DNA of 64,000 nucleotides. Source: Anastrepha obliqua (taxonomy: Eukaryota; Arthropoda; Insecta; Diptera; Tephritidae). The DNA lies in NCBI RefSeq assembly GCF_027943255.1, contig NC_072896.1:64746501-64810500 (forward strand), written 5' to 3'. Below are positions 1-64,000 of the stretch, one piece after another (the stretch's first letter is position 1; the number at the start of each line of letters is the position of its first letter). The notes under the pieces were generated by a model. That model was given only the letters and a program-made list of their open reading frames with translations. It did not search any database and was not told the DNA's origin. Position numbers and translations under genes: made by a program.

Positions 1-659
1 ACCCACCCGTTATTTACCCTCCGGTTCTCTTGATTAGAGGAAACTAGCTTTAACCGCGGCCCCGGTCGCGTAGGAGCAGTTTCATAAAAACATGCCTATA
101 ACTTTCATTGGAGGAAGATATTAAGGTATACAAATTTTTACGTCATTTGGTGTTGTCGTTTCGTAGTGATGCGCGGACAACGTACAAACATTCACCTTTA
201 TAGTATAGATAATTTGTATGGAAGAAAATGGTTTTGATCTAGTAATCCAAGGTTTTCTGGTAATTCAAGTGAAGTCTGTACTTTGCTCGAAAATAAACAT
301 GCAATTGGTATCAAGAAGAAAAATGGTTTGTTTATAATGGCGAAGGTTGTGTTGATTTTGGGCGTATATCACCAACACAATCTCAATTTTTGTGTAAACA
401 AACCGCTGTCATAACCTAGGATACGTCAGTAAATCCACAGATTCCTTCCAAATCGCTGACAGAGCCGGTTAACGGCCTGACACTTGGCTGCCGAGGAGTA
501 ACCGCCAAAATTTTAATCAAATATGTAATCAATTATGTAAAGACTCACCAACGCACCAACGCACCATCCACAAACACAAACAAAAACGGACCATTTTGAC
601 ATTCAAACAGGTTTTTTCTAGGCGGTTACTCCTCCACAGTCAATCCCAAATCTCTTAGA
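1..659. other. No gene recognised
   Basis: No open frame with recognisable protein similarity. Bases 100-235 read like a conserved interspersed repeat, but I cannot assign a family. Bases 249-288 resemble 26028-26067 in about 35 of 40 positions, so at least part of this stretch is repetitive. Confidence 0.4.
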
Positions 660-758
660 GTATTTCTGAGATGGAAAAGCTTCTCATAAAAAAACTATCT
701 GCCGTCCAAAGAAGGCACTCGGCCAAACACGCAATAAAGGATGTACGTGCCAATTAAA
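660..758 (+). repeat. tRNA-SINE 3' body fragment
   Basis: This is a 5'-truncated and internally deleted copy of the SINE seen more fully at 5768-6066. It keeps the blocks around GGAAAAGCTTCTCATAAA, CTGCCGT and CTCGGCCAAACAC and the closing GGATGTACGTGCCAATTA, then runs into AT-rich tail sequence. The tRNA-like head is absent. Confidence 0.7.
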
Positions 759-846
759 TATGCACTTATATATTTGTATAAGTATAATTGTATACGTACG
801 GGTACATACATACGTACGCAGCCAAAACGCTGCAGCAATAACTTAT

Positions 847-995
847 AGCAATTATAAGCTCAACGACAGTCGGTTCTACGTTGCCGAAACTACCCGGATT
901 TATATCCGGCCAAGGACTGTCACTCCGGCAGCATTCCCCGTATGTAAGTATGGGGAATGTTTATGCTGCTACAACAACAACAGCAATTATAAGCT
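847..995 (+). mobile_element. Mini-retroposon (about 121 bp) with 14-bp TSD
   Basis: A compact insertion at 861-981 is flanked by a perfect direct repeat AGCAATTATAAGCT at 847-860 and 982-995. It begins near the block CGGTTCTACGTT. It contains a short palindrome (ATTCCCCGTATG, then GGGGAAT) and ends in GCTGCTACAACAACAAC. A (CAA)n tail plus a 14-bp duplication is the signature of LINE-driven retroposition. A second copy lies at 14671-14787. The leader is related to the 5' start of the LOA-type LINE seen at 9818, and the 3' tail matches that LINE's tail at 62735 and 51165. It has no coding capacity. I infer a SINE-like parasite of that LINE. Confidence 0.75.
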
Positions 996-1094
996 AAAAT
1001 CTTGCAAATATATTACCTCAAACATTTTTTTTTTCCATCTTCATTTAATTTCATATATATTTATGTACATACATATGTAGTCTGCTCGAAAAAA
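996..1094. other. AT-rich spacer
   Basis: Low-complexity AT-rich DNA with TATTTATGTACATACATATG-type microsatellite. No gene seen. Confidence 0.5.
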
Positions 1095-1820
1095 TTAAGG
1101 GGTTAGGGGTAGTCAGAATTTTCAAAAAATCGATTTTTTTTTTGCATTTTCTTAAAGTATAATGTTTTAAAAATATTGTGTAAAAATTTGAAGTGAATCC
1201 GACAAATACTTTTCAAGTTATTCAACAATTAACAAAGGGCGCTCGGCCGCTGCGGAGCCGATAGCAAAACTTTAAATGCGTTTTTCTCAAAACTATGTTT
1301 TTCAAACTGGTGAACATTGTAACTTAAAAACCGCTACGTAGATTTCAATAAAATTTATACAGCTTTTGAAAAACATAAAAAACTTGTGCCTGATCGAAGG
1401 ATTTTTTTTTTCAAAAATTTCGATTTTTTTTTAACAATTAACTGTTGGTTTTTTTTTCTAAAATCTGGAAAAAATTTTCTGAGGCCGCCATTTTGTTCAT
1501 TTTGAAAAAAAAAGCTTCGATCAGGCACAAGATTATCTATTAATAAAACTAATTTTTCTTGTCCGATTGGTTTTAGATTAATCTGCAAGGACTTGTGATG
1601 TTCACCGCAAGGGACTTCTGGAGAAACGGGCTTCACACAAACAGCGATAACTTTTGCAATTATTAATTTTTTTTTTTTTTGAAATTTTGGTGAAGTCAAG
1701 TTAAAACATGATGTTTTTATGCTATGTTTTTATTTTTGTTAAATAAATTAATTAAGTAGCAAAAAAAAATTCGTGAAAATCATCATTTTTTCGGGCCTCT
1801 GACTACCCCTAACCCCTTAA
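1095..1820. mobile_element. TTAA-flanked non-autonomous DNA transposon
   Basis: The ends are perfect inverted repeats, GGGGTTAGGGGTAGTCAGA at 1099-1117 and its complement at 1798-1816. Each is bounded by TTAA (1095-1098 and 1817-1820), the target duplication typical of piggyBac-type elements. The termini do not start with CCC as classical piggyBac ends do, so the superfamily is uncertain. The interior is AT-rich with a GC-rich patch around 1240-1260 and no transposase. A 17-bp perfect inverted repeat (1383-1399 and 1515-1531) sits inside. Confidence 0.75.
1383..1531. repeat. Internal palindrome, possibly a nested MITE
   Basis: CTTGTGCCTGATCGAAG at 1383-1399 is repeated as its exact complement at 1515-1531, with a 115-bp AT-rich loop. 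It is either a structural part of the surrounding TTAA element or a tiny nested inverted-repeat element. No target duplication can be read with confidence. Confidence 0.55.
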
Positions 1821-1825
1821 TGTTC

Positions 1826-2122
1826 GAAACCTCAAAAAGGCGTTAAAAGTTGAATGGGAAAACATTTCTTCTGAATATACTAAGAAGTTTGTGGAATGGG
1901 CTTTAAAGGGCCTCCAAAGTGTTATTGAGAAAAGAGGTTATGCTACAAAATATTTATTTTCTACTTCTTAAAGCTTTTGATACTGTAAGCAATGATTTTT
2001 AGGGCTGCATTATTTTTGCATCTTTCAATTGATGTTAATTGTCAATAACATGTTTTATTTCCCGTAATTTCGTTATTTGTTCCAAAAAGTTTACTGCATT
2101 GTTTTGGCTGTGAGTTGCTGTA
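1826..2122 (+). pseudogene. Tc1-like transposase C-terminus and 3' end
   Basis: Frame 1828-1971 reads as the last 47 residues of a Tc1-family (DD34E) transposase. It has the W-x-N-I-S-S-E-Y block, then LQSVIEKRGYATKY just before the stop, the usual ending of this family. The DDE catalytic core is missing. The 3' flank ends in TTTTGGCTGTGAGTTGCTGT, probably the right terminal inverted repeat (2102-2121). The 5' part was lost; the neighbouring TTAA element abuts it. Confidence 0.7.
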
Positions 2123-3580
2123 CATATTATTATATATCTTATAAATATTCCAAATTTATTTCATATTCATTATTTCTCATGCAGCTAAAAAAACACCCGC
2201 CCAGTAGTTAGTTTCAATAAATGTAAATTGGCGACCTTATCAACAAGAGAGTATTCAGCTGACAACCGTTAGCACGAATTCTTTACAATGATTCATTGAC
2301 TGTTTGTTTTTCTCCGACTCTTTGCTTTTCTTTCTCATGTTTGATAGTCCCGCGGAACACTTGCCTGGCTATTTGTTCTAGGCCTCAGCTGTTCTGCTAC
2401 TATTATCAATTCATTTTGCGCCGAAGATTTTGTTTGTTAATCACAAATCTCCTCTCTTATTTCTTCTCTGGGGGCGATTGATTGGCCATCTGGTCGTGAT
2501 ATCAATTCGTTGGAGAGTAATTACAAATCATGTGCATAAGTATTTTTAAAAATGCATGTTTAAAATAAATATGTTACTTTACATTTGAATAAATAATCTC
2601 GGCGTTCGTTATGCATACGTATATACATACATATGTATAGTATATTAAAATTATTTTATATGTATTCGTTTATTAAATAATTCAGAGCTTAGCGCAAACG
2701 ACAATTTTTTGCTAAAGTTTTTTTTTGTCGTCACTGTGCTCGCTCCTACTTGGCCGGTGTATGTGTTTTATGATTTGTGTATTATTGCGCTTCTTCCCCA
2801 CTTTCTGACACTTTAATGCACTCAGCTCAGCAACCATGTGAGTAAGAGTCGTGAATTAAATTTTTAGCAGCTCGGCTGGTTGACAGTCAGGTTTAGTTTG
2901 CGGCAGATATTATTTCGATGTGATATTATTGGCACGGTCGGTGTTACATAGATTCACGAAAACCGTTCGTGTAAATTACGGAAACAGTTTTTCTTGACAA
3001 ACACAAAAAGAAAAGCAATAAACGAATATAAATTTTGTACATATTACATGTCGAGGACTGTGACAAACACATCTGTGCGCGAAATAAATTTTGTATAGCA
3101 GTTTCGTATTTTAGACCAAAGAGCAATGAGAATTATTGCGAAAAAAAAGAGTGTCTAAGCCCATTATACGAAAGTTATATTTTGCAAAATTTGAAGGTAC
3201 ATTGACATGTGCAGAATAGGATGTGACAAATTTGTAAAAAAAATAGATGCTGAGAGAGTTTAGCATTTTCGGTGTAGTGAGTGTGCTGTGCAAAGGAAAT
3301 TTTAATTTTTTGAATTGTTTCATTACGTTGAGCAATTAATGTGAAGTTAATGTTACAAAAACATAGAATATGCGCATAGTTGTTAGCAAAGTACAGTGTG
3401 CTAATTGTGTTAACAAATACCTACACAAATGCATACATACTTATGTATTTCCATTTCATGAGTTTTTGATATACATATATGTACATACATACATTTATTT
3501 ATATGGATATAATGCTTTGGGTAAATTGTAATTGACATTCATCTGTAATGCATCCCGACAAAACATTAGGAACTTTAAAA
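2123..3580. other. Unique-looking non-coding stretch
   Basis: About 1.4 kb without transposon signatures or credible coding frames. GC content rises locally around 2740-2930, with motifs resembling a promoter or leader (for example GACAGTCAGGTTTAGTT near 2880-2897, and a GTGAGTAAG donor-like site at 2838). It could be regulatory DNA or an untranslated exon of the downstream gene, but nothing in the sequence proves that. Confidence 0.3.
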
Positions 3581-3582
3581 GA

Positions 3583-3680
3583 TTTATTATTATTATTATT
3601 TATAGGGGATATATACTAAATAACGTTAATTTAATTAGCACACTGGCTACCAGGGCCTTCAGTGCTTTAAAAGATTAATT
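3583..3680 (-). repeat. 3' tail of an I-like LINE
   Basis: A (TTA)n run is followed by TTTATAGGGG and a block ending TGGCTACCAGGGCCTTCAGT. The block resembles the 3' end of the LINE at 40110-40560 (GCTGCCAGGGCCTACAACT). On the minus strand this is a LINE 3' UTR with a (TAA)n tail, the tail type known from I elements. No coding part remains here. Confidence 0.5.
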
Positions 3681-3765
3681 TCCATTTAAATTATGGAAAC
3701 TGTTGAGGAATATTCAGTATAATGCCGCGCGCTTTGAAAGTAAAAGGATGTGCATTTCCCCATTA

Positions 3766-4703
3766 TAAAGCGTTTTTCAGCAAGAGCGCTTCAACTTTTT
3801 TTTTGAATAAAACACAAACGGTTTGACTTTTTTAACTAAATTTTTTTTTATTATCGAGTTTGAACATATACATTTAAGTATGAAATTCGATTTCTTTTGC
3901 ATGACCACCGCGTGCACGTTTCACGAAGTCCCATCGTTGAACCCAATTTTCGACCACTCGTTTGCATAAATCGGCCGAAATTCCAGCAATTTCGCGTTCA
4001 ATATTGGCTCTGAGCTCACAAATCGTCGCCGGCTTGTTACTGTAGACCAATGACTTCACATAACCCCAAAGAAAATAGTCTAGAGGCGTCAAATCACACG
4101 AGCGCGGCGGCCATTCGACCGGTCCATTTCTGGAAATAATGCGCTCATCGAACTTACTCTTCAACAAATCAATTGTAGCGTGTGCTGTGTGGCTTGTGGC
4201 CCCGTCCTGTTGAAACCACATGTCGTCTAAGTCCATACCATTCAATTGCGGCCAAAAATAATCGTTTATCATGTCGCGGTATCGATTTCCATTCACAGTA
4301 ACGTGGCGATCGTTCTCGTCAACAAAAAAATATGGGCCAATTACGCCGCCGGCATGTAAACCGCACCAAACAGTGATTTTTTCGGGATGCAACGGTGCCT
4401 CATGAATCACGTGTGGATTGCTTTCTGCCCAGTAACGCATATTTTGCTTGTTGACAAAGCCATTGAGCCAAAAGTGAGCTTCATCACTGAAGATGATTTT
4501 TTGGAAAATTTATAAATTTTCATAAAAAATTGGCACGATTATTTTCATAAAAAATTTGCACGATTTGCAATCGTTGCTCAAGCGTTCCATGATGAAATGT
4601 ATACTAATGAAGTTTACAAATGACAAGCGAAAAATAAAAAATATTGCGTCGTTCGCCCTCCCTATCGGAAAAAAGTTGAAGCGCACCTATTGAAAAACGG
4701 TAT
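3766..4703 (-). mobile_element. rosa-type (DD41D) mariner, 5' deleted
   Basis: Terminal inverted repeats are visible: a block starting CGTTTTTCAGCAAGAGCGCT at 3771 and its diverged complement at about 4665-4701. The element is about 940 bp against about 1.3 kb for an intact mariner. The minus-strand frame 4496-3874 is open for over 200 residues. It carries FSDEAHFW (first D), QQDGATSHTA (second D) and SCDLTPLDYFLWG (third D), with 41 residues between the second and third D. That spacing defines the DD41D rosa group, first described from a tephritid fly. The N-terminal helix-turn-helix half is replaced by AT-rich sequence (about 4500-4660), so it cannot encode an active enzyme. The C-terminus ends with EIEFHT. 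Confidence 0.85.
3874..4440 (-). pseudogene. DD41D mariner transposase, C-terminal two thirds
   Basis: This is the long uninterrupted part of the transposase catalytic domain described for the enclosing element, with residues YFFVDENDRHVTVNGNRYR between the first and second catalytic aspartates. It is in frame with a further 56 bases upstream (FSDEAHFWLNG). The absence of stops over 188 codons suggests a fairly young copy. Without the DNA-binding N-terminus it should be unable to transpose itself. Confidence 0.8.
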
Positions 4704-5139
4704 AATATTCGCGTGATTTTTACGCGTCGTTGACGTATAGAATTCTTCTTTCTCTAACCACAGTATTATGGGCTACCGTTTTCATAATGTTTTTGTATTT
4801 TATATTTTCTAAAATTAATGTAAGAATTGTTCCCTTTTGGTTGTCTGGGTTTTTCTCGTTTCGCTGTATTCCATTCTCTCGTTCCTTTGACAGTTCGTCC
4901 CGTACATTTATTTTGCGCGGTATTACGAATGTTTAGAAGACTATTTTTTAATAACTTAATAGAATTTTAATAGAATTCGAAGTATTATTTAATAAAAACA
5001 GGTTTAAACCAAATCTTTAATTAATAAAGAGTGTTTATAAGTGAATATTGTTACAAACATTTCGTGGTAGTTAATGGAAAGCTGACCCATAATATATAAT
5101 GCCTATTATTTTTATTGGATAATCTGGCAAAACAGTTCT
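4704..5139. other. No gene recognised
   Basis: AT-rich DNA; the short open frame at 4730-4936 has no recognisable similarity and looks like chance. Confidence 0.4.
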
Positions 5140-5345
5140 TTTTGCTCAAATCTGTTGATTGAACTTTATATTAATTTTGACATCTCTCCCTAGGTATACA
5201 GTTCCACGCTTCCTGTACTCTTTTGCATAGTTCATAGGCATTGTTAAAGTTGTTTGCCCAACCTTAACCTTAATATCATTCTACAGATTTTCAATGGGGT
5301 TAAGGCCTGGACTTTGTGCTGGCAAATCCAGAACTTCATGAATAA
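5140..5345 (-). pseudogene. Tc1-like transposase fragment
   Basis: Minus-strand translation gives LPAQSPGLNPIENL followed by NDIKVKVGQTTLTMP. This matches the region around the catalytic glutamate of DD34E Tc1 transposases (usual form SPDLNPIENLW). The aspartate of SPD is G here and the W is lost. Only about 65 residues remain; neither the N-terminal domain nor terminal repeats were found. Confidence 0.65.
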
Positions 5346-5745
5346 CGAAAGTGAACGTCAGCTGGCGCACCCGCGGTGGGTGTGATTGTGGGAGGGTACG
5401 AAACGTGTGAAAAAAAATTTCTACCAACTCATTTTATACCGGCTGAAATTTTTTCCATGTACTGTTGACATTTAGTAGAATAAAAAAAATAGTCAGCTGC
5501 GCGGTAGAGGGGGAAACACGTCAGCTGAACAGGTGAACGTGAAAAAAAAAAATTTACATTTTTTTACATAATTTTGGACACATATGAAAATATAATAGTG
5601 ATGGTCAGCTGCGTTTATAGCGGTGGAAAGACCGTCAGCCGAAGCAAGAATGTAGGTATTATTGCGTTCATACATCTCGGCGGTGCTTCTACTGACGTCT
5701 TTTCCCCCAACGGACAATCAGCTGACGATTATTTTTCCATTTTCA
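5346..5745. repeat. GTCAGCTG-rich non-coding segment
   Basis: GTCAGCTG or close variants recur near 5358, 5492, 5521, 5610 and 5726, on both sides of AT-rich blocks. The arrangement resembles an inverted-repeat element with sub-terminal repeats, but I could not define its ends. No protein is encoded. Confidence 0.35.
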
Positions 5746-5767
5746 TTTATTAATACTATAATATTTG

Positions 5768-6066
5768 GCGGCCGCCGTAGCCGAATGGGTTGGTGCGTGA
5801 CTACCATTCGGAATTCACAGAGAGAACGTAGGTTCGAATCTCGGTGAAATCAAAATTAATAAAAACATTTTTCTAATAGCGGTCGCCCCTCCGAGTGTAT
5901 TTCTGCCATGAAATAGCTTCGCAAAAAAATATATGCCGTTCGGAGTCGGCTTGAAACTGTAGGTCCCTCCATTTGTGGAACAACATCAAGACGCACACCA
6001 CAAATAGAAGGAGGAGCTCGGCCAAACACCCAAAAAGGGTGTACGAGCCAAATATATATACATATA
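5768..6066 (+). mobile_element. tRNA-derived SINE, near full length
   Basis: The head has RNA polymerase III promoter boxes: an A box TAGCCGAATGGG at about 5778-5789 and a B box GGTTCGAATCT at about 5831-5841. The spacing is that of a tRNA gene. The body follows (AGCGGTCGCCCCT, GCCGTTCGGAGTCGGCTT, CATTTGTGGAACAACATCAA, GGAGCTCGGCCAAACACCC), and it ends in a TATATA tail. This copy lacks about 17 bases of the body (the GGCAGGCAATGG block seen at 17716). Partial copies occur at 660, 9022, 11530 and 17683, so the family is abundant here. Confidence 0.85.
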
Positions 6067-7008
6067 TATTATGTTCCTTTACTTTTTCTGAGGAAAAGAA
6101 GATAAGCCAAAACTAAAACTATTTATTGAGTACATAAACAATTTAATTTCCCTGACGAGAGTGTGCTATATTTTGACTACCAATAAACAGTAAATATTTT
6201 ACTGATAATCCAAATCAAATTATATTATCAGTACCTATTTTTGCAATTTCTTTCAGTAATCAGTAAAAAAATATTTTTACTTCAATTTTTTTCCGGTAAT
6301 GAAAACTAAATTGCAATATTAGTAAAAAATATATGTACTGCATTTTGACTGCTACTCTAAAGTATCTATGGTTATTCCAAAGTAAATAGGTAAAAAGCAT
6401 CACTGGAATTTTTCCCTTTTGGTCTACTGATTTTTTAGTTCATTATATTCTTTTCTAACTATCGTTCCTTTAATAGTTCATCTTTCGACTAAACTTTCAA
6501 TACTGTCACAATATATTTGGATAGTCGGCGGAAGAGGCTTGTCACCACCTACCATGTCCATTGGAATGAGCAGGGACCCACCATCCTAATTAGGAAAGTC
6601 TTAACCTTCTAGGGAATCGCAAAAAAAAGAAGTTTTTTCAAGTCCTTATTTGCTTAGTGCATTGAAATGTCGTTGAAGAGAAATATGTAATATAACGCAA
6701 TTATTTAACTAAGGTTGTATAATAATCCAAATTAATCCATTATGAAAATATTGTTTTCTTTTAAGATTTAAATTATTCACACACCCACTAATTTTTCATT
6801 CGATTACATTAATTTTTTCTCAAGATACAGCTTCTTGATCCCAAAATTAGTTGTTGTGTGATAATTTTGTCCGTGTGTGTATGTATATCTTATAAAAAAG
6901 CAGCGCAGTCGAAAATTTGGAATAAAGAATCTCATGCTTTTCACTACTAACCAAAATATTGTCTTATCGTTAAATGTATATATCGTATTTAGGAAAATAA
7001 TCTCATAT
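6067..7008. other. No gene recognised
   Basis: AT-rich. Bases 6525-6620 are locally GC-richer (GGCGGAAGAGGCTTGTCACC) and may be a degraded repeat, but no family could be named. Confidence 0.4.
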
Positions 7009-7010
7009 AT

Positions 7011-8445
7011 ACAGTATTGGCCAAAACTAAAGCGCCCCTTTACAGGATTAAAAACCATGTAAAATATCTTACATCTTTGTACCATGTTTTTCTTATTAAT
7101 TCGGTATTAAACAAAAAAAAAAAAACTTATTCAACACTTTTAATATAAAGAACTAGAATTGAAAACACCCTTATCACTCATAAATGAAATGGTCAAAATT
7201 AAAGAACCCCTCCCCTTAATAGTAATAGCTCCTGGTGACGCTCAAGCATGCAAGTCCCGCAGCTTATATGTGTGCGTGTCGGGCGACACACGAATTTGCT
7301 TCGTGTCACACATACTTGTTGTCGGCTTTTGTATGATGAAAATCAAAAGTTTTAGATATTAGCGTCATGCACCCGACACGCACACATACATATAAGCTGC
7401 AGGACATGCATGCTTGAGCGTCATCAGAAGCTATAAGTTATTTACGTTTATTGTTTAGTATTTTGTACTAAACCCATTATTTTTGATAACTTCAGCTCAT
7501 CTTTTGAGCATAGAAGAAATTAAGTTATTAATAACTACGAGCGATATGTTGTACAAGGCTTCTTTAAAAGCTTAGGTAATTATCTAGTATACTGCCCGAG
7601 TCCCGTTTTGGAACCAGTGTCAATACTTCAAAACAGATGGTAATTCTTTTAAACCGTTTAAAAGTTATTAACAAAGCATGATTTCGTAAAAGTGGTATTT
7701 TATACCACTGGAACACTAACCGTATTTTTTAAATTTTTAGTAAAAGATTTTGCTAAATATTGTTAACTATTTCACTATTCTAATAACAAAAATGTGAACT
7801 TAAAATAGGCCAAACTATCGCAAATAATTTTTGGTATAGTCACTTTATTTAAATAAAATGCTAATTCGCCTCTATAGCTTTTTGCTGCAACTACGTTTTA
7901 CAGTGTCTAAAGGTACATTTGCTTAAGATCGTTTCCTGCTGAAATCTCCATCATTTCTTCCTCAGCATGCGGCAATATTACATCTTTTAAAATGTATGTA
8001 TACATCAAGCAATCTATTGCACCCTCTATTCGGTGAATAGGACCGATTGCCTGAGAGAAGCATCCCCAGATCAAAAGTAGTAGTTACGACACAATATCTA
8101 GGATTTAATCGTTGTTGTTATGACCTTGTCAATCGCTTCGTACCGTCTAAATCTTTAATATTTTATTTATTATCCAAATTTTCAAATTCTTGGAAAAATT
8201 ATTCACAGCTACTCACGTAGTTTTAAGTACCATTAGTAAGAGGAATTAACTAATAAACAGCAAACCAGGGCTGTCATTACGAAAAAACTTGGCATGTTTC
8301 AGTTTTGAAAATTTTATATTTGAGTACTATGGATATTTGCAATTTCCGTTTTTTACATTAAAAGTGTTGAATAGTTTTGGTAATTAATAACGAATTAATA
8401 AGAAAAACGTGGTACGTGGGAGTCTTTAGTTTTGGCCAATACTGT
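7011..8445 (-). mobile_element. Tc1-like transposon with long TIRs
   Basis: The ends match as inverted repeats starting ACAGTATTGGCCAAAACTAA at 7011 and at 8445 reading inward, flanked by TA on both sides. Similarity continues for roughly 130 bp with gaps. Minus-strand translation shows Tc1 transposase remnants. Near 8080-7960 is GCFSQAIGPIHRIEG and LPHAEEEM; near 7540-7450 is the C-terminal pattern AEVIKNNGFSTKY. The frame is broken many times. A 208-bp palindromic insertion (7226-7433) lies between the coding end and the left TIR. Family assignment (Tc1, DD34E) comes from the protein motifs. Confidence 0.75.
7226..7433. mobile_element. Palindromic (foldback-like) MITE nested in Tc1
   Basis: The arm 7226-7283 is an inverted match of 7372-7433 with small indels. 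The shared core contains GACGCTCAAGCATGCAAGTC and CACACATATAAGCTGC. A loop of about 88 bp contains a second short hairpin (GACACACGAA, TTCGTGTCAC). It has no coding capacity. It interrupts the left sub-terminal part of the Tc1-like element, so it inserted later. Confidence 0.75.
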
Positions 8446-8686
8446 ATGTATAAGTCTATGAAAATCCTGAAAACTACACGAATAATGACGATGTCGCCTA
8501 AAAATAATAATTCCCAATCAATATTATAAAGCTTATTTTCGCTGCCGCCTTCACAAATCTTTTTTTTTAATAAATAGTTTCAAAAATATGTAAATAGTAT
8601 TACAATAAAAAAATTAAAAATTACAACTCGAACATAAGCATACATGCTATTACGGAAATAATTTCCCAATATAAGGAACTTGAATG

Positions 8687-8820
8687 AACGTAAAAATAAC
8701 ATTCCAAAGCCAGCTGGTTCTACGTTACCGGAATGACTCGTTTTTTTCCCGACCAATGGCTGCCGCCCCAGTAAACTAGCCCTGTCTAGTGTACCGTACC
8801 CCACCCCAACGTAAAAATAA
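8687..8820 (+). mobile_element. Mini-retroposon (108 bp) with 13-bp TSD
   Basis: The segment 8700-8807 is flanked by the direct repeat AACGTAAAAATAA at 8687-8699 and 8808-8820. It starts CATTCCAAAGCCAGCTGG, carries GGTTCTACGTTACCGGAATG and ends GTACCGTACCCCACCCC. Related copies are at 32563-32664 and 63065-63148, and the same sequence forms the 5' start of the LOA-type LINE at 9818. It lacks the (CAA)n tail of the copy at 861, so two 3' end types exist. It encodes nothing. Confidence 0.75.
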
Positions 8821-9021
8821 ACCAAATGTTTTCTTTTGGTTGACTGAGTTTTTTCTTGTTTTTCTTTTTATTCTATTTCCACTATCGTGGCATACTTTTT
8901 TTTTTATAAATTTCAAATCAATTTACATTGAATAACTTTAATGTTTGGTTTATTTATTATGCTATCATTGATATTCATTTCATATTTCACTTTATGCTAT
9001 AATGTATGTAAATATAATGAT

Positions 9022-9325
9022 TCGGCCGTAGTAGCCGAATGGCTTGGTGCGTGACTACCATTCGGGAGTTCCAATCTCCCTGGATGACACAACAAAAGAT
9101 AGAAATGGTTTTTCCTAATAGCGGTCGCCACTCGGAAGGCAATGGCAAACCTTCGAGTTTATTTCTACCACGAAAAAGCTCCTCAGAAAAACCATTTGCC
9201 GTTCGGAGTCCTAAAAAGGCTTAAAACTGAAGGTTCCTCTATTTGTGGAACAAATTAAGACGCACGCCACAAATAAGACGAGGAGCTCGGCCAAACACCT
9301 AACACAAGTGTACGTGTAATTGTAT
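9022..9325 (+). mobile_element. tRNA-derived SINE, diverged copy
   Basis: This has the same head and body order as 5768-6066: A-box TAGCCGAATGGC near 9031, then CTAATAGCGGTCGCC, AAGGCAATGGCAAAC, TTGCCGTTCGGAGTC and GAGGAGCTCGGCCAAACACC. The B box is decayed (GAGTTCCAATCT), so internal Pol III transcription is unlikely from this copy. Confidence 0.8.
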
Positions 9326-9327
9326 AC

Positions 9328-9372
9328 AGTGGTCACACAATTTATTCGTACACTCACAGTACACACACAAGA
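9328..9372. repeat. Solo Tc1-like terminal repeat
   Basis: CAGTGGTCACACAATT at 9329-9344 is the inverted form of the right end at 53870-53890 (AATTGTGTGACCACTG). It looks like an isolated TIR remnant of that Tc1-like family, squeezed between the SINE and the MITE. Confidence 0.5.
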
Positions 9373-9376
9373 GATA

Positions 9377-9817
9377 CAGGCGTCCCTCGTATACCACGGT
9401 ACTTGTAAAACACGGTTTCGATATTACACGGCGCAAGAATTGATATTATTGTAATATAACACGATTTTGAAAAATATTCATTTTAAATTTGAAGTTTTTT
9501 TTCCGTTCAATAAGGGGAATACCCCAAATTCATTGCTATAAAAAATACATATCTCATTTCGATTTGAGAAGTGAAAGTACATATGCGTTTTGTCCTTTGT
9601 AAATGAAGTTGATAAAGTTTTCTTAACAAAAACTTCAACCTTTTTCATTTATGTAGTATTTGGAACGAAATTTCAGCTATCATAAAATTTTACACCCCAA
9701 GATTTGGTTTCGATGTAACACGGTACACATTGCTTTTATTTATATTATTTCAAGGTCTCGTATAACACGGTTTCGATATAGCACGGTACGAATTAACCGT
9801 GTTATACGAGGGACGCC
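9377..9817. mobile_element. pogo/Tigger-like MITE
   Basis: The left end CAGGCGTCCCTCGTATACCA (after TA at 9375) is matched by the right end GTTATACGAGGGACGCC (9801-9817). Further sub-terminal copies of the CACGGTTTCGATAT motif occur inside. Ends of the form CAG-x-GTCCCTCGTATA-x-CACGG resemble pogo/Tigger-type transposons. No transposase is present. The right end lacks the final TG-TA because the LINE leader begins exactly at 9818. Confidence 0.6.
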
Positions 9818-10266
9818 ATTCCCATGGCTGCCGGTTCTACGTTACCGGAATGACTCGGGGGTTCGGGAAACCGCCCCAGTAAACTAGCCCTTTCTAGTGA
9901 ACAGCATATCACCCCAAAGCTTACGTCACAGGAGCAACTCCTCGCAGCAACCTTGCTCCAAATGCTTCCCCTCAGGTGCAATAAGTGCCACGGGTGGAGA
10001 CATCTTAAGACCTGTTCAGGCCTTAAGACTCATAGGGAGTGGTCCACACGGTATGTGGCTTCGTGTTGCTCCCGCCAGCAGGCAACCGATGCCTCCTCGG
10101 CTACTACTCCCCCTGATAGGCCGGCACCACCAACCACCAACCGCCACCACAACCCACACCTCCACGGTAAGGAGCCTATCGGAGCAACACAACTCCCCCG
10201 ACTTAACCCATTCTTACCTCCTGCTCCAACCCTAGTGCGGGGACAAACCAGCAGCTCTTGGGACTG
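9818..10266 (+). mobile_element. LOA-type LINE, 5' leader and ORF1 start
   Basis: The leader ATTCCCATGGCTGCCGGTTC runs into a coding region. In frame 9953-10267 the translation carries a cysteine-rich block: LRCNKCHGWRHLKTCSGLKT, then TRYVASCCSRQQ. It is the same zinc-finger-like domain as in the copies at 21580 and 26945, followed by a Pro/Thr-rich linker. This is the first part of a LINE ORF1 (nucleic-acid-binding protein). The copy stops abruptly near 10266; no ORF2 follows. Confidence 0.7.
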
Positions 10267-11529
10267 AAATTTATTTATTTTTTCATTTTAATGGAAACAA
10301 ACTGGAGATGGTTTGAAAAATAATAATGTAAATAAGTATATTTCGTATAAAAATGGAAATTGCCATTGAAGAATTTAGTTGATTAAACACAAAATCAAAA
10401 AAGGTACGCTCATTGGAAACATGTTCCATCAATCCCAGTTTTTGTATAAATAAGCCTGCAATGTATTCCATCGCGTCCTCGTGGAGACCATCCAACTCTT
10501 CTGCCTATTTTAGCTCTTTGTTAAATGCTAGCTCATTGCAAATCTAGAATTCCTTCAAAATCACCTTATCATAAGAAAGAAATAATTTTAAATTCTACAT
10601 TGATGTGTAACTTGGGCGAACCCCCTCGGTTTCATTAGTTTGCACGTTACCACGACCTGCAAAACATCCGGTGTTCCTAATGAATTCTTGTTGGTACCTT
10701 AAGTATTTTTAAAGTTATCCATTAAGTACTTTCGCAACCTTTAGTTGAAAGGCATCGGGTTCGGATTGTCAGAATGTCCATCTTTCGCGCACACTGCCCA
10801 AAAAAAAACTTTATATTATCCTGATTTAAGCGGTATGTCAGGATATATTCCATATCGTACCGGCCCTGGATATATCAAGCAAGTTCTTACTCATAATCAC
10901 ACACTCTTAAAAACAAAATGTTTTTCCTAAAAATTTTAAGTTTCTTCCCTTTTTACTCAATATTTATAGAATTAGCAACCCAGTGTCTTGCTAAGGGAGC
11001 CGATTTGTCAGGAGGGAATGATTTTATTACAATAATACGTTGGTTTTGAAACTAAATATAGTACAAGTATAGTATGTCGAATGGAAGCGAGACCGCCATT
11101 ACGTAAAAATTATTTGACAAATTTAATTTATTGAAATGACCTCATATATACACATCTTTAACCTTTTTTGTTCTCAAACTAAAATATGTAATTTTTCTAA
11201 AAAATTCCAAATAAAAATATTGTATTTGGGCAGAACGAATCTATATGTGTATATACATATATTATATAAACATATAACTGACGCACGTCATTATATGAAG
11301 ATTTTATAACTCAATTTTCACCGGTGATGCCAGTTTGTGGAAAATTTTCCTAAATGAAGAGTATTTTGTAACAAAAATTTATGTAAAGTTAAATTTTTAC
11401 ATTTTCATTTGTTTTTCTTGTGACAAAATTATCGATGCATAATTAATCAGAATTCCACTAAGAATAATAGTTCCTCTTACTTAATGAATTCTTCATGCCC
11501 ACTCGTACTATACTAAAAAATAAATAATT
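10267..11529. other. No firm gene; possible P-like transposase scrap
   Basis: Mostly AT-rich. A 70-residue minus-strand frame at 10283-10495 begins LDGLHEDAMEYIAGLFIQKL. That recalls the A-x-x-Y-I-A-G-x-x-x-K-L motif near the C-terminus of P-element/THAP-type transposases, but the match is short and I give it little weight. Bases 10620-10920 contain longer non-repetitive sequence without a recognisable product. Confidence 0.3.
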
Positions 11530-11570
11530 GGCGCGTACACTTATGTTATGTGTTTGGCCGAGCTCCTCCG
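11530..11570 (-). repeat. SINE 3' end fragment
   Basis: TTGGCGCGTACACTTATGTT followed by GTGTTTGGCCGAGCTCCTCC is the complement of the last 40 bp of the tRNA-SINE body. Confidence 0.6.
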
Positions 11571-12229
11571 ACCAGAGTTGGTAATCTCCTTTGGTACAAT
11601 ACACATTACCTCACCGATTCCTATATACTTACTTATTTAGTTATAAAATTTCTATGCTCTCCAATTTGTGTGAATGTAAGTTGTATAAGAGCAATTTGCA
11701 AAATGCATTGTTTCACATCCGTTATGCCCAGCAGTTTGTATTACGATTCATAATACCTATCGGCGATATTCAGAACTGTAACCGGGCATCTAGTAATTAA
11801 CTCGCCTAGAAAATATACTAAAGTTCACTGTACGTGATTAAAATACAAACATTTATTTCAAAATTACCTTGTATTTCTCATCTTTACGTACAAATTGAAG
11901 CGTGCTCAATTTAATATAAATTGACCTTTAAAAAGCTGAAATAGAGTAATCTCGGCAGTGCGGTGTAAAGAAAAAGTTTCTTCCGCGATTAAAAATTCAG
12001 TGCAAATAATATGCAATTGGAAAGTAATCACTTGTTTACGTTCGTCACTTGGTCACAATAGCGAGACGAAGCTCTTTTTTTTTACCTGATTATCTACCTG
12101 TCCAAATACCTATACTGCGGTCTGATTGCTTTTATTTTTTATTTAATTTATTAAGAGGCTAAAATCAAAATGTCAGAAACATCATCAAAGGTCCCATCTG
12201 TAGTATGTGGGGCTTACTCCCACTTACTC
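11571..12229. other. No gene recognised
   Basis: AT-rich, no protein similarity in any frame, no repeat structure noticed. Confidence 0.4.
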
Positions 12230-13780
12230 CATAACAATCCTCCTTTTCGCCTGAATTCCACCTTGGTGGCACCGGGTTTGTGTTAATTGATACAACATGT
12301 ACTTGCGTCCGACAAAACTGCGGTTTAAAAGACAAAACTCCACGCTAGCTCTTCCCTTACAACCATGGATGGCTATAACGTGCACAGAAAGTATGCGAGG
12401 CAGTGGTGGCGGCCTAGCGTTCATGGCCCTGTATAGTAGGCCATTATCATCTCATCGATGAATGCATCGGCCTCAGGGATAGCACCTTAGAATGTCAAGT
12501 TATAGCGATGCCGAGTCCGAAATTTATAATATCTATATATCCCCTGTCACCTGCTACCCGACAGGATATCACCCTGAAATCGGTGCGCTCATCAGAGGTG
12601 AAAACTGATTGGTAATAGGTGACTTTAATGCGTATTACGATCTTTGGCCCTCAAGCCGATCGCAGAGGACAGCATTTGGCAGATCAGATAGACGATTCGA
12701 CATTTAGCATAGTAAGCGTATTCCGCAAGGCTCTCCCCGCTGCCGCGAGCTACTTTAGCCTACAAGCGTCTAGTCACCAGACGGCTGTACAAACTTCCAA
12801 ACAGCAGTGCGCCGCTTGTTTCCCCCAGTGATGAGGTCCAGGGGGCCATAAACCAACTGAAAACATCAAAATCCATTAGCCTTGACGGACTTACCATGCT
12901 GATGCTGAAAAACCTGGGTCCGTTGGGAGTAGAGTACCTCACGAGCGTTTTCAATATGTCTATGGCCACTCTCGTAATTCCTGACGAGTGGTAATCAGGG
13001 AGAATAGTTTTGAACTCTTGAAGCCCTTCTACTCCGACTCTACACGAAACATCTGACCCCAGCCACACCTCAGCATGGCTTCCGAAGAGCACATAGTACT
13101 ACCACAGCACTCACCGCCACAAACACCCAGATCAACCGCGGGCGAACTATCTGAGTGGTCGAAACTCGTCGGTACTATTTCGAGATGTTGCGCAGTGTGG
13201 TGCTCTTTCACTCTTGCTTTTCAACTTCTACATATCGAAGCTCCTCCAGCCACCAGTGGGAGTTTCCCAGGTATCCTGCGTCGACTACTGTACGATAATG
13301 GCGTCGGGTAATGACATTAATGACCTGTGCGTCAAAGTAAACGACTACCTCGCCTGCCTTTCTCACTTCTTCACTGCGAGGAATCTACAACTTTCTCCCA
13401 CTAAGTCTACGGGGATTCTCTTTATCACCTGGACAGGAGGTGAAACTGCAACTCAAGGTCAAAACGGACGACACACCAATACCGACTGTTAGCAAGCCGA
13501 CTGGGAGTTACCTTCGGCAGTTTGTGCTCCTTCTCTGCGCACACAACCGCAATTACTAAAGTCCAAAACCCCAACAAGGACCTCATATCGCTAGCCGGCA
13601 GTACTTGGAGCAAAGGCAAAGAAATGTTGTTGGTGACTTTTAAAGCAATTGGCCGACCGGTTCTAAATTACGCTGCGCCTGTCTGGTCGCCTTTTTTTTT
13701 GTGGAGGAGGAAAGCATCGAAAGCCGATACTCACATTGTGGCCGTCGGTGTAGGACTTTAATCTGAATAAAAACTCTCTA
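12230..13780 (+). pseudogene. LOA-type LINE ORF2, heavily decayed
   Basis: Plus-strand frames read successive parts of a LINE ORF2. Endonuclease pieces come first (KTKLHASSSLTTMDGYNVHRK near 12330-12390, then LVIGDFNAYYDLWP near 12611-12650). A linker follows, then reverse-transcriptase pieces. Near 13210-13480 there is YISKLLQPPVGVSQVSC, then GNDINDLCVKVNDYLACLS and ARNLQLSPTKST. The aligned copy at 51917-52351 keeps the YADD catalytic box here, whereas this copy reads VDYC. The end (LVTFKAIGRPVLNYAAPVW, 13635-13690) is the connection region after the RT. Many stops and indels make it non-functional. Confidence 0.75.
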
Positions 13781-13789
13781 TTGTCCCAA

Positions 13790-14445
13790 CGGTTGCTCCT
13801 CCCGGAAACCTGCCGTTAAGTAATACCTCGGGAGGCCGTTATGGAGTGTATTAACTGCTAGTACGAGAATCTGTCCTGTGTTCGTCTTGCAACGATTCTT
13901 CAGTATTTATATCAGCCTAGAGATCAAGCTGTAGATGGCGCAAGTTCGCCTTTCGGATCCATTCTTCATCACGAAGCGTTTTCATTATATGTACGCGCTA
14001 CTACACCACTTAATGCTCGCCGTTTTGCAGGTTTATTGCACATTTTCATCGTGAGGCTTGCCTCTGTAGGATGCTCGCCAAAAATCCTGCAAAGGTCTTC
14101 TCTTTCGGTGTGGAAGTGCGGGTACCGGAATAGCAGATGCCTTGGACTATTTGGTTCGTCAGGCAGACCGGGTCGTTTTCCAAATTAAAGCGGACCGTCA
14201 CGGAGAAGTCGATTTCACCGTAATTCCTTCAAAACCGTTTTGCTATGCCTGGTACCTAGCTTGTTCGTCCAACGACCATTTTTTGAAAGGTCCCAGCGTT
14301 GCTGCCACTCTCTCATGGTTCGCTGCCTCTCTTCTTCTTTAATAACACTAAGCGGTATTTCTCGCGCTAAATTATAGAGCCTCTGCAGCTCTTTGATCGC
14401 GAGATCTATAGGGATTTTTCTCTATATGACTGCTATGGCGTCGTC
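13790..14445 (-). pseudogene. R1/LOA-like LINE C-terminal region
   Basis: The minus-strand translation from about 14440 reads IKELQRLYNLAREIPLS, then TMREWQQRWDLSKNGRWTNK. The pattern W-Q-x-R-W-D-x-S-x-x-G-R-W-T is typical of the region after the reverse transcriptase in R1-like and related LINEs. Downstream frames are broken. It sits head to head with the plus-strand LINE ending near 13780, so two insertions are juxtaposed. Confidence 0.65.
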
Positions 14446-14449
14446 TAAA

Positions 14450-14635
14450 ACATGCTGTTTCGTCGGGTTGGGTCCAGAGGGAGAGGGGTGTTAGATGAGT
14501 CGGTTTTAGAGGGCATGTGAAAAGGTGGTTAGTGTCGTGCGGGGTTCCTTCACATGCCGGACATATGTTTAGTATGACGGGGTCAATTCAGGATAGGTAG
14601 GAGCTTACGGAACGAACTTTGCTGCCACACGCTCC
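14450..14635 (-). pseudogene. LOA-type LINE 3' coding end
   Basis: This is the complement of the conserved LINE terminus seen also at 51240-51400 and 62830-62960 (GGTTGGGTCCAGAGGGAGAG, GGCATGTGAAAAGGTGGTTA). On the minus strand it encodes the C-terminal cysteine/histidine region, where translation of the sister copies reads CxACEG, then PxHLTPLSLWxQPV-like residues. Truncated on both sides. Confidence 0.65.
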
Positions 14636-14670
14636 ATGCCCAAAATTTCCGAGCATCCTCAGCGTTTCCA

Positions 14671-14787
14671 CGGCAGTCGGTTCTACGTTACCGATACGAC
14701 CCGGATTTGTATCCGGCCAAAGATTGCTACTCCAGCAGCATTCCCCGTATGTAAGAATGGGGAATGTTTATGCTGCTACAACAACAA
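14671..14787 (+). mobile_element. Mini-retroposon, second (CAA)n-tailed copy
   Basis: About 80-85% identical by eye to 861-981: GCAGTCGGTTCTACGTTACC, GACCCGGATTTGTATCCGG, then the ATTCCCCGTATG / GGGGAATG hairpin and TGCTGCTACAACAACAAG. The right flank is the mariner fragment; no clear target duplication is seen, so one flank was probably lost. Confidence 0.7.
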
Positions 14788-15114
14788 GAACAGCTCGATG
14801 GGAGCTAATGCCGCATCCACCATACTCTCTGGATATTGCACCTTGTGATTATCACCTTTTCCGTGGACTTGAATCCAATATGAGTAACAAGAACTACTCC
14901 TCAAAAGAAGCTATAAAAAGGGATATCGAAGCGTATTTTGGCTCCAAGGACAAAGAATTTTTTTGAGCAAGGAATTAAAAATTTGCCTAAACATTGGGAA
15001 GACATTGTAGATAATGAAGAAAAATATATTATTGATTAATAAATACTTTAAACATATTTTTTATTAATTTTAAAATCACCTTTAAAAAACGCACGAACTT
15101 ATGGACTGACCTGA
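14788..15114 (+). mobile_element. DD34D mariner 3' end
   Basis: Frame 14788-14966 matches the C-terminal part of the mariner at 48862-50092 (WELMPHPPYSLDIAPCDYHL), with the last catalytic aspartate in CDYHLF. A one-base shift follows near 14960. The 3' end has the terminal inverted repeat CGCACGAACTTATGGACTGA (15089-15108 region) ending at 15114 before TA. Its complement is the left end of the 48862 copy. 5' truncated. Confidence 0.8.
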
Positions 15115-15116
15115 TA

Positions 15117-16007
15117 CATAACGAAAACTGTCGGCGGAGAGCGTGGTTATGTACTTATAAATGCATGTAGTTAATATGCGTGAGCCGTATGGGCATATAC
15201 ATATAAGCTTAGGCTGCTGATGTTGTAAAATTATTTCCGTTTTATTGCTATGTTTTCCATTTTGGTTGATGAGCATAGCAATACTTTATTTGTGTTTTTT
15301 TTTTTTTTGTTTATGGGAGCATACGTGGATTGTGTTGTTGTACTCACGCACACCACAGACCGGTAGTCTTTTCGGACGACCAACAAGCAAGAACAATGAA
15401 AACAAATTTTTAATCAACGGAAGCGGTGAATTTCAGCTTGAAATATGTTTTTACTATACTTGATATGTTTATAAAAACAGTTTTTTATATTACTTTTTGA
15501 CATATGTGTATCTGTATGTATGTACTTATGTCTGTATAATGTACTTTTACCTAAGTAGTAATCTCCAACACAAGCAGAAATACCAAAAGGGCCAATCCAA
15601 AGAATGTGTATGTGGTTATCATTATGAGAAGAAATTAAAACAAGTAAAGTAATAATAATAGTGAAAAATCTAAATATTATACCACCAAAATACATAGCAA
15701 TCGCACACGAGGTCAAAGTAAGCTGCTACAACGACAACAATTAAGCAATAAGTAAACAAATAATTTGATATCGTTGCTGTTCCAAAAGAGGAAGCGAAAG
15801 TGAAACCACTACCTAAAATAATCGTCAAAGTGAAAATATTTAGCAACTAATTATGTATATTTATAAATGGCACGCTAATGCCAATATTTTAAACCAAAAA
15901 TTTAAAAAGATAGTCACTCACTGAATCGGTGAATAATATTACCAAAATAGTTTATTAAAAATAGATCAATTATATGTATACGTCTCAAAAAGCCATAACG
16001 AATCAAA
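15117..16007 (+). promoter_or_regulatory. Upstream region and probable 5' UTR of Rapgap1
   Basis: This is repeat-poor DNA between the mariner end and the first coding exon. The last 250 bases are A-rich with GTGAAA and CAACAATTAAGCAATAA-like leader sequence and contain no long open frame. A TAA stop lies in frame 12 bases upstream of the start codon. No canonical TATA box plus initiator pair could be fixed, so the transcription start is unknown. Assignment rests on position only. Confidence 0.4.
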
Positions 16008-16243
16008 ATGCTGAAAATTCATATGTTGGAACAAGTAGTGAACACGGAGACTGCACTCGATGTGGTGGCAACCCTGCCGAAAACACCTGCATCTACTTCG
16101 ACGTCACCTAAGCGCAGCGGCAGTAGCTGCAGCAGTAATGGGCGCACTCCCACTGCCTCTACTTCGCCATCACTGCTACGTCAGCATTCATATCCTGTGC
16201 CGGAGGTATCACAGTGTCAAATAAGCGGCAGCATCAAATCAGG
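16008..16243 (+). CDS. Rapgap1: Rap1 GTPase-activating protein, first coding exon
   Basis: The product would be the N-terminus of a RapGAP, a cytoplasmic activator of GTP hydrolysis by Rap1. The exon starts ATG in a good fly context (CAAA before ATG), with an in-frame TAA 12 bases upstream, and encodes 78 residues plus two bases. The peptide begins MLKIHMLEQVVNTETALDVV and continues into a Ser/Thr/Pro-rich, probably disordered stretch (KTPASTSTSPKRSG, RQHSYPVPEV). The exon ends at a strong donor GG|GTAAGT. The two leftover bases GG combine with the first G of the exon at 50261 to give a glycine codon, and the frame stays open through the GoLoco exon. That phase match, the splice sites and the codon use support a real exon. 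The N-terminal sequence alone is not diagnostic; it may be one of several alternative first exons. Confidence 0.75.
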
Positions 16244-16249
16244 GTAAGT

Positions 16250-16419
16250 TGAGAAAATTCAAGTTTCTAATAATATCTTGCTTTGGAGAAAAACATACAA
16301 TAAAGGTGTTCCAATAAAAGCGGGTCGAGATGGAATAAAACGCAAGACAATGATTTCATGCGAATATAAAGTTTTATTAATACGTTTAACATTTATGTAC
16401 GTATGTTAACAGTATGTAA
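16250..16419. other. Intron 5' end, no gene
   Basis: Contains GTGTTCCAATAAAAGCGGGTC near 16307, possibly a transposon terminus, but its partner was not found. Confidence 0.35.
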
Positions 16420-17324
16420 CTTCTGCACAAATATGAACGAGACGGTATCAATAAAACGGTCCGCGGATAACATATGGCAAAAATAAATTTTTTGTTTTTT
16501 GGTAGGACTGTTTTAAGCTTACATGGCAAATTTCAGCGTGATATGTCACATAGTTTGTTTTCTGTGCTACTGTAAACAAGTCAAGCTCGAGTATGTTCTT
16601 CGAATTCTGTTTTATGTCTTCAATTGTCTCAAAATGTTTTCCACGGAGCGGCAACTTGAGCTTGGGAAACAGGAAAAAGTCACATGGAGCCATATCAGGC
16701 GAATACGGTGCTTGCGGAACCATATTAACATTATTTTTGTTCAAATAATCGCGAACAAGACGTGATGTGTTAGCTGGTGCATTAGCGTGATGCAAGAACC
16801 ATGACTTGTTGTCCCACAATTCCTTCCTCGCGCAAACGCTTTAAAACGTCTAAATAATATTCAGCGTTAACCGATTTTGCGATTTGTGCGATTTTCAAGC
16901 ACAATTTCCTTTACTTTTCCGATGTTTTCGTCGTTTACTGATGTTGCTGGACGACGTTCATGAGGCAAGTTTTCAACCGATGTACGGCCCTCTTTGAACG
17001 ATTTGTACCATTGGAAAACACGTGCACGCGATAGAGCAGAGTCCCCATAGGTTGTCAGCAACATTTTTAAGCCGAAATTTTGTTGGAATAACAAAATTTC
17101 AAACAAATTCTTTGTTCAACTTGAATTTCCATCGTTAAATTCGAAGAACATACTCGAGCTTGACTTGTTTACAGTAACACAGAAAACAAACTATGTGACA
17201 TATCACGCTGAAATTTGCCATGTAAGCTTATAACAGTCCTACCAAAAAACAAAAAATTTATTTTTGCCATATGTCATCCGCGGACCGTTTTATTGATACC
17301 GTCTCGTTCATATTTGAGCAGAAG
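16420..17324 (-). mobile_element. Deleted mariner with 186-bp inverted arms
   Basis: The left arm 16420-16606 and right arm 17139-17324 are near-identical inverted repeats (for example GAACGAGACGGTATCAATAA and GGACCGTTTTATTGATACCG). Between them, minus-strand frames give a mariner N-terminal part (17106-16867: SALSRARVFQWYKSFKEGRT, then the linker RRPATSVNDENIGKV). They also give a C-terminal part (16819-16448: SPDMAPCDFFLFPKLKLPLR). The middle is deleted. The second catalytic aspartate is replaced: the box reads LHHANAPAN rather than HDNAPxH. Arms this long are unusual for mariner, whose TIRs are usually about 30 bp. The left arm includes the 3' end of the coding region, so the right arm may derive from an inverted duplication of the 3' end. 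Confidence 0.75.
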
Positions 17325-17682
17325 GTATATGCAGTTAACCTACTCTTGCCTGATCGATTGAGAGGCCGGAATCCTCAAGAAGATTATCATTATTGAAATA
17401 CATGTATGTAAAACCAATTACATTTGTGCTACTATAATAGGCGAATGAATACATATGTATTTGTTCCTTATTAGAAGATTTATTTTGCCATGGCGCTTTT
17501 GTGCACAGAAAAGTATTGAACTTAGGAGTTTTGCAATTGTTTCTGGTGTGGGAAAAAAAACCTAGCTCACCACAAATTGAATAGAAGTTTTTTGGTTTAT
17601 TTAGATCAGAAAACAAGCTGTATTTTGTGTTTGAAAATGTTCAAGCTAAATTTAAAAGCATCTCGTAGTGTTTACCGTTAAG
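17325..17682. other. No gene recognised
   Basis: Intronic AT-rich sequence; no repeat or protein match seen. Confidence 0.4.
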
Positions 17683-17900
17683 AATAACATGTTTCTAATA
17701 GCGGTCGCCCCTCGGCAGGCAATGGGAAACATCCGAGTGTATTTCTGCCATGAAAAAGCTCCTTATAAAAATATGTATATGCCGTTCGGAGTCGGCTTAA
17801 AACTGTAGGTCGCTCCATTTGTGGAACAACATCAAGACACACACCACAAATAGGAGCAGGAGTTCGGCCAAACACCCAAAAGGGGTGTATATATATAATA
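17683..17900 (+). mobile_element. tRNA-derived SINE, 5' truncated
   Basis: Body of the SINE from CTAATAGCGGTCGCCCCTCG through GGCAGGCAATGGGAAAC, GCCGTTCGGAGTCGGCTTAA and TTCGGCCAAACACCC to a TATATA tail. The tRNA-like head is missing, consistent with 5' truncation. Confidence 0.8.
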
Positions 17901-19871
17901 AAAACAAACAAACTTGGATTGCTATCAGTAAAATTACTATTTTAATTTTTATCTCAGTACTTGTGACAACCTCGAAACTTTCACCGAGCCCTGTTTTCAT
18001 TACGTGCAAGAATCGCATTTCTACTGTACTTGTATAAATATTGTGTAATGCAGTAGAAGTAGCAGTAGCAGTCCACTAATACTAGAATACATACATACAT
18101 GTACAAATAATACCGATGTAGAATACATAACTAAATAAAGTATGTAACAATGAAGTTGCATTCTTTGTATTTATCTTCTGCATGCATGTGTATGTATAAG
18201 CGTTTTTGCATGAAAGTCGTTAAGGGTTAAAAATGCTATGTTTTTCAGCTCTTTCGTTATACTTAAACTTTAGCACATCAGTGAAGCAACCTAACAACTG
18301 TAATGGCAGAATAAAGCAAACATTTAAAAAAAAAATATCAGATTGAAAATAAAGCTGAAGACGAAAGCGGCTCAAATATCACGTGCGTGCCATTTGTGGA
18401 AGTCTGGAAAGTGTCACCACGCACAGTGGATTTCAATGCTGGCAGTATTATCGGTCTTAGTGCTGGTTTCTAAATAAATGAAGTCTTACGAGTTCATATT
18501 TATAACAGCAAAAACAAGCCAAAGAACGAAAATCGGTCGTTGAATATGAAAATTCGATAATAAAAAGTTGTTATGATCTACTATATTTTTAACCCAAAGC
18601 CGTTATTTGGCGATATCTCGAAACAACAGGATAGAAAAGTTATTTGGATTTTCGTACTCAGTGATTATATACAAGTGGGATGGTATGGTACCTGGGTAAA
18701 AATTTCTTTAATTATGTGTAAACGTGTTTAGGGAAGTAACTCAACTTTGAAACTACCTAGAGAGGATTTTTTTTGAGAGGGTCTTGAAAATAATTCATTA
18801 TAAACAGCCGAAAATTGTTAGAACTAGGGTCCATTTGTTGCAACAATTTGTCACTTTGGTGTTGAGAGCATTAATCAAAAATATCAAAAACTTTGGAATG
18901 TCTACAATTTACCACCCCTTCATTTCGTCTTATTTATTCCTACATATGTATGTATATATTTACATATACATATATGTACGCACAATGGGTGAGTGGAATT
19001 TTTTGTTGTAGTTAACGGTAATTGGAAATTTGTTGTATTTTAAAATTGCGTCAAAAGAGCAATCAACAGCCAACACTATGCAAATTATCTTTAAACATTT
19101 ATTGGTAAAAACATACATAAATATTTATCACGAACCGGTTCCTCCTTTTCACAGCACGTTTGGACGGATCATGAAAAGATAATACAATACCTGCTTATGA
19201 AATATCGTGTTAATTATCACAAATATGTACATATGTGCAGACACTCGGATAGTAATGTAAAATACTGATTCATTGTAGTTTACTGGCAAAAAGTAAAATT
19301 TTGATTATTTGACAAAATAAAAACACAATAGCAACCATAGCTGTATACATACGTCTAAACACATACAACCCTACAATCTATGAAAACCTCCGATGCCAAT
19401 AAGTCGTAGTCAATGTCGCCAATTCAACGGCTTTTGTAAGGTTATATAAACAAATTCGATTTTCTGTTAACTTTTTTCGTTGTTTTTTAATTGGGTTCCT
19501 AAAAATCAAAGCGAGTAGTTTACTCCTTCCTTCTAACACAGCGATTTTACAATATACACATTTTTCGTAATATCACATTTTGTTTATTTGAGAATACGAA
19601 ACATAGAGATATCAATTTTAAAACACATTACTAAAAGGAAATTCACATGTTCGTACTACTTAATTAAACAAACCGTTTTATAGTAATTATTTTTTTTTAA
19701 GGAACCCATTTGATCTCGTGTGATATCAAATAAATCAAAATTAAAAAATTGTTATCTAACCTTTCGGCGTCTTTTGTGACGTTTAATGTGCAATCGACTT
19801 TCTTGTTTATCCGATGTAATTTAAGTCTATTAGATGTGTGGGGCGTATTTCAAAATTAGAAAAAAATTGTA
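17901..19871. other. Nearly 2 kb without recognisable features
   Basis: AT-rich intron DNA with TACATACATATG-type microsatellites (18084-18110, 18935-18980). Short open frames here have no similarity I recognise. No inverted repeats were noticed. Confidence 0.45.
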
Positions 19872-20416
19872 TACAGGGTTTGATTGAAAAGTAATGATCC
19901 TCCTCGCGCGGAGCGTCTGCCAAGCGATCAACCGAATCGGCTGGTGGGGGAAAATGATCGTTGGACCTTCCACTAGAAACCGGTCCCAGTTCGCTGGCAA
20001 CAGCGGTGCCGTTAACATCGCTCCGCGCGTGAGAGCTGTTTTAAAAATGTGTTAGGATTTTGCAGTGGCGAAAATGCAGCGATCGCTGGAGCAACGTTAC
20101 TCGATCAAATTTTGCGTAAAGTTAAACAAAACGAGTACCGAAACCGGCACTTCCCCACCCTCCCTACAGCCCAGACCTCTCCTCTCCGGACTTCTTCTTG
20201 TTCCCTCGACTCCATCGAGGCGATCCAAAAAACTTTGACAGCCGAATTGAACGCGATTCCGGCGGATGAGTTTAAAAAATGTTTCCTGCAGTGGAAGGAC
20301 CGCTACCAGCGGTGTATTGACGCTCAAGGGTTCTATTTTGAGGAATATTAGTTGTATAAGCCAAAAGGTTTAATAAAACTGCTTAAAAAAAATAAGGCTC
20401 ATTACTTTTAAATCAG
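19872..20416 (+). mobile_element. Internally deleted DD34D mariner
   Basis: The left end ACAGGGTTTGATTGAAAAGT follows TA; the right end ATTACTTTTAAATCAG (20401-20416) is its inverted partner but lacks the outermost bases. After a GC-rich leader, the plus strand retains a start-like region. It then jumps to the catalytic tail: one frame reads HFPTLPTAQTSPL and the overlapping frame reads HPPYSPDLSSPDFFLFPRL, with the final catalytic D. The C-terminal residues are AELNAIPADEFKKCFLQWKD, ending GFYFEEY. Two frames are needed, so at least one frameshift is present. About 545 bp against about 1.3 kb for an intact element. Confidence 0.75.
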
Positions 20417-20739
20417 TTACTATTGCTAATATTTTGAAGTCGAAATTTATCAACAGTCTAAAAGTCTAAGAAAAATTATTTTCTACTTTTTATTTCATTC
20501 CATGGTATAATTGTTTACAAAATATGTGTTTTTGTATCACTTCGTTCGGGACCGTTTTGAATCAATACTTAAGAGCGTCCAAATGAAAAAACAAAGTCGG
20601 CATTAACAGTTGCGGAGGGAGCAATGGTTGTTTAATTTTCACATTTCTTGAAAATAACAGCATTTACTCCTTCCTTACCCAGCAAGCCGTTACCAACTGA
20701 AATATTTTGCTATTAGGTATATATTGTATTTATTTAAAT
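20417..20739. other. No gene recognised
   Basis: AT-rich intronic spacer. Confidence 0.4.
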
Positions 20740-21477
20740 TTTAGAAAAAAAAACACAAAAGTGGATCTACCTCAAGATCCAGGTTATAGAGGATCTAGCT
20801 ATGGTCCGAAATAGGCTTTTTTGTTTGAGACCCTCCAATTTTCTACCCTTACTGAGGTATCTTCAGACAGTAATATTATATCTATTACTTCCGCCCCTCC
20901 TCTAAAGCATTCCGTGCATGGAAAGGTAAAAGTCGGGGTATTACCACTGTTACATACTGTTAGGTTAGTATTAATGATAAATTCATATTGTATAAGGACT
21001 CACATTGGTCATTCGTTTCGGTACTCCCCCATAAGGTATGCCTCGTCAGGCGGTGCTGGTTGATCGTGTGCCATATAGACGGAGGCAATTTTGATTCTGA
21101 CGCCGTCAGCAGCCTCCAATTCGATGAGCTATAGGATGGGATTAAAACTATGTTTAAATGTCTTTTTGCTACAGTACATGCCCTGGGGTTACCCTGTGTC
21201 CGCTAATAGTACAAGTTGTAGTTTTTGAGAGAATCCGCTTACCTCAGTACTCCGCACTCTGGGTTCCTGTATCAGTGCGATGTCTACGTCCTCCTCAAAT
21301 CGGAGAACGGTTAGGTTGTCCGTTGCAGTCCTGAAGTGCTGCAGATTGATCTGGACAACCTTGAGACCCATATTTATTGGTCGTTTTTAGAGGCGCTAAG
21401 CTGCATGCCCGTATGCTGCTCATTAGCGCCATCGTTTTTGGTAGAACCGGCTTCCTCCAGTTGCATGCACATGACAT
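20740..21477 (-). pseudogene. R1-like LINE, ORF1 end and endonuclease
   Basis: Reading the minus strand from 21477: a short ORF1 tail, then ORF2 starting MGLKVVQINLQHFRTATDNL (21371) with DVDIALIQEPRVRS, the first catalytic block of AP-type endonucleases in R1/Jockey-group LINEs. After a break near 21190 the second half continues: ELEAADGVRIKIASVYMAHD, then GNTPTFTFPCTECFRGGAEV and VIDIILLSEDTSVRVENWRV. These are the later endonuclease blocks. The GDFN-containing middle was deleted. No reverse transcriptase follows. Confidence 0.75.
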
Positions 21478-21715
21478 GAATGACTCAGTTTTTTCTCGAA
21501 CAAGGGCTGCCGCCTCAGTAAACTACCCTGTCTAGTGAACAGTGTATCACCCCACTCCTTACGTCACAGGAGCAACTCTATTGCTGCGTATGCCATAAAC
21601 GGCTCCACCCGAACTCCACCTCTGTTAGGTGTAATAAGTGCAACGGGTGAAGCCACCTTAAGACCTGTTCAGGCCTTAAGACACATAGGGAGTGCATTAA
21701 TTTTCACATACCTCG
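21478..21715 (+). mobile_element. LOA-type LINE 5' end fragment
   Basis: The leader remnant GAATGACTCAGTTTTTTCTC, then CAAGGGCTGCCGCCTCAGTA, leads into ORF1. The ORF1 cysteine domain is split by frameshifts (TSVRCNKCNG-like, then THREC). It is the same family as 9818 and 26893. It ends abruptly near 21695 where AT-rich sequence begins. Confidence 0.65.
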
Positions 21716-22480
21716 AAAAAATCTTCAGAGTAATGATTTATTCTTCCTGGAGCGGGTTAGAACTGTTTATGCCTCGAAACGTCCTTTGATTAGAACATTT
21801 AATGAGTTTAATCAGATTTCAAGTTCTTTGGCTTTTGATTTATCGCTATGTAAATAAAAGTCCAAATTATCACTCAACGATTTTTTTAAATAATCACCAA
21901 ATACAGAATACACATATTGTTACTGTTAGATCTATATAGTCTGTAAAAGACTTTGTATTTCTAGATTTATTAAATGAATAAATGAATAAAAAAAAATTAT
22001 GCGTGTATTTTTGAATTCTTACTGTTTGTATACTTTTGAGATTTTCAAAAGAATAAATAATAATAAATATTAAATTATTAAATATTTGATACAATAACAT
22101 TTTAACAACTTTAGACGAAGATAAATTCCTCTAAATTTTAGGAGTTAATGGGGAACAATTCCATTTGTTGAATATTTCATTCAGTAGGATCACATTTGCA
22201 ACACCTTAATTGAAATTTCAAGGTGATACCATTTCATCATATTTAAAATAAAATCGTTTAATATTCGATGCTCCTTTTTTAAAAGATGGTTTCAGGTTTC
22301 GCACTTTCCACCTATCTAACTCCCATGAAGCTCACTTTTATTCATTTCTTATAAAAAATTTGTACAGCTGATTGAAGAAGCAGTGACGATTGAGTGATTG
22401 ATTGATAGATGGAAATAAAATTATTGTGTATTCAAAGGAAAAGTGAAATATTAAATTTAGAGTTTAACATAATATTAAGT
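21716..22480. other. No gene recognised
   Basis: Very AT-rich intron sequence; no feature seen. Confidence 0.45.
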
Positions 22481-23641
22481 ATGCAGTTTTATTTCATTTC
22501 ATAAATTATAGAAAATCAAAACGAAAAATAGGTTCTTCACAAAAACAAAAAAGTTCTTTGGGCAAAAGTTTAAATACTCGCAAAAAGTTAACTATAATTC
22601 AGTAAAACTTATTAAATTTAATATCTAAAAAATATTTGTTGGACCGCACCGAATCACTGCTTGTAGACGACGTGGCATGGATAATACCCCATTCTCCGTT
22701 TCGGACACTGTTATTTCTGACTATATTTTATTGAGAGCTTCATTTAGCGAATCTTTACTAGTTTCAGCTGCATTAAATAATTTGCGTTTCATTAACTCCT
22801 AAACATGCATAGGGTTTAGGTTTGGTGATTGAGGAGGGCTATAGGGCTATAAAGCTGACGCATATTAAAGCGGTCATTCCTTTACCGAAAGTGCGGTGTG
22901 CTTAGTATCGTTGTTCTGTTGGAATTTTCAATGTGGGCCAAGACCCAAATTGTTCACACAAAGCTTTAAATTTTCACCAATAAAGGCCTAATATCCGATG
23001 CCACCTGCTCTTATTGTTTCCAAAACCATTGCATTGCCACCACCGTGTTTTACTGTTGTATGCAAATTTCTTGTGGGACGCGCTGTTTTAGGTTTTCTTC
23101 CGAAAAATTGAATTAACATTCATCACTGAAAAGTGCAGTTTTAGATTCTACGGACTTCTCTTTGAACTTATTTGCAAACTCCAATCTAAGCCCTCTATTT
23201 TTCTTTCATATTAAATACTTCTTCCTCTGCTTCTATACCCGTTCTACCGCATTGCTCTTTGCACGGTTTTGAGTGAACTTGCTTACTGGAAGTACTAGCG
23301 ATAATATTTGCTCGTTGTGGAACAATTAAATTAATTTTAAATGTTTTATAATTAGCATTTTAACAATCGATTCTATTTCTTTTCTTTTGCCCATATTTTG
23401 GGGTATAACTGGCACTGATGATAATAAAAATACAACTTATAACATATGTATCTCAACTAAAAATAACAAATCTGATCAAAACCACAGATATAACGTTAAT
23501 CGTTTGTGAATAAAAACCATACATGCGTATTTAAATTTTCATTCAGTGAACGTTTTTGTTTTTATAAATTTCACGGTTATGATTGCGGCGAGGAAACTAT
23601 TTTTTGTTTTCTATCATTTATGAAATGAAATAAAACTGCAT
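22481..23641 (-). mobile_element. Tc1-like transposon, complete ends, decayed gene
   Basis: Terminal inverted repeats of about 45 bp are clear: TGCAGTTTTATTTCATTTCA at 22482 and its complement TGAAATGAAATAAAACTGCA ending at 23640. The minus-strand transposase starts MGKRKEIESIVKML (ATG at 23394). It shows Tc1 features such as a SDE-like first catalytic block near 23130, NDTKHTALSVKEW (second block) and SPNLNP (third). It ends SMPRRLQAVIRCGPTNIF near 22640. Stops and frameshifts are frequent. Length (1161 bp) is below the usual 1.3-1.6 kb. Confidence 0.75.
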
Positions 23642-24480
23642 TCTTACAATTGTGGTAAAATGTGTACTTTTCTTTAAACTGCAATTTTGAAGGGTGTATT
23701 TAAACTTTAGTCTCTCACTGCGCATAAATAAATCTGAGAGAGAAATGTTTTCGCTTCGTGCTTTCGCGAATTATTCTTAGCACAATTTATCGATTTTAAA
23801 ACCTTCTGGCTTCAAAATATATATTTTCTGTCTGGGTTGATGTCTGTTTGCCACACATTGACGGAAAATGACCGCTAGCTCTTCTTTTATACTGCGTATG
23901 TGTAAAAAATTCAGAGATATGTCTTTACTTTTACTTATAAAGCATACTTAGTAAATTGAAAACTTCGACTGCGTTTTTGAATTATGGCACTCTTGCAGCA
24001 AATAAACGATTTGTGCATGGACACTTTGTTACCAAATATTGACGATATGAATGAAACAAAAGTATTTTCCGTCCTAATAATTGTTAGTTTTTAGTACTGC
24101 AGCAAATATTTAGCAGCATTGAAGCTATAAAAGTCATGTCAAACAACAAAGCAGAAACTTCAAAACCTTCCATAAATACGAAAGTTGTAATTAAATATTA
24201 GTATGTGATAGATGCAAACTCATTACCCACTCTTAATTAAGAAATAGAAAAAATATGCTTGTTTTATTTTTTATCAACCGTTCGTTATGTCGCAACTAGA
24301 TTCATTCATATAATATTTTGCTTAGCCATTGAGTTATTCATTTCGGGTAAACGCGTATTCACGTTATTATGTACTTGTATTACTATAAGTTATGAGTATC
24401 TCGCCAATTTAAGCTTTTCATACGCATCACAATGTCCGTTCAGGTGAGCAGAATGATGTGAAAATTTGCCCCATAACGCC
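23642..24480. other. No gene recognised
   Basis: AT-rich intron sequence with no recognisable repeat or gene. Confidence 0.4.
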
Positions 24481-24870
24481 ATACATCTTTTTTTGGTTAG
24501 GTAGCCATGTATTCAACATACACACAATCCGGTTTAGTTGATTAGAGGCAATAACCAAGGGTATGCGTTGTATTCTATTGTGCTCTTTATGGACCCCAAT
24601 AAAATGCATACTCGATATTTACAAATAACTGTAATGAATGTTTTATTATTCATATTTAAAATGATATATAACCTGTTACCCATATATTTATCAAGGCTAC
24701 TAGTATATGTGGGGGAAGTGCAACCGTATAATTTAAGGAAATTTTAGAATTAATATGTACAGAACTCGTAGGTCACAAAACACTCTATTATATAAAGGAT
24801 TAAAATTACTTAATGAATTGCCAACACTGTTAAAACCGAAGAAATATTATTATATATAGAAGATGATTGA
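24481..24870 (+). pseudogene. LINE ORF2 C-terminus (CR1/Jockey group)
   Basis: Plus-strand frame 24538-24747 reads RYLQITVMNVLLFIFKMIYN, then LLPIYLSRLLVYVGEVQPYNLR. This is the conserved region after the reverse transcriptase in CR1/Kiri-like LINEs (FIFKM-x-x-x-LLP, then Y-x-LR). A shifted frame continues to LLYKGLKLLNELPT near 24830. No RT remains. Confidence 0.6.
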
Positions 24871-24928
24871 TCGATTATATTAAAGAAAATATTGTATAAA
24901 ATAATCGTAGCATTAAGCAAACCATGCA

Positions 24929-25500
24929 AAAAATAAAAAATAGTTTAAAAAAACTAAAAAACACGCTTTTATTGCTAATCGAACTAAAAAGTAGAAACTA
25001 AATTTTAATGACAAAAGGATCTATAATGAAGTAATAGCAAATCGAACAATCAAGTCAAAGTCAAAGTCAACTACCTCAGAACAGAATTATAACAAAAATT
25101 AAGATACAAATAGAGTAATTCAAATTAGAGTTAAAAGAGTGGGAAGCATTTTGCTTCACTTTCATAACCCTCTGTACATAGGTAGTTGCCAATAGAATGA
25201 TTGTAATATTTACTATATCAAGCATCCCACGCTTTTAACTCTAATTTGAATTACTCTATTTGTATCTTAATTTTTGTTATAATTCTGTTCTGAGGTAGTT
25301 GACTTTGACTGATCGTTCGATTTGCTATTACTTCATTCTAGGTCCTTTTGTCATTAAAATTTATTTTCTACTTTTTAGTTCGATTAGCAATAAAAGCGTG
25401 TTTTTTAGTTTTTTTAAACTATTTTTTATTTTCTACTTTTTAGTTCGATTAGCAAAAAAGCGTGTTTTTTAGTTATTTTTTTTAAACTATTTTTTATTAT
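24929..25500. repeat. Long inverted repeat, 220-bp arms
   Basis: The arm 24929-25148 and the arm 25222-25441 are inverted copies with roughly 97% identity by eye, separated by a 73-bp spacer. The shared blocks include GCTTTTATTGCTAATCGAAC, CTACCTCAGAACAGAATTAT and AGAGTAATTCAAATTAGAGT. The outer end of the right arm is tandemly repeated once more at 25432-25500. There are no coding frames. It could be a foldback element, or the product of a palindromic duplication of unknown repeat sequence. In the Rapgap1 pre-mRNA it would fold into a long hairpin. Confidence 0.85.
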
Positions 25501-26060
25501 GACTGAAGATTATTGTTATCATTGCAGTCAGTGAATTAATGATTCGATATATTCGTGTTACATTTAATTCCTTTCTTATCGACTGTGAGTCTAAAGCTAT
25601 GCAGTTATCGGCCGTGATAAAGAAGTAATCGGGATGAAGAACTTATTTCGTGGAGGGAGCCTGAGAAACTGATTTACAAGAATAAATAAAGATTTTTCAT
25701 TTTACAACCAAATTCACCTTACTTTTTGCCCACAGCAAAAAAAAGAAAATATTCATCCTGGCTATCCTAATAAGGATAATGGAAAACTTTTATCAAATTA
25801 TTGCATTGTCATCGGTCCTTGATACGTGTGCAAAATTTCAAGTCGATCAGATTTTTAGAAGCCAGTGAAAATTAAGCTCAAAGATTCCGTTACATACATA
25901 CATACATACAACCCGACCTAATAAAAGTGTGTTAATAATTTTATAAATAAAAATAAATTTATGAAAATACTACTATTATGAATTGAAAATAGCAAGAAAG
26001 TCAAATAAATAAATTACAAATTACAAGGGTTTCTGATAATTCAAGTGAAGACTTTACTTT
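25501..26060. other. No gene recognised
   Basis: Intron DNA; the end (26028-26060) belongs to a short repeat shared with 249-288. Confidence 0.4.
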
Positions 26061-26074
26061 GCTCTAACAGATAT

Positions 26075-26860
26075 CGCAACAGTAAGACTTGGGCAGTACG
26101 AACAGGAGGGAATTTGGTATCCCCACAAAACTAATACGGCTTTGCAAGATGACGTTGCTCAACACCAGCAGCGCCGTCAGAATTGGGAAGGACCTATCCG
26201 AGCCGTTTGATACCAAACGAGGTTTCAGACAGGTTGACTCGCTGTCGTGTGACTTCTTTAACTTGATGTTGGAGAGCATCGTACGAGCCGCAGAACTTAA
26301 TCGCTCAGGCACAATATTTTATAAGAGCGTACAATTGTTGGCATATGCCGATGATATTGACATCATCGGCCTTAACAACCGCGCTGTTAGTTCTGCCTTC
26401 ACCAAACTGGATAAAGAGACAAAGCGAATGGGTCTGGTGGTGAACGAGGACAAAACGAAGTACCTCCTGTCTTCAAACAAACAGTCGGCGCACTCGCGTA
26501 TCGGCACCCACGTCACTGTTGACAGTTATAATTTCGAGGTTGTAAAGGACTTGTTTATTTAGAAACCAGCATTAACACCGATAGGTTAGGTTGGTATGGT
26601 TGCCCAGGGAATGGGCACACTTGGCCGAAGAAAGATTCGTCCTTTGTGATACCATTACGAAGGGGTGAGGCGAGAGAGGAAGACCGATGGGATGCAGGGA
26701 GAAGGCGGGGAGAGGTGGTGCTGAGATGGTTAGGAGCGGATTGGAAACCAGTATTAACACCGATAACAATGTCAGCCTTGAAATCCAACGTAGAATCTTC
26801 CTTGCCAACAAGTGCTAATTTGGACTAAGTAGGCAACTGAGCAGTAAAGTCGAACAAAAC
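26075..26860 (+). pseudogene. RTE-like LINE reverse transcriptase, interrupted
   Basis: Frame 26089-26562 is open for 157 codons. It carries FGIPTKLIRLCKMTLLNTSS and FDTKRGFRQVDSLSCDFFNL (RT block with G-F-R-Q), then LLAYADDIDIIGL with the catalytic YADD. The continuation is LDKETKRMGLVVNEDKTKYL. The frame is cut at 26562 by a 160-bp insertion (26584-26743) and resumes at about 26766 (NNVSLEIQRRIFLANKC). The aspartate pair of the RT active site is intact, but the usual GDP of R-Q-G-D-P is VDS here. Endonuclease and 3' end are missing. Confidence 0.75.
26562..26765 (-). mobile_element. R1-like LINE 3' fragment with 22-bp TSD
   Basis: The direct repeats 26562-26583 and 26744-26765 (GAAACCAGCATTAACACCGA with one C/T difference) flank an insert at 26584-26743. 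The insert begins GGTTAGGTTGGTATGGTTGC and carries GGGCACACTTGGCC and TTGTGATACCATTACG. It is homologous to the 3' end of the LINE at 32246-32562. On the minus strand it is a heavily 5'-truncated LINE tail. The 22-bp duplication marks it as a separate retroposition into the RT gene. Confidence 0.75.
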
Positions 26861-26892
26861 TAACACTCTACAAGACTCTCATCACTTCATCA

Positions 26893-27810
26893 CTACTTCT
26901 CTCCAGAGCTGGCGTTGAACCCAACCGTGGACCACAAGTATTTTACTGCTGCATCTGCCACAAACGGCTCCACCCGAACACCACCTCGGTTAGGTGTAAT
27001 AAGTGCAACGGGTGGTGCCATCTTAAGACCTGCTCAGGCCTTAAGACTCATAGGGAGTGGTCCACAAGGTATGTGGCCACGTGTTGCTCCCGCCCTCAGG
27101 CGTCCTCTGCCTCAACGGCGGTACCGCCCTCCGTGCCGGCACGTCAAACTGCCGCCACCAACAATACCTCAACGGTAAGGAACCCCCACGCGCAACACAA
27201 CTTCTTCACTGACCCGCAACCCTCCTGCTCCTATCCCAGTGCGGGGACAAACCAGCAGCTCTTGGTCCCCCGCACAGTCTGCTCCGTGTGTCAGACCGTA
27301 GTTCCTCGGAACTTGACAAGAGTTTAATTCAATTCTTGCAATGGCTGGTGCCATTTTCGGAGGTGCTCCGGCCTGCACACCACCCGTGAGTGGGCATGCG
27401 ACTTCGTTGCCCCCTGCTGCAGAGCTCTGCACCCGCAACCGCCCTCAGTGGCGCGGCCGCCCGTCAGCGTCAGGTCACAACAACTTTTGCGGAACGCACA
27501 GTAGGACCAACGTAGACAACACCACGCGTCCCTCACCCCCCGAGTTACGATTCCACTCCCGCGAAGTTTCAAGCTATTACAACTGAACTGCAACGGACTC
27601 ACGAGCAAGATTGACGAAATAGTCGACTTCATGAGCCGGTATGGTATCAAGATAGCTGCGGTCCAAGAGACAAAACTGCACGCTAGCTCCCGCCTGATTA
27701 CCTTGGAATCCAACCACCATCCATGGCAGACGAGAGCTCCAACTTAGCCGAGAGTCCCGTGTAACCTTGGCACAATTACATTTTTTGGCACATTTTCACA
27801 TACCCCATCA
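26893..27810 (+). mobile_element. LOA-type LINE, ORF1 zinc fingers and ORF2 start
   Basis: ORF1 carries two related cysteine-rich modules. The first, from about 26940, has CCICHKRLHPNTTSVRCNKC, then HLKTCSGLKTHREW. The second has CSVCQTVVPRNLTRV near 27280, then CNGWCHFRRCSGLHTTREWA, with a stop between. ORF2 follows at about 27570: FKLLQLNCNGLTSKIDEIVD and KIAAVQETKLHASSRL, the first AP-endonuclease blocks. Near 27735 the sequence jumps to the extreme 3' coding end (AGCCGAGAGTCCCGTGTAAC, as at 53235), so almost all of ORF2 is deleted. It ends near 27830. Confidence 0.75.
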
Positions 27811-27929
27811 AACCCACTCAAACAGGAAACAAATTGCTCTTTCCCGCACTTTTGGAATTCGTAAATGAATTTGGTATCATAATTTTAATTGAAACGCTCA
27901 ATGAAGGAAATAAAATTTCACGCTATGGG
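27811..27929. other. Short spacer
   Basis: AT-rich, no feature. Confidence 0.4.
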
Positions 27930-28690
27930 AAATATCTGAGCTATTATATTTAAAATAGGATGTGGCAACTATGTAGAGAAAAACGTTTCGAAAGAGCTAA
28001 AGGCGGAGCTGTTTATTTTGTTAAAGAGAGAATAGAAAATATTGGAATCAAATGCTTATTTAAGGATCATATAATATGATATAACATAGGTAAAAACAAA
28101 AATGGAAATTTTTAAATTATTTACACTTTACATAAAACGCAAGGACTCGACTCGAGAATTCGAAAATTTTGAAAACTCTTTCCCACAAAATTAGTACAAC
28201 AATAAAATAATAATAGGGGGCATGAATGATAAGATAGGGGATGCGATGCAAGATTTTGACGACATTTTTAAATGTGAGGATGATTTTTGAACTGAGGAAA
28301 TCAAAGGACGCTACGATAAATGCAAACGGAAGAAAGTTTAGAGAAACTTGAAATTTAAATGGTCTTGTAATTATGAATGGGCAAACAGAAGGTGATGAAG
28401 ACGGTAATCTGGCATTTATTGGAGGAATGGGTAGTTCGGTTAAGGATAATTGTGCAGTAGGACAGAAGCTGTTGGGTTTAGTAGAGGGTTGGGTTTACGG
28501 TTGAGAAAAAAATCTGGTCAGATTATGTTTAAATTTGAAGGATTGTTATAATTAAAAATGCAAGTTAGTACCGAAAATAATTTGGAAGAATTCGAAGGCA
28601 ATATGAAAATGCTAAAGAACGAATTAGATTTAGATGATACCAGGTTGCTCAATACGTTTTGCGGTTCGATAAAAGAGGGCATTGCTACTA
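27930..28690 (+). pseudogene. LINE endonuclease, decayed
   Basis: Plus-strand pieces read RFERAKGGAVYFVKERIENI (27990), then EILNGLVIMNGQTEGDEDGN-like residues (28340-28400) and FIGGMGSSV (28420). LLGLVEG follows (28470). The order and motifs fit the second half of an AP endonuclease of a LINE (N-G, then G-S-S-V-I-D-Y). Several frameshifts and stops; no RT follows before the Tc1 element. Confidence 0.5.
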
Positions 28691-28737
28691 GCCTACATTT
28701 TTTTTATTATGTTGGTACACTCTTCATATAAACGTAA

Positions 28738-30018
28738 ACTTGCAAGAGAAGTATCCGTACAAAAATAAATGAAAGCAACATATTAAGAAATTTATTGTAA
28801 AAAAAAACTAAAACATTTTAAACTTTTATGAGGAATGTTTAGTCAGTAATTTTTATACAATTGGTGATTTTTTATTGCACAGCAACCAGAGCTTAACATT
28901 TTATGCCGAATGCTTGGGATCATTATCATGCTGAAACCAAAAATCATTACCAAGCTGCAACTTCTGAACGCTTTGCATCATGCAATATTTAAATAAGAAA
29001 ATTGATCCATTGTTGACTCTATAAAAACAAATTTGCCAACACCTTGCGCAACCAAACACCCTCAGACCATCACACCTTCCCCGCCATGCTTCGCAGTTGG
29101 TACAAGATTTTTTTCGAGCGCAGTACCACTCTTACGGTACACTCGTTTTCCTCCTTTAATGCCAAATATGTATGTAATATTTGCTTTCATCCGAAAATTG
29201 AAAACGTTCCCAAAATTTTGGACGCTTGTTAACGTATTCGTTTGCAAAATCCATGCGTTTTTTCTGTTGGTTTCGGATATGTACGGTTTTCTACGTGCTA
29301 CACGTCCGCGATACCCATCTTTTTTAAGTATTTTACAGTATCGTCGTGTACATGCTTGCCAAAGAAATTGAGAAATGTTTTTACATATTTGAGAAACCGT
29401 AATTCGAGGAATGTTTTTCACTGATTGCAATATGGTTCATTTTTCACGTACGGTCAGCTTACTAGGTCGACCAAAACGTGGCATTGACACAATTGAACCA
29501 GTTGTATTGTAGTTACTATATGTTTGCACGACATACTGCAAAAAAGAGTGACTTCTTCCTATGAATTGCCCAATTTCGCGGAAAGATTGGCCTTCATTTC
29601 TAAGTTTGAAGTAATTTTTCCCTCGCCAACACTAATTTCCTTAGTTTTGAGGGCCATCGCTATTTCTTGCACACAAAAACTTTAAAATAACTCCAAAGTA
29701 ATGTAGTCAAAGCGAAATCAATTACAAACTAAAATAAAACCGTTATTGGATATGAATATGCCACTGTATACTAAGGTGAATCCATGTTTTCATGTGTATG
29801 TGTCTGCTTCGTTGAAGTGGAGTTTTTTGTTTTTGTTTTGTAAAATTTAATTTTTAAAGATGTACTTAGGAAAAAATGTATAGAAGTTGTAGACAAATTA
29901 CTGACTAAACATTTCTCATAACAGTTTGAAATGTTTTAGTTTTTTTTATTCTTAATTTTTTGAATTTCTTAATAAGTTGCTTTCATTTCTTTTTATAGGG
30001 ATACTTTTTCTGGCAAGT
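28738..30018 (-). mobile_element. Tc1-like transposon with about 150-bp TIRs
   Basis: The ends are long inverted repeats: ACTTGCAAGAGAAGTATCCG from 28738 matches the complement of the right end (CTGGCAAGTGT, 30010-30020). Similarity continues through CAGTAATTT blocks at 28854 and 29900. The minus-strand transposase starts MALKTKEISVGEGK (29657). A helix-turn-helix follows (FREIGQFIGRSHSFLQYVVQ, GRPSKLTVREK), then the second DNA-binding half (VSQICKNISQF) and GYRGRVARRKPYISETNRK. Then comes HGGEGVMVWGCLAQGVGKFV. The gene stops before the second and third catalytic residues and runs into the TIR. An internal deletion therefore removed the C-terminal half. Confidence 0.75.
29062..29430 (-). pseudogene. 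Tc1 transposase central part
   Basis: The uninterrupted 122-codon portion of the transposase of the enclosing element, from ILQSVKNIPRITVSQICKNI to the EGVMV motif. The first catalytic aspartate region is altered, reading NFRMKANITY instead of the usual F-S-D-E-S. Confidence 0.65.
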
Positions 30019-30109
30019 GTATATGAGGTTTCATTTCAATCTGCCAATTCATTCTTTGATTACAAACCATTTAGTACCAACGTGTCACGGTATTTTCTAC
30101 AACGTAAAA
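30019..30109. other. Spacer
   Basis: No feature. Confidence 0.4.
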
Positions 30110-30965
30110 AATCAAGTATTGTGCGGTGATTGAATTTTTATTTTTGGAAGGCTTAAAAGCAACGGAAATTTATGAACGAATGTTGAAAGTATATAGGACT
30201 TTTCGCCATCAATAAGTGGAATAGAAAGATGAGTTGCTGAATTTAAACGTGGTCGTACAATCCTTGAAAACGATCCACGTCAAGGACGTCAACGAAATCG
30301 TAGAGAAAATTCAGAAAATCGACGAGTGACTGAAAGAGATTTAGTAGAAGCCATAGGCATCTCATTGGGCATTGTAAGAAATATTTTGACTGAAGTATTG
30401 GGTTTCAGAAAGCTGTGTACACAATGGGTGCCGTAGTCGCTAGCAATGGAATAAAACACATTCGAATGCGACTTTCTCAGCAACATTTTGAGTGTTTTCG
30501 AAAGAATAAAATGGTGTTTGTGCGTCGATTCATCACTATGGATGATCACCATGATCCTAAATCAAAACAAAAGGCTAAAGAGTGTTGTGAACCTAGCTCT
30601 TCTGCTCCGAAACGAGTTTCTGTCCAGAAATCGGCCAGGCTGGTGTGAGCATCAGTTTTTGGAGTGCGAAAGGAATTTTGTTTGTGGATTACTTACAAAC
30701 TGGTAAATCAATACATTCCGAATATTATTGTAACCTTTTAGTTCAACTGAAGGAACAAATACGTGAAAGAAGGCCCAGGTTGCAAACGAAAAATATTTTT
30801 CATTAGGACAATGAACCGTGTCATAAGACAATGGCTGAAATCCATGAGTTAAAATTCGAATTGTTGGAGCATCCAACGTATTCACCATATTTGGCCCCTA
30901 TGGGCTTCCATCTGTTTCCAGACCGAAAAAAAATTCAGCTGTGGAAGTGGAATAAAGTGCATTTC
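30110..30965 (+). pseudogene. DD34D mariner remnant
   Basis: Plus-strand pieces in several frames give a mariner transposase. First is an N-terminal helix-turn-helix (LKATEIYERMLKVYRTF, then AEFKRGRTILENDPRQGR). Then come RRVTERDLVEAIGISLGIVR, MRLSQQHFECFRKNKMVFVR and a second half. The second half has FHQDNEPCHKTMAEIHELKF-like residues with the second catalytic D near 30810, and HPTYSPYLAPMGFHLFP near 30880. The last aspartate is replaced (M-G-F instead of S-D-F). The 3' end is cut by the LINE starting near 30977; no right TIR. Confidence 0.65.
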
Positions 30966-32245
30966 AAACTATAAAATTGCGTTTTTCTTATCGAACCGCA
31001 AAACTTATTCAACAACCTAATATTACAAAAATAATCAATAATTCCTTACCAGATAGACATGTAATAAATAAAACTCTACATAAAAAAGTGATTTTGTTTA
31101 ATTGGCGAAGTGAAAAGTTCGGTAAAATGTGGTTCAAAGCACTTCAAGAGTATAACGAAACACAGTTACAGTCTGACAGCGGAAGGTATTTGACGGCAAA
31201 TAAACAATATAAAGCAGTTTGTGAATAAAGCGAGGAAACTATTATGACCAAAAATAAATGATATTAATTGTAGCAAAGATTGGTGGGCTCTGGCAAATGA
31301 AATAAGTGGTCAACGAACTGATTTTGGTTGGAATATAAATCCGTCTTTGTTTAGGGAATATTTCAAAACAATTTTAAATCCAACCCAGACAGCGAGTAAC
31401 ATTATCTACGCTGCTATAGAAGTAGAAACTTATTTCTTGGACTGCCCAATCACTGTGCACGAAATAGTTACAATGATTAATAATACGAAAGGAAATAATG
31501 CAAGGCGTCTAGGCTTGAGAGGATTTCATATGAATTTTTCAAAAATTCCACCAGTAGGTTTTTGGACCAGCTTGTGGAAATTTAAAATAAGTTATATCCA
31601 ACTGGTAAAGTGAGAGACATTTTTTCAAACAAATTTAACACAAATTACAGAGGAATATCTTTTATGAATTGCAGTGCAAAAATTCTAATCGGTGTTTTAA
31701 ATTCTCGACTGGGTTAATGGGTTGAAGAAAATAACTTCATCATATTGAACGATTGACAATATCTACACACTTACGTCAATAATGCACTTAAAATTTAACG
31801 AAAAGAAATAGATTATGCCTTTTTTGTTGTTTTTAATTTCATTTACAGCCTACCATATGTGGTATGCGGATATTTTCCGAATGTGTTAACTTCATTGAAC
31901 AGCTACATATATCTAGAGACAAGATTATTCAGAAGTTGAAGATTATCCAGATGATTTTGAAACGTTCTCGGGGGTAAAGCAAGGGTGTATGATGTCTCCT
32001 TTACTTTTTGTGCTATATTTAAATGACTTGCATGAAGATTTGGGTAGTGGTTTGAAATTTGACAATCTTAATACAAGGCCGATGATAACGTTATTTTGGC
32101 AAATGAAATAAATTCACTTCAAAAAATGGCAAATAATCTAGAGGTTTACTGTGAAAAATGGAACATGAAGGTTAACATAGCCGAATCGGAACTAATGGTC
32201 TTTCGTCGTGGGAGCAAACGATGCAAAAAAGAAAAATGGCAAGTG

Positions 32246-32562
32246 CAGGTAGGTAGGTAGGGTGGTTGTCGCAAGACACACTTAGACCTTCGGCAGGTCC
32301 ATTGTGATACCACTGGAGCTTATCCTTACTCTACGTGTTCCTTTTCAAACCATCCGGTTGCTTTAATAAACGAGCAGAGCTTCGTTAGTTTTAGATGGGC
32401 TATGTCCGTTACATCGGTTAGAAATGCTGCATCGAGAGTGCGCAGCCTTCTCATAGCTAGGCTTTCACACTCACATAAAAGGTGTCTGACTGTTTCCTCT
32501 TCTTCTGTATTAAGACAGCTTCTACAGAAATCGAAGTAAACGAGTGTAAACGAGAGGATATA
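32246..32562 (-). mobile_element. R1-like LINE 3' end, nested
   Basis: The minus-strand translation reads RSCLNTEEEETVRHLLCECE, then SLAMRRLRTLDAAFLTDVTD and LTKLCSFIKATGWFEKE, then a stop. This is the C-terminal zinc-knuckle region and end of a LINE ORF2. The 3' UTR (CCTGCCGAAGGTCTAAGTGT) and a (CTAC)n tail follow. The small insert at 26584 is the same 3' end. It is 5' truncated, as usual for LINE insertions. Confidence 0.7.
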
Positions 32563-32664
32563 TCCATGGCAGCCGGTTTCACGTTACCTGAATGACTCGG
32601 GATTTTTCCCGACCAAGGGCTGCGGCCCAGTAATCTAGCCCTGCCTAGTGTACCTACCTCACCT
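32563..32664 (+). mobile_element. Mini-retroposon copy
   Basis: It starts TCCATGGCAGCCGGTTTCAC, contains GAATGACTCGGGATTTTTCC and ends TAGTGTACCTACCTCACCTC. It belongs with 8700-8807 and 63065-63148. The flanks AGAGGATATAT (left) and AGAGAATATTAT (right) may be a diverged target duplication. Confidence 0.6.
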
Positions 32665-33690
32665 CAGAGAATATTATTATAACAGACACGTACTGCTACC
32701 TGGGGATGATTGTTACCCGCAAAATGGTTTTCTGGAAACATCAACAAAAGGAAAACTCTATTAAACACTGGAGTAACTTTTTTTGAAAAGAAAGCAATAA
32801 ACTTAGACGTAAAATGGTAATTGTTTCAATCAGTCTGTCGAGCTGTCCAAAGTTATGTAGGTATGGAGATACTGTGTGTTTGAAAATGTTGACAAATTAC
32901 AACTGCCATTCACAAAAAAAATGTTTAAGCTCCAAGCAGTTCGCCTCCTTATGCTATTTATTTAAAAACAAGTATCGCGATATCTTAAATTATATCCAAA
33001 AAACAATTTTTGAATATGAAGCCTTGAAACTCCACCATCTGTAAACAAAATTAGTTTTAAAAAGAAAGATATTCTTGGCTAAGGTTTTAAATCAAATAAG
33101 ATTGGTTTAGAATTTGAAATGGAACGAAACGAGGTTAGAAAAAAGCAAGTGGACAAAACAAAAAGCAAAATATTTCTAAATTGTATTAACACTACTAGCA
33201 GGCAAAAAATGTGGAATAGAGTACTAAACAGTACGGACAGAATATATAAAGAACTGGGCCATTGTGTAGGTCAAAGTTGTTTTGAGGATGACATACAAAA
33301 ATTTGAATTTTCAAGGATTTTTAAACCCAGAAGTAATTGCATTAAGCTTAATAGCCTTTACAATAAAATCTTATGTAACTTAAATGAGAAGGCAACAATC
33401 CAACATTTTCTTAGGCGATGCCAAATATTAAAACAATACAGCTGTAATTCCTTTGGAAAACCGTCCTTAGTAATGCCGAAATAGTTCTTGTTCTAAATGC
33501 TTTTCAATGGAAACAAATAATCAATTTTATTACTAGATCTTGAAAGTACAGACATTTTGTTCTAGATGAATAGTTTTGAAAATAAACATCTACCTAATTT
33601 TTCCGGCAGACGACTTTTAAAGTCCGTAAAAGTCGTATGTTCATTTAATGAAATAAACAATAGTGTAAATAGTCTTAAGACTTTTTGTGA

Positions 33691-33978
33691 AAAATAAATG
33701 AATCTATCTATCTATCTACATATATAGTGTAGCAACGCAAGATCCAAATATGTTTTTCTTCAATCTTAAACACCTTTCATTTGATACCTACATACATATT
33801 ATATATCTTAATATTACAATACATATATTATGGTTCGTTCAAATGACCGATAGTACCGTGTTCGTCGCTCGCGATAAACCGAATGAATCTTTATTTATAC
33901 AAAACGGCATCTACTCGTACCAAACGCTACCATCAAGTCTTAAGGTCTAATTACAACGAAAGCTTAGCGAATAAGTCT
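33691..33978. other. Microsatellite and spacer
   Basis: (TATC)n at about 33705-33720, then AT-rich sequence with no gene. Confidence 0.45.
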
Positions 33979-34063
33979 TAAAGCTAAATACACACCAGGC
34001 AACCGTTGCAGCAACTCGGCCATGTTGAAGCAACCGTTGCCTCGTGTGTAGCTGTGTTGCCAA

Positions 34064-36231
34064 ATGATTTTCGTGTTGGAAAACTTTGTTTGTTTGTTTG
34101 TTAAGAATAGGCTCAAAAACTACTGGACCGATTTTAAAAATTCTTTCACCATTCGAAAGCTACATCATCCACGAGTAACATGGATCATATTTTATTTTGG
34201 AAATAGGGCTCGAGATATAGGTCAAAACGTGGACCCGGGTAACCTTCGGATGTGTATGTACAATATGGGTATCAAATGGAAGCTGTTTTTGAATGCATTA
34301 GTCCAGAGTATCTTTCATGCCGCTCCGTGACTAGGGTCTCGAGATAGAGACCAAAACGTGGACCCTAGAATGTGTTTGTACAATATGGATATCAAATTGA
34401 AGCTGTTGGTGAATGCTTTAGTACAGAGTATTTTTCATGCCGCTCCGTGACTAGGGTCTCGAGATATAGGTCAAAACGTGGACCCGGGTAACCTTTGGTT
34501 GTGTATGTACAATATGGGTATCAAATGAAAGCTGTTGATAAGTGCTTTATTACGCGGTAATTTTCATACCTATTGATGACTAGGGTCTCGAAATATATGC
34601 CAAAACGTGGACCCGCCGTGTCTTTGCACCGAATTAAACCAAATTTACACACATTGTTAAGTAAGTATTGAAGATGGTTTCCGTATAGTTTGGATACCTA
34701 TTGGTAGATAGGGTCTCGAGATATAGGTCAAAACGTGGACCCGGGTAACCTTCGGATGTGTATGTACAATATGGGTATCAAATGGAAGCTGTTGGTGAAT
34801 GCTTTAGTTCAGAGTATTTCCATCCGCTCCGTGACTAGGGTCTCGAGATAGAGACCAAAACGTGGACCCTAGAATGTGTTTGTACAATATGGATATCAAA
34901 TTGAAGCTGTTGGTGAATGCTTTAGTACAGAGTATTTTTCATGCCGCTCCGTGACTAGGGTCTCGAGATATAGGTCAAAACGTGGACCCGGGTAACCTTT
35001 GGTTGTGTATGTACAATATGGGTATCAAATGAAAGCTGTTGATAAGTGCTTTAATACGGGGTAATTTTCATACCTATTGATGACTAGGGTCTGGAAATAT
35101 ATGCCAAAACGTGGACCCGCCATGTGTTTGCACCGAATTAAACCAAATTTACACACATTGTTAAGGAGGTAATGAAGATGGTTTCCGTATAGTTTGGATA
35201 CCTATTGGTAGATAGGGTCTCGAGATATAGGTCACAACGTGGACCCGGGTAACCTTTGGATGTGTATGTACAATATGGGTATCAAATGGAAGCTGTTGGT
35301 GAATGCTTTAGTTCAGAGTATTTCCATCCGCTCCGTGACTAGGGTCTCGAGATAGAGACCAAAACGTGGACCCTAGAATGTGTTTGTACAATATGGATAT
35401 CAAATGAAAGCTGTTGATAAGTGCTTTAATACGGGGTAATTTTCATACCTATTGATGACTAGGGTCTCGAAATATATGCCAAAACGTGGACCCGCCGTGT
35501 CTTTGCACCGAATTAAACCAAACTTACACACATTGTTAAGTAAGTATTGAAAATGGGTTTCGTAAAGTTTGGTTGTAATTCGGAGCAGTGGCAACGGGTA
35601 CATCGTTCTTTTGAGCCAGCCATAATGTCGCTTACTTTTCTAACGCTTGGGGCGGAACTGAACTGTCAAATTGACAGTGTGAGTTACAATGTGTCAATAT
35701 TTCTTTCTGATTTGGATGCCATAAGGAAAAAACGTAAGTGCAACATGTAAAAATTGTTTGTGAATTTTTTTGGAGTGGATTTTGGAACAGTGAATAATTT
35801 CTTACGAAATTTGAGAATTTAATGTGAAATCCGAATGAAATTATGTGTTTGTGGAAAAAACAATTTTTTTCGTTTTTTTTTGTTGAAAAATATAAATGGT
35901 TAATGGTTAAAAAAGCTCCAATGCTTAATAAAACATATAAATTGAAACGAAAAATTCATGGATGATCAGGAAAAAAGACGATTGTTTCTTAGTTATTCAT
36001 ATGCGTTGATTTGAAATTTAAAAACAATCTTCTTTTTTCCTGATTTTCAAATTATATTTTATATTTACTCAAAAACAAATAGAAAAACAAAAAATATTGT
36101 TTATGGCAAAGCGCTTGAATAAAGAATAAAGAAATAAATAATATGAAAATCATATTATATTGTATATTTTCTGTTCTAAACCATATCTATTCTATTTTAG
36201 TGTGCCCAGCGAAGGGGGCCGGGTTTGCTAG
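34064..36231 (+). mobile_element. Non-autonomous Helitron-like element
   Basis: The 3' end has a short stem-loop (GCCCAGCGAAGGGGGC) followed by CGGGTTTGCTAG and then T. This is the hairpin-plus-CTRR terminus of Helitrons, which insert between A and T. The 5' end is less certain; it may lie at about 34064, before the (GTTT)n run and TAAGAATAGGCTCAAAAACT. The interior is a tandem array (34202-35580) followed by about 650 bp of AT-rich sequence with a hairpin (35963-36050). No Rep/helicase is present. A single unit of the same array in reverse orientation lies at 61385-61515, near Helitron Rep remnants. Confidence 0.65.
34202..35580 (+). repeat. Higher-order tandem array, units of about 125 bp
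   Basis: About a dozen units each start with GGGTCTCGAGATATAGGTCA (or a variant) and share AAAACGTGGACCC. Four unit types alternate in the order A-B-C-D: AACCTTCGG, CCCTAGAATG, AACCTTTGG and CCGCCGTGTC variants. The period is about 505 bp. A-units start near 34202, 34711 and 35215. In the third cycle the B unit is fused into the C unit near 35395, so it is shorter. Confidence 0.85.
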
Positions 36232-36307
36232 TATCAAATAAATTTGATTTTTGGGATAGGTTGCTGCAACCGTTGCCTCGTGTGTATCATTGTTTAAAAG
36301 CAGTCGT

Positions 36308-36892
36308 TCAGTTCGTTGAACACAAGCAAAGAAGAAGGTTCGTGTGGAGTAAAATAAAGTGAAAAAGGAAAAAATGGCAATTGAAAATAATGAAAATTAT
36401 GTTAATTTTATTAACGAATATAAAAATTTGATAGAGCTGTGGGATATACATAAGTAGTGAAAAATATAAAAATAAAAATTTTAGAAAAAAAGCATACGAA
36501 CAATTAAAAAATGAATACAATAAAATTGATAAAAATTTCAAGTCCGCAAAAGCGTTTCCCGTTGCAAGATACTGCAAAGTTATTGCCAGTCTAATTTCTG
36601 CTGATATTGCCTCTCTCATTATGGTATCTTGTTTCGTTATTTTGGCCTTTACGAAGTCCAACAATTTTCTAAACAGGGCTTCGTCCATCTTCATGTAATT
36701 TTTATAGTCCGCTGGCTCATTTTCCTTCAGTTCTTTCAGCAGCCTCTCGTTCGAAAATTCGATTTTTTTAAAAGCCAATTTTTGGACCAGATTTTTTTTT
36801 CTCTTCTTTTGTTGCATCTCTTCTTCCTCATTTTCGTACAAAAGTTCGTCAATTATAATAAGAGAAGTAATTTTACGCATTTCGTCGATCAT
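36308..36892 (-). pseudogene. Harbinger transposase N-terminus
   Basis: The minus-strand frame opens MIDEMRKITSLIIIDELLYE, has an E/K-rich stretch, then LLKELKENEPADYKNYMKMD and EALFRKLLDFVKAKITKQDT. It ends MREAISAEIRLAITLQYLAT and GNAFADLKF. This is the conserved helical region before the DDE nuclease domain of HARBI1/ALP1-like proteins. After about 36545 the frame reads unrelated sequence (the opposite-strand MADF gene), so the DDE domain is absent. Confidence 0.8.
36374..36552 (+). pseudogene. MADF-domain ORF of the Harbinger element
   Basis: ATG at 36374 opens MAIENNENYVNFINEYKNLI, then ELWDIH. The typical MADF core W-D-x-x-x-x-x-Y-K-x-x-x-x-K-x-x-A-Y continues in the next frame as SEKYKNKNFRKKAYEQLKNE and NKIDKNF. 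Harbinger elements usually carry such a Myb/MADF-like partner that helps the transposase bind DNA. A one-base frameshift at about 36450 and the deletion junction near 36550 break it. Confidence 0.65.
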
Positions 36893-37054
36893 TTAAAAAA
36901 TTTAATTTTACGTATCTTCCGCTTGTACCTTTCCTGCACCACAGTTATACACAATACTGGGATTGAAGCAACGGTCGCAACGTGTTTCTTAAACAAAGGC
37001 AACACGTTGCTGCAACCGTTGCTTCAACGGTTGCCTGGTGTGTATTTAGCTTAA

Positions 37055-37270
37055 GAGCTAATTACGTAAGTATAAGCACATGTACACTCTGCTAAGGGCC
37101 TGTTTACGTACAAGCACATGCCTACAACTACTGTTTGCCTTACAATATTCAAGGGAAAAGTTTTTTTTTGTTTTCTCAATATTATTCAGGCCGCAACGCT
37201 ATCAAAAACGTCGTCTTTGGAAACGATTTTTCTTGAAAGTATTTGCCCTAATACCGAAGCGGTAATACTT
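37055..37270. other. No gene recognised
   Basis: Short intron stretch between the Harbinger and the MITE; no feature seen. Confidence 0.4.
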
Positions 37271-38150
37271 ATGCTGCAAACAGTCACCGACGTAAACGCA
37301 GTCCCCTGCCTGGCAATCGAAAAGGCTCATAGATCCATAACGGATAAAGGCAGAAGCAATTCTTAACCTAAGCAGAAAGGACATAAAACGTTACACTGAA
37401 CTACTAACAGGGCATTGTAAACTGAATTATCACATGAAAAAGATAGGTGTGATAGAAAACGATTCTTGTAAACTCTGCAAAGAGGCACAAGAAATAGCAG
37501 AACACGTTTTATGCGCCTGCCCAGCAGTGGCACGACGCAAACTAAATTACATGGGAAATGGGGCTATAAATCCAAACCTCCTGGTAGAAATTAAGCCTGT
37601 AGCAATTTTAGGATTTATTAATAGCCTAAAACTGTTCGAGTAGGCTACATGGCTGCACAATAGATCTATTCAAGTCGCAGTGCACAAACGGCCAATCAAT
37701 AATAATAAATAAATAAATGAGAGCCCCATGTAAATGAAAAATTACTTCCCTTCCGCATCGTAGTATCGTAGATTTTATCGCAGGATTTTGGAAAATCCCG
37801 TCGAATCCTGTCAGCTGATTGCTCTCTCACCACACAGTGTTGCCAAACAGTACATTTCGAAATCATTTACAAAATAAACTTAGAAAAATTATACTTTTTA
37901 TTCAAATAACTTAAAAACAATGTTGAATAATGTTAATTATATCATAGATAAATGAACTATTTGCATTTGCTGGTTTTTTAAACAATGAAAAATTGTAACT
38001 GATAACGCGGATGTGTGAAAAAGTGTGTAAGCAAAAATATCAATGGCAACATTGTGTCGATACAACCAAACACAAACGCACACAAACCGATGTATTGTGT
38101 AAATATGTAACTAAAAGAACGCAGTTGTTTTCTACGGGATAAGTTTTGCT
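37271..38150 (+). mobile_element. MITE (copy 1), interrupted by a LINE fragment
   Basis: The left terminus ATGCTGCAAACAGTCACCGA and GTAAACGCAGTCCCCTG at 37271-37306 match the right terminus of the inverted copy at 44361-44906. The body resumes at 37717 (GAGAGCCCCATGTAAATGAA) and continues through ACCACACAGTGTTGCCAAAC to TAACTAAAAGAACGCAGTTG at about 38120. The distal terminus is lost beyond about 38150. No coding capacity. Confidence 0.7.
37307..37716 (+). pseudogene. LINE C-terminus nested in the MITE
   Basis: Plus-strand frames read ELLTGHCKLNYHMKKIGVIE, then NDSCKLCKEAQEIAEHVLCA and CPAVARRKLNYMG. This is the C-x-x-C...H...C knuckle of R1/Jockey-like LINE ORF2 ends. It finishes LGFINSLKLFE, stop, and an (AATA)n tail at 37700-37718. 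It separates the two parts of the MITE, so it inserted after the MITE. Confidence 0.7.
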
Positions 38151-39074
38151 CAATTTTGTATATCTCACGGGCAACAGAGAGGGACAGGGACTACGATAAC
38201 GTCGGTGAATGTGAGCACTATAAGTACCAGCAATTTGCGCAGGGGATGAAAGCCAATGATGAGGGGATGAGGAAAACTAAACGAATTTGTTTTCAGTAGC
38301 GAAGTAGAATTCGAGTCGTGTTGTTTCATTAACGCTCTAATACGTAATTCCGATATATTCGTAATTAATAAAATATTAACAAGACAGAGTGAACAAAAAT
38401 AGGCTATATTTTTTTATAAAAAAGTGAGTTGTGTAAACAAGCGGAAAGTAACAAAAAATCATTATTTACGCTTCAAGCGATGAAAAATTGCTGGGAGTGG
38501 TTTCGTACTTGCTCAACATTTTCATAGTAAACCTTGGAAACATCTGAAATTCGTAAGCACTATAGTGGATCGCTAAATTGAAGTTAAATTCAAGCATACT
38601 AGACTCGCGCGCACTCAAGCCAATATGCTTGAAATTTTGTGAGCTGAAAACAAACGAACACTATAGATTGTGATCATTTTCAAAAAATTTACTAGGTATT
38701 ATATCTATGTTATTGAATTTGATTCTTATAAGACATAGAAACAAATATTAAAAAATTAAGATTACGTTGATTGGTTGATTTAATAAAAATGAAGTATGAT
38801 AATAACATGGACAAGGAATCCTACACACTGGTGACCCGGAAACGGCATATGAAGAAAATATTGTACGTATGTATGACTATTATTACTCCTTTCAGTTATT
38901 TTACGATACTTTGTTTATTTTTCATTGAATTTTATACTTATGCCAAACTTTTAAAAGTGCTCGCAACAAACACGAAAATTTGTTTGATTTAAATTTAATA
39001 TCGAAAAATGTCGAAATGAACCTCAAATTGCAGTTTCGTCAGTAGTTCAAAGCGAAATCCGTTCAAAGTAGTGA
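38151..39074. other. No gene recognised
   Basis: AT-rich intron sequence without recognisable features. Confidence 0.4.
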
Positions 39075-40010
39075 AATTAAGGCTCTAAAAGATACAAAAT
39101 TTTGCAAATACAGTAAATACAGATTGACACCTAGAATGATATAATACAAATTGGGCATTCCGGACCCGCCTTTAACTTTAATAACTGCTTCCAAACGTCG
39201 GTGCATACTTTTCACCAATACTTTGGTTTCCTTAGCTACAATTTTCTCCCACTCAACACTTAAAGCTGCCTTTAATGACGCCTTTCATGTTTTTTTGTGC
39301 TTTCTGATTCTCTTTTCTAAGGACTCCCAGTCATGCTCAATTGGGTTCAGATCCGGTGATTGAGGTGGAGTTTTAAGCTGCTAATAGTGGTAAGTAAACC
39401 ATTCTTACACGATATAAGACAAGCGTTTTGGGTCATTGTCTTGTTAAAACAAGAACCCTTTAACATGCAGTCCAAGTTTAACCGCACTATCATGCAAATT
39501 GTTCTTCACAATGTTTAAATACAGATGTTTGTCCATTTTATCATCAATAAAACCTATTTATGCACCCTAAACCATTGCATTTTTTCCTCCATGTTTAACG
39601 GTAGGAAGCATTTTCTTTTCGCCGAACTTTTCGAGGGCTATCTGATCCGGGAACAATAAATTTCGACTCATCACTGAATATGACGTTTTCCCAAAAAAAA
39701 TCTAGCTAGCTCATCTATGTACATATATAGCGTTTGGCAAACTTCAATCTCTTCTTTCTGTTCATTTCTGAAATGCACGGCTTGCGGCGTGCCACTCTGA
39801 TATGATAACCAGCGTTAGGCAGGCAATTATGAACATGTTGTGGGCTTACTTTTTTTATGCTAAGACTCTTGGATATTTTGGCATAGTATCGAGACTTGTT
39901 TTCCAAGAACAATTTAATAACAATTTTACGCATTTCGTCCCATTTTGTCAGAAAAATTACATGACATTCACTGTACATTTACAAACAAGAAACTTCTCCT
40001 CCTGTACATC
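39075..40010 (-). pseudogene. Tc1-like transposase, decayed
   Basis: The minus-strand translation shows an N-terminal piece (MRKIVIKLFLENKSRYYAKI, then RVARRKPCISEMNRKKRLKF). It also shows all catalytic surroundings in broken frames: TSYSVMS (first region), QDNDPKRLSYIV (second) and SPDLNPIEHDWESL (glutamate region). The C-terminus is SMHRRLEAVIKVKGGSG near 39150. Stops and frameshifts prevent function. Terminal repeats were not identified. Confidence 0.75.
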
Positions 40011-40079
40011 GTGTGTACTATTTGCCGCTTTCGATTCACCACTTCTCTGTGCGATAGAGAATTTCGTTGCTCGCCAAAC

Positions 40080-40560
40080 GACAAATTTGTTTGAGAAAGC
40101 AACAACAGTTCAGCAATTTATTTATTTATTAGAATTAATATATTTGGTAATACTAAAACTAATACAAGAACGAGTACTAGCTGCCAGGGCCTACAACTCG
40201 ATAGTTTGATAGAACAGTCTGTGTTATTATTAGGAAATCATATTAAATCATAGTAGTTAAGTTACAATCTTTCAAAAAATTGTTTAAAGCAGTTATATTG
40301 GTGGTAGAAACAGTAGCCAGTAGAGCAGAAGATTTGGTGGATCCGACGTGTTTTTTCCTGAAATTTTCTAAGGTGCGACAATCGTTTAAAAGATGGTCAG
40401 CTGATGCGTTATTATCACAAAATGGACATTCTTGTTGGGACCTCCTGTGAGGAGGTGTTGGTGTGTGAGTTTAGTATGTCCAATTCTGAGTCTAGCGAAC
40501 TGGCTTGATAAATATCGAGGTGTATTGCTTGGGTATAGAGATTGTTTGCGCCTGTCGTTG
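40080..40560 (-). pseudogene. I-like LINE 3' end
   Basis: The minus strand reads RYLSSQFARLRIGHTKLTHQ, then HLLTGG, then a cysteine/histidine knuckle (CDNNASADHLLNDC) in the next frame. It ends FLKDCNLTTMI and a (TAAA)n tail at about 40120-40132. The motif R-L-R-I-G-H-T-x-L-T-H is typical of the end of several RNase H-bearing or I-group LINE ORF2s. The 3' UTR resembles 3583-3680. Confidence 0.65.
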
Positions 40561-41429
40561 AATTCAGAGTTCAGTAATGTTCATGAGACTTTGTTTTCAA
40601 TCGCTTAGCTCACAAGCTATGTAGTTTGCATACTCTAGGCGGAATGTGAAAACCAATGGAACGGTCCAGGAGGTTCTGGAAAGGTTTTCTTATACGGAGT
40701 GTTAATTAACTTATTGTATTCGCCAGACTTCGCAAGAAAGTGTTTCCGTGGGTTTGACGGATATTCGATATGTATTCAATTTGCGTATTCTGCTAACTGA
40801 GACTTCTATTTCATCAGCAAAAGTCGTGCAGTAAAGCAAGACAAGCAATAAAAAGCACGAGCGTAATCATAGGTATAGACAGCATGCGCAATTAATATCG
40901 GAACGGTATACCTCTTGTTGGTAACAATCGTACTTGGTGGTAAAATTCGTCAGGTGCTGCAAATTATCTATACCCCCGGTTCTGTATCCAATAAATGCTT
41001 ACTTCGCAGAAATTAATGCATACCTGCATTGCTTTAATATCGGGCAACGAAAGAGTTTTTATGTATGGTATTAATGCAGAATGTGCAAAGTTGGAGCAAC
41101 AAATATTAACCTGTATGCATGTGGTTGAAGATAAATAAATACAACAGAGCAGTTAGTGTATAAATAAAGGATGGACAATTATGAAAACAATGCATGCCAG
41201 TTGTTTGGAAGTGGAAGTTGTAACGGGAGAATCGTCCTCAGATAGTTATCAAAATACATTCGCAACCTATGAAACGCCACATTTATTGAATATCATGTTT
41301 TATATTATAATTATTATTTTTTTTTTGTTGCTATGCGTTTATAAGTATAAAAAGTTAACGTTCAGTTTTTTTCTTTTATTATTAATTTTTTTATGAGCAC
41401 ATAAATTATTTGTCGTTGGTTGGTTGGTT
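40561..41429. other. Weakly structured region with a small ORF
   Basis: No protein similarity recognised. The frame 41181-41396 (71 codons, MKTMHASCLEVEVVTGESSS, then two hydrophobic segments) could encode a tiny membrane peptide. Its codon content is mostly AT-rich low complexity, so chance is more likely. Confidence 0.3.
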
Positions 41430-42545
41430 GGTTAAAGTGGTGATTCTTCCAGAATCCAACTAGCGCTTTCGCGCCATTTTGTTGCCACATCCTCGTTGCC
41501 AACTTGTTTAACGGTTTTTTACAGCATAACTATATCCAGTCTGTGCGGTTAAGGAACCTTATTAGGTTGTTAACGTCGAGGCCAGATAGTTGCTCGAGAT
41601 TCTCGAACAGCGGTTGGCCCAGGGTTAACAGTCTGTCCTTCCATAGGGCAGGGCATTCACAGAGGAAATGGAAGATTGTCTCCTTTTTCTACGGTTGTTT
41701 GCAACTGTGACAGTATGTATTGTGAGGGATACCCATTTTGGCTGCTTGTTCTCCGATAGACCAAAAGCCAGTTATGACCGCCGTTAGTCTCCAGGCATCC
41801 CGTCGTTTCATTCTTATTAATGCCGACGATTGCTTGAGGTTGTAGGTGGGCCATAACGTTCTGCTAATATTGCATTTCGTCTGGACTTTCCACCTACAGT
41901 CAGCGATTCGGAGGTATTTTTGGGAAATTGTGCTCTTGACTGCACCTAATGGTGTGAGTACCAATTCTGCAAGAGCGTTATTCATGGCAGATCCCCCTCT
42001 TGCCAGTTCATCTGCTTTTTCGTTACCTTCAATGTTCCGATGTCCCGGGACCCAGGTTAAGGTAACTTTATGGTTTTCACTCAAGATGGTGAGGCTATTC
42101 CTACTTTGTTCCACCACTTTGGAGGTTGTTGTGGCCGAACCCAGTGCCTGGATTGCAGCTTGGCTATCCGAGAGAATAGCGATATTACCCTTAAAAGAGA
42201 AATCTACGATTAGTAACCTGCAAGCTTCCCCAATCGCCAGTACTTCCGCCTGGAAGACACTGCTGGTATTAGGGAGCCGCACAGATTTCTCAATTTTAAG
42301 TCTGTAAGAATATATACCAGCTCCAACACCGCAGCCCATTTTACTTCCATCCGTATAGACTGTAGTGTCGAAGTTGTTTAGAGAGAATCCCTTATTCCAT
42401 TCTTCCTTAGTTGGAAAGAGAGTGGCAAAATTCCTGTTGAAAGTTACCGTCGGGACGATGTAGTCAGTTCTCACCGAGATTAACTGAGTTTGTCGCAATA
42501 ATAGACTAGCATGACCATAAGTTTTTTCTCTCCAGCGACCCGCTT
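41430..42545 (-). pseudogene. LINE ORF2 RNase H domain and 3' end
   Basis: The minus-strand frame 42498-41689 is open for 269 codons and encodes a ribonuclease H. It has VYTDGSKMGCGVGAGIYSY (first catalytic D), NTSSVFQAEVLAIGEACR (E), NIAILSDSQAAIQALGS (D) and TWVPGHRNIEGNEKADELAR (H/D). Downstream is a cysteine knuckle that switches frame: CHSCKQP in one, HFLCECPALWKDRLLTLGQP in the other. It ends NLIRFLNRTDWI. The 3' end carries an (AACC)n tail at 41415-41435. RNase H in ORF2 points to an I/LOA-group LINE. The RT and endonuclease are missing; the copy starts at about 42545. Confidence 0.8.
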
Positions 42546-44360
42546 CGTTTAACCTAAATATTATTTGTCGTTCTCGTTATAAAAATAAATAGCGAATTCG
42601 TACGCGTGCAGGGCTGATAATGCATCCGCACACATATACACATACTCTTGCGAGATTTTTCGCCACTTTCTATTTCCACCACGGTCTAAGTCACCCTTGC
42701 TGCTGATCGTCTAAGTGAATACCTAGCGTAGTAATGCCTGAAAATCCATATTATAACCTCCACCAACTAACACAATAATTTACATTTGCAAGGACCGCAA
42801 ATTCAACAGCCATTTTTGCTTTATGTCTCCAGGCAATTTGTTTATATGTAGGATTAGTTAGATAAGGCGGTATAAGTTTGACAAATACAATATGTATTAG
42901 CTTACCCAGATTGAATTTACAATCTGAGTAGCCAAAAAGGAATTTACTTGTAGTTAAGTTTACAAATACCCAGGAGCAAAAGTTAGTTAAGTTTACAAAT
43001 ACCCAGTACCTAGGAAATGAGCTGGTAAGAGCCAAGCTGAATTCATCGTGAATTCTTGACACGGCGATGCCATGGGGAGTTCAGTAATAAACAACTCACA
43101 TACTTTAGAATACGAGACGATTAGTTGTACGCATTTAGCTCACGCAAAAAAGTTTCCCTAATTTTATATTGTTTTGTTTAAGACATAGAAATCATAGAAA
43201 ACTATTTCAAAACAAATTTCTAAAATAAAATCCAATTGTTTGTAATAGCTAATTAAACAAATCGTATTTACTCATTATATAGGTACTATTTTAAAGTATG
43301 TTTTGAACTCCCACTGAAAATCGCAGTTTTAATTTTATATAACTTTTGCAGAAAAATAAGAAAAGAAGAAAAAAATAGAACGCAGAAGGCTAAAATAGAG
43401 GCGATTATTATCATAGGCTCAAAACTTGGTATGAAATGAATGAAACCTGATACTACAAAACGAGTTCTTTGAAAACAGCCTTGTAATTAAATTTATGTGG
43501 TATGATTTATTATTATGCAATTTATTTATTTTATTATAATAATGAAAAATGGACTTCTGTATTTTTTATATGTTAATACATACTCTTATAAAACGTAAAA
43601 ATATAAACGTAAAATTACGAAAATTTTTGTAAAACTGATCGACTCAAGTTCGACTTAAACTACTTGCAGAATCGTTTTTCCGCCACTTGAATGTTAACTT
43701 TGGGACTGAAACACATCGTTTTAGCAAAAAATTGCACTCCAAAAGGTCGATTTTAGCAGAAGTGGCTAAACAGCAGAATTACCAAAAACTAAAAGCCTCC
43801 GAAGGGACGGTTTTCAGTTTTAAGATGGGGATCATCCTTCTATCCCCCTCTTACAACCTTTTTTCAAAGCATGTTACATTATACAATACTAAAATATTCC
43901 CTTTTCTTACAAGGATTTATTTACATTTATTCGACTCTATTAGTAAAATTGTTTTTTACTACTATAAATTTCTCCTTACTCCCTCTGGAATAGATTGAAA
44001 AACAGGGTTTTCCTTGTTTATATTAAAAAGAGTTTTAGCCGAGAGAGGCAAATCAAATTAAAATTAACCCTTTGTGCTCGAGGCCTTTTTCGCTCGCGCG
44101 AACCAGCAACTCGAGACGATTTCGGCCAAATTCGGCGAACACATTACAAGTAATTGAAAAACATGTATAAGCACAGAAACGTACATATGTATATAAATAA
44201 TAAAATTTCACTAGTTTATTCATTTATACCTATGTACAGTTTGTCAAGAATATCTTTGCATAGTGAAGAAAAATTTTAAAATTTAGCTTTGATCGAGAAT
44301 TCCAACAACAAAATAAAAACCAAACAAAACACATTCCATTACTGTACTTGTCTACGACTA
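42546..44360. other. About 1.8 kb without recognisable genes
   Basis: It contains a 31-bp tandem duplication around 42944-43005 (GTTTACAAATACCCAG twice). Open frames 42751-43062 and 43687-43998 show no known motif. No repeats with defined ends. Confidence 0.45.
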
Positions 44361-44906
44361 TTATGCTGAAAACAGTGAACGACATACGCAGCCCCTAACG
44401 AGCACAAAAACTCATCCCTTAGAGAACAACTGCGTGTTTTTAGTTACATATTTACACAATACATCGGATTGTGTGTGTATGTGTTTGGTTGTATCTACAC
44501 AATTTTGCCATTGATATTTTTTCTTACACACCTTTTCACACATCCGCGTTATCAGTTACAATTTTTCATTGTTTAATAAACCAAAGCGAAAAACCAACAA
44601 ATGCAAATAGTTCATTTATCTATAATTAACATTATTCAACAGTGTTTTTAAGTTATTTTAATAAAAATTATAATTTTTCTAAGTTTATTTTGTAAATGAT
44701 TTCGAAATGTACTGCTTGGCAACACTGTGTGGTGAGAGAGCAATCAGCTCACAGGGTACTACGGGAATTTTCAAAAATCGTGAAATAAAATCTACAAAAC
44801 TACGATACGGAAGAAAGGAACTTTTCATTTACATGGGGTTCTCATTAGTTTGATCGTAACAGCTGACAGGGGACTGCGTTTACGTCGTTCACTGTTTTCA
44901 GCATTA
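44361..44906 (-). mobile_element. MITE (copy 2), complete
   Basis: Terminal inverted repeats: ATGCTGAAAACAGTGAACGA at the left (44363) and its complement ending at about 44906, extended by CGCAGTCCCCT. The interior is inverted relative to copy 1 at 37271-38150, with about 85-90% identity by eye over some 420 bp (GCGTTATCAGTTACAATTTT, AACACTGTGTGGTGAGAGAG). No coding capacity; superfamily unknown. Confidence 0.75.
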
Positions 44907-44949
44907 GGCGCCAACAGTTATTCAATAAACACACACATTACAAAAACAA

Positions 44950-46000
44950 CAACAAAAAGATGTTTACTCTATTTAAAAAGTGTCAAAAAAATCTTTGCTT
45001 AACTGATGAAAACAACAAAAAATGCAGTCTTTTGGGGTTAATATTTTGTATGTCCTCCTTGGACATCAATTACCGCTTGAAGACGATTTCACATTTATTT
45101 AATTAGTCTCGGAATATCATATTCCAAAGATATTTTTCCCCACTCTTCTCTGATGAATCTTATTAATTCAGTTTTATTAGTTGGCGATCTTTTTCCTACT
45201 TTTCTTTTTAAATGAACCCACAAATTTTCGATTGTGTTAATGTCGGGACTTTGGGTGGGAGTATCAATAACTTTGGTGCAATTGTAGAATAACCAGGACC
45301 TGCATAAATAAGATTTATGCTTGGGATCATTATCTTGATAGTATTTGTATTTAAATTTGTTCGAATTTTCCGGGTCAACAAAGCCGAATTTTCTAATACT
45401 GGAAGCCAATTCGTTTTTTAAAATATCAAAATATACTTCCTTGGTCATTATTTCGTCCAAAATTTTGATTTCACCCACTCCCATTGTTGGTACACAACCC
45501 CAAACCATTACTGACAGTTTTCCAAACTTTACGGTAGGGATAATATTTTTGTTTTGTAGTGCTGTGAGAGGCTTACGCCAAACTCTCTGGGGTCCATCAT
45601 GATAGTAGAGCATCATTTTCATCTCATCTGAGAAAATAACGTCATCCCAATACTCTGTGGGCAGTGATATGTGCTCGGTGGCAAATCGCAATCTTTTATC
45701 AACGTTTTGTGCTGATAACAGGGGTTTTTTCCTAGCCACTTTTGAAGAATATTTGTGTTTTTGCAACACTTTTCGAACAGTTTTATGAGGAACTCTTAAC
45801 CCGTAGTCTTTTTGCACTTGTAGAGCTAATCCTTTTGTACTGCTTTGCGGGCTATTATAAATAGTTTTAATAATTTTAGGTCTTATAATACGTTCAGATA
45901 TAAGTAGATGATCTACTTTTTAGTGCTTAACTCTCAATCCGTAATTAAAAAGGTAGATTTCTCATACAGAATTTTTCTCCCAAAATCTGAGATTATAAAA
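44950..46000 (-). pseudogene. Tc1-like transposase (DD34E), C-terminal 240 residues open
   Basis: The minus-strand frame 45817-45095 is uninterrupted. It has VQKDYGLRVPHKTVRKVLQK (second DNA-binding half), then FSDEMKMMLYYHDGPQRVWR (first catalytic D), KLSVMVWGC and YYQDNDPKHKSYLCRSW (second D). The glutamate region follows as TQSPDINTIENLWVHLKRKV, with 34 residues between D and E. The end is the usual E-x-W-x-x-I, finishing DIPRLIK. All three catalytic residues are present. The N-terminal about 100 residues upstream (45818-45950) are broken and no TIR pair was found. Confidence 0.8.
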
Positions 46001-46024
46001 TAATCCTAGATAATAACCACAGTT

Positions 46025-47465
46025 TTTAACATTCAACCCCGTATTTTCTGTGTAATAGATCTCGAAAGGCTTATTGAGACTGTTGACCCGGATATAGTTC
46101 TATATTCCGAAACATGTACAACAGATAAAGTAAGCTTCTCAGAATCAAAATTCCCAACGCATCAAATAGTGAGGTGCGATTCATACAGTAGACATGCAGG
46201 CGGAGTACTTATGATCATGTGAAATACACTAGATTTCAAAACAATACTGAATAAATCTATAGATGAAAATACCCTATGAAAGTACCGGGAATGTTTAAAT
46301 AAAACAAAACAGAGTTAAATTTCAGGCAAATCCTTCAAACTATGACCTGTCTAAAGTAACACACATGTGCCAACGTTTAACCTAGTCCTCCATGCACTCG
46401 TGGTAGACCGCATTCGTCGCATTCTCTTTGATCTCCTGGCTGTAACGCGTCTCATACCCAAAACATCGACCATAATGTGTTGTGCCGTTCCATATGAAAT
46501 GCCAAGTTCACTAGAAATCTCTCTTAAGCTGGTATGACTATTTTCAAGCACGGTTGTGCCGTTCCATATGAAATGCCAAGTTCACTAGAAATCTCTCTTA
46601 AGCTGGTATGACTATTTTCAAGCACGGTTTCTTTCACTTTCTTCACGTTTTTATCGGTGTTCGACATCGATGGGCGTCCGGCACGAGGCAAATCTTCCAC
46701 CACTGTACGCCCACTTTTAATGTCTTTATACCACTCGTATGCTCTTGTTCTTGATAGAGCAGATTCGCCAAATGCTTTTTGCAACATTTTCAGTGCATCG
46801 GAACACGAAATTTCGCTCGCAACACAAAATTTCAAACAAACTCTTTGTTCAACAAAATTATCCACGGTAAAACGCGACAAATTGAAAAAAGTTGACTGAT
46901 GTAAACAAACGTCAGGCAGACATTAATGATCCGATGGCACAGATGTGTGTCTTAGAGTCCTACCAACATATGGACCGGTTCCTACGTGCGCGGTTCGTTT
47001 AAATTAAACATTCCCGGTACTTTTTGATCATAGGGTATATGGTGCTAGTTATTCAGCTAAAAAATTGCAAAACCAAATGGGAAATCGGGGTGATCTATCA
47101 CTCACCTAGTGCAAGTGATGCGGATTTTCTTACCTAGATGGAGGCCATTTTGTCGGAAATACGCGACAACTTGGTAAATACTATTACTATTGGCGACTTC
47201 AATATAAACCTTAATATAGTTTCGACATATAGTAAGAAACTTAAAGAGATTTTCGCTCAACAAGCAATGAAGCAACTAATAAATTTTAATACACGGGTTA
47301 CTGAACACACTGATCGACTTACTTACTCGAATACTGATGAAGTAGTATGTGAAAAAACAGAGGAACAAAGAATATCAGATCATGAAAGTATATTATTCCA
47401 GTGCAACATAAGCCCAATACTACAGTGTCAGATTTAACTTCTCTGCCCTGCATAGTTTCACCACT
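46025..47465 (+). pseudogene. LINE endonuclease split by a mariner
   Basis: Before the insertion (46070-46260) the plus strand reads DPDIVLYSETCTTDKVSFSE, then HQIVRCDSYSRHAGGVLMI. After it (47040-47440) it reads MVLVIQLKNCKTKWEIGVIY, HSPSASDADF, then NTITIGDFNINL (catalytic GDFN) and TDRLTYSNTDEV, and then EEQRISDHESILFQC (catalytic SDH). These are the ordered blocks of an AP endonuclease of a CR1/Jockey-group LINE. The mariner at 46272-47035 sits exactly between the two halves. No RT follows. Confidence 0.75.
46272..47035 (-). mobile_element. Internally deleted mariner with tandem duplication
   Basis: TIRs CCCTATGAAAGTACCGGGAA (46272) and the complement ending at 47035 are flanked by TA (46270-46271, 47036-47037). 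The minus-strand frame 46880-46524 keeps the N-terminal part of a mariner transposase (MSRFTVDNFVEQRVCLKFCV, LSRTRAYEWYKDIKSGRTVV, GRPSMSNTDKNVKKVKETVL). The catalytic domain is missing. A 74-bp segment is tandemly duplicated (46480-46553 and 46554-46627), which disrupts the frame. Confidence 0.85.
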
Positions 47466-47706
47466 GATGTTATGCAGGAACAGATTAGCAGCTGTCTGAT
47501 GTTCATAATGAAACAGTTAACCACTAAAAAGCAAATTCACGTTAAAACTAGGAAAGAATGGTATAACAGACAATTAGTCGAAACTAATAAAAAAAAGTTT
47601 GTAGCATCCTTATATTTTATAAGTATTAATGTATTTATTTCTATATGGCAACACCTGTTAAGATTTAATTTAAAGTTTTGTTACATATATGGCAATGCCC
47701 CAAAAG
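47466..47706. other. No gene recognised
   Basis: AT-rich, probably the decayed continuation of the LINE. Confidence 0.35.
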
Positions 47707-48058
47707 TGTAATGACTACTACATAGAGGTCTTTTTTCAAACTCTAAATTTGAATTTTCTATAATAATAGAATTGCTTTTGCCTATAAAAAGCCGGCGCGC
47801 TTTTGGAAAGAACACATTCCGTTTGGTAATCGGCAGTGAGCAGAGCTTAGGTGCAAGAGCAATGACTACCTTTGTAGTGTGGACAGCGTTGGCTGGCCGC
47901 TGCAAAACAGGTGTTGCTCTTGCTCGCGCAGCTTAGCTTACTATGTAAACGCATTTGTTTTTAGTTTTTCGGTTTTTTTTATTACGGTTAAAAATACAAG
48001 AGTTATATTTTATAATAAATTAAATTATATTTTATAATAAAATAAATACAACTTTACA
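47707..48058 (+). mobile_element. LTR of a Ty3/gypsy-like element
   Basis: It begins TGTAATGACTACTACATAGA and ends AACTTTACA. It contains a TATA-like promoter (CCTATAAAAAGCCGGCGCGC near 47790) and an AATAAATAC signal near its end. A primer-binding site directly follows. The matching 3' LTR is not in the window, so the copy is a 5' fragment. It has the same sense as the Rapgap1 gene. Confidence 0.75.
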
Positions 48059-48060
48059 AC

Positions 48061-48078
48061 TGGCGCCCAACGTGGGGC
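48061..48078 (+). other. Primer-binding site for tRNA-Lys
   Basis: TGGCGCCCAACGTGGGGC complements the 3' end (acceptor stem and T arm) of insect tRNA-Lys(CTT) over all 18 bases. It lies two bases after the LTR, where reverse transcription of an LTR retrotransposon is primed. Confidence 0.8.
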
Positions 48079-48112
48079 CAATTTGCCCTATATTCCAAGA
48101 CTGCAAAGCGGC

Positions 48113-48858
48113 ATGGCTGTATCGTTTACAACGGAGCAATTCGAGCGGTTGATGAATTTAGTTCATACCAGCAATGACCGCACAGGAACATTTACCTCAT
48201 GTAGCGCGCGTTACAATGGTGAACGTGGTCCAGCAAAAGTGGAAGAGTTCATTGCGGTAATTTCAACATTCAAAGCGGTGGAGAAAATTACTGATGTGGA
48301 CGCGGTAAAATGAATACCAATGCTACTTGAGGGTGATGCTGCAGAATGACGGCGTGGCATTAAAGATCAAGCCGTTGATTTTGCTGATGTTACACGTAGA
48401 CTGCGCGAAATATTTTCACCTTCAAAACTGGCCTGGCGAAATATTTGAGCTAAAGCAACAGAAGAGTGAAACGACAGGCACCTTTGTTCGGAAGAAGCGA
48501 GCTTTATTTTCGCAGCTAGATATCGTTCCTGCCGAAGCAGAACAACTAGACATGCTATTTGGTATGGTGCACGCAAAAATCCGGGAAAGAGTAAGCCGAC
48601 AGAATATTTCATCTTATGAAGATTTGCTCAGCGAGGCTCGAGAAGCCGAACTTTTTTTAAGTGAACGTAGGTGTGGAAACTCTGATCAAACTGGAAAGAG
48701 TGTTAACATTGAAGTGGCATTGCGTTGCAATTTTTGCCGAAAGAAAGGTCACACGCCGGAAAACTGTTTCAAAAAACAAAAGGCCGATGTTGCGGAAGCT
48801 CAGTCAATGGCAATTGCACAGGCAGTAACTGTTAAACCTAAATTTGCTTGCTATGATT
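48113..48858 (+). pseudogene. gypsy-like gag, truncated
   Basis: The start is MAVSFTTEQFERLMNLVHTS with a capsid-like region. The frame shifts near 48310, a stop replaces a tryptophan codon near 48346, and it shifts again near 48440. The next frame reads ALFSQLDIVPAEAEQLDMLF, then REAELFLSERRCGN and a CCHC zinc knuckle CNFCRKKGHTPENC (48725-48770). A second knuckle begins (ACYDC) but is cut at 48860 by the left end of a mariner. Nothing of pol remains. It is a dead copy. Confidence 0.75.
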
Positions 48859-48861
48859 GTA

Positions 48862-50092
48862 TCAGGTCAGTCCATAAGTTCGTGCATATTTTACCCATAA
48901 TTTCACTTTTGTACGATTTTTGCATACAAAAAATTATTCGCGGAATATAACGGAACCATTTATATTTTCTTTGATATATTGTGCATTCAACAAGTAATAG
49001 AAGCACGTGTTGTTAAAAAATAAGCGGATAGAAGCACGTGGTGCTAAAAAATAAAATGAAATCTTCGAACGCGTATAAGAGGCATATTTTGTATTTTTTT
49101 TATAAAAGTGGTAAAAATGCAACAACTGCTGCTGCAGAAATAAACACTGTTCACGGAGAGGATACCGTGAGTGTAAGGACTGTGCAAAAGTGGTTTTCAA
49201 AATTGCGAAGTGGTAACTGCGACGTGGAGGATGCCCCGCGCGCTATTCGTCCTGAAGTCTATAACTCCCACACCTTGCTCGAACTCGGGGAAGCTGAGCC
49301 AAATTTGACAGTCGATATGATAGCTCAGAGGTTAAATTCATCGCATGGAATAGTTCACAGGCACCTGGTTCAGTTGGGAAAGGTTTCAAAGCTGTGAAAA
49401 TAGGTTCCGCATAGACTTTCCGTCGCCAACCTTCAGCAGAGAGTGAATGTGTGTTCTCAGCTGCTGCAACGGCTTGAAAATGAAAGTTTTTTGAACCGTA
49501 TCGTTACTGGTGATGAAAAATGGGTCCTTTACAATAATCCTGTTCGCAAACGCCAATGGTTAGATAAAGATGAAACGACCCCTAGAGATGGCCTTCACCC
49601 CAAGAAGATTCTCATGTCTATTTGGTGGGATATGGCCGGTATTGTTTATTATGAACTTCTGTAACCAAATCAGACAATAGCTGCTGATTATTGCTCCCAT
49701 CAGCTATCAAACCTGAATGAGGAACTTAACAACAATCGACCGTCTTTAGTGAATAGACGCAAAGTTTTGTTTCACCACGACAACGCAAGACCTCATACCG
49801 CAAGGCAAACATTAGGCAAGCTGAACGAGCTCGGATGGGAGCTAATGCCGCATCCTCCATACTCTCCGTATATTGCACCTTATGATTATCATCTTTTCCG
49901 TGGACTTCAATCCCATATGAGTAACAAGAACTACTCCTCAAAAGAAGTTATAAAAAGGGATATCGAACCTTATTTTGGCTCCAAGAACAACAAATTTTTT
50001 GAGCAGAGAATTAAAAATTTGCCTAAACGTTGGGAAGACAATGCAAATAATAAAGGAAAATATATTATTGATTAATAAATACTTTAAACATC
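48862..50092 (+). mobile_element. DD34D mariner, 3' end lost
   Basis: The left TIR TCAGGTCAGTCCATAAGTTC follows TA at 48860. The transposase starts at ATG 49056 (MKSSNAYKRHILYFFYKSGK). An HTH follows (TVSVRTVQKWFSKLRSGNCD), then VTGDEKWVLYNNPVRKRQWL, FHHDNARPHTARQTLGKLNE and SPYIAPYDYHLFRGLQSHM. The triad D, D, D has 34 residues between the last two. It ends KYIID. In-frame stops at 49395, 49401 and 49662 inactivate it. The right TIR, seen in the copy at 14788-15114, is missing: identity ends near 50092. The length of the lost 3' end is about 50 bp. Confidence 0.85.
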
Positions 50093-50260
50093 TCTAGAGG
50101 AGTTTTTGAGTGCTTTCTTTTGGCTTCTACTTTGTTTACATATGTACATACGGGTGCTTTTTTGAGCATATACACATATACACATACTTCAAATACGCCT
50201 ATATCGCTTCTTTTGTTAATACTACTTCACTCATATCTCCTCTAATACTTCTATTTGCAG
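50093..50260 (+). other. Intron 3' end with splice acceptor
   Basis: Pyrimidine-rich CACTCATATCTCCTCTAATA, then CTTCTATTTGCAG before the exon. The acceptor AG is at 50259-50260. Confidence 0.7.
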
Positions 50261-50438
50261 GCGTCAACAAGCCTTCATGGTGGGTTTGCAAAAAGTTGAA
50301 GGCAATGGCGGAGGAAGTGCATCTCACAGTCCCGGAAAATTGCATGGGGCCCAGCAGGATTTGTTCGAGTTGTTGGAGCGTGTGCAGTGCTCACGCTTGG
50401 ATGATCAGAGATGTGTATTGCCGTCGTATTTCTCACAG
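50261..50438 (+). CDS. Rapgap1: Rap1 GTPase-activating protein, GoLoco exon
   Basis: The 178-base exon starts with the G that completes the split glycine codon from 16243 and then reads RQQAFMVGLQKVEGNGGG, a Gly/Ser linker and QQDLFELLERVQ. It continues CSRLDDQRCVLPSYFSQ to a donor CAG|GTAAAA. The block F-E-L-L-x-R-x-Q-x-x-R-x-D-D-Q-R is a GoLoco motif, which binds GDP-loaded G-alpha-i/o subunits. The arginine of D-D-Q-R is the residue that reaches into the nucleotide site in this family. In Rap1GAP proteins this motif lies at the N-terminus before the Rap-GAP catalytic domain, so the identity fits. The phase with the first exon is exact. The catalytic domain is not in the window. Confidence 0.85.
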
Positions 50439-50980
50439 GTAAAAACTTAGCAACAAATTAATAGATTCAAATATACTGCCTAAGTATTTTATGAATGAAC
50501 GCCTCAACACATTAAAACTGTGAATGTATGAAACAACACCAAAACAACATTTCTGTTCAGTATATTTCTATTCAGTCGTTAGTCAGTTACTTTCAGAGTT
50601 ATTGAAAATACTTATAAAAAGTTTTTGTAATACGATTAGGTGTATTTACACCCAACTCTGTTTTAACGCGGTAGATACATCCCTTAAAAATGCGTGCAAA
50701 AAAATCGTGATGCGACATATGGTAAATTTAGAGATAGGTTCCACAACTTAAAAAAATCGTGTAAGTTGAAAAACTCTATATATTTTCCCAAAAAACCGTG
50801 CAAAAGAAGTAATAATGAAATCCATATTACATAAGTACGTATAAAACAAAAACAATTCATCTTTATAACAAAAAAATTCAAATTATAGTAGTGTACAGTA
50901 AAAATTTAATCCATAAGTCCCAAACATATAAAAATTCAAAATGAAATTAGGAAAAAAGTAAATTTTGTAACTGTTCATCG
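50439..50980 (+). other. Start of the next intron, no exon seen
   Basis: AT-rich sequence after the donor GTAAAA. No further Rapgap1 exon was recognised between here and the right edge. Confidence 0.5.
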
Positions 50981-50984
50981 CTAC

Positions 50985-51155
50985 TTGTCTGTGCCCGTTA
51001 TAGCCATCCCTGGTTATCAGGGAAGTGTTAGCGTGCAGTTTGTTGAACCGCTGCTATTGGGATTCCGTGTGGGCTCATAAAGTCGATTATCTCATCTATC
51101 TCGCTCGTTGGTCCGTTACAGTTAAATTGAAGAAGCTTGAAGCTCCTCGGGAGTA
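50985..51155 (-). pseudogene. LOA-type LINE endonuclease start
   Basis: The minus strand reads RSFKLLQFNCNGPTSEIDEI, then FMSPHGIPIAAVQQTA. These are the same first endonuclease blocks as at 27570. The catalytic glutamate of V-Q-E-T-K is Q here. It is cut after 55 residues and lies directly downstream of the 3' tail of the next LINE copy. Confidence 0.65.
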
Positions 51156-51159
51156 CTGT

Positions 51160-52570
51160 TGTTGTAGCAGTAACTTTGCCCTGTCAGTGTAGTGTAATCA
51201 CCGGTCGTCCTCGTCTAGCTCATCTAACGGTAGGCCCAGGAAACTAGCTGTTTCGACGGGTTGGGTCCAGAGGGAGAGGGGAGTTAGATGAGTGGGTTTG
51301 ATGGGGCATGTGAAAAGGTGGTTAGTGTCGTGCGGGGTGCCTTCACATGCTGGACATATGTGTAGTATGTCGGGGTCGATAAGTAGGAGTTTAACCTGCT
51401 ACAGTATCCAGAACGTAATTGTGCCAAGGTTACGCGAGACTCTCGAGGAAGTTAGAGCTCTTTGTCTGCGATTGGTGGTGGGTGGACTCCGATAACGGCA
51501 TTCGGGGGTCAGGAGCTTAAGAAGGTGGTGAGAGTCTGCCGATGAATGTCGTTTATGGCCTGTCTGTACACTGCTCGATCCAGTAGCTAGCTGACTGTCT
51601 GTTTTGTCTTGGATCTCGTCCGCGTAGTTGAGGAAATGCCTTCTGATGTGACTGGGAAGTGGCTCAGGCTCAAGCAGGTGTCTGCATGGGTGAGGCCTAC
51701 GGTAACACCTTAACAGAAACTGCTTACTGAACAGTTTGTTATGCTCCTTAACAAGCAGCACAAGGGCGTCATCATGTAGGTGTTGTATCGGTGACATCAT
51801 AAGACATCCTGTCGCGGTCCTTAATGCAGTGTTTTGGCAGGTCTGTAGCTTCATCCACTGCAAATCACTGGCTCCAGGCGACCAGACAGGCGCAGCATAG
51901 TTTAGAACCGGTCGGCCTATTGCTTTAAAAGTCGACAGCAACATTTCCTTGTCTTTGCCCCAAGTGCTACCGGCAAGCGACTTGAGAACCTTGTTGCGAT
52001 TCTGTACTTTAGTACTTTGAGAAGGAGAGTTAACTCGCTGTCAAAGTTAACTCCCAATATTTTGGGGTTGTTAACCGTCGGAATTTTTGTGTCATCGACT
52101 TTTACCTTGAGTTGTAGCTTGACCTCCTTTGTCCAGGTAGTGAAAAGAGTCGCCGTGGATTTAGTGGGGGAGAGTTGTAAGTTTCTCGCAATGAAAACGC
52201 GAGAAAGGCTGGCGAGGTAGTCGTTTACTTTTGAGCATAGGCCATCAATGTCATTGCCCGACGCCATTATCGTGCAGTCGTCGGCGTATGAGACCAGGGA
52301 GACTCCCTCTGGAGGCTGGGGGAGTTTCGGGATATAGAACTTAATAAGCAAGGGTGAAAGGACACCACCTTGCGGAACTCCTTGCTATATTTTTCTCTGT
52401 TTAGATGTTTGGTCTCGAAATATCACCGACGAATGACGACCACTCAGGTAGTTCGCGGTCCACCTCTTCAGCCCTGGCGGGAGTGTCGACTGTAAAATGT
52501 CGTCTAGTAACGTGGCATGGCTGACTGTGTCGAAAGCCTTTTTCATGCTATAGTCAGCTATAGCAGCGTA
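51160..52570 (-). pseudogene. LOA-type LINE ORF2, RT to 3' tail
   Basis: Minus-strand reading from 52560: MKKAFDTVSHATLLDDILQS, YLSGRHSSVIFRDQTSKQ, QGVPQGGVLSPLLIKFYIPK and then SYADDCTIMASGND, with intact YADD. It continues NLQLSPTKSTATLFTTWTKE and NNPKILGVNFDSELTLLLKV. After a frameshift near 51940 comes TFKAIGRPVLNYAAPVWSPG and CLMMSPIQHLHDDALVLLVK. The shared LINE 3' end follows, and the tail complements to TGCTACAACAACAG at 51160. A stop before QGVPQG and one frameshift are the main lesions. It is the best preserved RT of this family in the window. Confidence 0.8.
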
Positions 52571-53035
52571 TTATTTGTGGTATACTCTCCTACACATACC
52601 TTCACGTCGTGCACATGTTTCTCCTCTGATTCCTTTTCGGCATCTCCCGCACTCCGACATTGCTCTTAGTGATTATCCGTTACTTTTGGAGGGAGAAAGG
52701 CAGCAGCTATCTGCTTAGAATTTTACTATATTTGCTTTAAGAATATTTAGGTAATCAGTTATTTTTAATATTTATTATTTTGCGTTATTTCGCTCAATTT
52801 GCGTATCCAAGTGTGCTAATATGCAATTTTTCGAGAGCAATCAAAAACACATCCGTTTACATTGACACCAATTCGTATAGTTTTGTCAGTGAAAGATGGA
52901 GCGCAGGCAACAAATACGGGTATTAGCTGCCCTATACTAAAAAACAATTATTTATTAAAAAAAAATCTTAGATTGCAATTTCTCAAACTGCTCCGAAATA
53001 TCAAAACAATTAGAGAATGTGGAAGGTGTTAGTGC
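52571..53035. other. No gene recognised
   Basis: At 52890 ATGGAGCGCAGGCAACAAAT opens a short frame (MERRQQIRVLAALY, then stop) that faintly recalls Harbinger N-termini; too short to assign. Confidence 0.3.
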
Positions 53036-53505
53036 AAACTAGCATTGCGTCCACTCTTCAACTATGCCGGCGAGATCCAGGACAAAACGAGCCGACAACT
53101 ACTGGACCGGACAGTGTTTAGATAGACAATAAACGACATTCATCGGGAGATCCTCTCCACCTTCTTAAGCTATCGACCCCAGAATGCCGTAATAGGAGTC
53201 CAACCACCACCCATAGCAGATAAAGAGCTTCAGCTACCCCGAGAGACCCGCGTAACCTTGGTACAATTACGTTCTGGATGTTGTAGCAGGTTAAACTCCT
53301 ACTTATCCATAAATGGCCATGATATATATTACCAAACGTATGTCCACAATATGAAAGCACCCCGCACGACACTAACCACTTTTTCACATGCCCCATCAAA
53401 CCCACCCATCTAACACTCCTCTCCCTCTGGACCCAACCTGTCAAAGCAGCAAGTTTCCTGGGCCTACCTTTAGATGAGATAGACGAAGACGACTTTTGAT
53501 TTACT
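53036..53505 (+). pseudogene. LOA-type LINE C-terminal fragment
   Basis: Plus-strand translation: LFNYAGEIQDKTSRQLLDRT, then TINDIHREILSTFLSYRPQN, AVIGVQPPPIADKELQLPRE and TRVTLVQLRSG. It continues to PRTTLTTFSHAPSNPP. This matches the complement of 51240-51640, so the two copies lie in opposite orientation about 0.5 kb apart. 5' truncated; the stop codon region decayed near 53500. Confidence 0.75.
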
Positions 53506-53514
53506 CTACAGCAT

Positions 53515-53895
53515 TAAGCGTTGAGTGGCAGAAAATTGCAGGTAATGAAACCAAAGTACATATTGGTAAAAAGTAGGCATCGACGTTTGGAAGCAGTTAT
53601 TAAAGCTAAAGGCGGCCCAACAAAGTACTCGTTTTTTTCTATTATTTCAATAAAATATTCTTTACATGGCTATGTACGAATAATGGTTTTGCATAAAATT
53701 GTGCCATACTTCGTTCTTACCTTAAATCCTCTAAATTCAGAAAAGAGTTTGGAAATTTTTGTTCCTTAAATATTAAACAAAAATGTTATTTTTTAGGAAT
53801 ATTTTAAAACTTTGTTCTTTTGTAAAAATCGTGCTAAGTATCAGATGAATCTGTTTATAAACTGAACGAAGGAATTGTGTGACCACTGATCAAAT
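53515..53895 (+). mobile_element. Tc1-like element 3' end
   Basis: Frame 53521-53769 includes the Tc1 C-terminal signature SRHRRLEAVIKAKGGPTKY, but the frame runs on past the usual stop. The 3' end has the terminal repeat AATTGTGTGACCACTG at about 53873-53888, the inverted form of the solo end at 9329. The catalytic domain is absent. Confidence 0.7.
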
Positions 53896-54329
53896 AATGA
53901 TTATTAAAATCCTTTACTTAATTTTAAGTTTTCATTTAAAGTTTAAAATTAAATATTTGGATTGAATTTATCGGAATATTTTTTTAATTTTTAACGTTAG
54001 ATTTAATAATTTGCTTTTAATTTTGTAATAAAACGCCATTCGAAGTATTACAAAAAACTGAGTTTAGCAGATACAACCTCATTTATAAAAATGAAATAAA
54101 TAAAATGATTTACAAGGAATCCCACCCTTATGAAAACTTGTTTTTGGATAAATGATTTACTGTTTGTATACTGCAGCTGCCTATGTATTTCCCATGTTTC
54201 AAATATGATTGATGTACCATTTGCAAAAATTATAAATTTTGCTATTTATTATTATCCTAAAATCCAACGATTCAAATATAATTATATAATTTAGAAACAG
54301 AATCATATTTTGAGCTATCGAAGTTACAA
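53896..54329. other. No gene recognised
   Basis: AT-rich spacer. Confidence 0.4.
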
Positions 54330-54740
54330 GGAGTTAATTTTTGGAATAAGGAATGTCCGCTTTAAGGAAAAGGACTTTATTTCTTTCGAAATGAGGAAGG
54401 AGCTGCCGTTACGGCGAATGGCGAGCGCCATTCTGACCGAATATTTGTTTTCAAAAATTAATCAGCTAAACAGCGACGTCATTGGGTTCCAACAAGACGG
54501 TACAACTTGCCATACAGCGCGCTTAACAATCGATTTGTTGCAATGTTCAAGCCACTATTTACGCTTTACGGCCAGATTTATTGGAAAAAGTAATCATAAA
54601 TTGTGACTCGTAGCCGCGGCGGACATATACCGGATATCAAATTCAAAAAATAAATGCCATGAAATTATCTACCATCAATAATATTTCTGTTTTATATTAT
54701 CATTGTAAATTCTTAAGCACGTAAAAAACACCCTATAAAA
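54330..54740 (+). pseudogene. DD41D mariner fragment
   Basis: The plus frame ILTEYLFSKINQLNSDVIGF leads into QQDGTTCHTARLTIDLLQ with the second catalytic D. It then jumps to the C-terminal tail (EKVIINCDS and PRRTYTGYQI in shifted frames; related copies read RGGH-x-x-x-I-x-F). The region between, with the third D, is deleted. It differs from the copies at 3766, 55051 and 62290. Confidence 0.65.
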
Positions 54741-55048
54741 ACGCACTTACTTATATATGTATGTTTATAATTCACCCATTTGTCAGTAGTAACGTAAAAG
54801 TAAGTAAAATTTCAGGAAACCTGCGGGTGTATCATACTACACTACATATGTTTGAATTCTCCAGCTTAATTTGTTGCAGTACAGAGTGCGCCATCTAGTA
54901 GAGCATAGCATTGATAGCAATATGCCTACGTCAGGGCAGACGTGTAAGCTCGATAGAAAGTATGAACATGGTTTGAGACTATGCTAAATAAAATCAGAGA
55001 ACATACCATATATGGTATAAGGACAAGTTACCAAGGGCATCGCCTTAT
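54741..55048. other. No gene recognised
   Basis: Spacer without recognisable features. Confidence 0.4.
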
Positions 55049-55050
55049 AT

Positions 55051-56704
55051 ACAAGGTGGCGCAAAAGTAACCTTGCGATGTTTTTTGGCTGTAATTTAAA
55101 AAAAAATGAAAATCTTTGATTCTTCTTGTGGATTATTTTTATTTGGTCTTTTAATTTTTTTTACATTCTTCTTCTTCTTCTTAATTGGCGCGATAACCGC
55201 TTACGCGATTTTGGCCGAGTTTAACAAAGCGCGCCAGTCGTTTCTTTCTCGTGCTAACCGGCGCCAATTGGACACACCAAGTGAAGCCAAGTCCTTCTCC
55301 ACCTGATCTTTCCAACGCAGAGGAGGCCTTCCTCTTCCTCTGCTACCACCAGCTGGTACCGCATCGAATACTTTCAAAGCCGGAGCGTTTGTATCCATTC
55401 GGACGACATGACCCAGCCAACGAAGCCGCTGGATCTTTATTCGCTGCGCTATGTCTATGTCGTCGTAAAGCTCATACAGCTCATCGTTTTTTTACATTAA
55501 GTCGAGAATATGAAGTCATGTAAATGGCCGCCACCACAGTTGATTGCCATTTGAGCCCTTTTTATGACATTTTCCATCACTTTGGCCAAAACTTCCGGTG
55601 ATAGGTCCTCACATTCTTGACGGATATTTTCTTTAAGAGCTGCAAGAGTCTGAGGCTTGTTGACATAAACCCGCGACTTCACAAAAGCCTCACAAAAAGA
55701 AGTCTGGAGCGGTCAAATCAGGCGATCTTGCTGGCCAGTGCAAATCGCCAAAACGGGAGATTAGGCCCCCGTTTTGTGCATCCTTCAGCATATCGGTTGT
55801 GGCACGTGCAGTGTGTGCCGTTGCTCCGTCCTTTTGGAACCACATGTTTTCCAATCCCAATTTATCAAGTTGCGGCAAAAAGTACTCGTTGATCATTGCT
55901 CTGTAGCGCTCACCATTCACAGTAACCGTTTGGCCCGTGACGTCTTCGAAGAAAAAAGGTCCGATGACTCCTCCAGCGAAAACAGCACACCATACCGTGA
56001 CTTTGAGCGGGTGTAATGGCTCTTCGTGGGTTACACACGGATTTTCAGTGCCCCAGAAGCGTAAATTTTGCTTATTTACTTACCCGCTAAGATGGAAATG
56101 CGCCTCATCACTCATGATTATTTTTGATGAAAAATCATCTTCCTCTTGATGGTGATTAAGGATGGCTTGAGCGTATGTTAGACGCGATTGGCGGTCAGCA
56201 GCTAACAGCTAATGCACCGTCTGGTCTTTGTACGGAAATATCTTCAAATCTTGTACCAAAATTCGCTGTAAAGACCGTCGACTGATACCCATTTGCGTGT
56301 CACGTCGTCTTGTCGATGTCGACAGCGCTTCCATGACATCCTCGGCTACACAGCAATATTCTCTGCAGAACGGCTACTCCGGGGTCTACCACGCCTGGCA
56401 GCATCTCGTGTTGTGCCAGTCTCTTCGAGGCGAGCGGCTAAACGTCGCAGTGTTTCACCAGTAGGCGTTGGACGGCGAAGAAATCTGCGACGAAATTCAC
56501 GTTGTGCCAAAGTCACCGACCGATTATTGGTCAAATAAATAGTCAGCAATATTCCGCGTTCTGGAGCAGTGTAGCGTAACATTGTTTATTAACGTGTATT
56601 TCACATGTGTTTACTACACAAATGTCACAACAGAACTGACATTAGAGACCAATCGCAAAATTTATAGCATTTTCTGATAGGAGGATTACTTTAGCGCCAC
56701 CTGT
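55051..56704 (-). mobile_element. DD41D mariner, near full length
   Basis: TIRs ACAAGGTGGCGCAAAAGTAA (55051) and the complement of ACAGGTGGCGCTAAAGTAAT (ending 56704) are flanked by TA. Minus-strand transposase from about 56582: MLRYTAPERGILLTIYLTNN, then TLAQREFRRRFLRRPTPTGE (HTH), GRPRSSRSAENIAVV, SRRSLQRILVQDL and HFHLSG. It continues ENPCVTHEEPLHPLKVTVWC, TVNGERYRAMINEYF, FQKDGATAHTARATTDML (second D) and SPDLTAPDFFL (third D, 41 residues later). The C-terminus is HLHDFIFST. A stop near 56080, and frameshifts at about 55690 and 56350, break it. The 3' untranslated part holds a nested LINE tail. Confidence 0.85.
55152..55496 (-). mobile_element. RTE-like LINE 3' end with TSD, nested
   Basis: The direct repeat TTTTTTTACATT flanks the insert on both sides (near 55152-55165 and 55485-55497). 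The minus-strand frame reads MDTNAPALKVFDAVPAGGSR, then GRGRPPLRWKDQVEKDLASL and WRRLARERNDWRALLNSAKI, stop. This is the well-known C-terminus of an RTE/related LINE ORF. It is followed by a short UTR and an (AAG)n tail at 55165-55183. It inserted into the 3' part of the DD41D mariner. Confidence 0.8.
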
Positions 56705-56710
56705 TATATA

Positions 56711-57262
56711 CAAGGTGAAGTCCAAAATAAACACGACTGGCGTCATAAAAATGTTTTTGATGGCGCCATCTTTTTAATGAGTTAGTGTGTTGGAAGGTAT
56801 ATCCCCAGCTGAATCCCAATGAAAGCTTCGTGATATTCGGTTCAGTGGAGCGAAGTTATTGCGTCTAAAGTGTCAGTATGTGTGTGTCATCGTACAAAAA
56901 CGAGTTTCGAACAAAGAGCTAATATCAAATTTTGTTTTAAAATCGGTAAAACGATTACCGAATCATTTGAATTGATGAAAAAAGTTTATGGCCATGATTG
57001 TCTTTCTCATGCCAGAGTTCATGAGTGGTTTATACGTTTCAGAGATAGTTGTGAGGACATAAATGAAAAGGCTTGGAACGACATCCTGAAAGACATTGCG
57101 GTCAATGTCCTGAAACACTCTTTCGAAAAGCTTTTAGATCGCGCAAAACAGTGTATCGAGGCCAGAGAAGACTATTTTGAATAAATAAACTCAAAGTTAT
57201 CATAGCAAAGCTCCTCTCGTTTCTATTTTAGCTCAGACTTGTTTATTGTGGATTTCTCCTTG
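56711..57262 (+). mobile_element. DD34D mariner reduced to a 0.55-kb derivative
   Basis: The ends CAAGGTGAAGTCCAAAATAA and the complement of CAAGGAGAAATCCACAATAA (ending 57262) are inverted repeats; the left is preceded by TA. Frame 56870-57184 is open for 104 codons. It joins the transposase N-terminus (KTSFEQRANIKFCFKIGKTI, ARVHEWFIRFRDSCEDINE) directly to its C-terminus (WNDILKDIAVNVLKHSFEKL, CIEAREDYFE). The whole DDD catalytic domain has been removed by an in-frame deletion. The first codons are out of frame with the upstream ATG at 56877. It abuts the preceding DD41D element almost directly. Confidence 0.8.
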
Positions 57263-57379
57263 CATGATGAAATACTTTTATTTGGATTAAGTAAATTTTT
57301 TTTTATCATTAGTACTAGCAATACTTCAATACTTTACATTTCTTACAGTAATATATTTCACTTATTCCAATGAATTGTA
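57263..57379. other. Spacer
   Basis: No feature. Confidence 0.4.
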
Positions 57380-59150
57380 CTCATTTTTGTTTAAATACTA
57401 TATAAGTTTTTTTTTCATTTTCTGTTTCTATTGGCAATGCATTGTACAATTTCAGTTTTATACTATTTATACCTAATTCAAAGTCATTAGTATTTCTTAG
57501 TTCATATTTTTTGTTGTCTTTTACGTATTGTATCCTATCCAATAAATGCACTGGTGCATTTTTAATTTTGTGAATTGCCATAGGGGTATTTAGTTCATCG
57601 TTCTCTTATATGAAGCCACTTTAAAGTCTCGTAACATAATTTTTGCAATCTTTTCATTTGTGTTTGGTTGCAGCATGTATACATATGTGGTTGTGGAACA
57701 ATATTTAAAATGTGGTTTAATCATGATATTATATATTTTATTTTTATTGCGGTCATTATATGTACTTTAATGCGAATTCTTCTGAAGTATGCTAATTGTT
57801 TACTAAACTGCTTGCATATATACTCAATACGATCCTTAAATTTTAATTCTTTGTCAATAAATACTCCTAGATATTTGATTGTGTTAATTATTTCAATTTT
57901 GTTGTTGTTTATTTGTAATTCCAATGTCCCGCTAATGTTAATTTCTGGCATTTTTGTTTTTTTTTTCTCATTTAATTTAAGTTTGTTCATTTTTAACCCT
58001 TTAGTAATCTCGTCTATATCAGTTCATATTTTATTTTTACATTCTTTCTCGCTTTTTCCTTCAGCATAAGTCAGGGTGTCATCAGCATATAGTACTATTT
58101 TACATCTCCTTATAACCTTTTCTAAATCATTCCAAAATTGATCCCTGTGGTACTCCTTTTTAGTCATTCCATATTCCGACAACTTACCATTTACTCTAGT
58201 TCTTTGGTGTCTATCTTCTTAAACCATTTTAGTTCCACTCCGCGAACACCATATTTTCACATTCTTTTGTACCAAAATCAAATCGTCTCAAATGGCCTTT
58301 TGAAATCTAAAAAAAATCAATTTTATTTTGTTTTTCACTGGTTTTCCATTCATCAATGACATAATTTATAGATGGCAAAAAGTTTATCAGCTTCCAAATA
58401 TTCTATAAGTTGCTGTTTCACTACGCTTTCCAAAATCTTTTCAATTTTTTAATTTATTATAGGCCTAAATTCTTCATCTCTTTTTACTTCATTTATTTTC
58501 CGAACCGGAGTTACCATTGACGCTTTCAGTGAATTTGGAAATTACACCTCTCGTTATTGACGTATTTACTTTATTTTGCTCCATGTATGCCATATTTTGC
58601 TCCATTTATCTGTTAAATTTTTCACGGTTTTACATACCTATGTTATAAAGTTCTCCTAATGTAACCTCTCTAAATTTAAATACGCTTTTTATATCCCTTC
58701 AATGTAATTTAGATATTGTATATACTCAATTGACATATTAATTTCTACTATGCTTTAAATAAAATAATGATTAAATTTATTTGCAATCGCCTCATCGTCG
58801 TCATATGTCACCCCTCCAAATTCTACACAATCTGATTTTGCTGTTTCTTCACATAAAACTAGTTCTTTAATTCTTTTCCACATTTGTTTCTGCCGATGTG
58901 TATTTGTTATACTATTTCTCATATATGTATGTATTTGATTTTTCGGTTATTTATTTCCATTTTATATCTACATATTTCTTATTTTTGTATACCTAATGGG
59001 AGTTCCATTTCTCAAGAGTTTGATAGTTTCGCTAGTTTGTTTAGACTATAGTTGAACCATCTCTTTGATTTCCCATACTCGCTTATCTTTGTCCTTGTAT
59101 TATTTGAAATTATGCCTTTTAATATTGTCTCTATTTGTATTACATTACTA
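57380..59150 (-). pseudogene. Jockey/CR1-group LINE ORF2, decayed
   Basis: Reading the minus strand from 59150, first come pieces before the RT (RKIKYIHIYEKYNKYTSAE-like residues, then GGVTYDDDEAIANKFNHYF near 58790). RT pieces follow: IFLDFKRPFETI (58330), VLYADDTLTYAEGKSEKECK in shifted frames (58090) and MNKLKLNEKKKTKMPEINIS with IINTIKYLGVFIDKELKFKD (57990-57830). FRRIRIKVHIMTAIKI and a C-terminal part reaching 57381 complete it. YADD is readable but several frameshifts and stops interrupt. No tail or TSD was defined. Confidence 0.7.
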
Positions 59151-59199
59151 GCGAAAACCCGCCCGTTCTGCTGGTCGTCTTTAAAAAAATCTAGATTAA

Positions 59200-59830
59200 T
59201 TAATTAAATTAAGCCAAAAAATACTGTGTTTTTTATAAAAATTCTCGCGCATGAATAGTAATGAAAGAAGTTTTGAATAGTAGTAGCAATTAAAAAACGT
59301 TTGATGTGATTTTCTTTATTCCTTTTTTTATTGTAATGCTCTTTGGTATACAATATTCTTCGTTTTTCCATGCGTTGTTGAATAACTTTGCCGCCTGCAT
59401 AGCACATGCCCAGTATTTCAAACTTGAATTTTAATGCATGACAATATTGACAGATCGTATTCATTGTGCCAATATTCACCGATTTAAGCATACTATACTC
59501 AAGCACAGGATTGTAATTATTGAAACGCAACACGATGTAAGTTAATATTATTTAGATTGATTTGCCTTGCTTCTTGATTTCCTATTCTTTGATTTTGACG
59601 TCTTGCAATTTGACGATGTTGTTCCATTCGAAATCTATTCGTGGCTCTTTGTTCAGCAGATGAACGAGCTGAAGTGACCTCGCTTGACGGTCTCGACAAT
59701 TTGTAAGACGATTTTCATGTTGTTCGTTTGTTTCATTTGCTCTTGAATTTATCCTGTTTTGTGTTTCTACAGAACGACGACCAATATTTTGTCTACGTCG
59801 TGTCATTTTTGTTTCTACAATTGTTCACTG
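59200..59830 (-). pseudogene. Helitron Rep/helicase protein, N-terminal part
   Basis: The minus strand opens MTRRRQNIGRRSVETQNRIN with an Arg/Gln/Glu-rich helical stretch (RANETNEQHENRLTNCRDRQ, then EQRATNRFRMEQHRQIARRQ). A zinc-binding-like block follows: CQYCHALKFKFEILGMCYAG, then GKV. The C-x-x-C-x-A-L-K-F-...-G-M-C-C-x-x-G-K-V pattern is typical of Helitron replicase proteins upstream of the Rep domain. The Rep and helicase domains are missing and two frames are used, so it is a remnant. Confidence 0.7.
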
Positions 59831-60490
59831 AAAAGAATGTGTGAAGAATAGTGTTTATACCTACCTTCGCCCGTTGTAAAGTTAATTAGAAGAAGATGTG
59901 ATGACGCTCAACAAAATCATTATAACATTTCTTCTATTTGACTGCGTTATGATGTCACTGTAATGGTATCATTGCAAAAATGTCAAATAATTTCTTTTTT
60001 TTCTAATTTTGTTACCATCAAACGGGAAAAAAATTTGATGAAAATATCAACACTATTTGTCCACTGTACTCGGTTCTATGCGCACTTTCTTCTTAATTGA
60101 TCACGACTAAATGACGTCACTATTGAACTAATTTTGAAGAAAATTGATTTTATTTCTTTGTTTAAAATAACTTTCATATTTTGTTGTCCTTTTTTTCATC
60201 CAGAAAATTTTGTGTATATACTCACGCAAATTTATCGCTATACTGTTTTTTTCTCGGAACGCATTACTTTGAAGAGCATGTGATAAATACAATTTCTCCG
60301 TTGTACAGTTAGTAGTCGACGCGATGACGCTCAAAAAATTACTTTAATTTTCTTCTTTTGTAACCACAATATGACGTCACTATTGAATAAATGTTTATCA
60401 ACATTGATTTTATTTCTTTGTTTGAAATAATTTTCATATTTCGTTATCTTTTTGGCAATTAAGAAAAAACTTGTGTATATACTCACGTAA
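59831..60490. repeat. Imperfect tandem repeat next to Helitron remnant
   Basis: Two stretches, about 60099-60200 and 60366-60470, share ATGACGTCACTATTGAA, GATTTTATTTCTTTGTTT and TTTTCATATTT. The order is the same, with a period near 266 bp. A weaker related block lies at 59890-59970 (GATGACGCTCAACAAAAT). This is probably non-coding Helitron DNA. Confidence 0.6.
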
Positions 60491-61384
60491 ATTTACCACT
60501 GTTCACTTTGCACTAACAAAATAAAATTTCTTTCTTTTCCAGCTTTATCGTGGCAAATAATATTTTGAAACAATTTTGCGTGAAAAGTTTTAAATATTTC
60601 AGTAAATCTTCGGTTCCTATCAAATAGATGCAAAATATTCTAAATATTTACTCAAATGGTTGTTCTTATCAGAAAACAATTTAAAAAACGTAGTTTTCTC
60701 TGGAGAAAAAATACTCACGTGTTGTTTGCTTGAAAATCAGATCAGAAAGAAAGTTTGAGCGCGTCGTTGTTCCGTTCTGCATTTGCATAGATGCGCTCCC
60801 CTTTACACATAAACAACAACATCAATCATATGATACATACACTTCGTCGTGTACGAAAAAGCGGAGAAGAAGAAGAGAACTGTTCTATTCCCCTCCGCTT
60901 TAACCCAGCTATGTGTTCAGGTGCAAATGACGTTTTTGCGTGAAGTCTGATATAAAATAAGTTCTATTTAGTCTTGTTAAATTTATATAAAGTTTTCCAG
61001 GCCAAGCAAAAAAACTGACATATATTTGCTTCAACCGTATATTTGTGAGTACACAGGTAATTAATATATGAATGGTATAGGTAATATCTCATATTAGCAT
61101 AACCTTTCTGCAAAAAATTAAGGAAACGATCACCAATCACGCCGGCAATGATTCAATGAATTTTTCACTATAACTGACTTCAGATTAACGTTTATATAAT
61201 AAGCGTATATGTAACATTTTAAAATTTTTTTTAATTTTTAATAATAAGTGATCTTCCTCTTTCTCTTCCTCTTCCTCTTCCTGAAGCTATTCCTTTTCCT
61301 CTTCCATCTCCAGCTCCATCTCCTTTCTTTATCCCGGAAACGGGCAGTAAAAATTACTTCACTTAAAAGCTTTCATCAACAGCT
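60491..61384. other. No gene; CT-rich microsatellite
   Basis: AT-rich; a (TTCCTC)n-type simple repeat spans about 61255-61325. No gene recognised. Confidence 0.45.
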
Positions 61385-61515
61385 TCCATCTGATACCAAT
61401 ATTGTACAAACACATCCAAGGGTACCTTGGTCCACCTTTTCGGCTATATCTCGAGACCCTGGTCACTCAGAGATCTAAAAAATACTCTGTATTAAAGCAC
61501 TCATCAGCTCATATT
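61385..61515 (-). repeat. Single Helitron array unit, reversed
   Basis: The complement reads TTTAGATCTCTGAGTGACCA, GGGTCTCGAGATATAGCC, then AAAAGGTGGACCAAGGTACC. It is one diverged copy of the 125-bp unit from 34202-35580 in the opposite orientation. Confidence 0.7.
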
Positions 61516-61779
61516 CTAAATTTCTTCCGTTGAGATGTTTTTGAAATAGTAATTTATTGTTAAAAAAGTATTCTACCTTTTAGTATATTTGTGAATTACA
61601 GTTTTTATTTCTATTATATTCGTCTCAATATTTGAGACCACATAGTTTATTATTGTTCTTGAATATGTTGAGATCTTTGGACTTTCTCGCATTTTTTCAT
61701 GTAAGCTATTGAATATTTCTTCTACTTGGTATTTATAATAGGTGCATATATATACACCAATCTGAAAATAAAACTTACG
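61516..61779. other. No gene recognised
   Basis: AT-rich spacer. Confidence 0.4.
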
Positions 61780-62225
61780 TCCGACAGTTAAACATGGGGG
61801 TGGGTCGATAATAGGGATAGTATGTCCTCTGCTGGTACTGGAAATTTGTGCCTTATTAACGGCAATATGGACCACAAACAATACCTCACAGTTATGAAAG
61901 TGCTGACAAGTTGGGAATTAAGGACTATTTCCAGTACTATCAAGACAACGATGCCAAGCATAAGGCACTTGATGTCCGTTTGTGGCTTATGTACAACTGC
62001 CCTAAAGTACTTTAAAAACCACCACAATCTTCAGACATCAATGTAATTGAACATCTGTGGAAAACCAACTGAAAAAGCATGTTATTAGGAACAAGAAAGA
62101 TCTAGAAGATGATATTAAAGAAGAGTGGGGTAAATAGATTCCTTAATATCCAAGAAGCTGGTCCATGCCAAGATGACTGAATTCTGTGAGAAAAAATAAA
62201 GGCTTGCCGTATTATATTGTTTTTT
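61780..62225 (+). pseudogene. Tc1-like transposase C-terminal half
   Basis: Plus-strand frames give PTVKHGGGSIIG, then SSAGTGNLCLINGNMDHKQY, then IKDYFQYYQDNDAKHKALDV (second D) and SSDINVIEHLWK (glutamate region, DD34E). They end near EAGPCQDD. Frameshifts separate the pieces. N-terminal half and ends not found. Confidence 0.7.
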
Positions 62226-62289
62226 CTTAAACATTATTTGCCTAACTCCACTTTATATAAATTTCCGAGTTCTTTTTTGTCATGTATTT
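62226..62289. other. Spacer
   Basis: No feature. Confidence 0.3.
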
Positions 62290-62733
62290 TTTCTAAGTTT
62301 TTATGTTTGTATTTTCTATGTACAAATGAGTTGAAGTTTGTTTATGTGTTTCGTAGTTTTGAAAAATACGCTTGAAGAACGTAAATAAATGTAAACCGAC
62401 CATCCGCTGAAAGACTTCAGTCGGTATCTCGTGAATAACTTTAGTAATGCTGGCTTGTAATGCCTGAATCGAAACTGGTTTATCCACAAAACATTTAGAC
62501 ATCACATACCCCCACAAATAGAAATCCAAAGGTGTGAGATCACACGATCTTGGCGGCCAATTCACTGGTCCGAGACGAATCCATTGTTTCACGGGCTGTA
62601 TGGCAAGTAGCGCCGTCTTATTGGAACCAAATGTAGTGGAGATCACGGGCTTCAATTTCCGAGCTTCTTCATCAAAAATTCGTTTATCATGGCGCGATCG
62701 CGTTCGCTATTCACTGTTACTTCAGTGCCAGCC
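62290..62733 (-). pseudogene. DD41D mariner C-terminal part
   Basis: The minus strand from 62730 has NSERDRAMINEFLMKK-like residues, then in the next frame GPVNWPPRSCDLTPLDFYLW and GYVMSKCFVDKPVSIQALQA. It ends ITKVIHEIPTEVFQRMV. These are the third-aspartate region and C-terminus of a rosa-type transposase. A LINE tail abuts at 62735, which removed the N-terminal half. Confidence 0.75.
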
Positions 62734-62734
62734 T

Positions 62735-63445
62735 CGTTGTTGTTGTAGCAGCATACTAAACCCTGTCAGTGCAACGTAGTTACCGGTCGTCTTCATCTAG
62801 CTCATCTAACAAAGGCCCAGGAAACTTGCTGTTTCGACAGGTTGGGTCCAGAAGGAAAGAGGTGTTGGATAAGTGGGTTTAATAGGGCATGTGAAAAGAT
62901 GGTTAGTATCGTGCGGGGAGCCTTCACATGCTGGACATACATATATTTGGTATGTTGCAATCAATTCTGGATATCTATCCACTCTTACCTGGAGCTTAAC
63001 CTCCTACAATATCCAGAACTTAGTTGTGCCAAGGCTACGCGGGCCTCTCGTGGTAGTTGAAGCTGGGGATACGGGATACGGTACACTAGACACTAGGGAA
63101 AAACCCGAGTCATTCCGGTAACGTAGAACCGGCTGCCATGGGAATGGCTGAAGCTCTTCATCTGCTGTGGGTGGTAGTTGGACTCCGATTACGGCATTCT
63201 GGGGTCGAGAGCTTAAGAAGGTGGTAAGAGTCTCTCGTTGAATGTCATTGAACGTATGTCTAAACACTGTCCGGTCGAGTAGTTGCCGGTTAGTTTTGTC
63301 CTGGATTTCGTGGAAATAGTTGAAGAGGTGCCTCCTAACGTGCCTGGGAGGTGGCTCAAGTTTTAGCAGGGGTCTACATATGTAGGTGAAAGCTACGGTA
63401 GCACCCGAGTAGAAACTGTTTGTATTTTGTTGTGCTCCTTGACTG
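62735..63445 (-). mobile_element. LOA-type LINE 3' part
   Basis: It starts at its (CAA)n tail (complement of TTGTTGTTGTAGCAGCATAC). The minus-strand coding end matches 51240-51720 and 53036-53505: TFNDIQRETLTTFLSSRPQN, AVIGVQLPPTADEELQPF, then CNYTKF-like residues. It is interrupted at 63065-63148 by a mini-retroposon. 5' truncated near 63445. Confidence 0.8.
63058..63155 (-). mobile_element. Mini-retroposon (84 bp) with 7-bp TSD
   Basis: TGAAGCT at 63058-63064 and 63149-63155 flanks an 84-bp insert whose complement starts GCCATTCCCATGGCAGCCGG and contains TTCTACGTTACCGGAATGAC. It ends GTACCGTATCCCGTATCCCC. The uninterrupted LINE copy at 53220-53235 shows the empty site (GAGCTTCAGCTACC), which proves an insertion. 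Compared with 8700-8807 it lacks about 25 internal bases. Confidence 0.85.
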
Positions 63446-63449
63446 GTAG

Positions 63450-63828
63450 TATCTGTATCTGCGCTGACTCGTAGCCCTGGGCGCTCTGCACGTAAACACG
63501 CGCACGAATTAAGAATGAGCCGTGAATCTCTGCGAACAATTTTACAGAAAGACCTAAAATTTCACCCTTACAAGATGTGTGTTGCTCAGAAGCTTGAGGA
63601 AATTGATGTTGAACTGATGACTCGTGTGATGGCCAATTTTTGGAGAAGGCTGGAAAACTGCATTCAGGAGGATGGGCACCACTTACCCGACGTAATTTTT
63701 CACAAATAATATTCATCTTCAAATGGTATGTCATGACAAAGAATTTTGTGTATTAAAATAAAATATTTCATTTAAAATAACTGTGTACTGTTCATTTCAA
63801 AAACGTCAGATTCCCATCGGTCACCCTG
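63450..63828 (+). mobile_element. Internally deleted DD41D-like mariner
   Basis: The plus frame has ELRMSRESLRTILQKDLKFH, then PYKMCVAQKLEEID (HTH part). It is joined directly to VELMTRVMANFWRRLENCIQ and EDGHHLPDVIFHK, stop at 63709, the C-terminus. The catalytic domain is removed. The right end CCCATCGGTCACCCTGTA (63811-63828) is a mariner-type terminus; the left end was lost to the LINE. Confidence 0.7.
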
Positions 63829-64000
63829 TATTTCCAGAAGGGTAACTTTTTGGTTAAACTTTATAAGAATGTATTGTTCCAATTGTTTGACTACATTATG
63901 GTATTGGGCATGTTATTTCATATTTTGGCAACATTTTTGTCGTATGTATAGTATTGGGGTGCGCTTGTCAAATTTCAGCTGAAAGCGAATATACTCTCAC
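63829..64000. other. No gene recognised
   Basis: AT-rich edge of the window. Confidence 0.4.

Follow-up and report, generated by a model that had tools for sequence, protein, structure and literature searches.

Short retroposons headed by a predicted HDV-like ribozyme from a LINE leader in a tephritid fly

A 64-kb stretch of tephritid fly DNA (the whole stretch analysed, called the window below) carries five short copies of a compact element, which we interpret as non-autonomous retroposons whose 5′ ~65 nt, derived from a tephritid LINE leader, form a predicted HDV-like self-cleaving ribozyme; we give this interpretation a probability of roughly 0.7. What was observed comprises the insertions, their target-site duplications or an empty site, a common leader, conserved pseudoknotted pairing within that leader, and a predicted cut that coincides with the 5′ end of two copies (T2a and T2c). 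The conservation of the leader, the 5′ ends found for T2a and T2c, and the absence of Pol III boxes find a single explanation in the HDV-like fit. The sequence-only reading of this DNA had already described a family built on a LINE leader, with or without the LINE 3′ end and with duplications on some copies, all of which stands; the ribozyme fit of the leader had escaped it. The account of the short elements draws on this one 64-kb window together with one Anastrepha ludens protein.

Five short insertions and their target sites

The short copies fall into type 1 (T1a and T1b) and type 2 (T2a, T2b, and T2c) (Table 1). Three of them had been proposed from the sequence alone, at 861-981 (T1a), 8700-8807 (T2a) and near 63 kb (T2c), and were found at these places, with direct repeats of 14 bp (847/982), 13 bp (8687/8808), and 7 bp (63058/63149) that are exact at the insertion edges; the copies at 14663-14786 (T1b) and 32562-32665 (T2b) had been overlooked. 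When spans of the same length were placed at random in the window (5000 trials), equally long exact end repeats were carried by 4, 9, and 55 spans for T1a, T2a, and T2c, respectively, which puts the repeats of T1a and T2a above chance. The three insertions also stop short of LINE coding sequence.

Because 55 of the 5000 random spans match it, the 7-bp repeat of T2c is weak when taken alone, and this insertion is shown instead by empty sites. T2c sits inside a minus-strand LINE, and the search for empty sites that had been proposed for the family turned up two LINE paralogues in the window without the insertion: the T2c flanks, joined with one copy of the duplication, gave a gap-free alignment over 89 bp to the paralogues near 53.2 kb and 51.4 kb. 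Since the 53.2-kb empty site reads GCTGAAGCT, we read the T2c duplication as 9-bp repeats that differ at one base, which makes the element 82 bp long in place of the 84 bp given earlier; the lengths of 121 bp for T1a and 108 bp for T2a are kept. Firm evidence of insertion is thus available for three of the five short copies, namely T1a and T2a (long duplications) and T2c (two paralogous empty sites).

For T1b, no target duplication was found, the longest exact end repeat being 4 bp (equalled in 2075 of 5000 random spans). The right flank of T1b is mariner-like DNA and no mariner match was seen on the left; with such a flank on one side only, the insertion site may have been rearranged afterwards. 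The end repeat of T2b, matching at 8 of 9 positions, is not significant (200 of 4000 random trials were equally good).

Table 1 Positions of the short copies, their flanks, the predicted ribozyme parts, and related LINE pieces in the window
Feature	Position	Strand	Description or evidence
T1a left target-site duplication	847..860	.	AGCAATTATAAGCT; 14/14 identical to 982-995
T1a	861..981	+	121 bp; ribozyme-like leader minus ~5 first nt (most of P1 5′ strand), 3′ stem-loop, LINE 3′ end with (CAA)n
T1a right target-site duplication	982..995	.	14/14 identical to 847-860
T2a left target-site duplication	8687..8699	.	AACGTAAAAATAA; 13/13 identical to 8808-8820
T2a	8700..8807	+	108 bp; complete ribozyme-like leader, CTAG hairpin, C-rich end
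T2a predicted ribozyme core	8700..8735	+	P1 8700-8705/8730-8735 (6/6), P2 5′ strand 8709-8715, P3 8716-8718/8727-8729, L3 8719-8726; descriptor scan
T2a predicted P4, J4/2, and P2 3′ strand	8738..8764	+	P4 8738-8752 (3 bp), J4/2 CCAAT 8753-8757 (putative catalytic C), P2 3′ strand 8758-8764; descriptor scan
T2a right target-site duplication	8808..8820	.	13/13 identical to 8687-8699
Leader of LINE copy	9817..9925	+	P1 6/6, P4/P2′ region shortened, continues into LINE sequence
T1b	14663..14786	+	Leader with P1 5′ strand CGTTTC, T1a-type 3′ stem-loop, (CAA)n; 90% identical to T1a over 121 bp
T1b predicted ribozyme core, P1 and P2	14663..14728	+	P1 14663-14668/14693-14698 (5/6, one U-U), P2 14672-14678/14722-14728 (7/7 with G-U)
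T1b predicted ribozyme core, rest	14663..14728	+	P3 14679-14681/14690-14692, L3 14682-14689, J4/2 CCAAA 14717-14721
Leader of second LINE copy	21478..21585	+	5′ part missing
T2b	32562..32665	+	104 bp, lacking ~3 nt at 5′ end; 32553-32561 and 32666-32674 as possible duplication (AGAGGATAT/AGAGAATAT)
Second LINE 3′ terminus	51157..51170	-	CTGCTACAACAACA
Reverse-transcriptase piece of family LINE copy	51920..52384	-	PF00078, E 9.1e-12; 75% identity to Anastrepha ludens LOC128864703 (63% of query)
T2c empty site (paralogous LINE copy)	53226..53234	-	
LINE 3′ terminus	62736..62755	-	TATGCTGCTACAACAACAAC; identical to T1a 3′ end
T2c left target duplication	63056..63064	.	GTTGAAGCT vs GCTGAAGCT at 63147-63155; 7 exact bases, 9-bp reading by eye with 53-kb empty site
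T2c	63065..63146	-	82 bp; begins CATTCC (P1), internal loss of P4 3′ side, J4/2, and P2 3′ strand; empty sites

A leader shared with LINE copies

The core that the short copies were said to share, GGTTCTACGTTACCG, occurs exactly at 8716, 9833, 14679, and 63116 (minus strand), while the copy at 872 is one base off it and T1a therefore carries GGTTCTACGTTGCCG. When up to two changes were allowed, 0.05 matches were expected from shuffling the window. The occurrence at 9833 lies in the leader of the LINE copy beginning at 9817, in agreement with the earlier claim that a LINE leader contains the core. No target duplication was found for this LINE copy with 8- to 10-mers. The LINE had been called LOA-type, a putative clade name; what its family shows is a reverse-transcriptase domain and tephritid relatives. 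Just upstream of the second LINE leader at 21478-21585, the start of the LINE leader is present in inverted orientation (21441-21455), as a 5′ inversion (twin-priming-like) would leave.

Seven leader copies were compared, consisting of T1a, T1b, T2a, T2b, T2c, and the LINE leaders at 9817 and 21478 onward. Five of them are damaged: T1a and T2b are missing part of the P1 5′ strand, T2c and the 9.8-kb LINE are without the P2′ region, and the 21-kb LINE is without its start. A covariance model of the leader (P2, P3, and P4, with P1 left out), built from the same seven copies and run on both strands with filters off, matched the seven loci at 32.7-86.9 bits, and the next best locus reached 11.4 bits. 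Because the model was built from these seven copies, their scores are high by construction; the telling point is that nothing else comes near. A 25-base leader pattern had no matches in viral_contigs and none in genome_contigs. A looser leader pattern brought up 3 bacterial and 10 viral contigs, which scored 10.5-17.0 bits against 32.7-86.9 for the window copies, although they had been picked by part of the very leader model that scored them; these matches were taken as chance.

Predicted HDV-like fold of the leader

Judged from its sequence, the leader is likely an HDV-like self-cleaving ribozyme, with nested P2, P3, and P4 and a P1 pseudoknot. As the leader folds in prediction as an HDV-like double pseudoknot, the shared core corresponds to P3-L3-P3′. 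In a MAFFT alignment of the seven copies (87 columns), 99 of 110 pair cells (90%) are standard under the HDV topology, a count in which the P4 cells of T2c lie in a shifted register owing to the T2c deletion. Moving the partners by 1-3 columns lowered standard pairing to 18-46%; among 500 column shuffles, 99 was reached twice. Changes on both sides were seen at seven pairs, as compared with 0-4 when the partners were slid, and five of 500 shuffles reached seven. The pair of columns 13 and 63 stems from the 9.8-kb copy with its deleted P2′ and is an alignment artefact, so the credible double-changed pairs number six, two each in P1, P2, and P4, with both of the P1 ones depending on T1b alone. 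Further pair types were no more numerous than in shuffles (246 of 500 reached the count).

The helices can be followed in the individual copies. T2a pairs CATTCC/GGAATG in P1, GCCAGCT/GGCTGCC in P2 (6/7), GGT/ACC in P3, which closes an L3 of TCTACGTT, and TCG...CGA in P4. The same P1, CATTCC/GGAATG, is found in the 9.8-kb LINE and T2c, and T1b has CGTTTC/GATACG (one U-U). P2 reads GACAGTC/GACTGTC in T1a (865-871/915-921, 7/7), GGCAGTC/GATTGCT in T1b (7/7 with G-U), and GGCAGCC/GGCTGCG in T2b (6/7, by eye in the alignment), and the full GGCAGCC/GGCTGCC suggested by the copies together is present in no single LINE-like copy. P3-L3 is conserved: in four of the six copies keeping the region, GGTTCTACGTTACC is followed directly by P1′, the departures being one change in T1a (GCC, still paired) and two in L3 of T2b. 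L3 is 8 nt long. For the P1.1 mini-helix, one or two pairs at most seem possible by eye. In HDV-like ribozymes, the catalytic C in J4/2 stands in a C-N-A-A pattern; J4/2 of the leader is CCAA in four of the five copies that keep it and ACAA in the 21-kb LINE copy.

Descriptor scans were also performed. A stricter HDV descriptor, which was written first, had no matches in the window and one locus in 20 shuffles. A relaxed descriptor, written after the copies had been seen, matched in the window only T2a (from base 8700, directly next to the duplication) and T1b; 100 shuffles of the whole window gave one locus. The whole descriptor thus fits only two of the seven copies, and of these T2a has just 3 bp in P4, while P1 of T1b contains a U-U mismatch; such a mismatch is the postulated cause of weak activity in another HDV-like ribozyme (excerpts of PMC3774820). 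P1 alone is weak per copy, as random upstream 10-mers equal it in 950 (T2a), 2940 (T1b), and 931 (9.8-kb LINE) of 20000 cases. The nested folding energy is far better than that of shuffles for T1a (z -5.45) and T1b (z -4.07), largely owing to the 3′ stem-loop, and no better than shuffles for T2a (z 0.12), T2c (z -1.07), and the 9.8-kb leader (z -0.22). Rfam gave no family at gathering score in the whole window and no HDV family for T1a, T2b, T1b, or T2a at permissive E-values; according to excerpts of PMC4035085, the earlier search requirements for HDV-like ribozymes were too restrictive. Two other candidates were set aside. Sub-threshold Rfam matches of the type-1 3′ stem-loop to the miRNA hairpins MIR172 and mir-16 (E ~0.004 and ~0.005, respectively) and mir-15 (0.044) were taken as chance, and a nested cloverleaf or tRNA-like leader was abandoned because the HDV fold accounts for P2, P3, and P4 as its nested helices and ARAGORN finds nothing.

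5′ ends and the predicted cleavage point

HDV-like ribozymes cleave just 5′ of P1. T2a and T2c, the short copies with a complete P1 and a supported 5′ junction, both begin at the first base of P1, that is, at the predicted cut; for T2c this follows the 9-bp duplication reading with the 53-kb empty site. T1a and T2b begin ~5 and ~3 nt inside the leader, as 5′ truncations would. The leader opens with C, which is also the first base of the five trypanosomatid ribozymes that PMC4035085 mapped (excerpts).

No homologue was found for the peptide encoded by T1a, and one was found for that of T1b, in A. ludens. A T1 copy lies inside the A. ludens predicted protein LOC128869503 (PF13359 transposase domain listed), running into SVSTAVGSTLPKRPGF...AATTTTTT in the T1b frame. 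Of 56 aligned residues, 40 are identical to the T1b peptide, and unbroken identity sets in with the codon that contains the first base of P1. The A. ludens peptide closes with six threonines, which is what a longer ACA run would encode. Its residues would allow P1′ to be GAAACG, a full partner for CGTTTC (read from the protein alone).

Two types of 3′ end

Type 1 consists of the leader, a strong stem-loop, and the last 20 nt of a LINE with (CAA)n. The (CAA)n tail had been ascribed to the LINE, and rightly so: the last 20 nt of T1a (962-981) and the LINE 3′ end at 62755-62736 (minus strand) do not differ at any position. Type 1 therefore has both the 5′ and 3′ ends of a LINE without the ORFs, which defines a SIDE (short internally deleted element), and SIDE is the nearer term for it than SINE. 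The name SINE in the strict Pol III sense finds no support, since the head is homologous to a LINE leader, ARAGORN reports no tRNA in the window, and no Rfam family reaches the gathering score there. Beyond the last 20 nt, the LINE 3′ ends of the window contain nothing that matches the type-1 stem-loop (T1a 928-969). The true helper of type 1 may be a different LINE; a full-length LINE ending in GGGGAATGTTTATGCTGC plus (CAA)n would be that helper, and one with the C-rich end would be the helper of type 2. Two tail patterns had no matches in viral_contigs.

Type 2 (82-108 bp) closes with a CTAG hairpin, GTGTACC, and a C-rich stretch; at this point both LINE leaders read GTGAACAG and continue as LINE. 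The end given earlier for this type, ACCCCACCCC, is true of the copy at 8700, but the other two copies end in CTACCTCACCTC and CCGTATCCCGTATCCCC. By comparison with the LINEs of the window, the LINE 3′ end is absent from T2a, T2b, and T2c, and type 2 is accordingly not a SIDE as defined above. Because the three copies (three only) share their end at unrelated sites, type 2 is more likely a lineage than the result of random truncation. As a tentative suggestion, about which we are more doubtful than hopeful, type 2 might consist of hardly anything but a ribozyme, releasing its own 5′ end and moving without the LINE 3′ end, the leader or the C-rich end alone recruiting the LINE machinery. If this were true, ribozyme-headed dispersed SIDEs would, together with type 1, be a regular short-retroposon class in tephritid flies. 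Type 2 also raises the question of whether a LINE tail is needed at all.

Discussion

The likeliest route for the short elements can be outlined. Their RNA would be made as part of a host or LINE transcript, or would start from a Pol II promoter within the leader. Ribozyme cleavage just 5′ of P1 would then set an exact 5′ end, and the LINE protein, which would recognize the LINE tail on type 1, would use target-primed reverse transcription to insert a copy of this RNA elsewhere, with duplications as the result.

A fixed transcription start would predict exact 5′ ends at CATTCC just as well, and positions +24 to +27 of the LINE leader, counted from its first base, read CGTT. The leader could accordingly be an internal Pol II promoter only (initiator plus downstream CGTT), with its conservation and the exact 5′ ends reflecting the start of transcription. 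However, a promoter does not predict the compensatory changes in P1, P2, and P4 or the conserved CCAA, and we consider this explanation unlikely. In the trypanosomatid Pr77, an essential CGTG is located at +25 to +28 (with a CGTT variant in TRAS1), and Pr77 is also an HDV-like ribozyme (excerpts of PMC4748587). Both functions coexist there, so a promoter may add to the ribozyme instead of replacing it, and by analogy the fly leader may also be a Pol II promoter.

A different objection is that the short copies could be random by-products of LINE retrotransposition (aborted or internally deleted cDNAs) that form no lineages of their own, as T2c is internally deleted relative to T2a and the 9.8-kb and 21-kb LINE leaders are rearranged too. 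Nevertheless, T1a and T1b, which lie at unrelated sites, are built alike and are 90% identical over 121 bp, the type-1 make-up recurs in the A. ludens protein, and the GTGTACC that T2a, T2b, and T2c have in common near the 3′ end corresponds to GTGAACAG in both LINE leaders; by-products are thus quite improbable. Scarcely credible is the view that both types are tRNA-type or other Pol III SINEs with decayed boxes. P2, P3, and P4 do fold like a truncated cloverleaf and GGTTC starts like a B box (by eye), but GGTTC forms part of P3/L3, in a leader that also heads a LINE copy and there continues as LINE sequence. ARAGORN detected no tRNA in the window, which also upholds the earlier statement that tRNA-like Pol III boxes are lacking.

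Returning to a self-cleaving leader as the preferred explanation, several known systems can be compared with it. Baggins belongs to the LOA clade. This LINE is reported to be cleaved at the element 5′ end; it is autonomous, and no short derivatives are described in the excerpts of PMC3774820. The R2 SIDEs and R2/R1 hybrid SIDEs of Drosophila likewise combine a LINE HDV-like ribozyme with a LINE 3′ end and are non-autonomous, the hybrid SIDEs having 14-bp duplications; their authors did not name the R2 SIDEs SINEs because these are not Pol III transcribed (PMC3414825, excerpts). As described there, R2 SIDEs sit in rDNA, rely on 28S co-transcription, and include the 529-bp R2Dwi_SIDE, whereas the tephritid elements are dispersed, measure 82-124 bp, and have another helper LINE; moreover, type 2 is without a LINE 3′ end, unlike the R2 SIDEs of that source.

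The trypanosomatid NARTc, RIME, and SIDER are short elements with the first ~77 nt of a LINE (Pr77), which is an HDV-like ribozyme; a CGTG promoter motif lies in the P3 loop region, and the elements were screened for duplications of 7-11 nt. They differ in their protist hosts, poly-A tracts, and greater length, while the fly elements end in (CAA)n or a C-rich stretch (both comparisons from excerpts of PMC4035085 and PMC4748587). Pr77 of L1Tc starts CCCTGGCTCAGCCGG (a primer in the excerpted PMC4748587) and resembles the fly leader CATTCCCATGGCAGCCGG by eye. Hammerhead retrozymes are also small non-autonomous retroelements with a self-cleaving ribozyme, but have a hammerhead fold and circular RNA (listing entries for PMC4918200 and PMC7229834), and the fly elements give no sign of a hammerhead fold.

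Among the literature matches listed (titles and abstract starts, with subscription papers and repeat libraries excluded), no such elements were found for tephritids. The principle of ribozyme-headed SIDEs is already known; what seems new is their dispersed 82-124-bp version in tephritid flies and the tail-less type. A dispersed ribozyme-headed SIDE of ~120 bp would show the minimum of LINE parasitism, a self-trimming 5′ end plus ~20 nt of LINE tail. The leader is a small candidate ribozyme that can be tested at once, and the insertions could cut host transcripts in tephritid flies.

Other repeats in the window

Several further repeats were recorded. The intervals 9013-9314, 5757-6045, and 17678-17889 form a repeat family whose head near 9022 (GTAGCCGAATGGCTTGGTGCG...GAGTTCCAATCTC) resembles a tRNA-derived SINE by eye, with no tRNA reported by ARAGORN; it would represent the ordinary Pol III kind in the same window as the ribozyme-headed elements. 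The region 34203-35572 contains several related repeat units close by, and a related inverted piece lies at 61350-61506. An inverted repeat pair of ~440 bp, 88% identical, is formed by 37716-38147 and 44407-44846. Finally, the ~500 bp at 24930-25432 match their own reverse complement at 87% and thus form a long imperfect palindrome.
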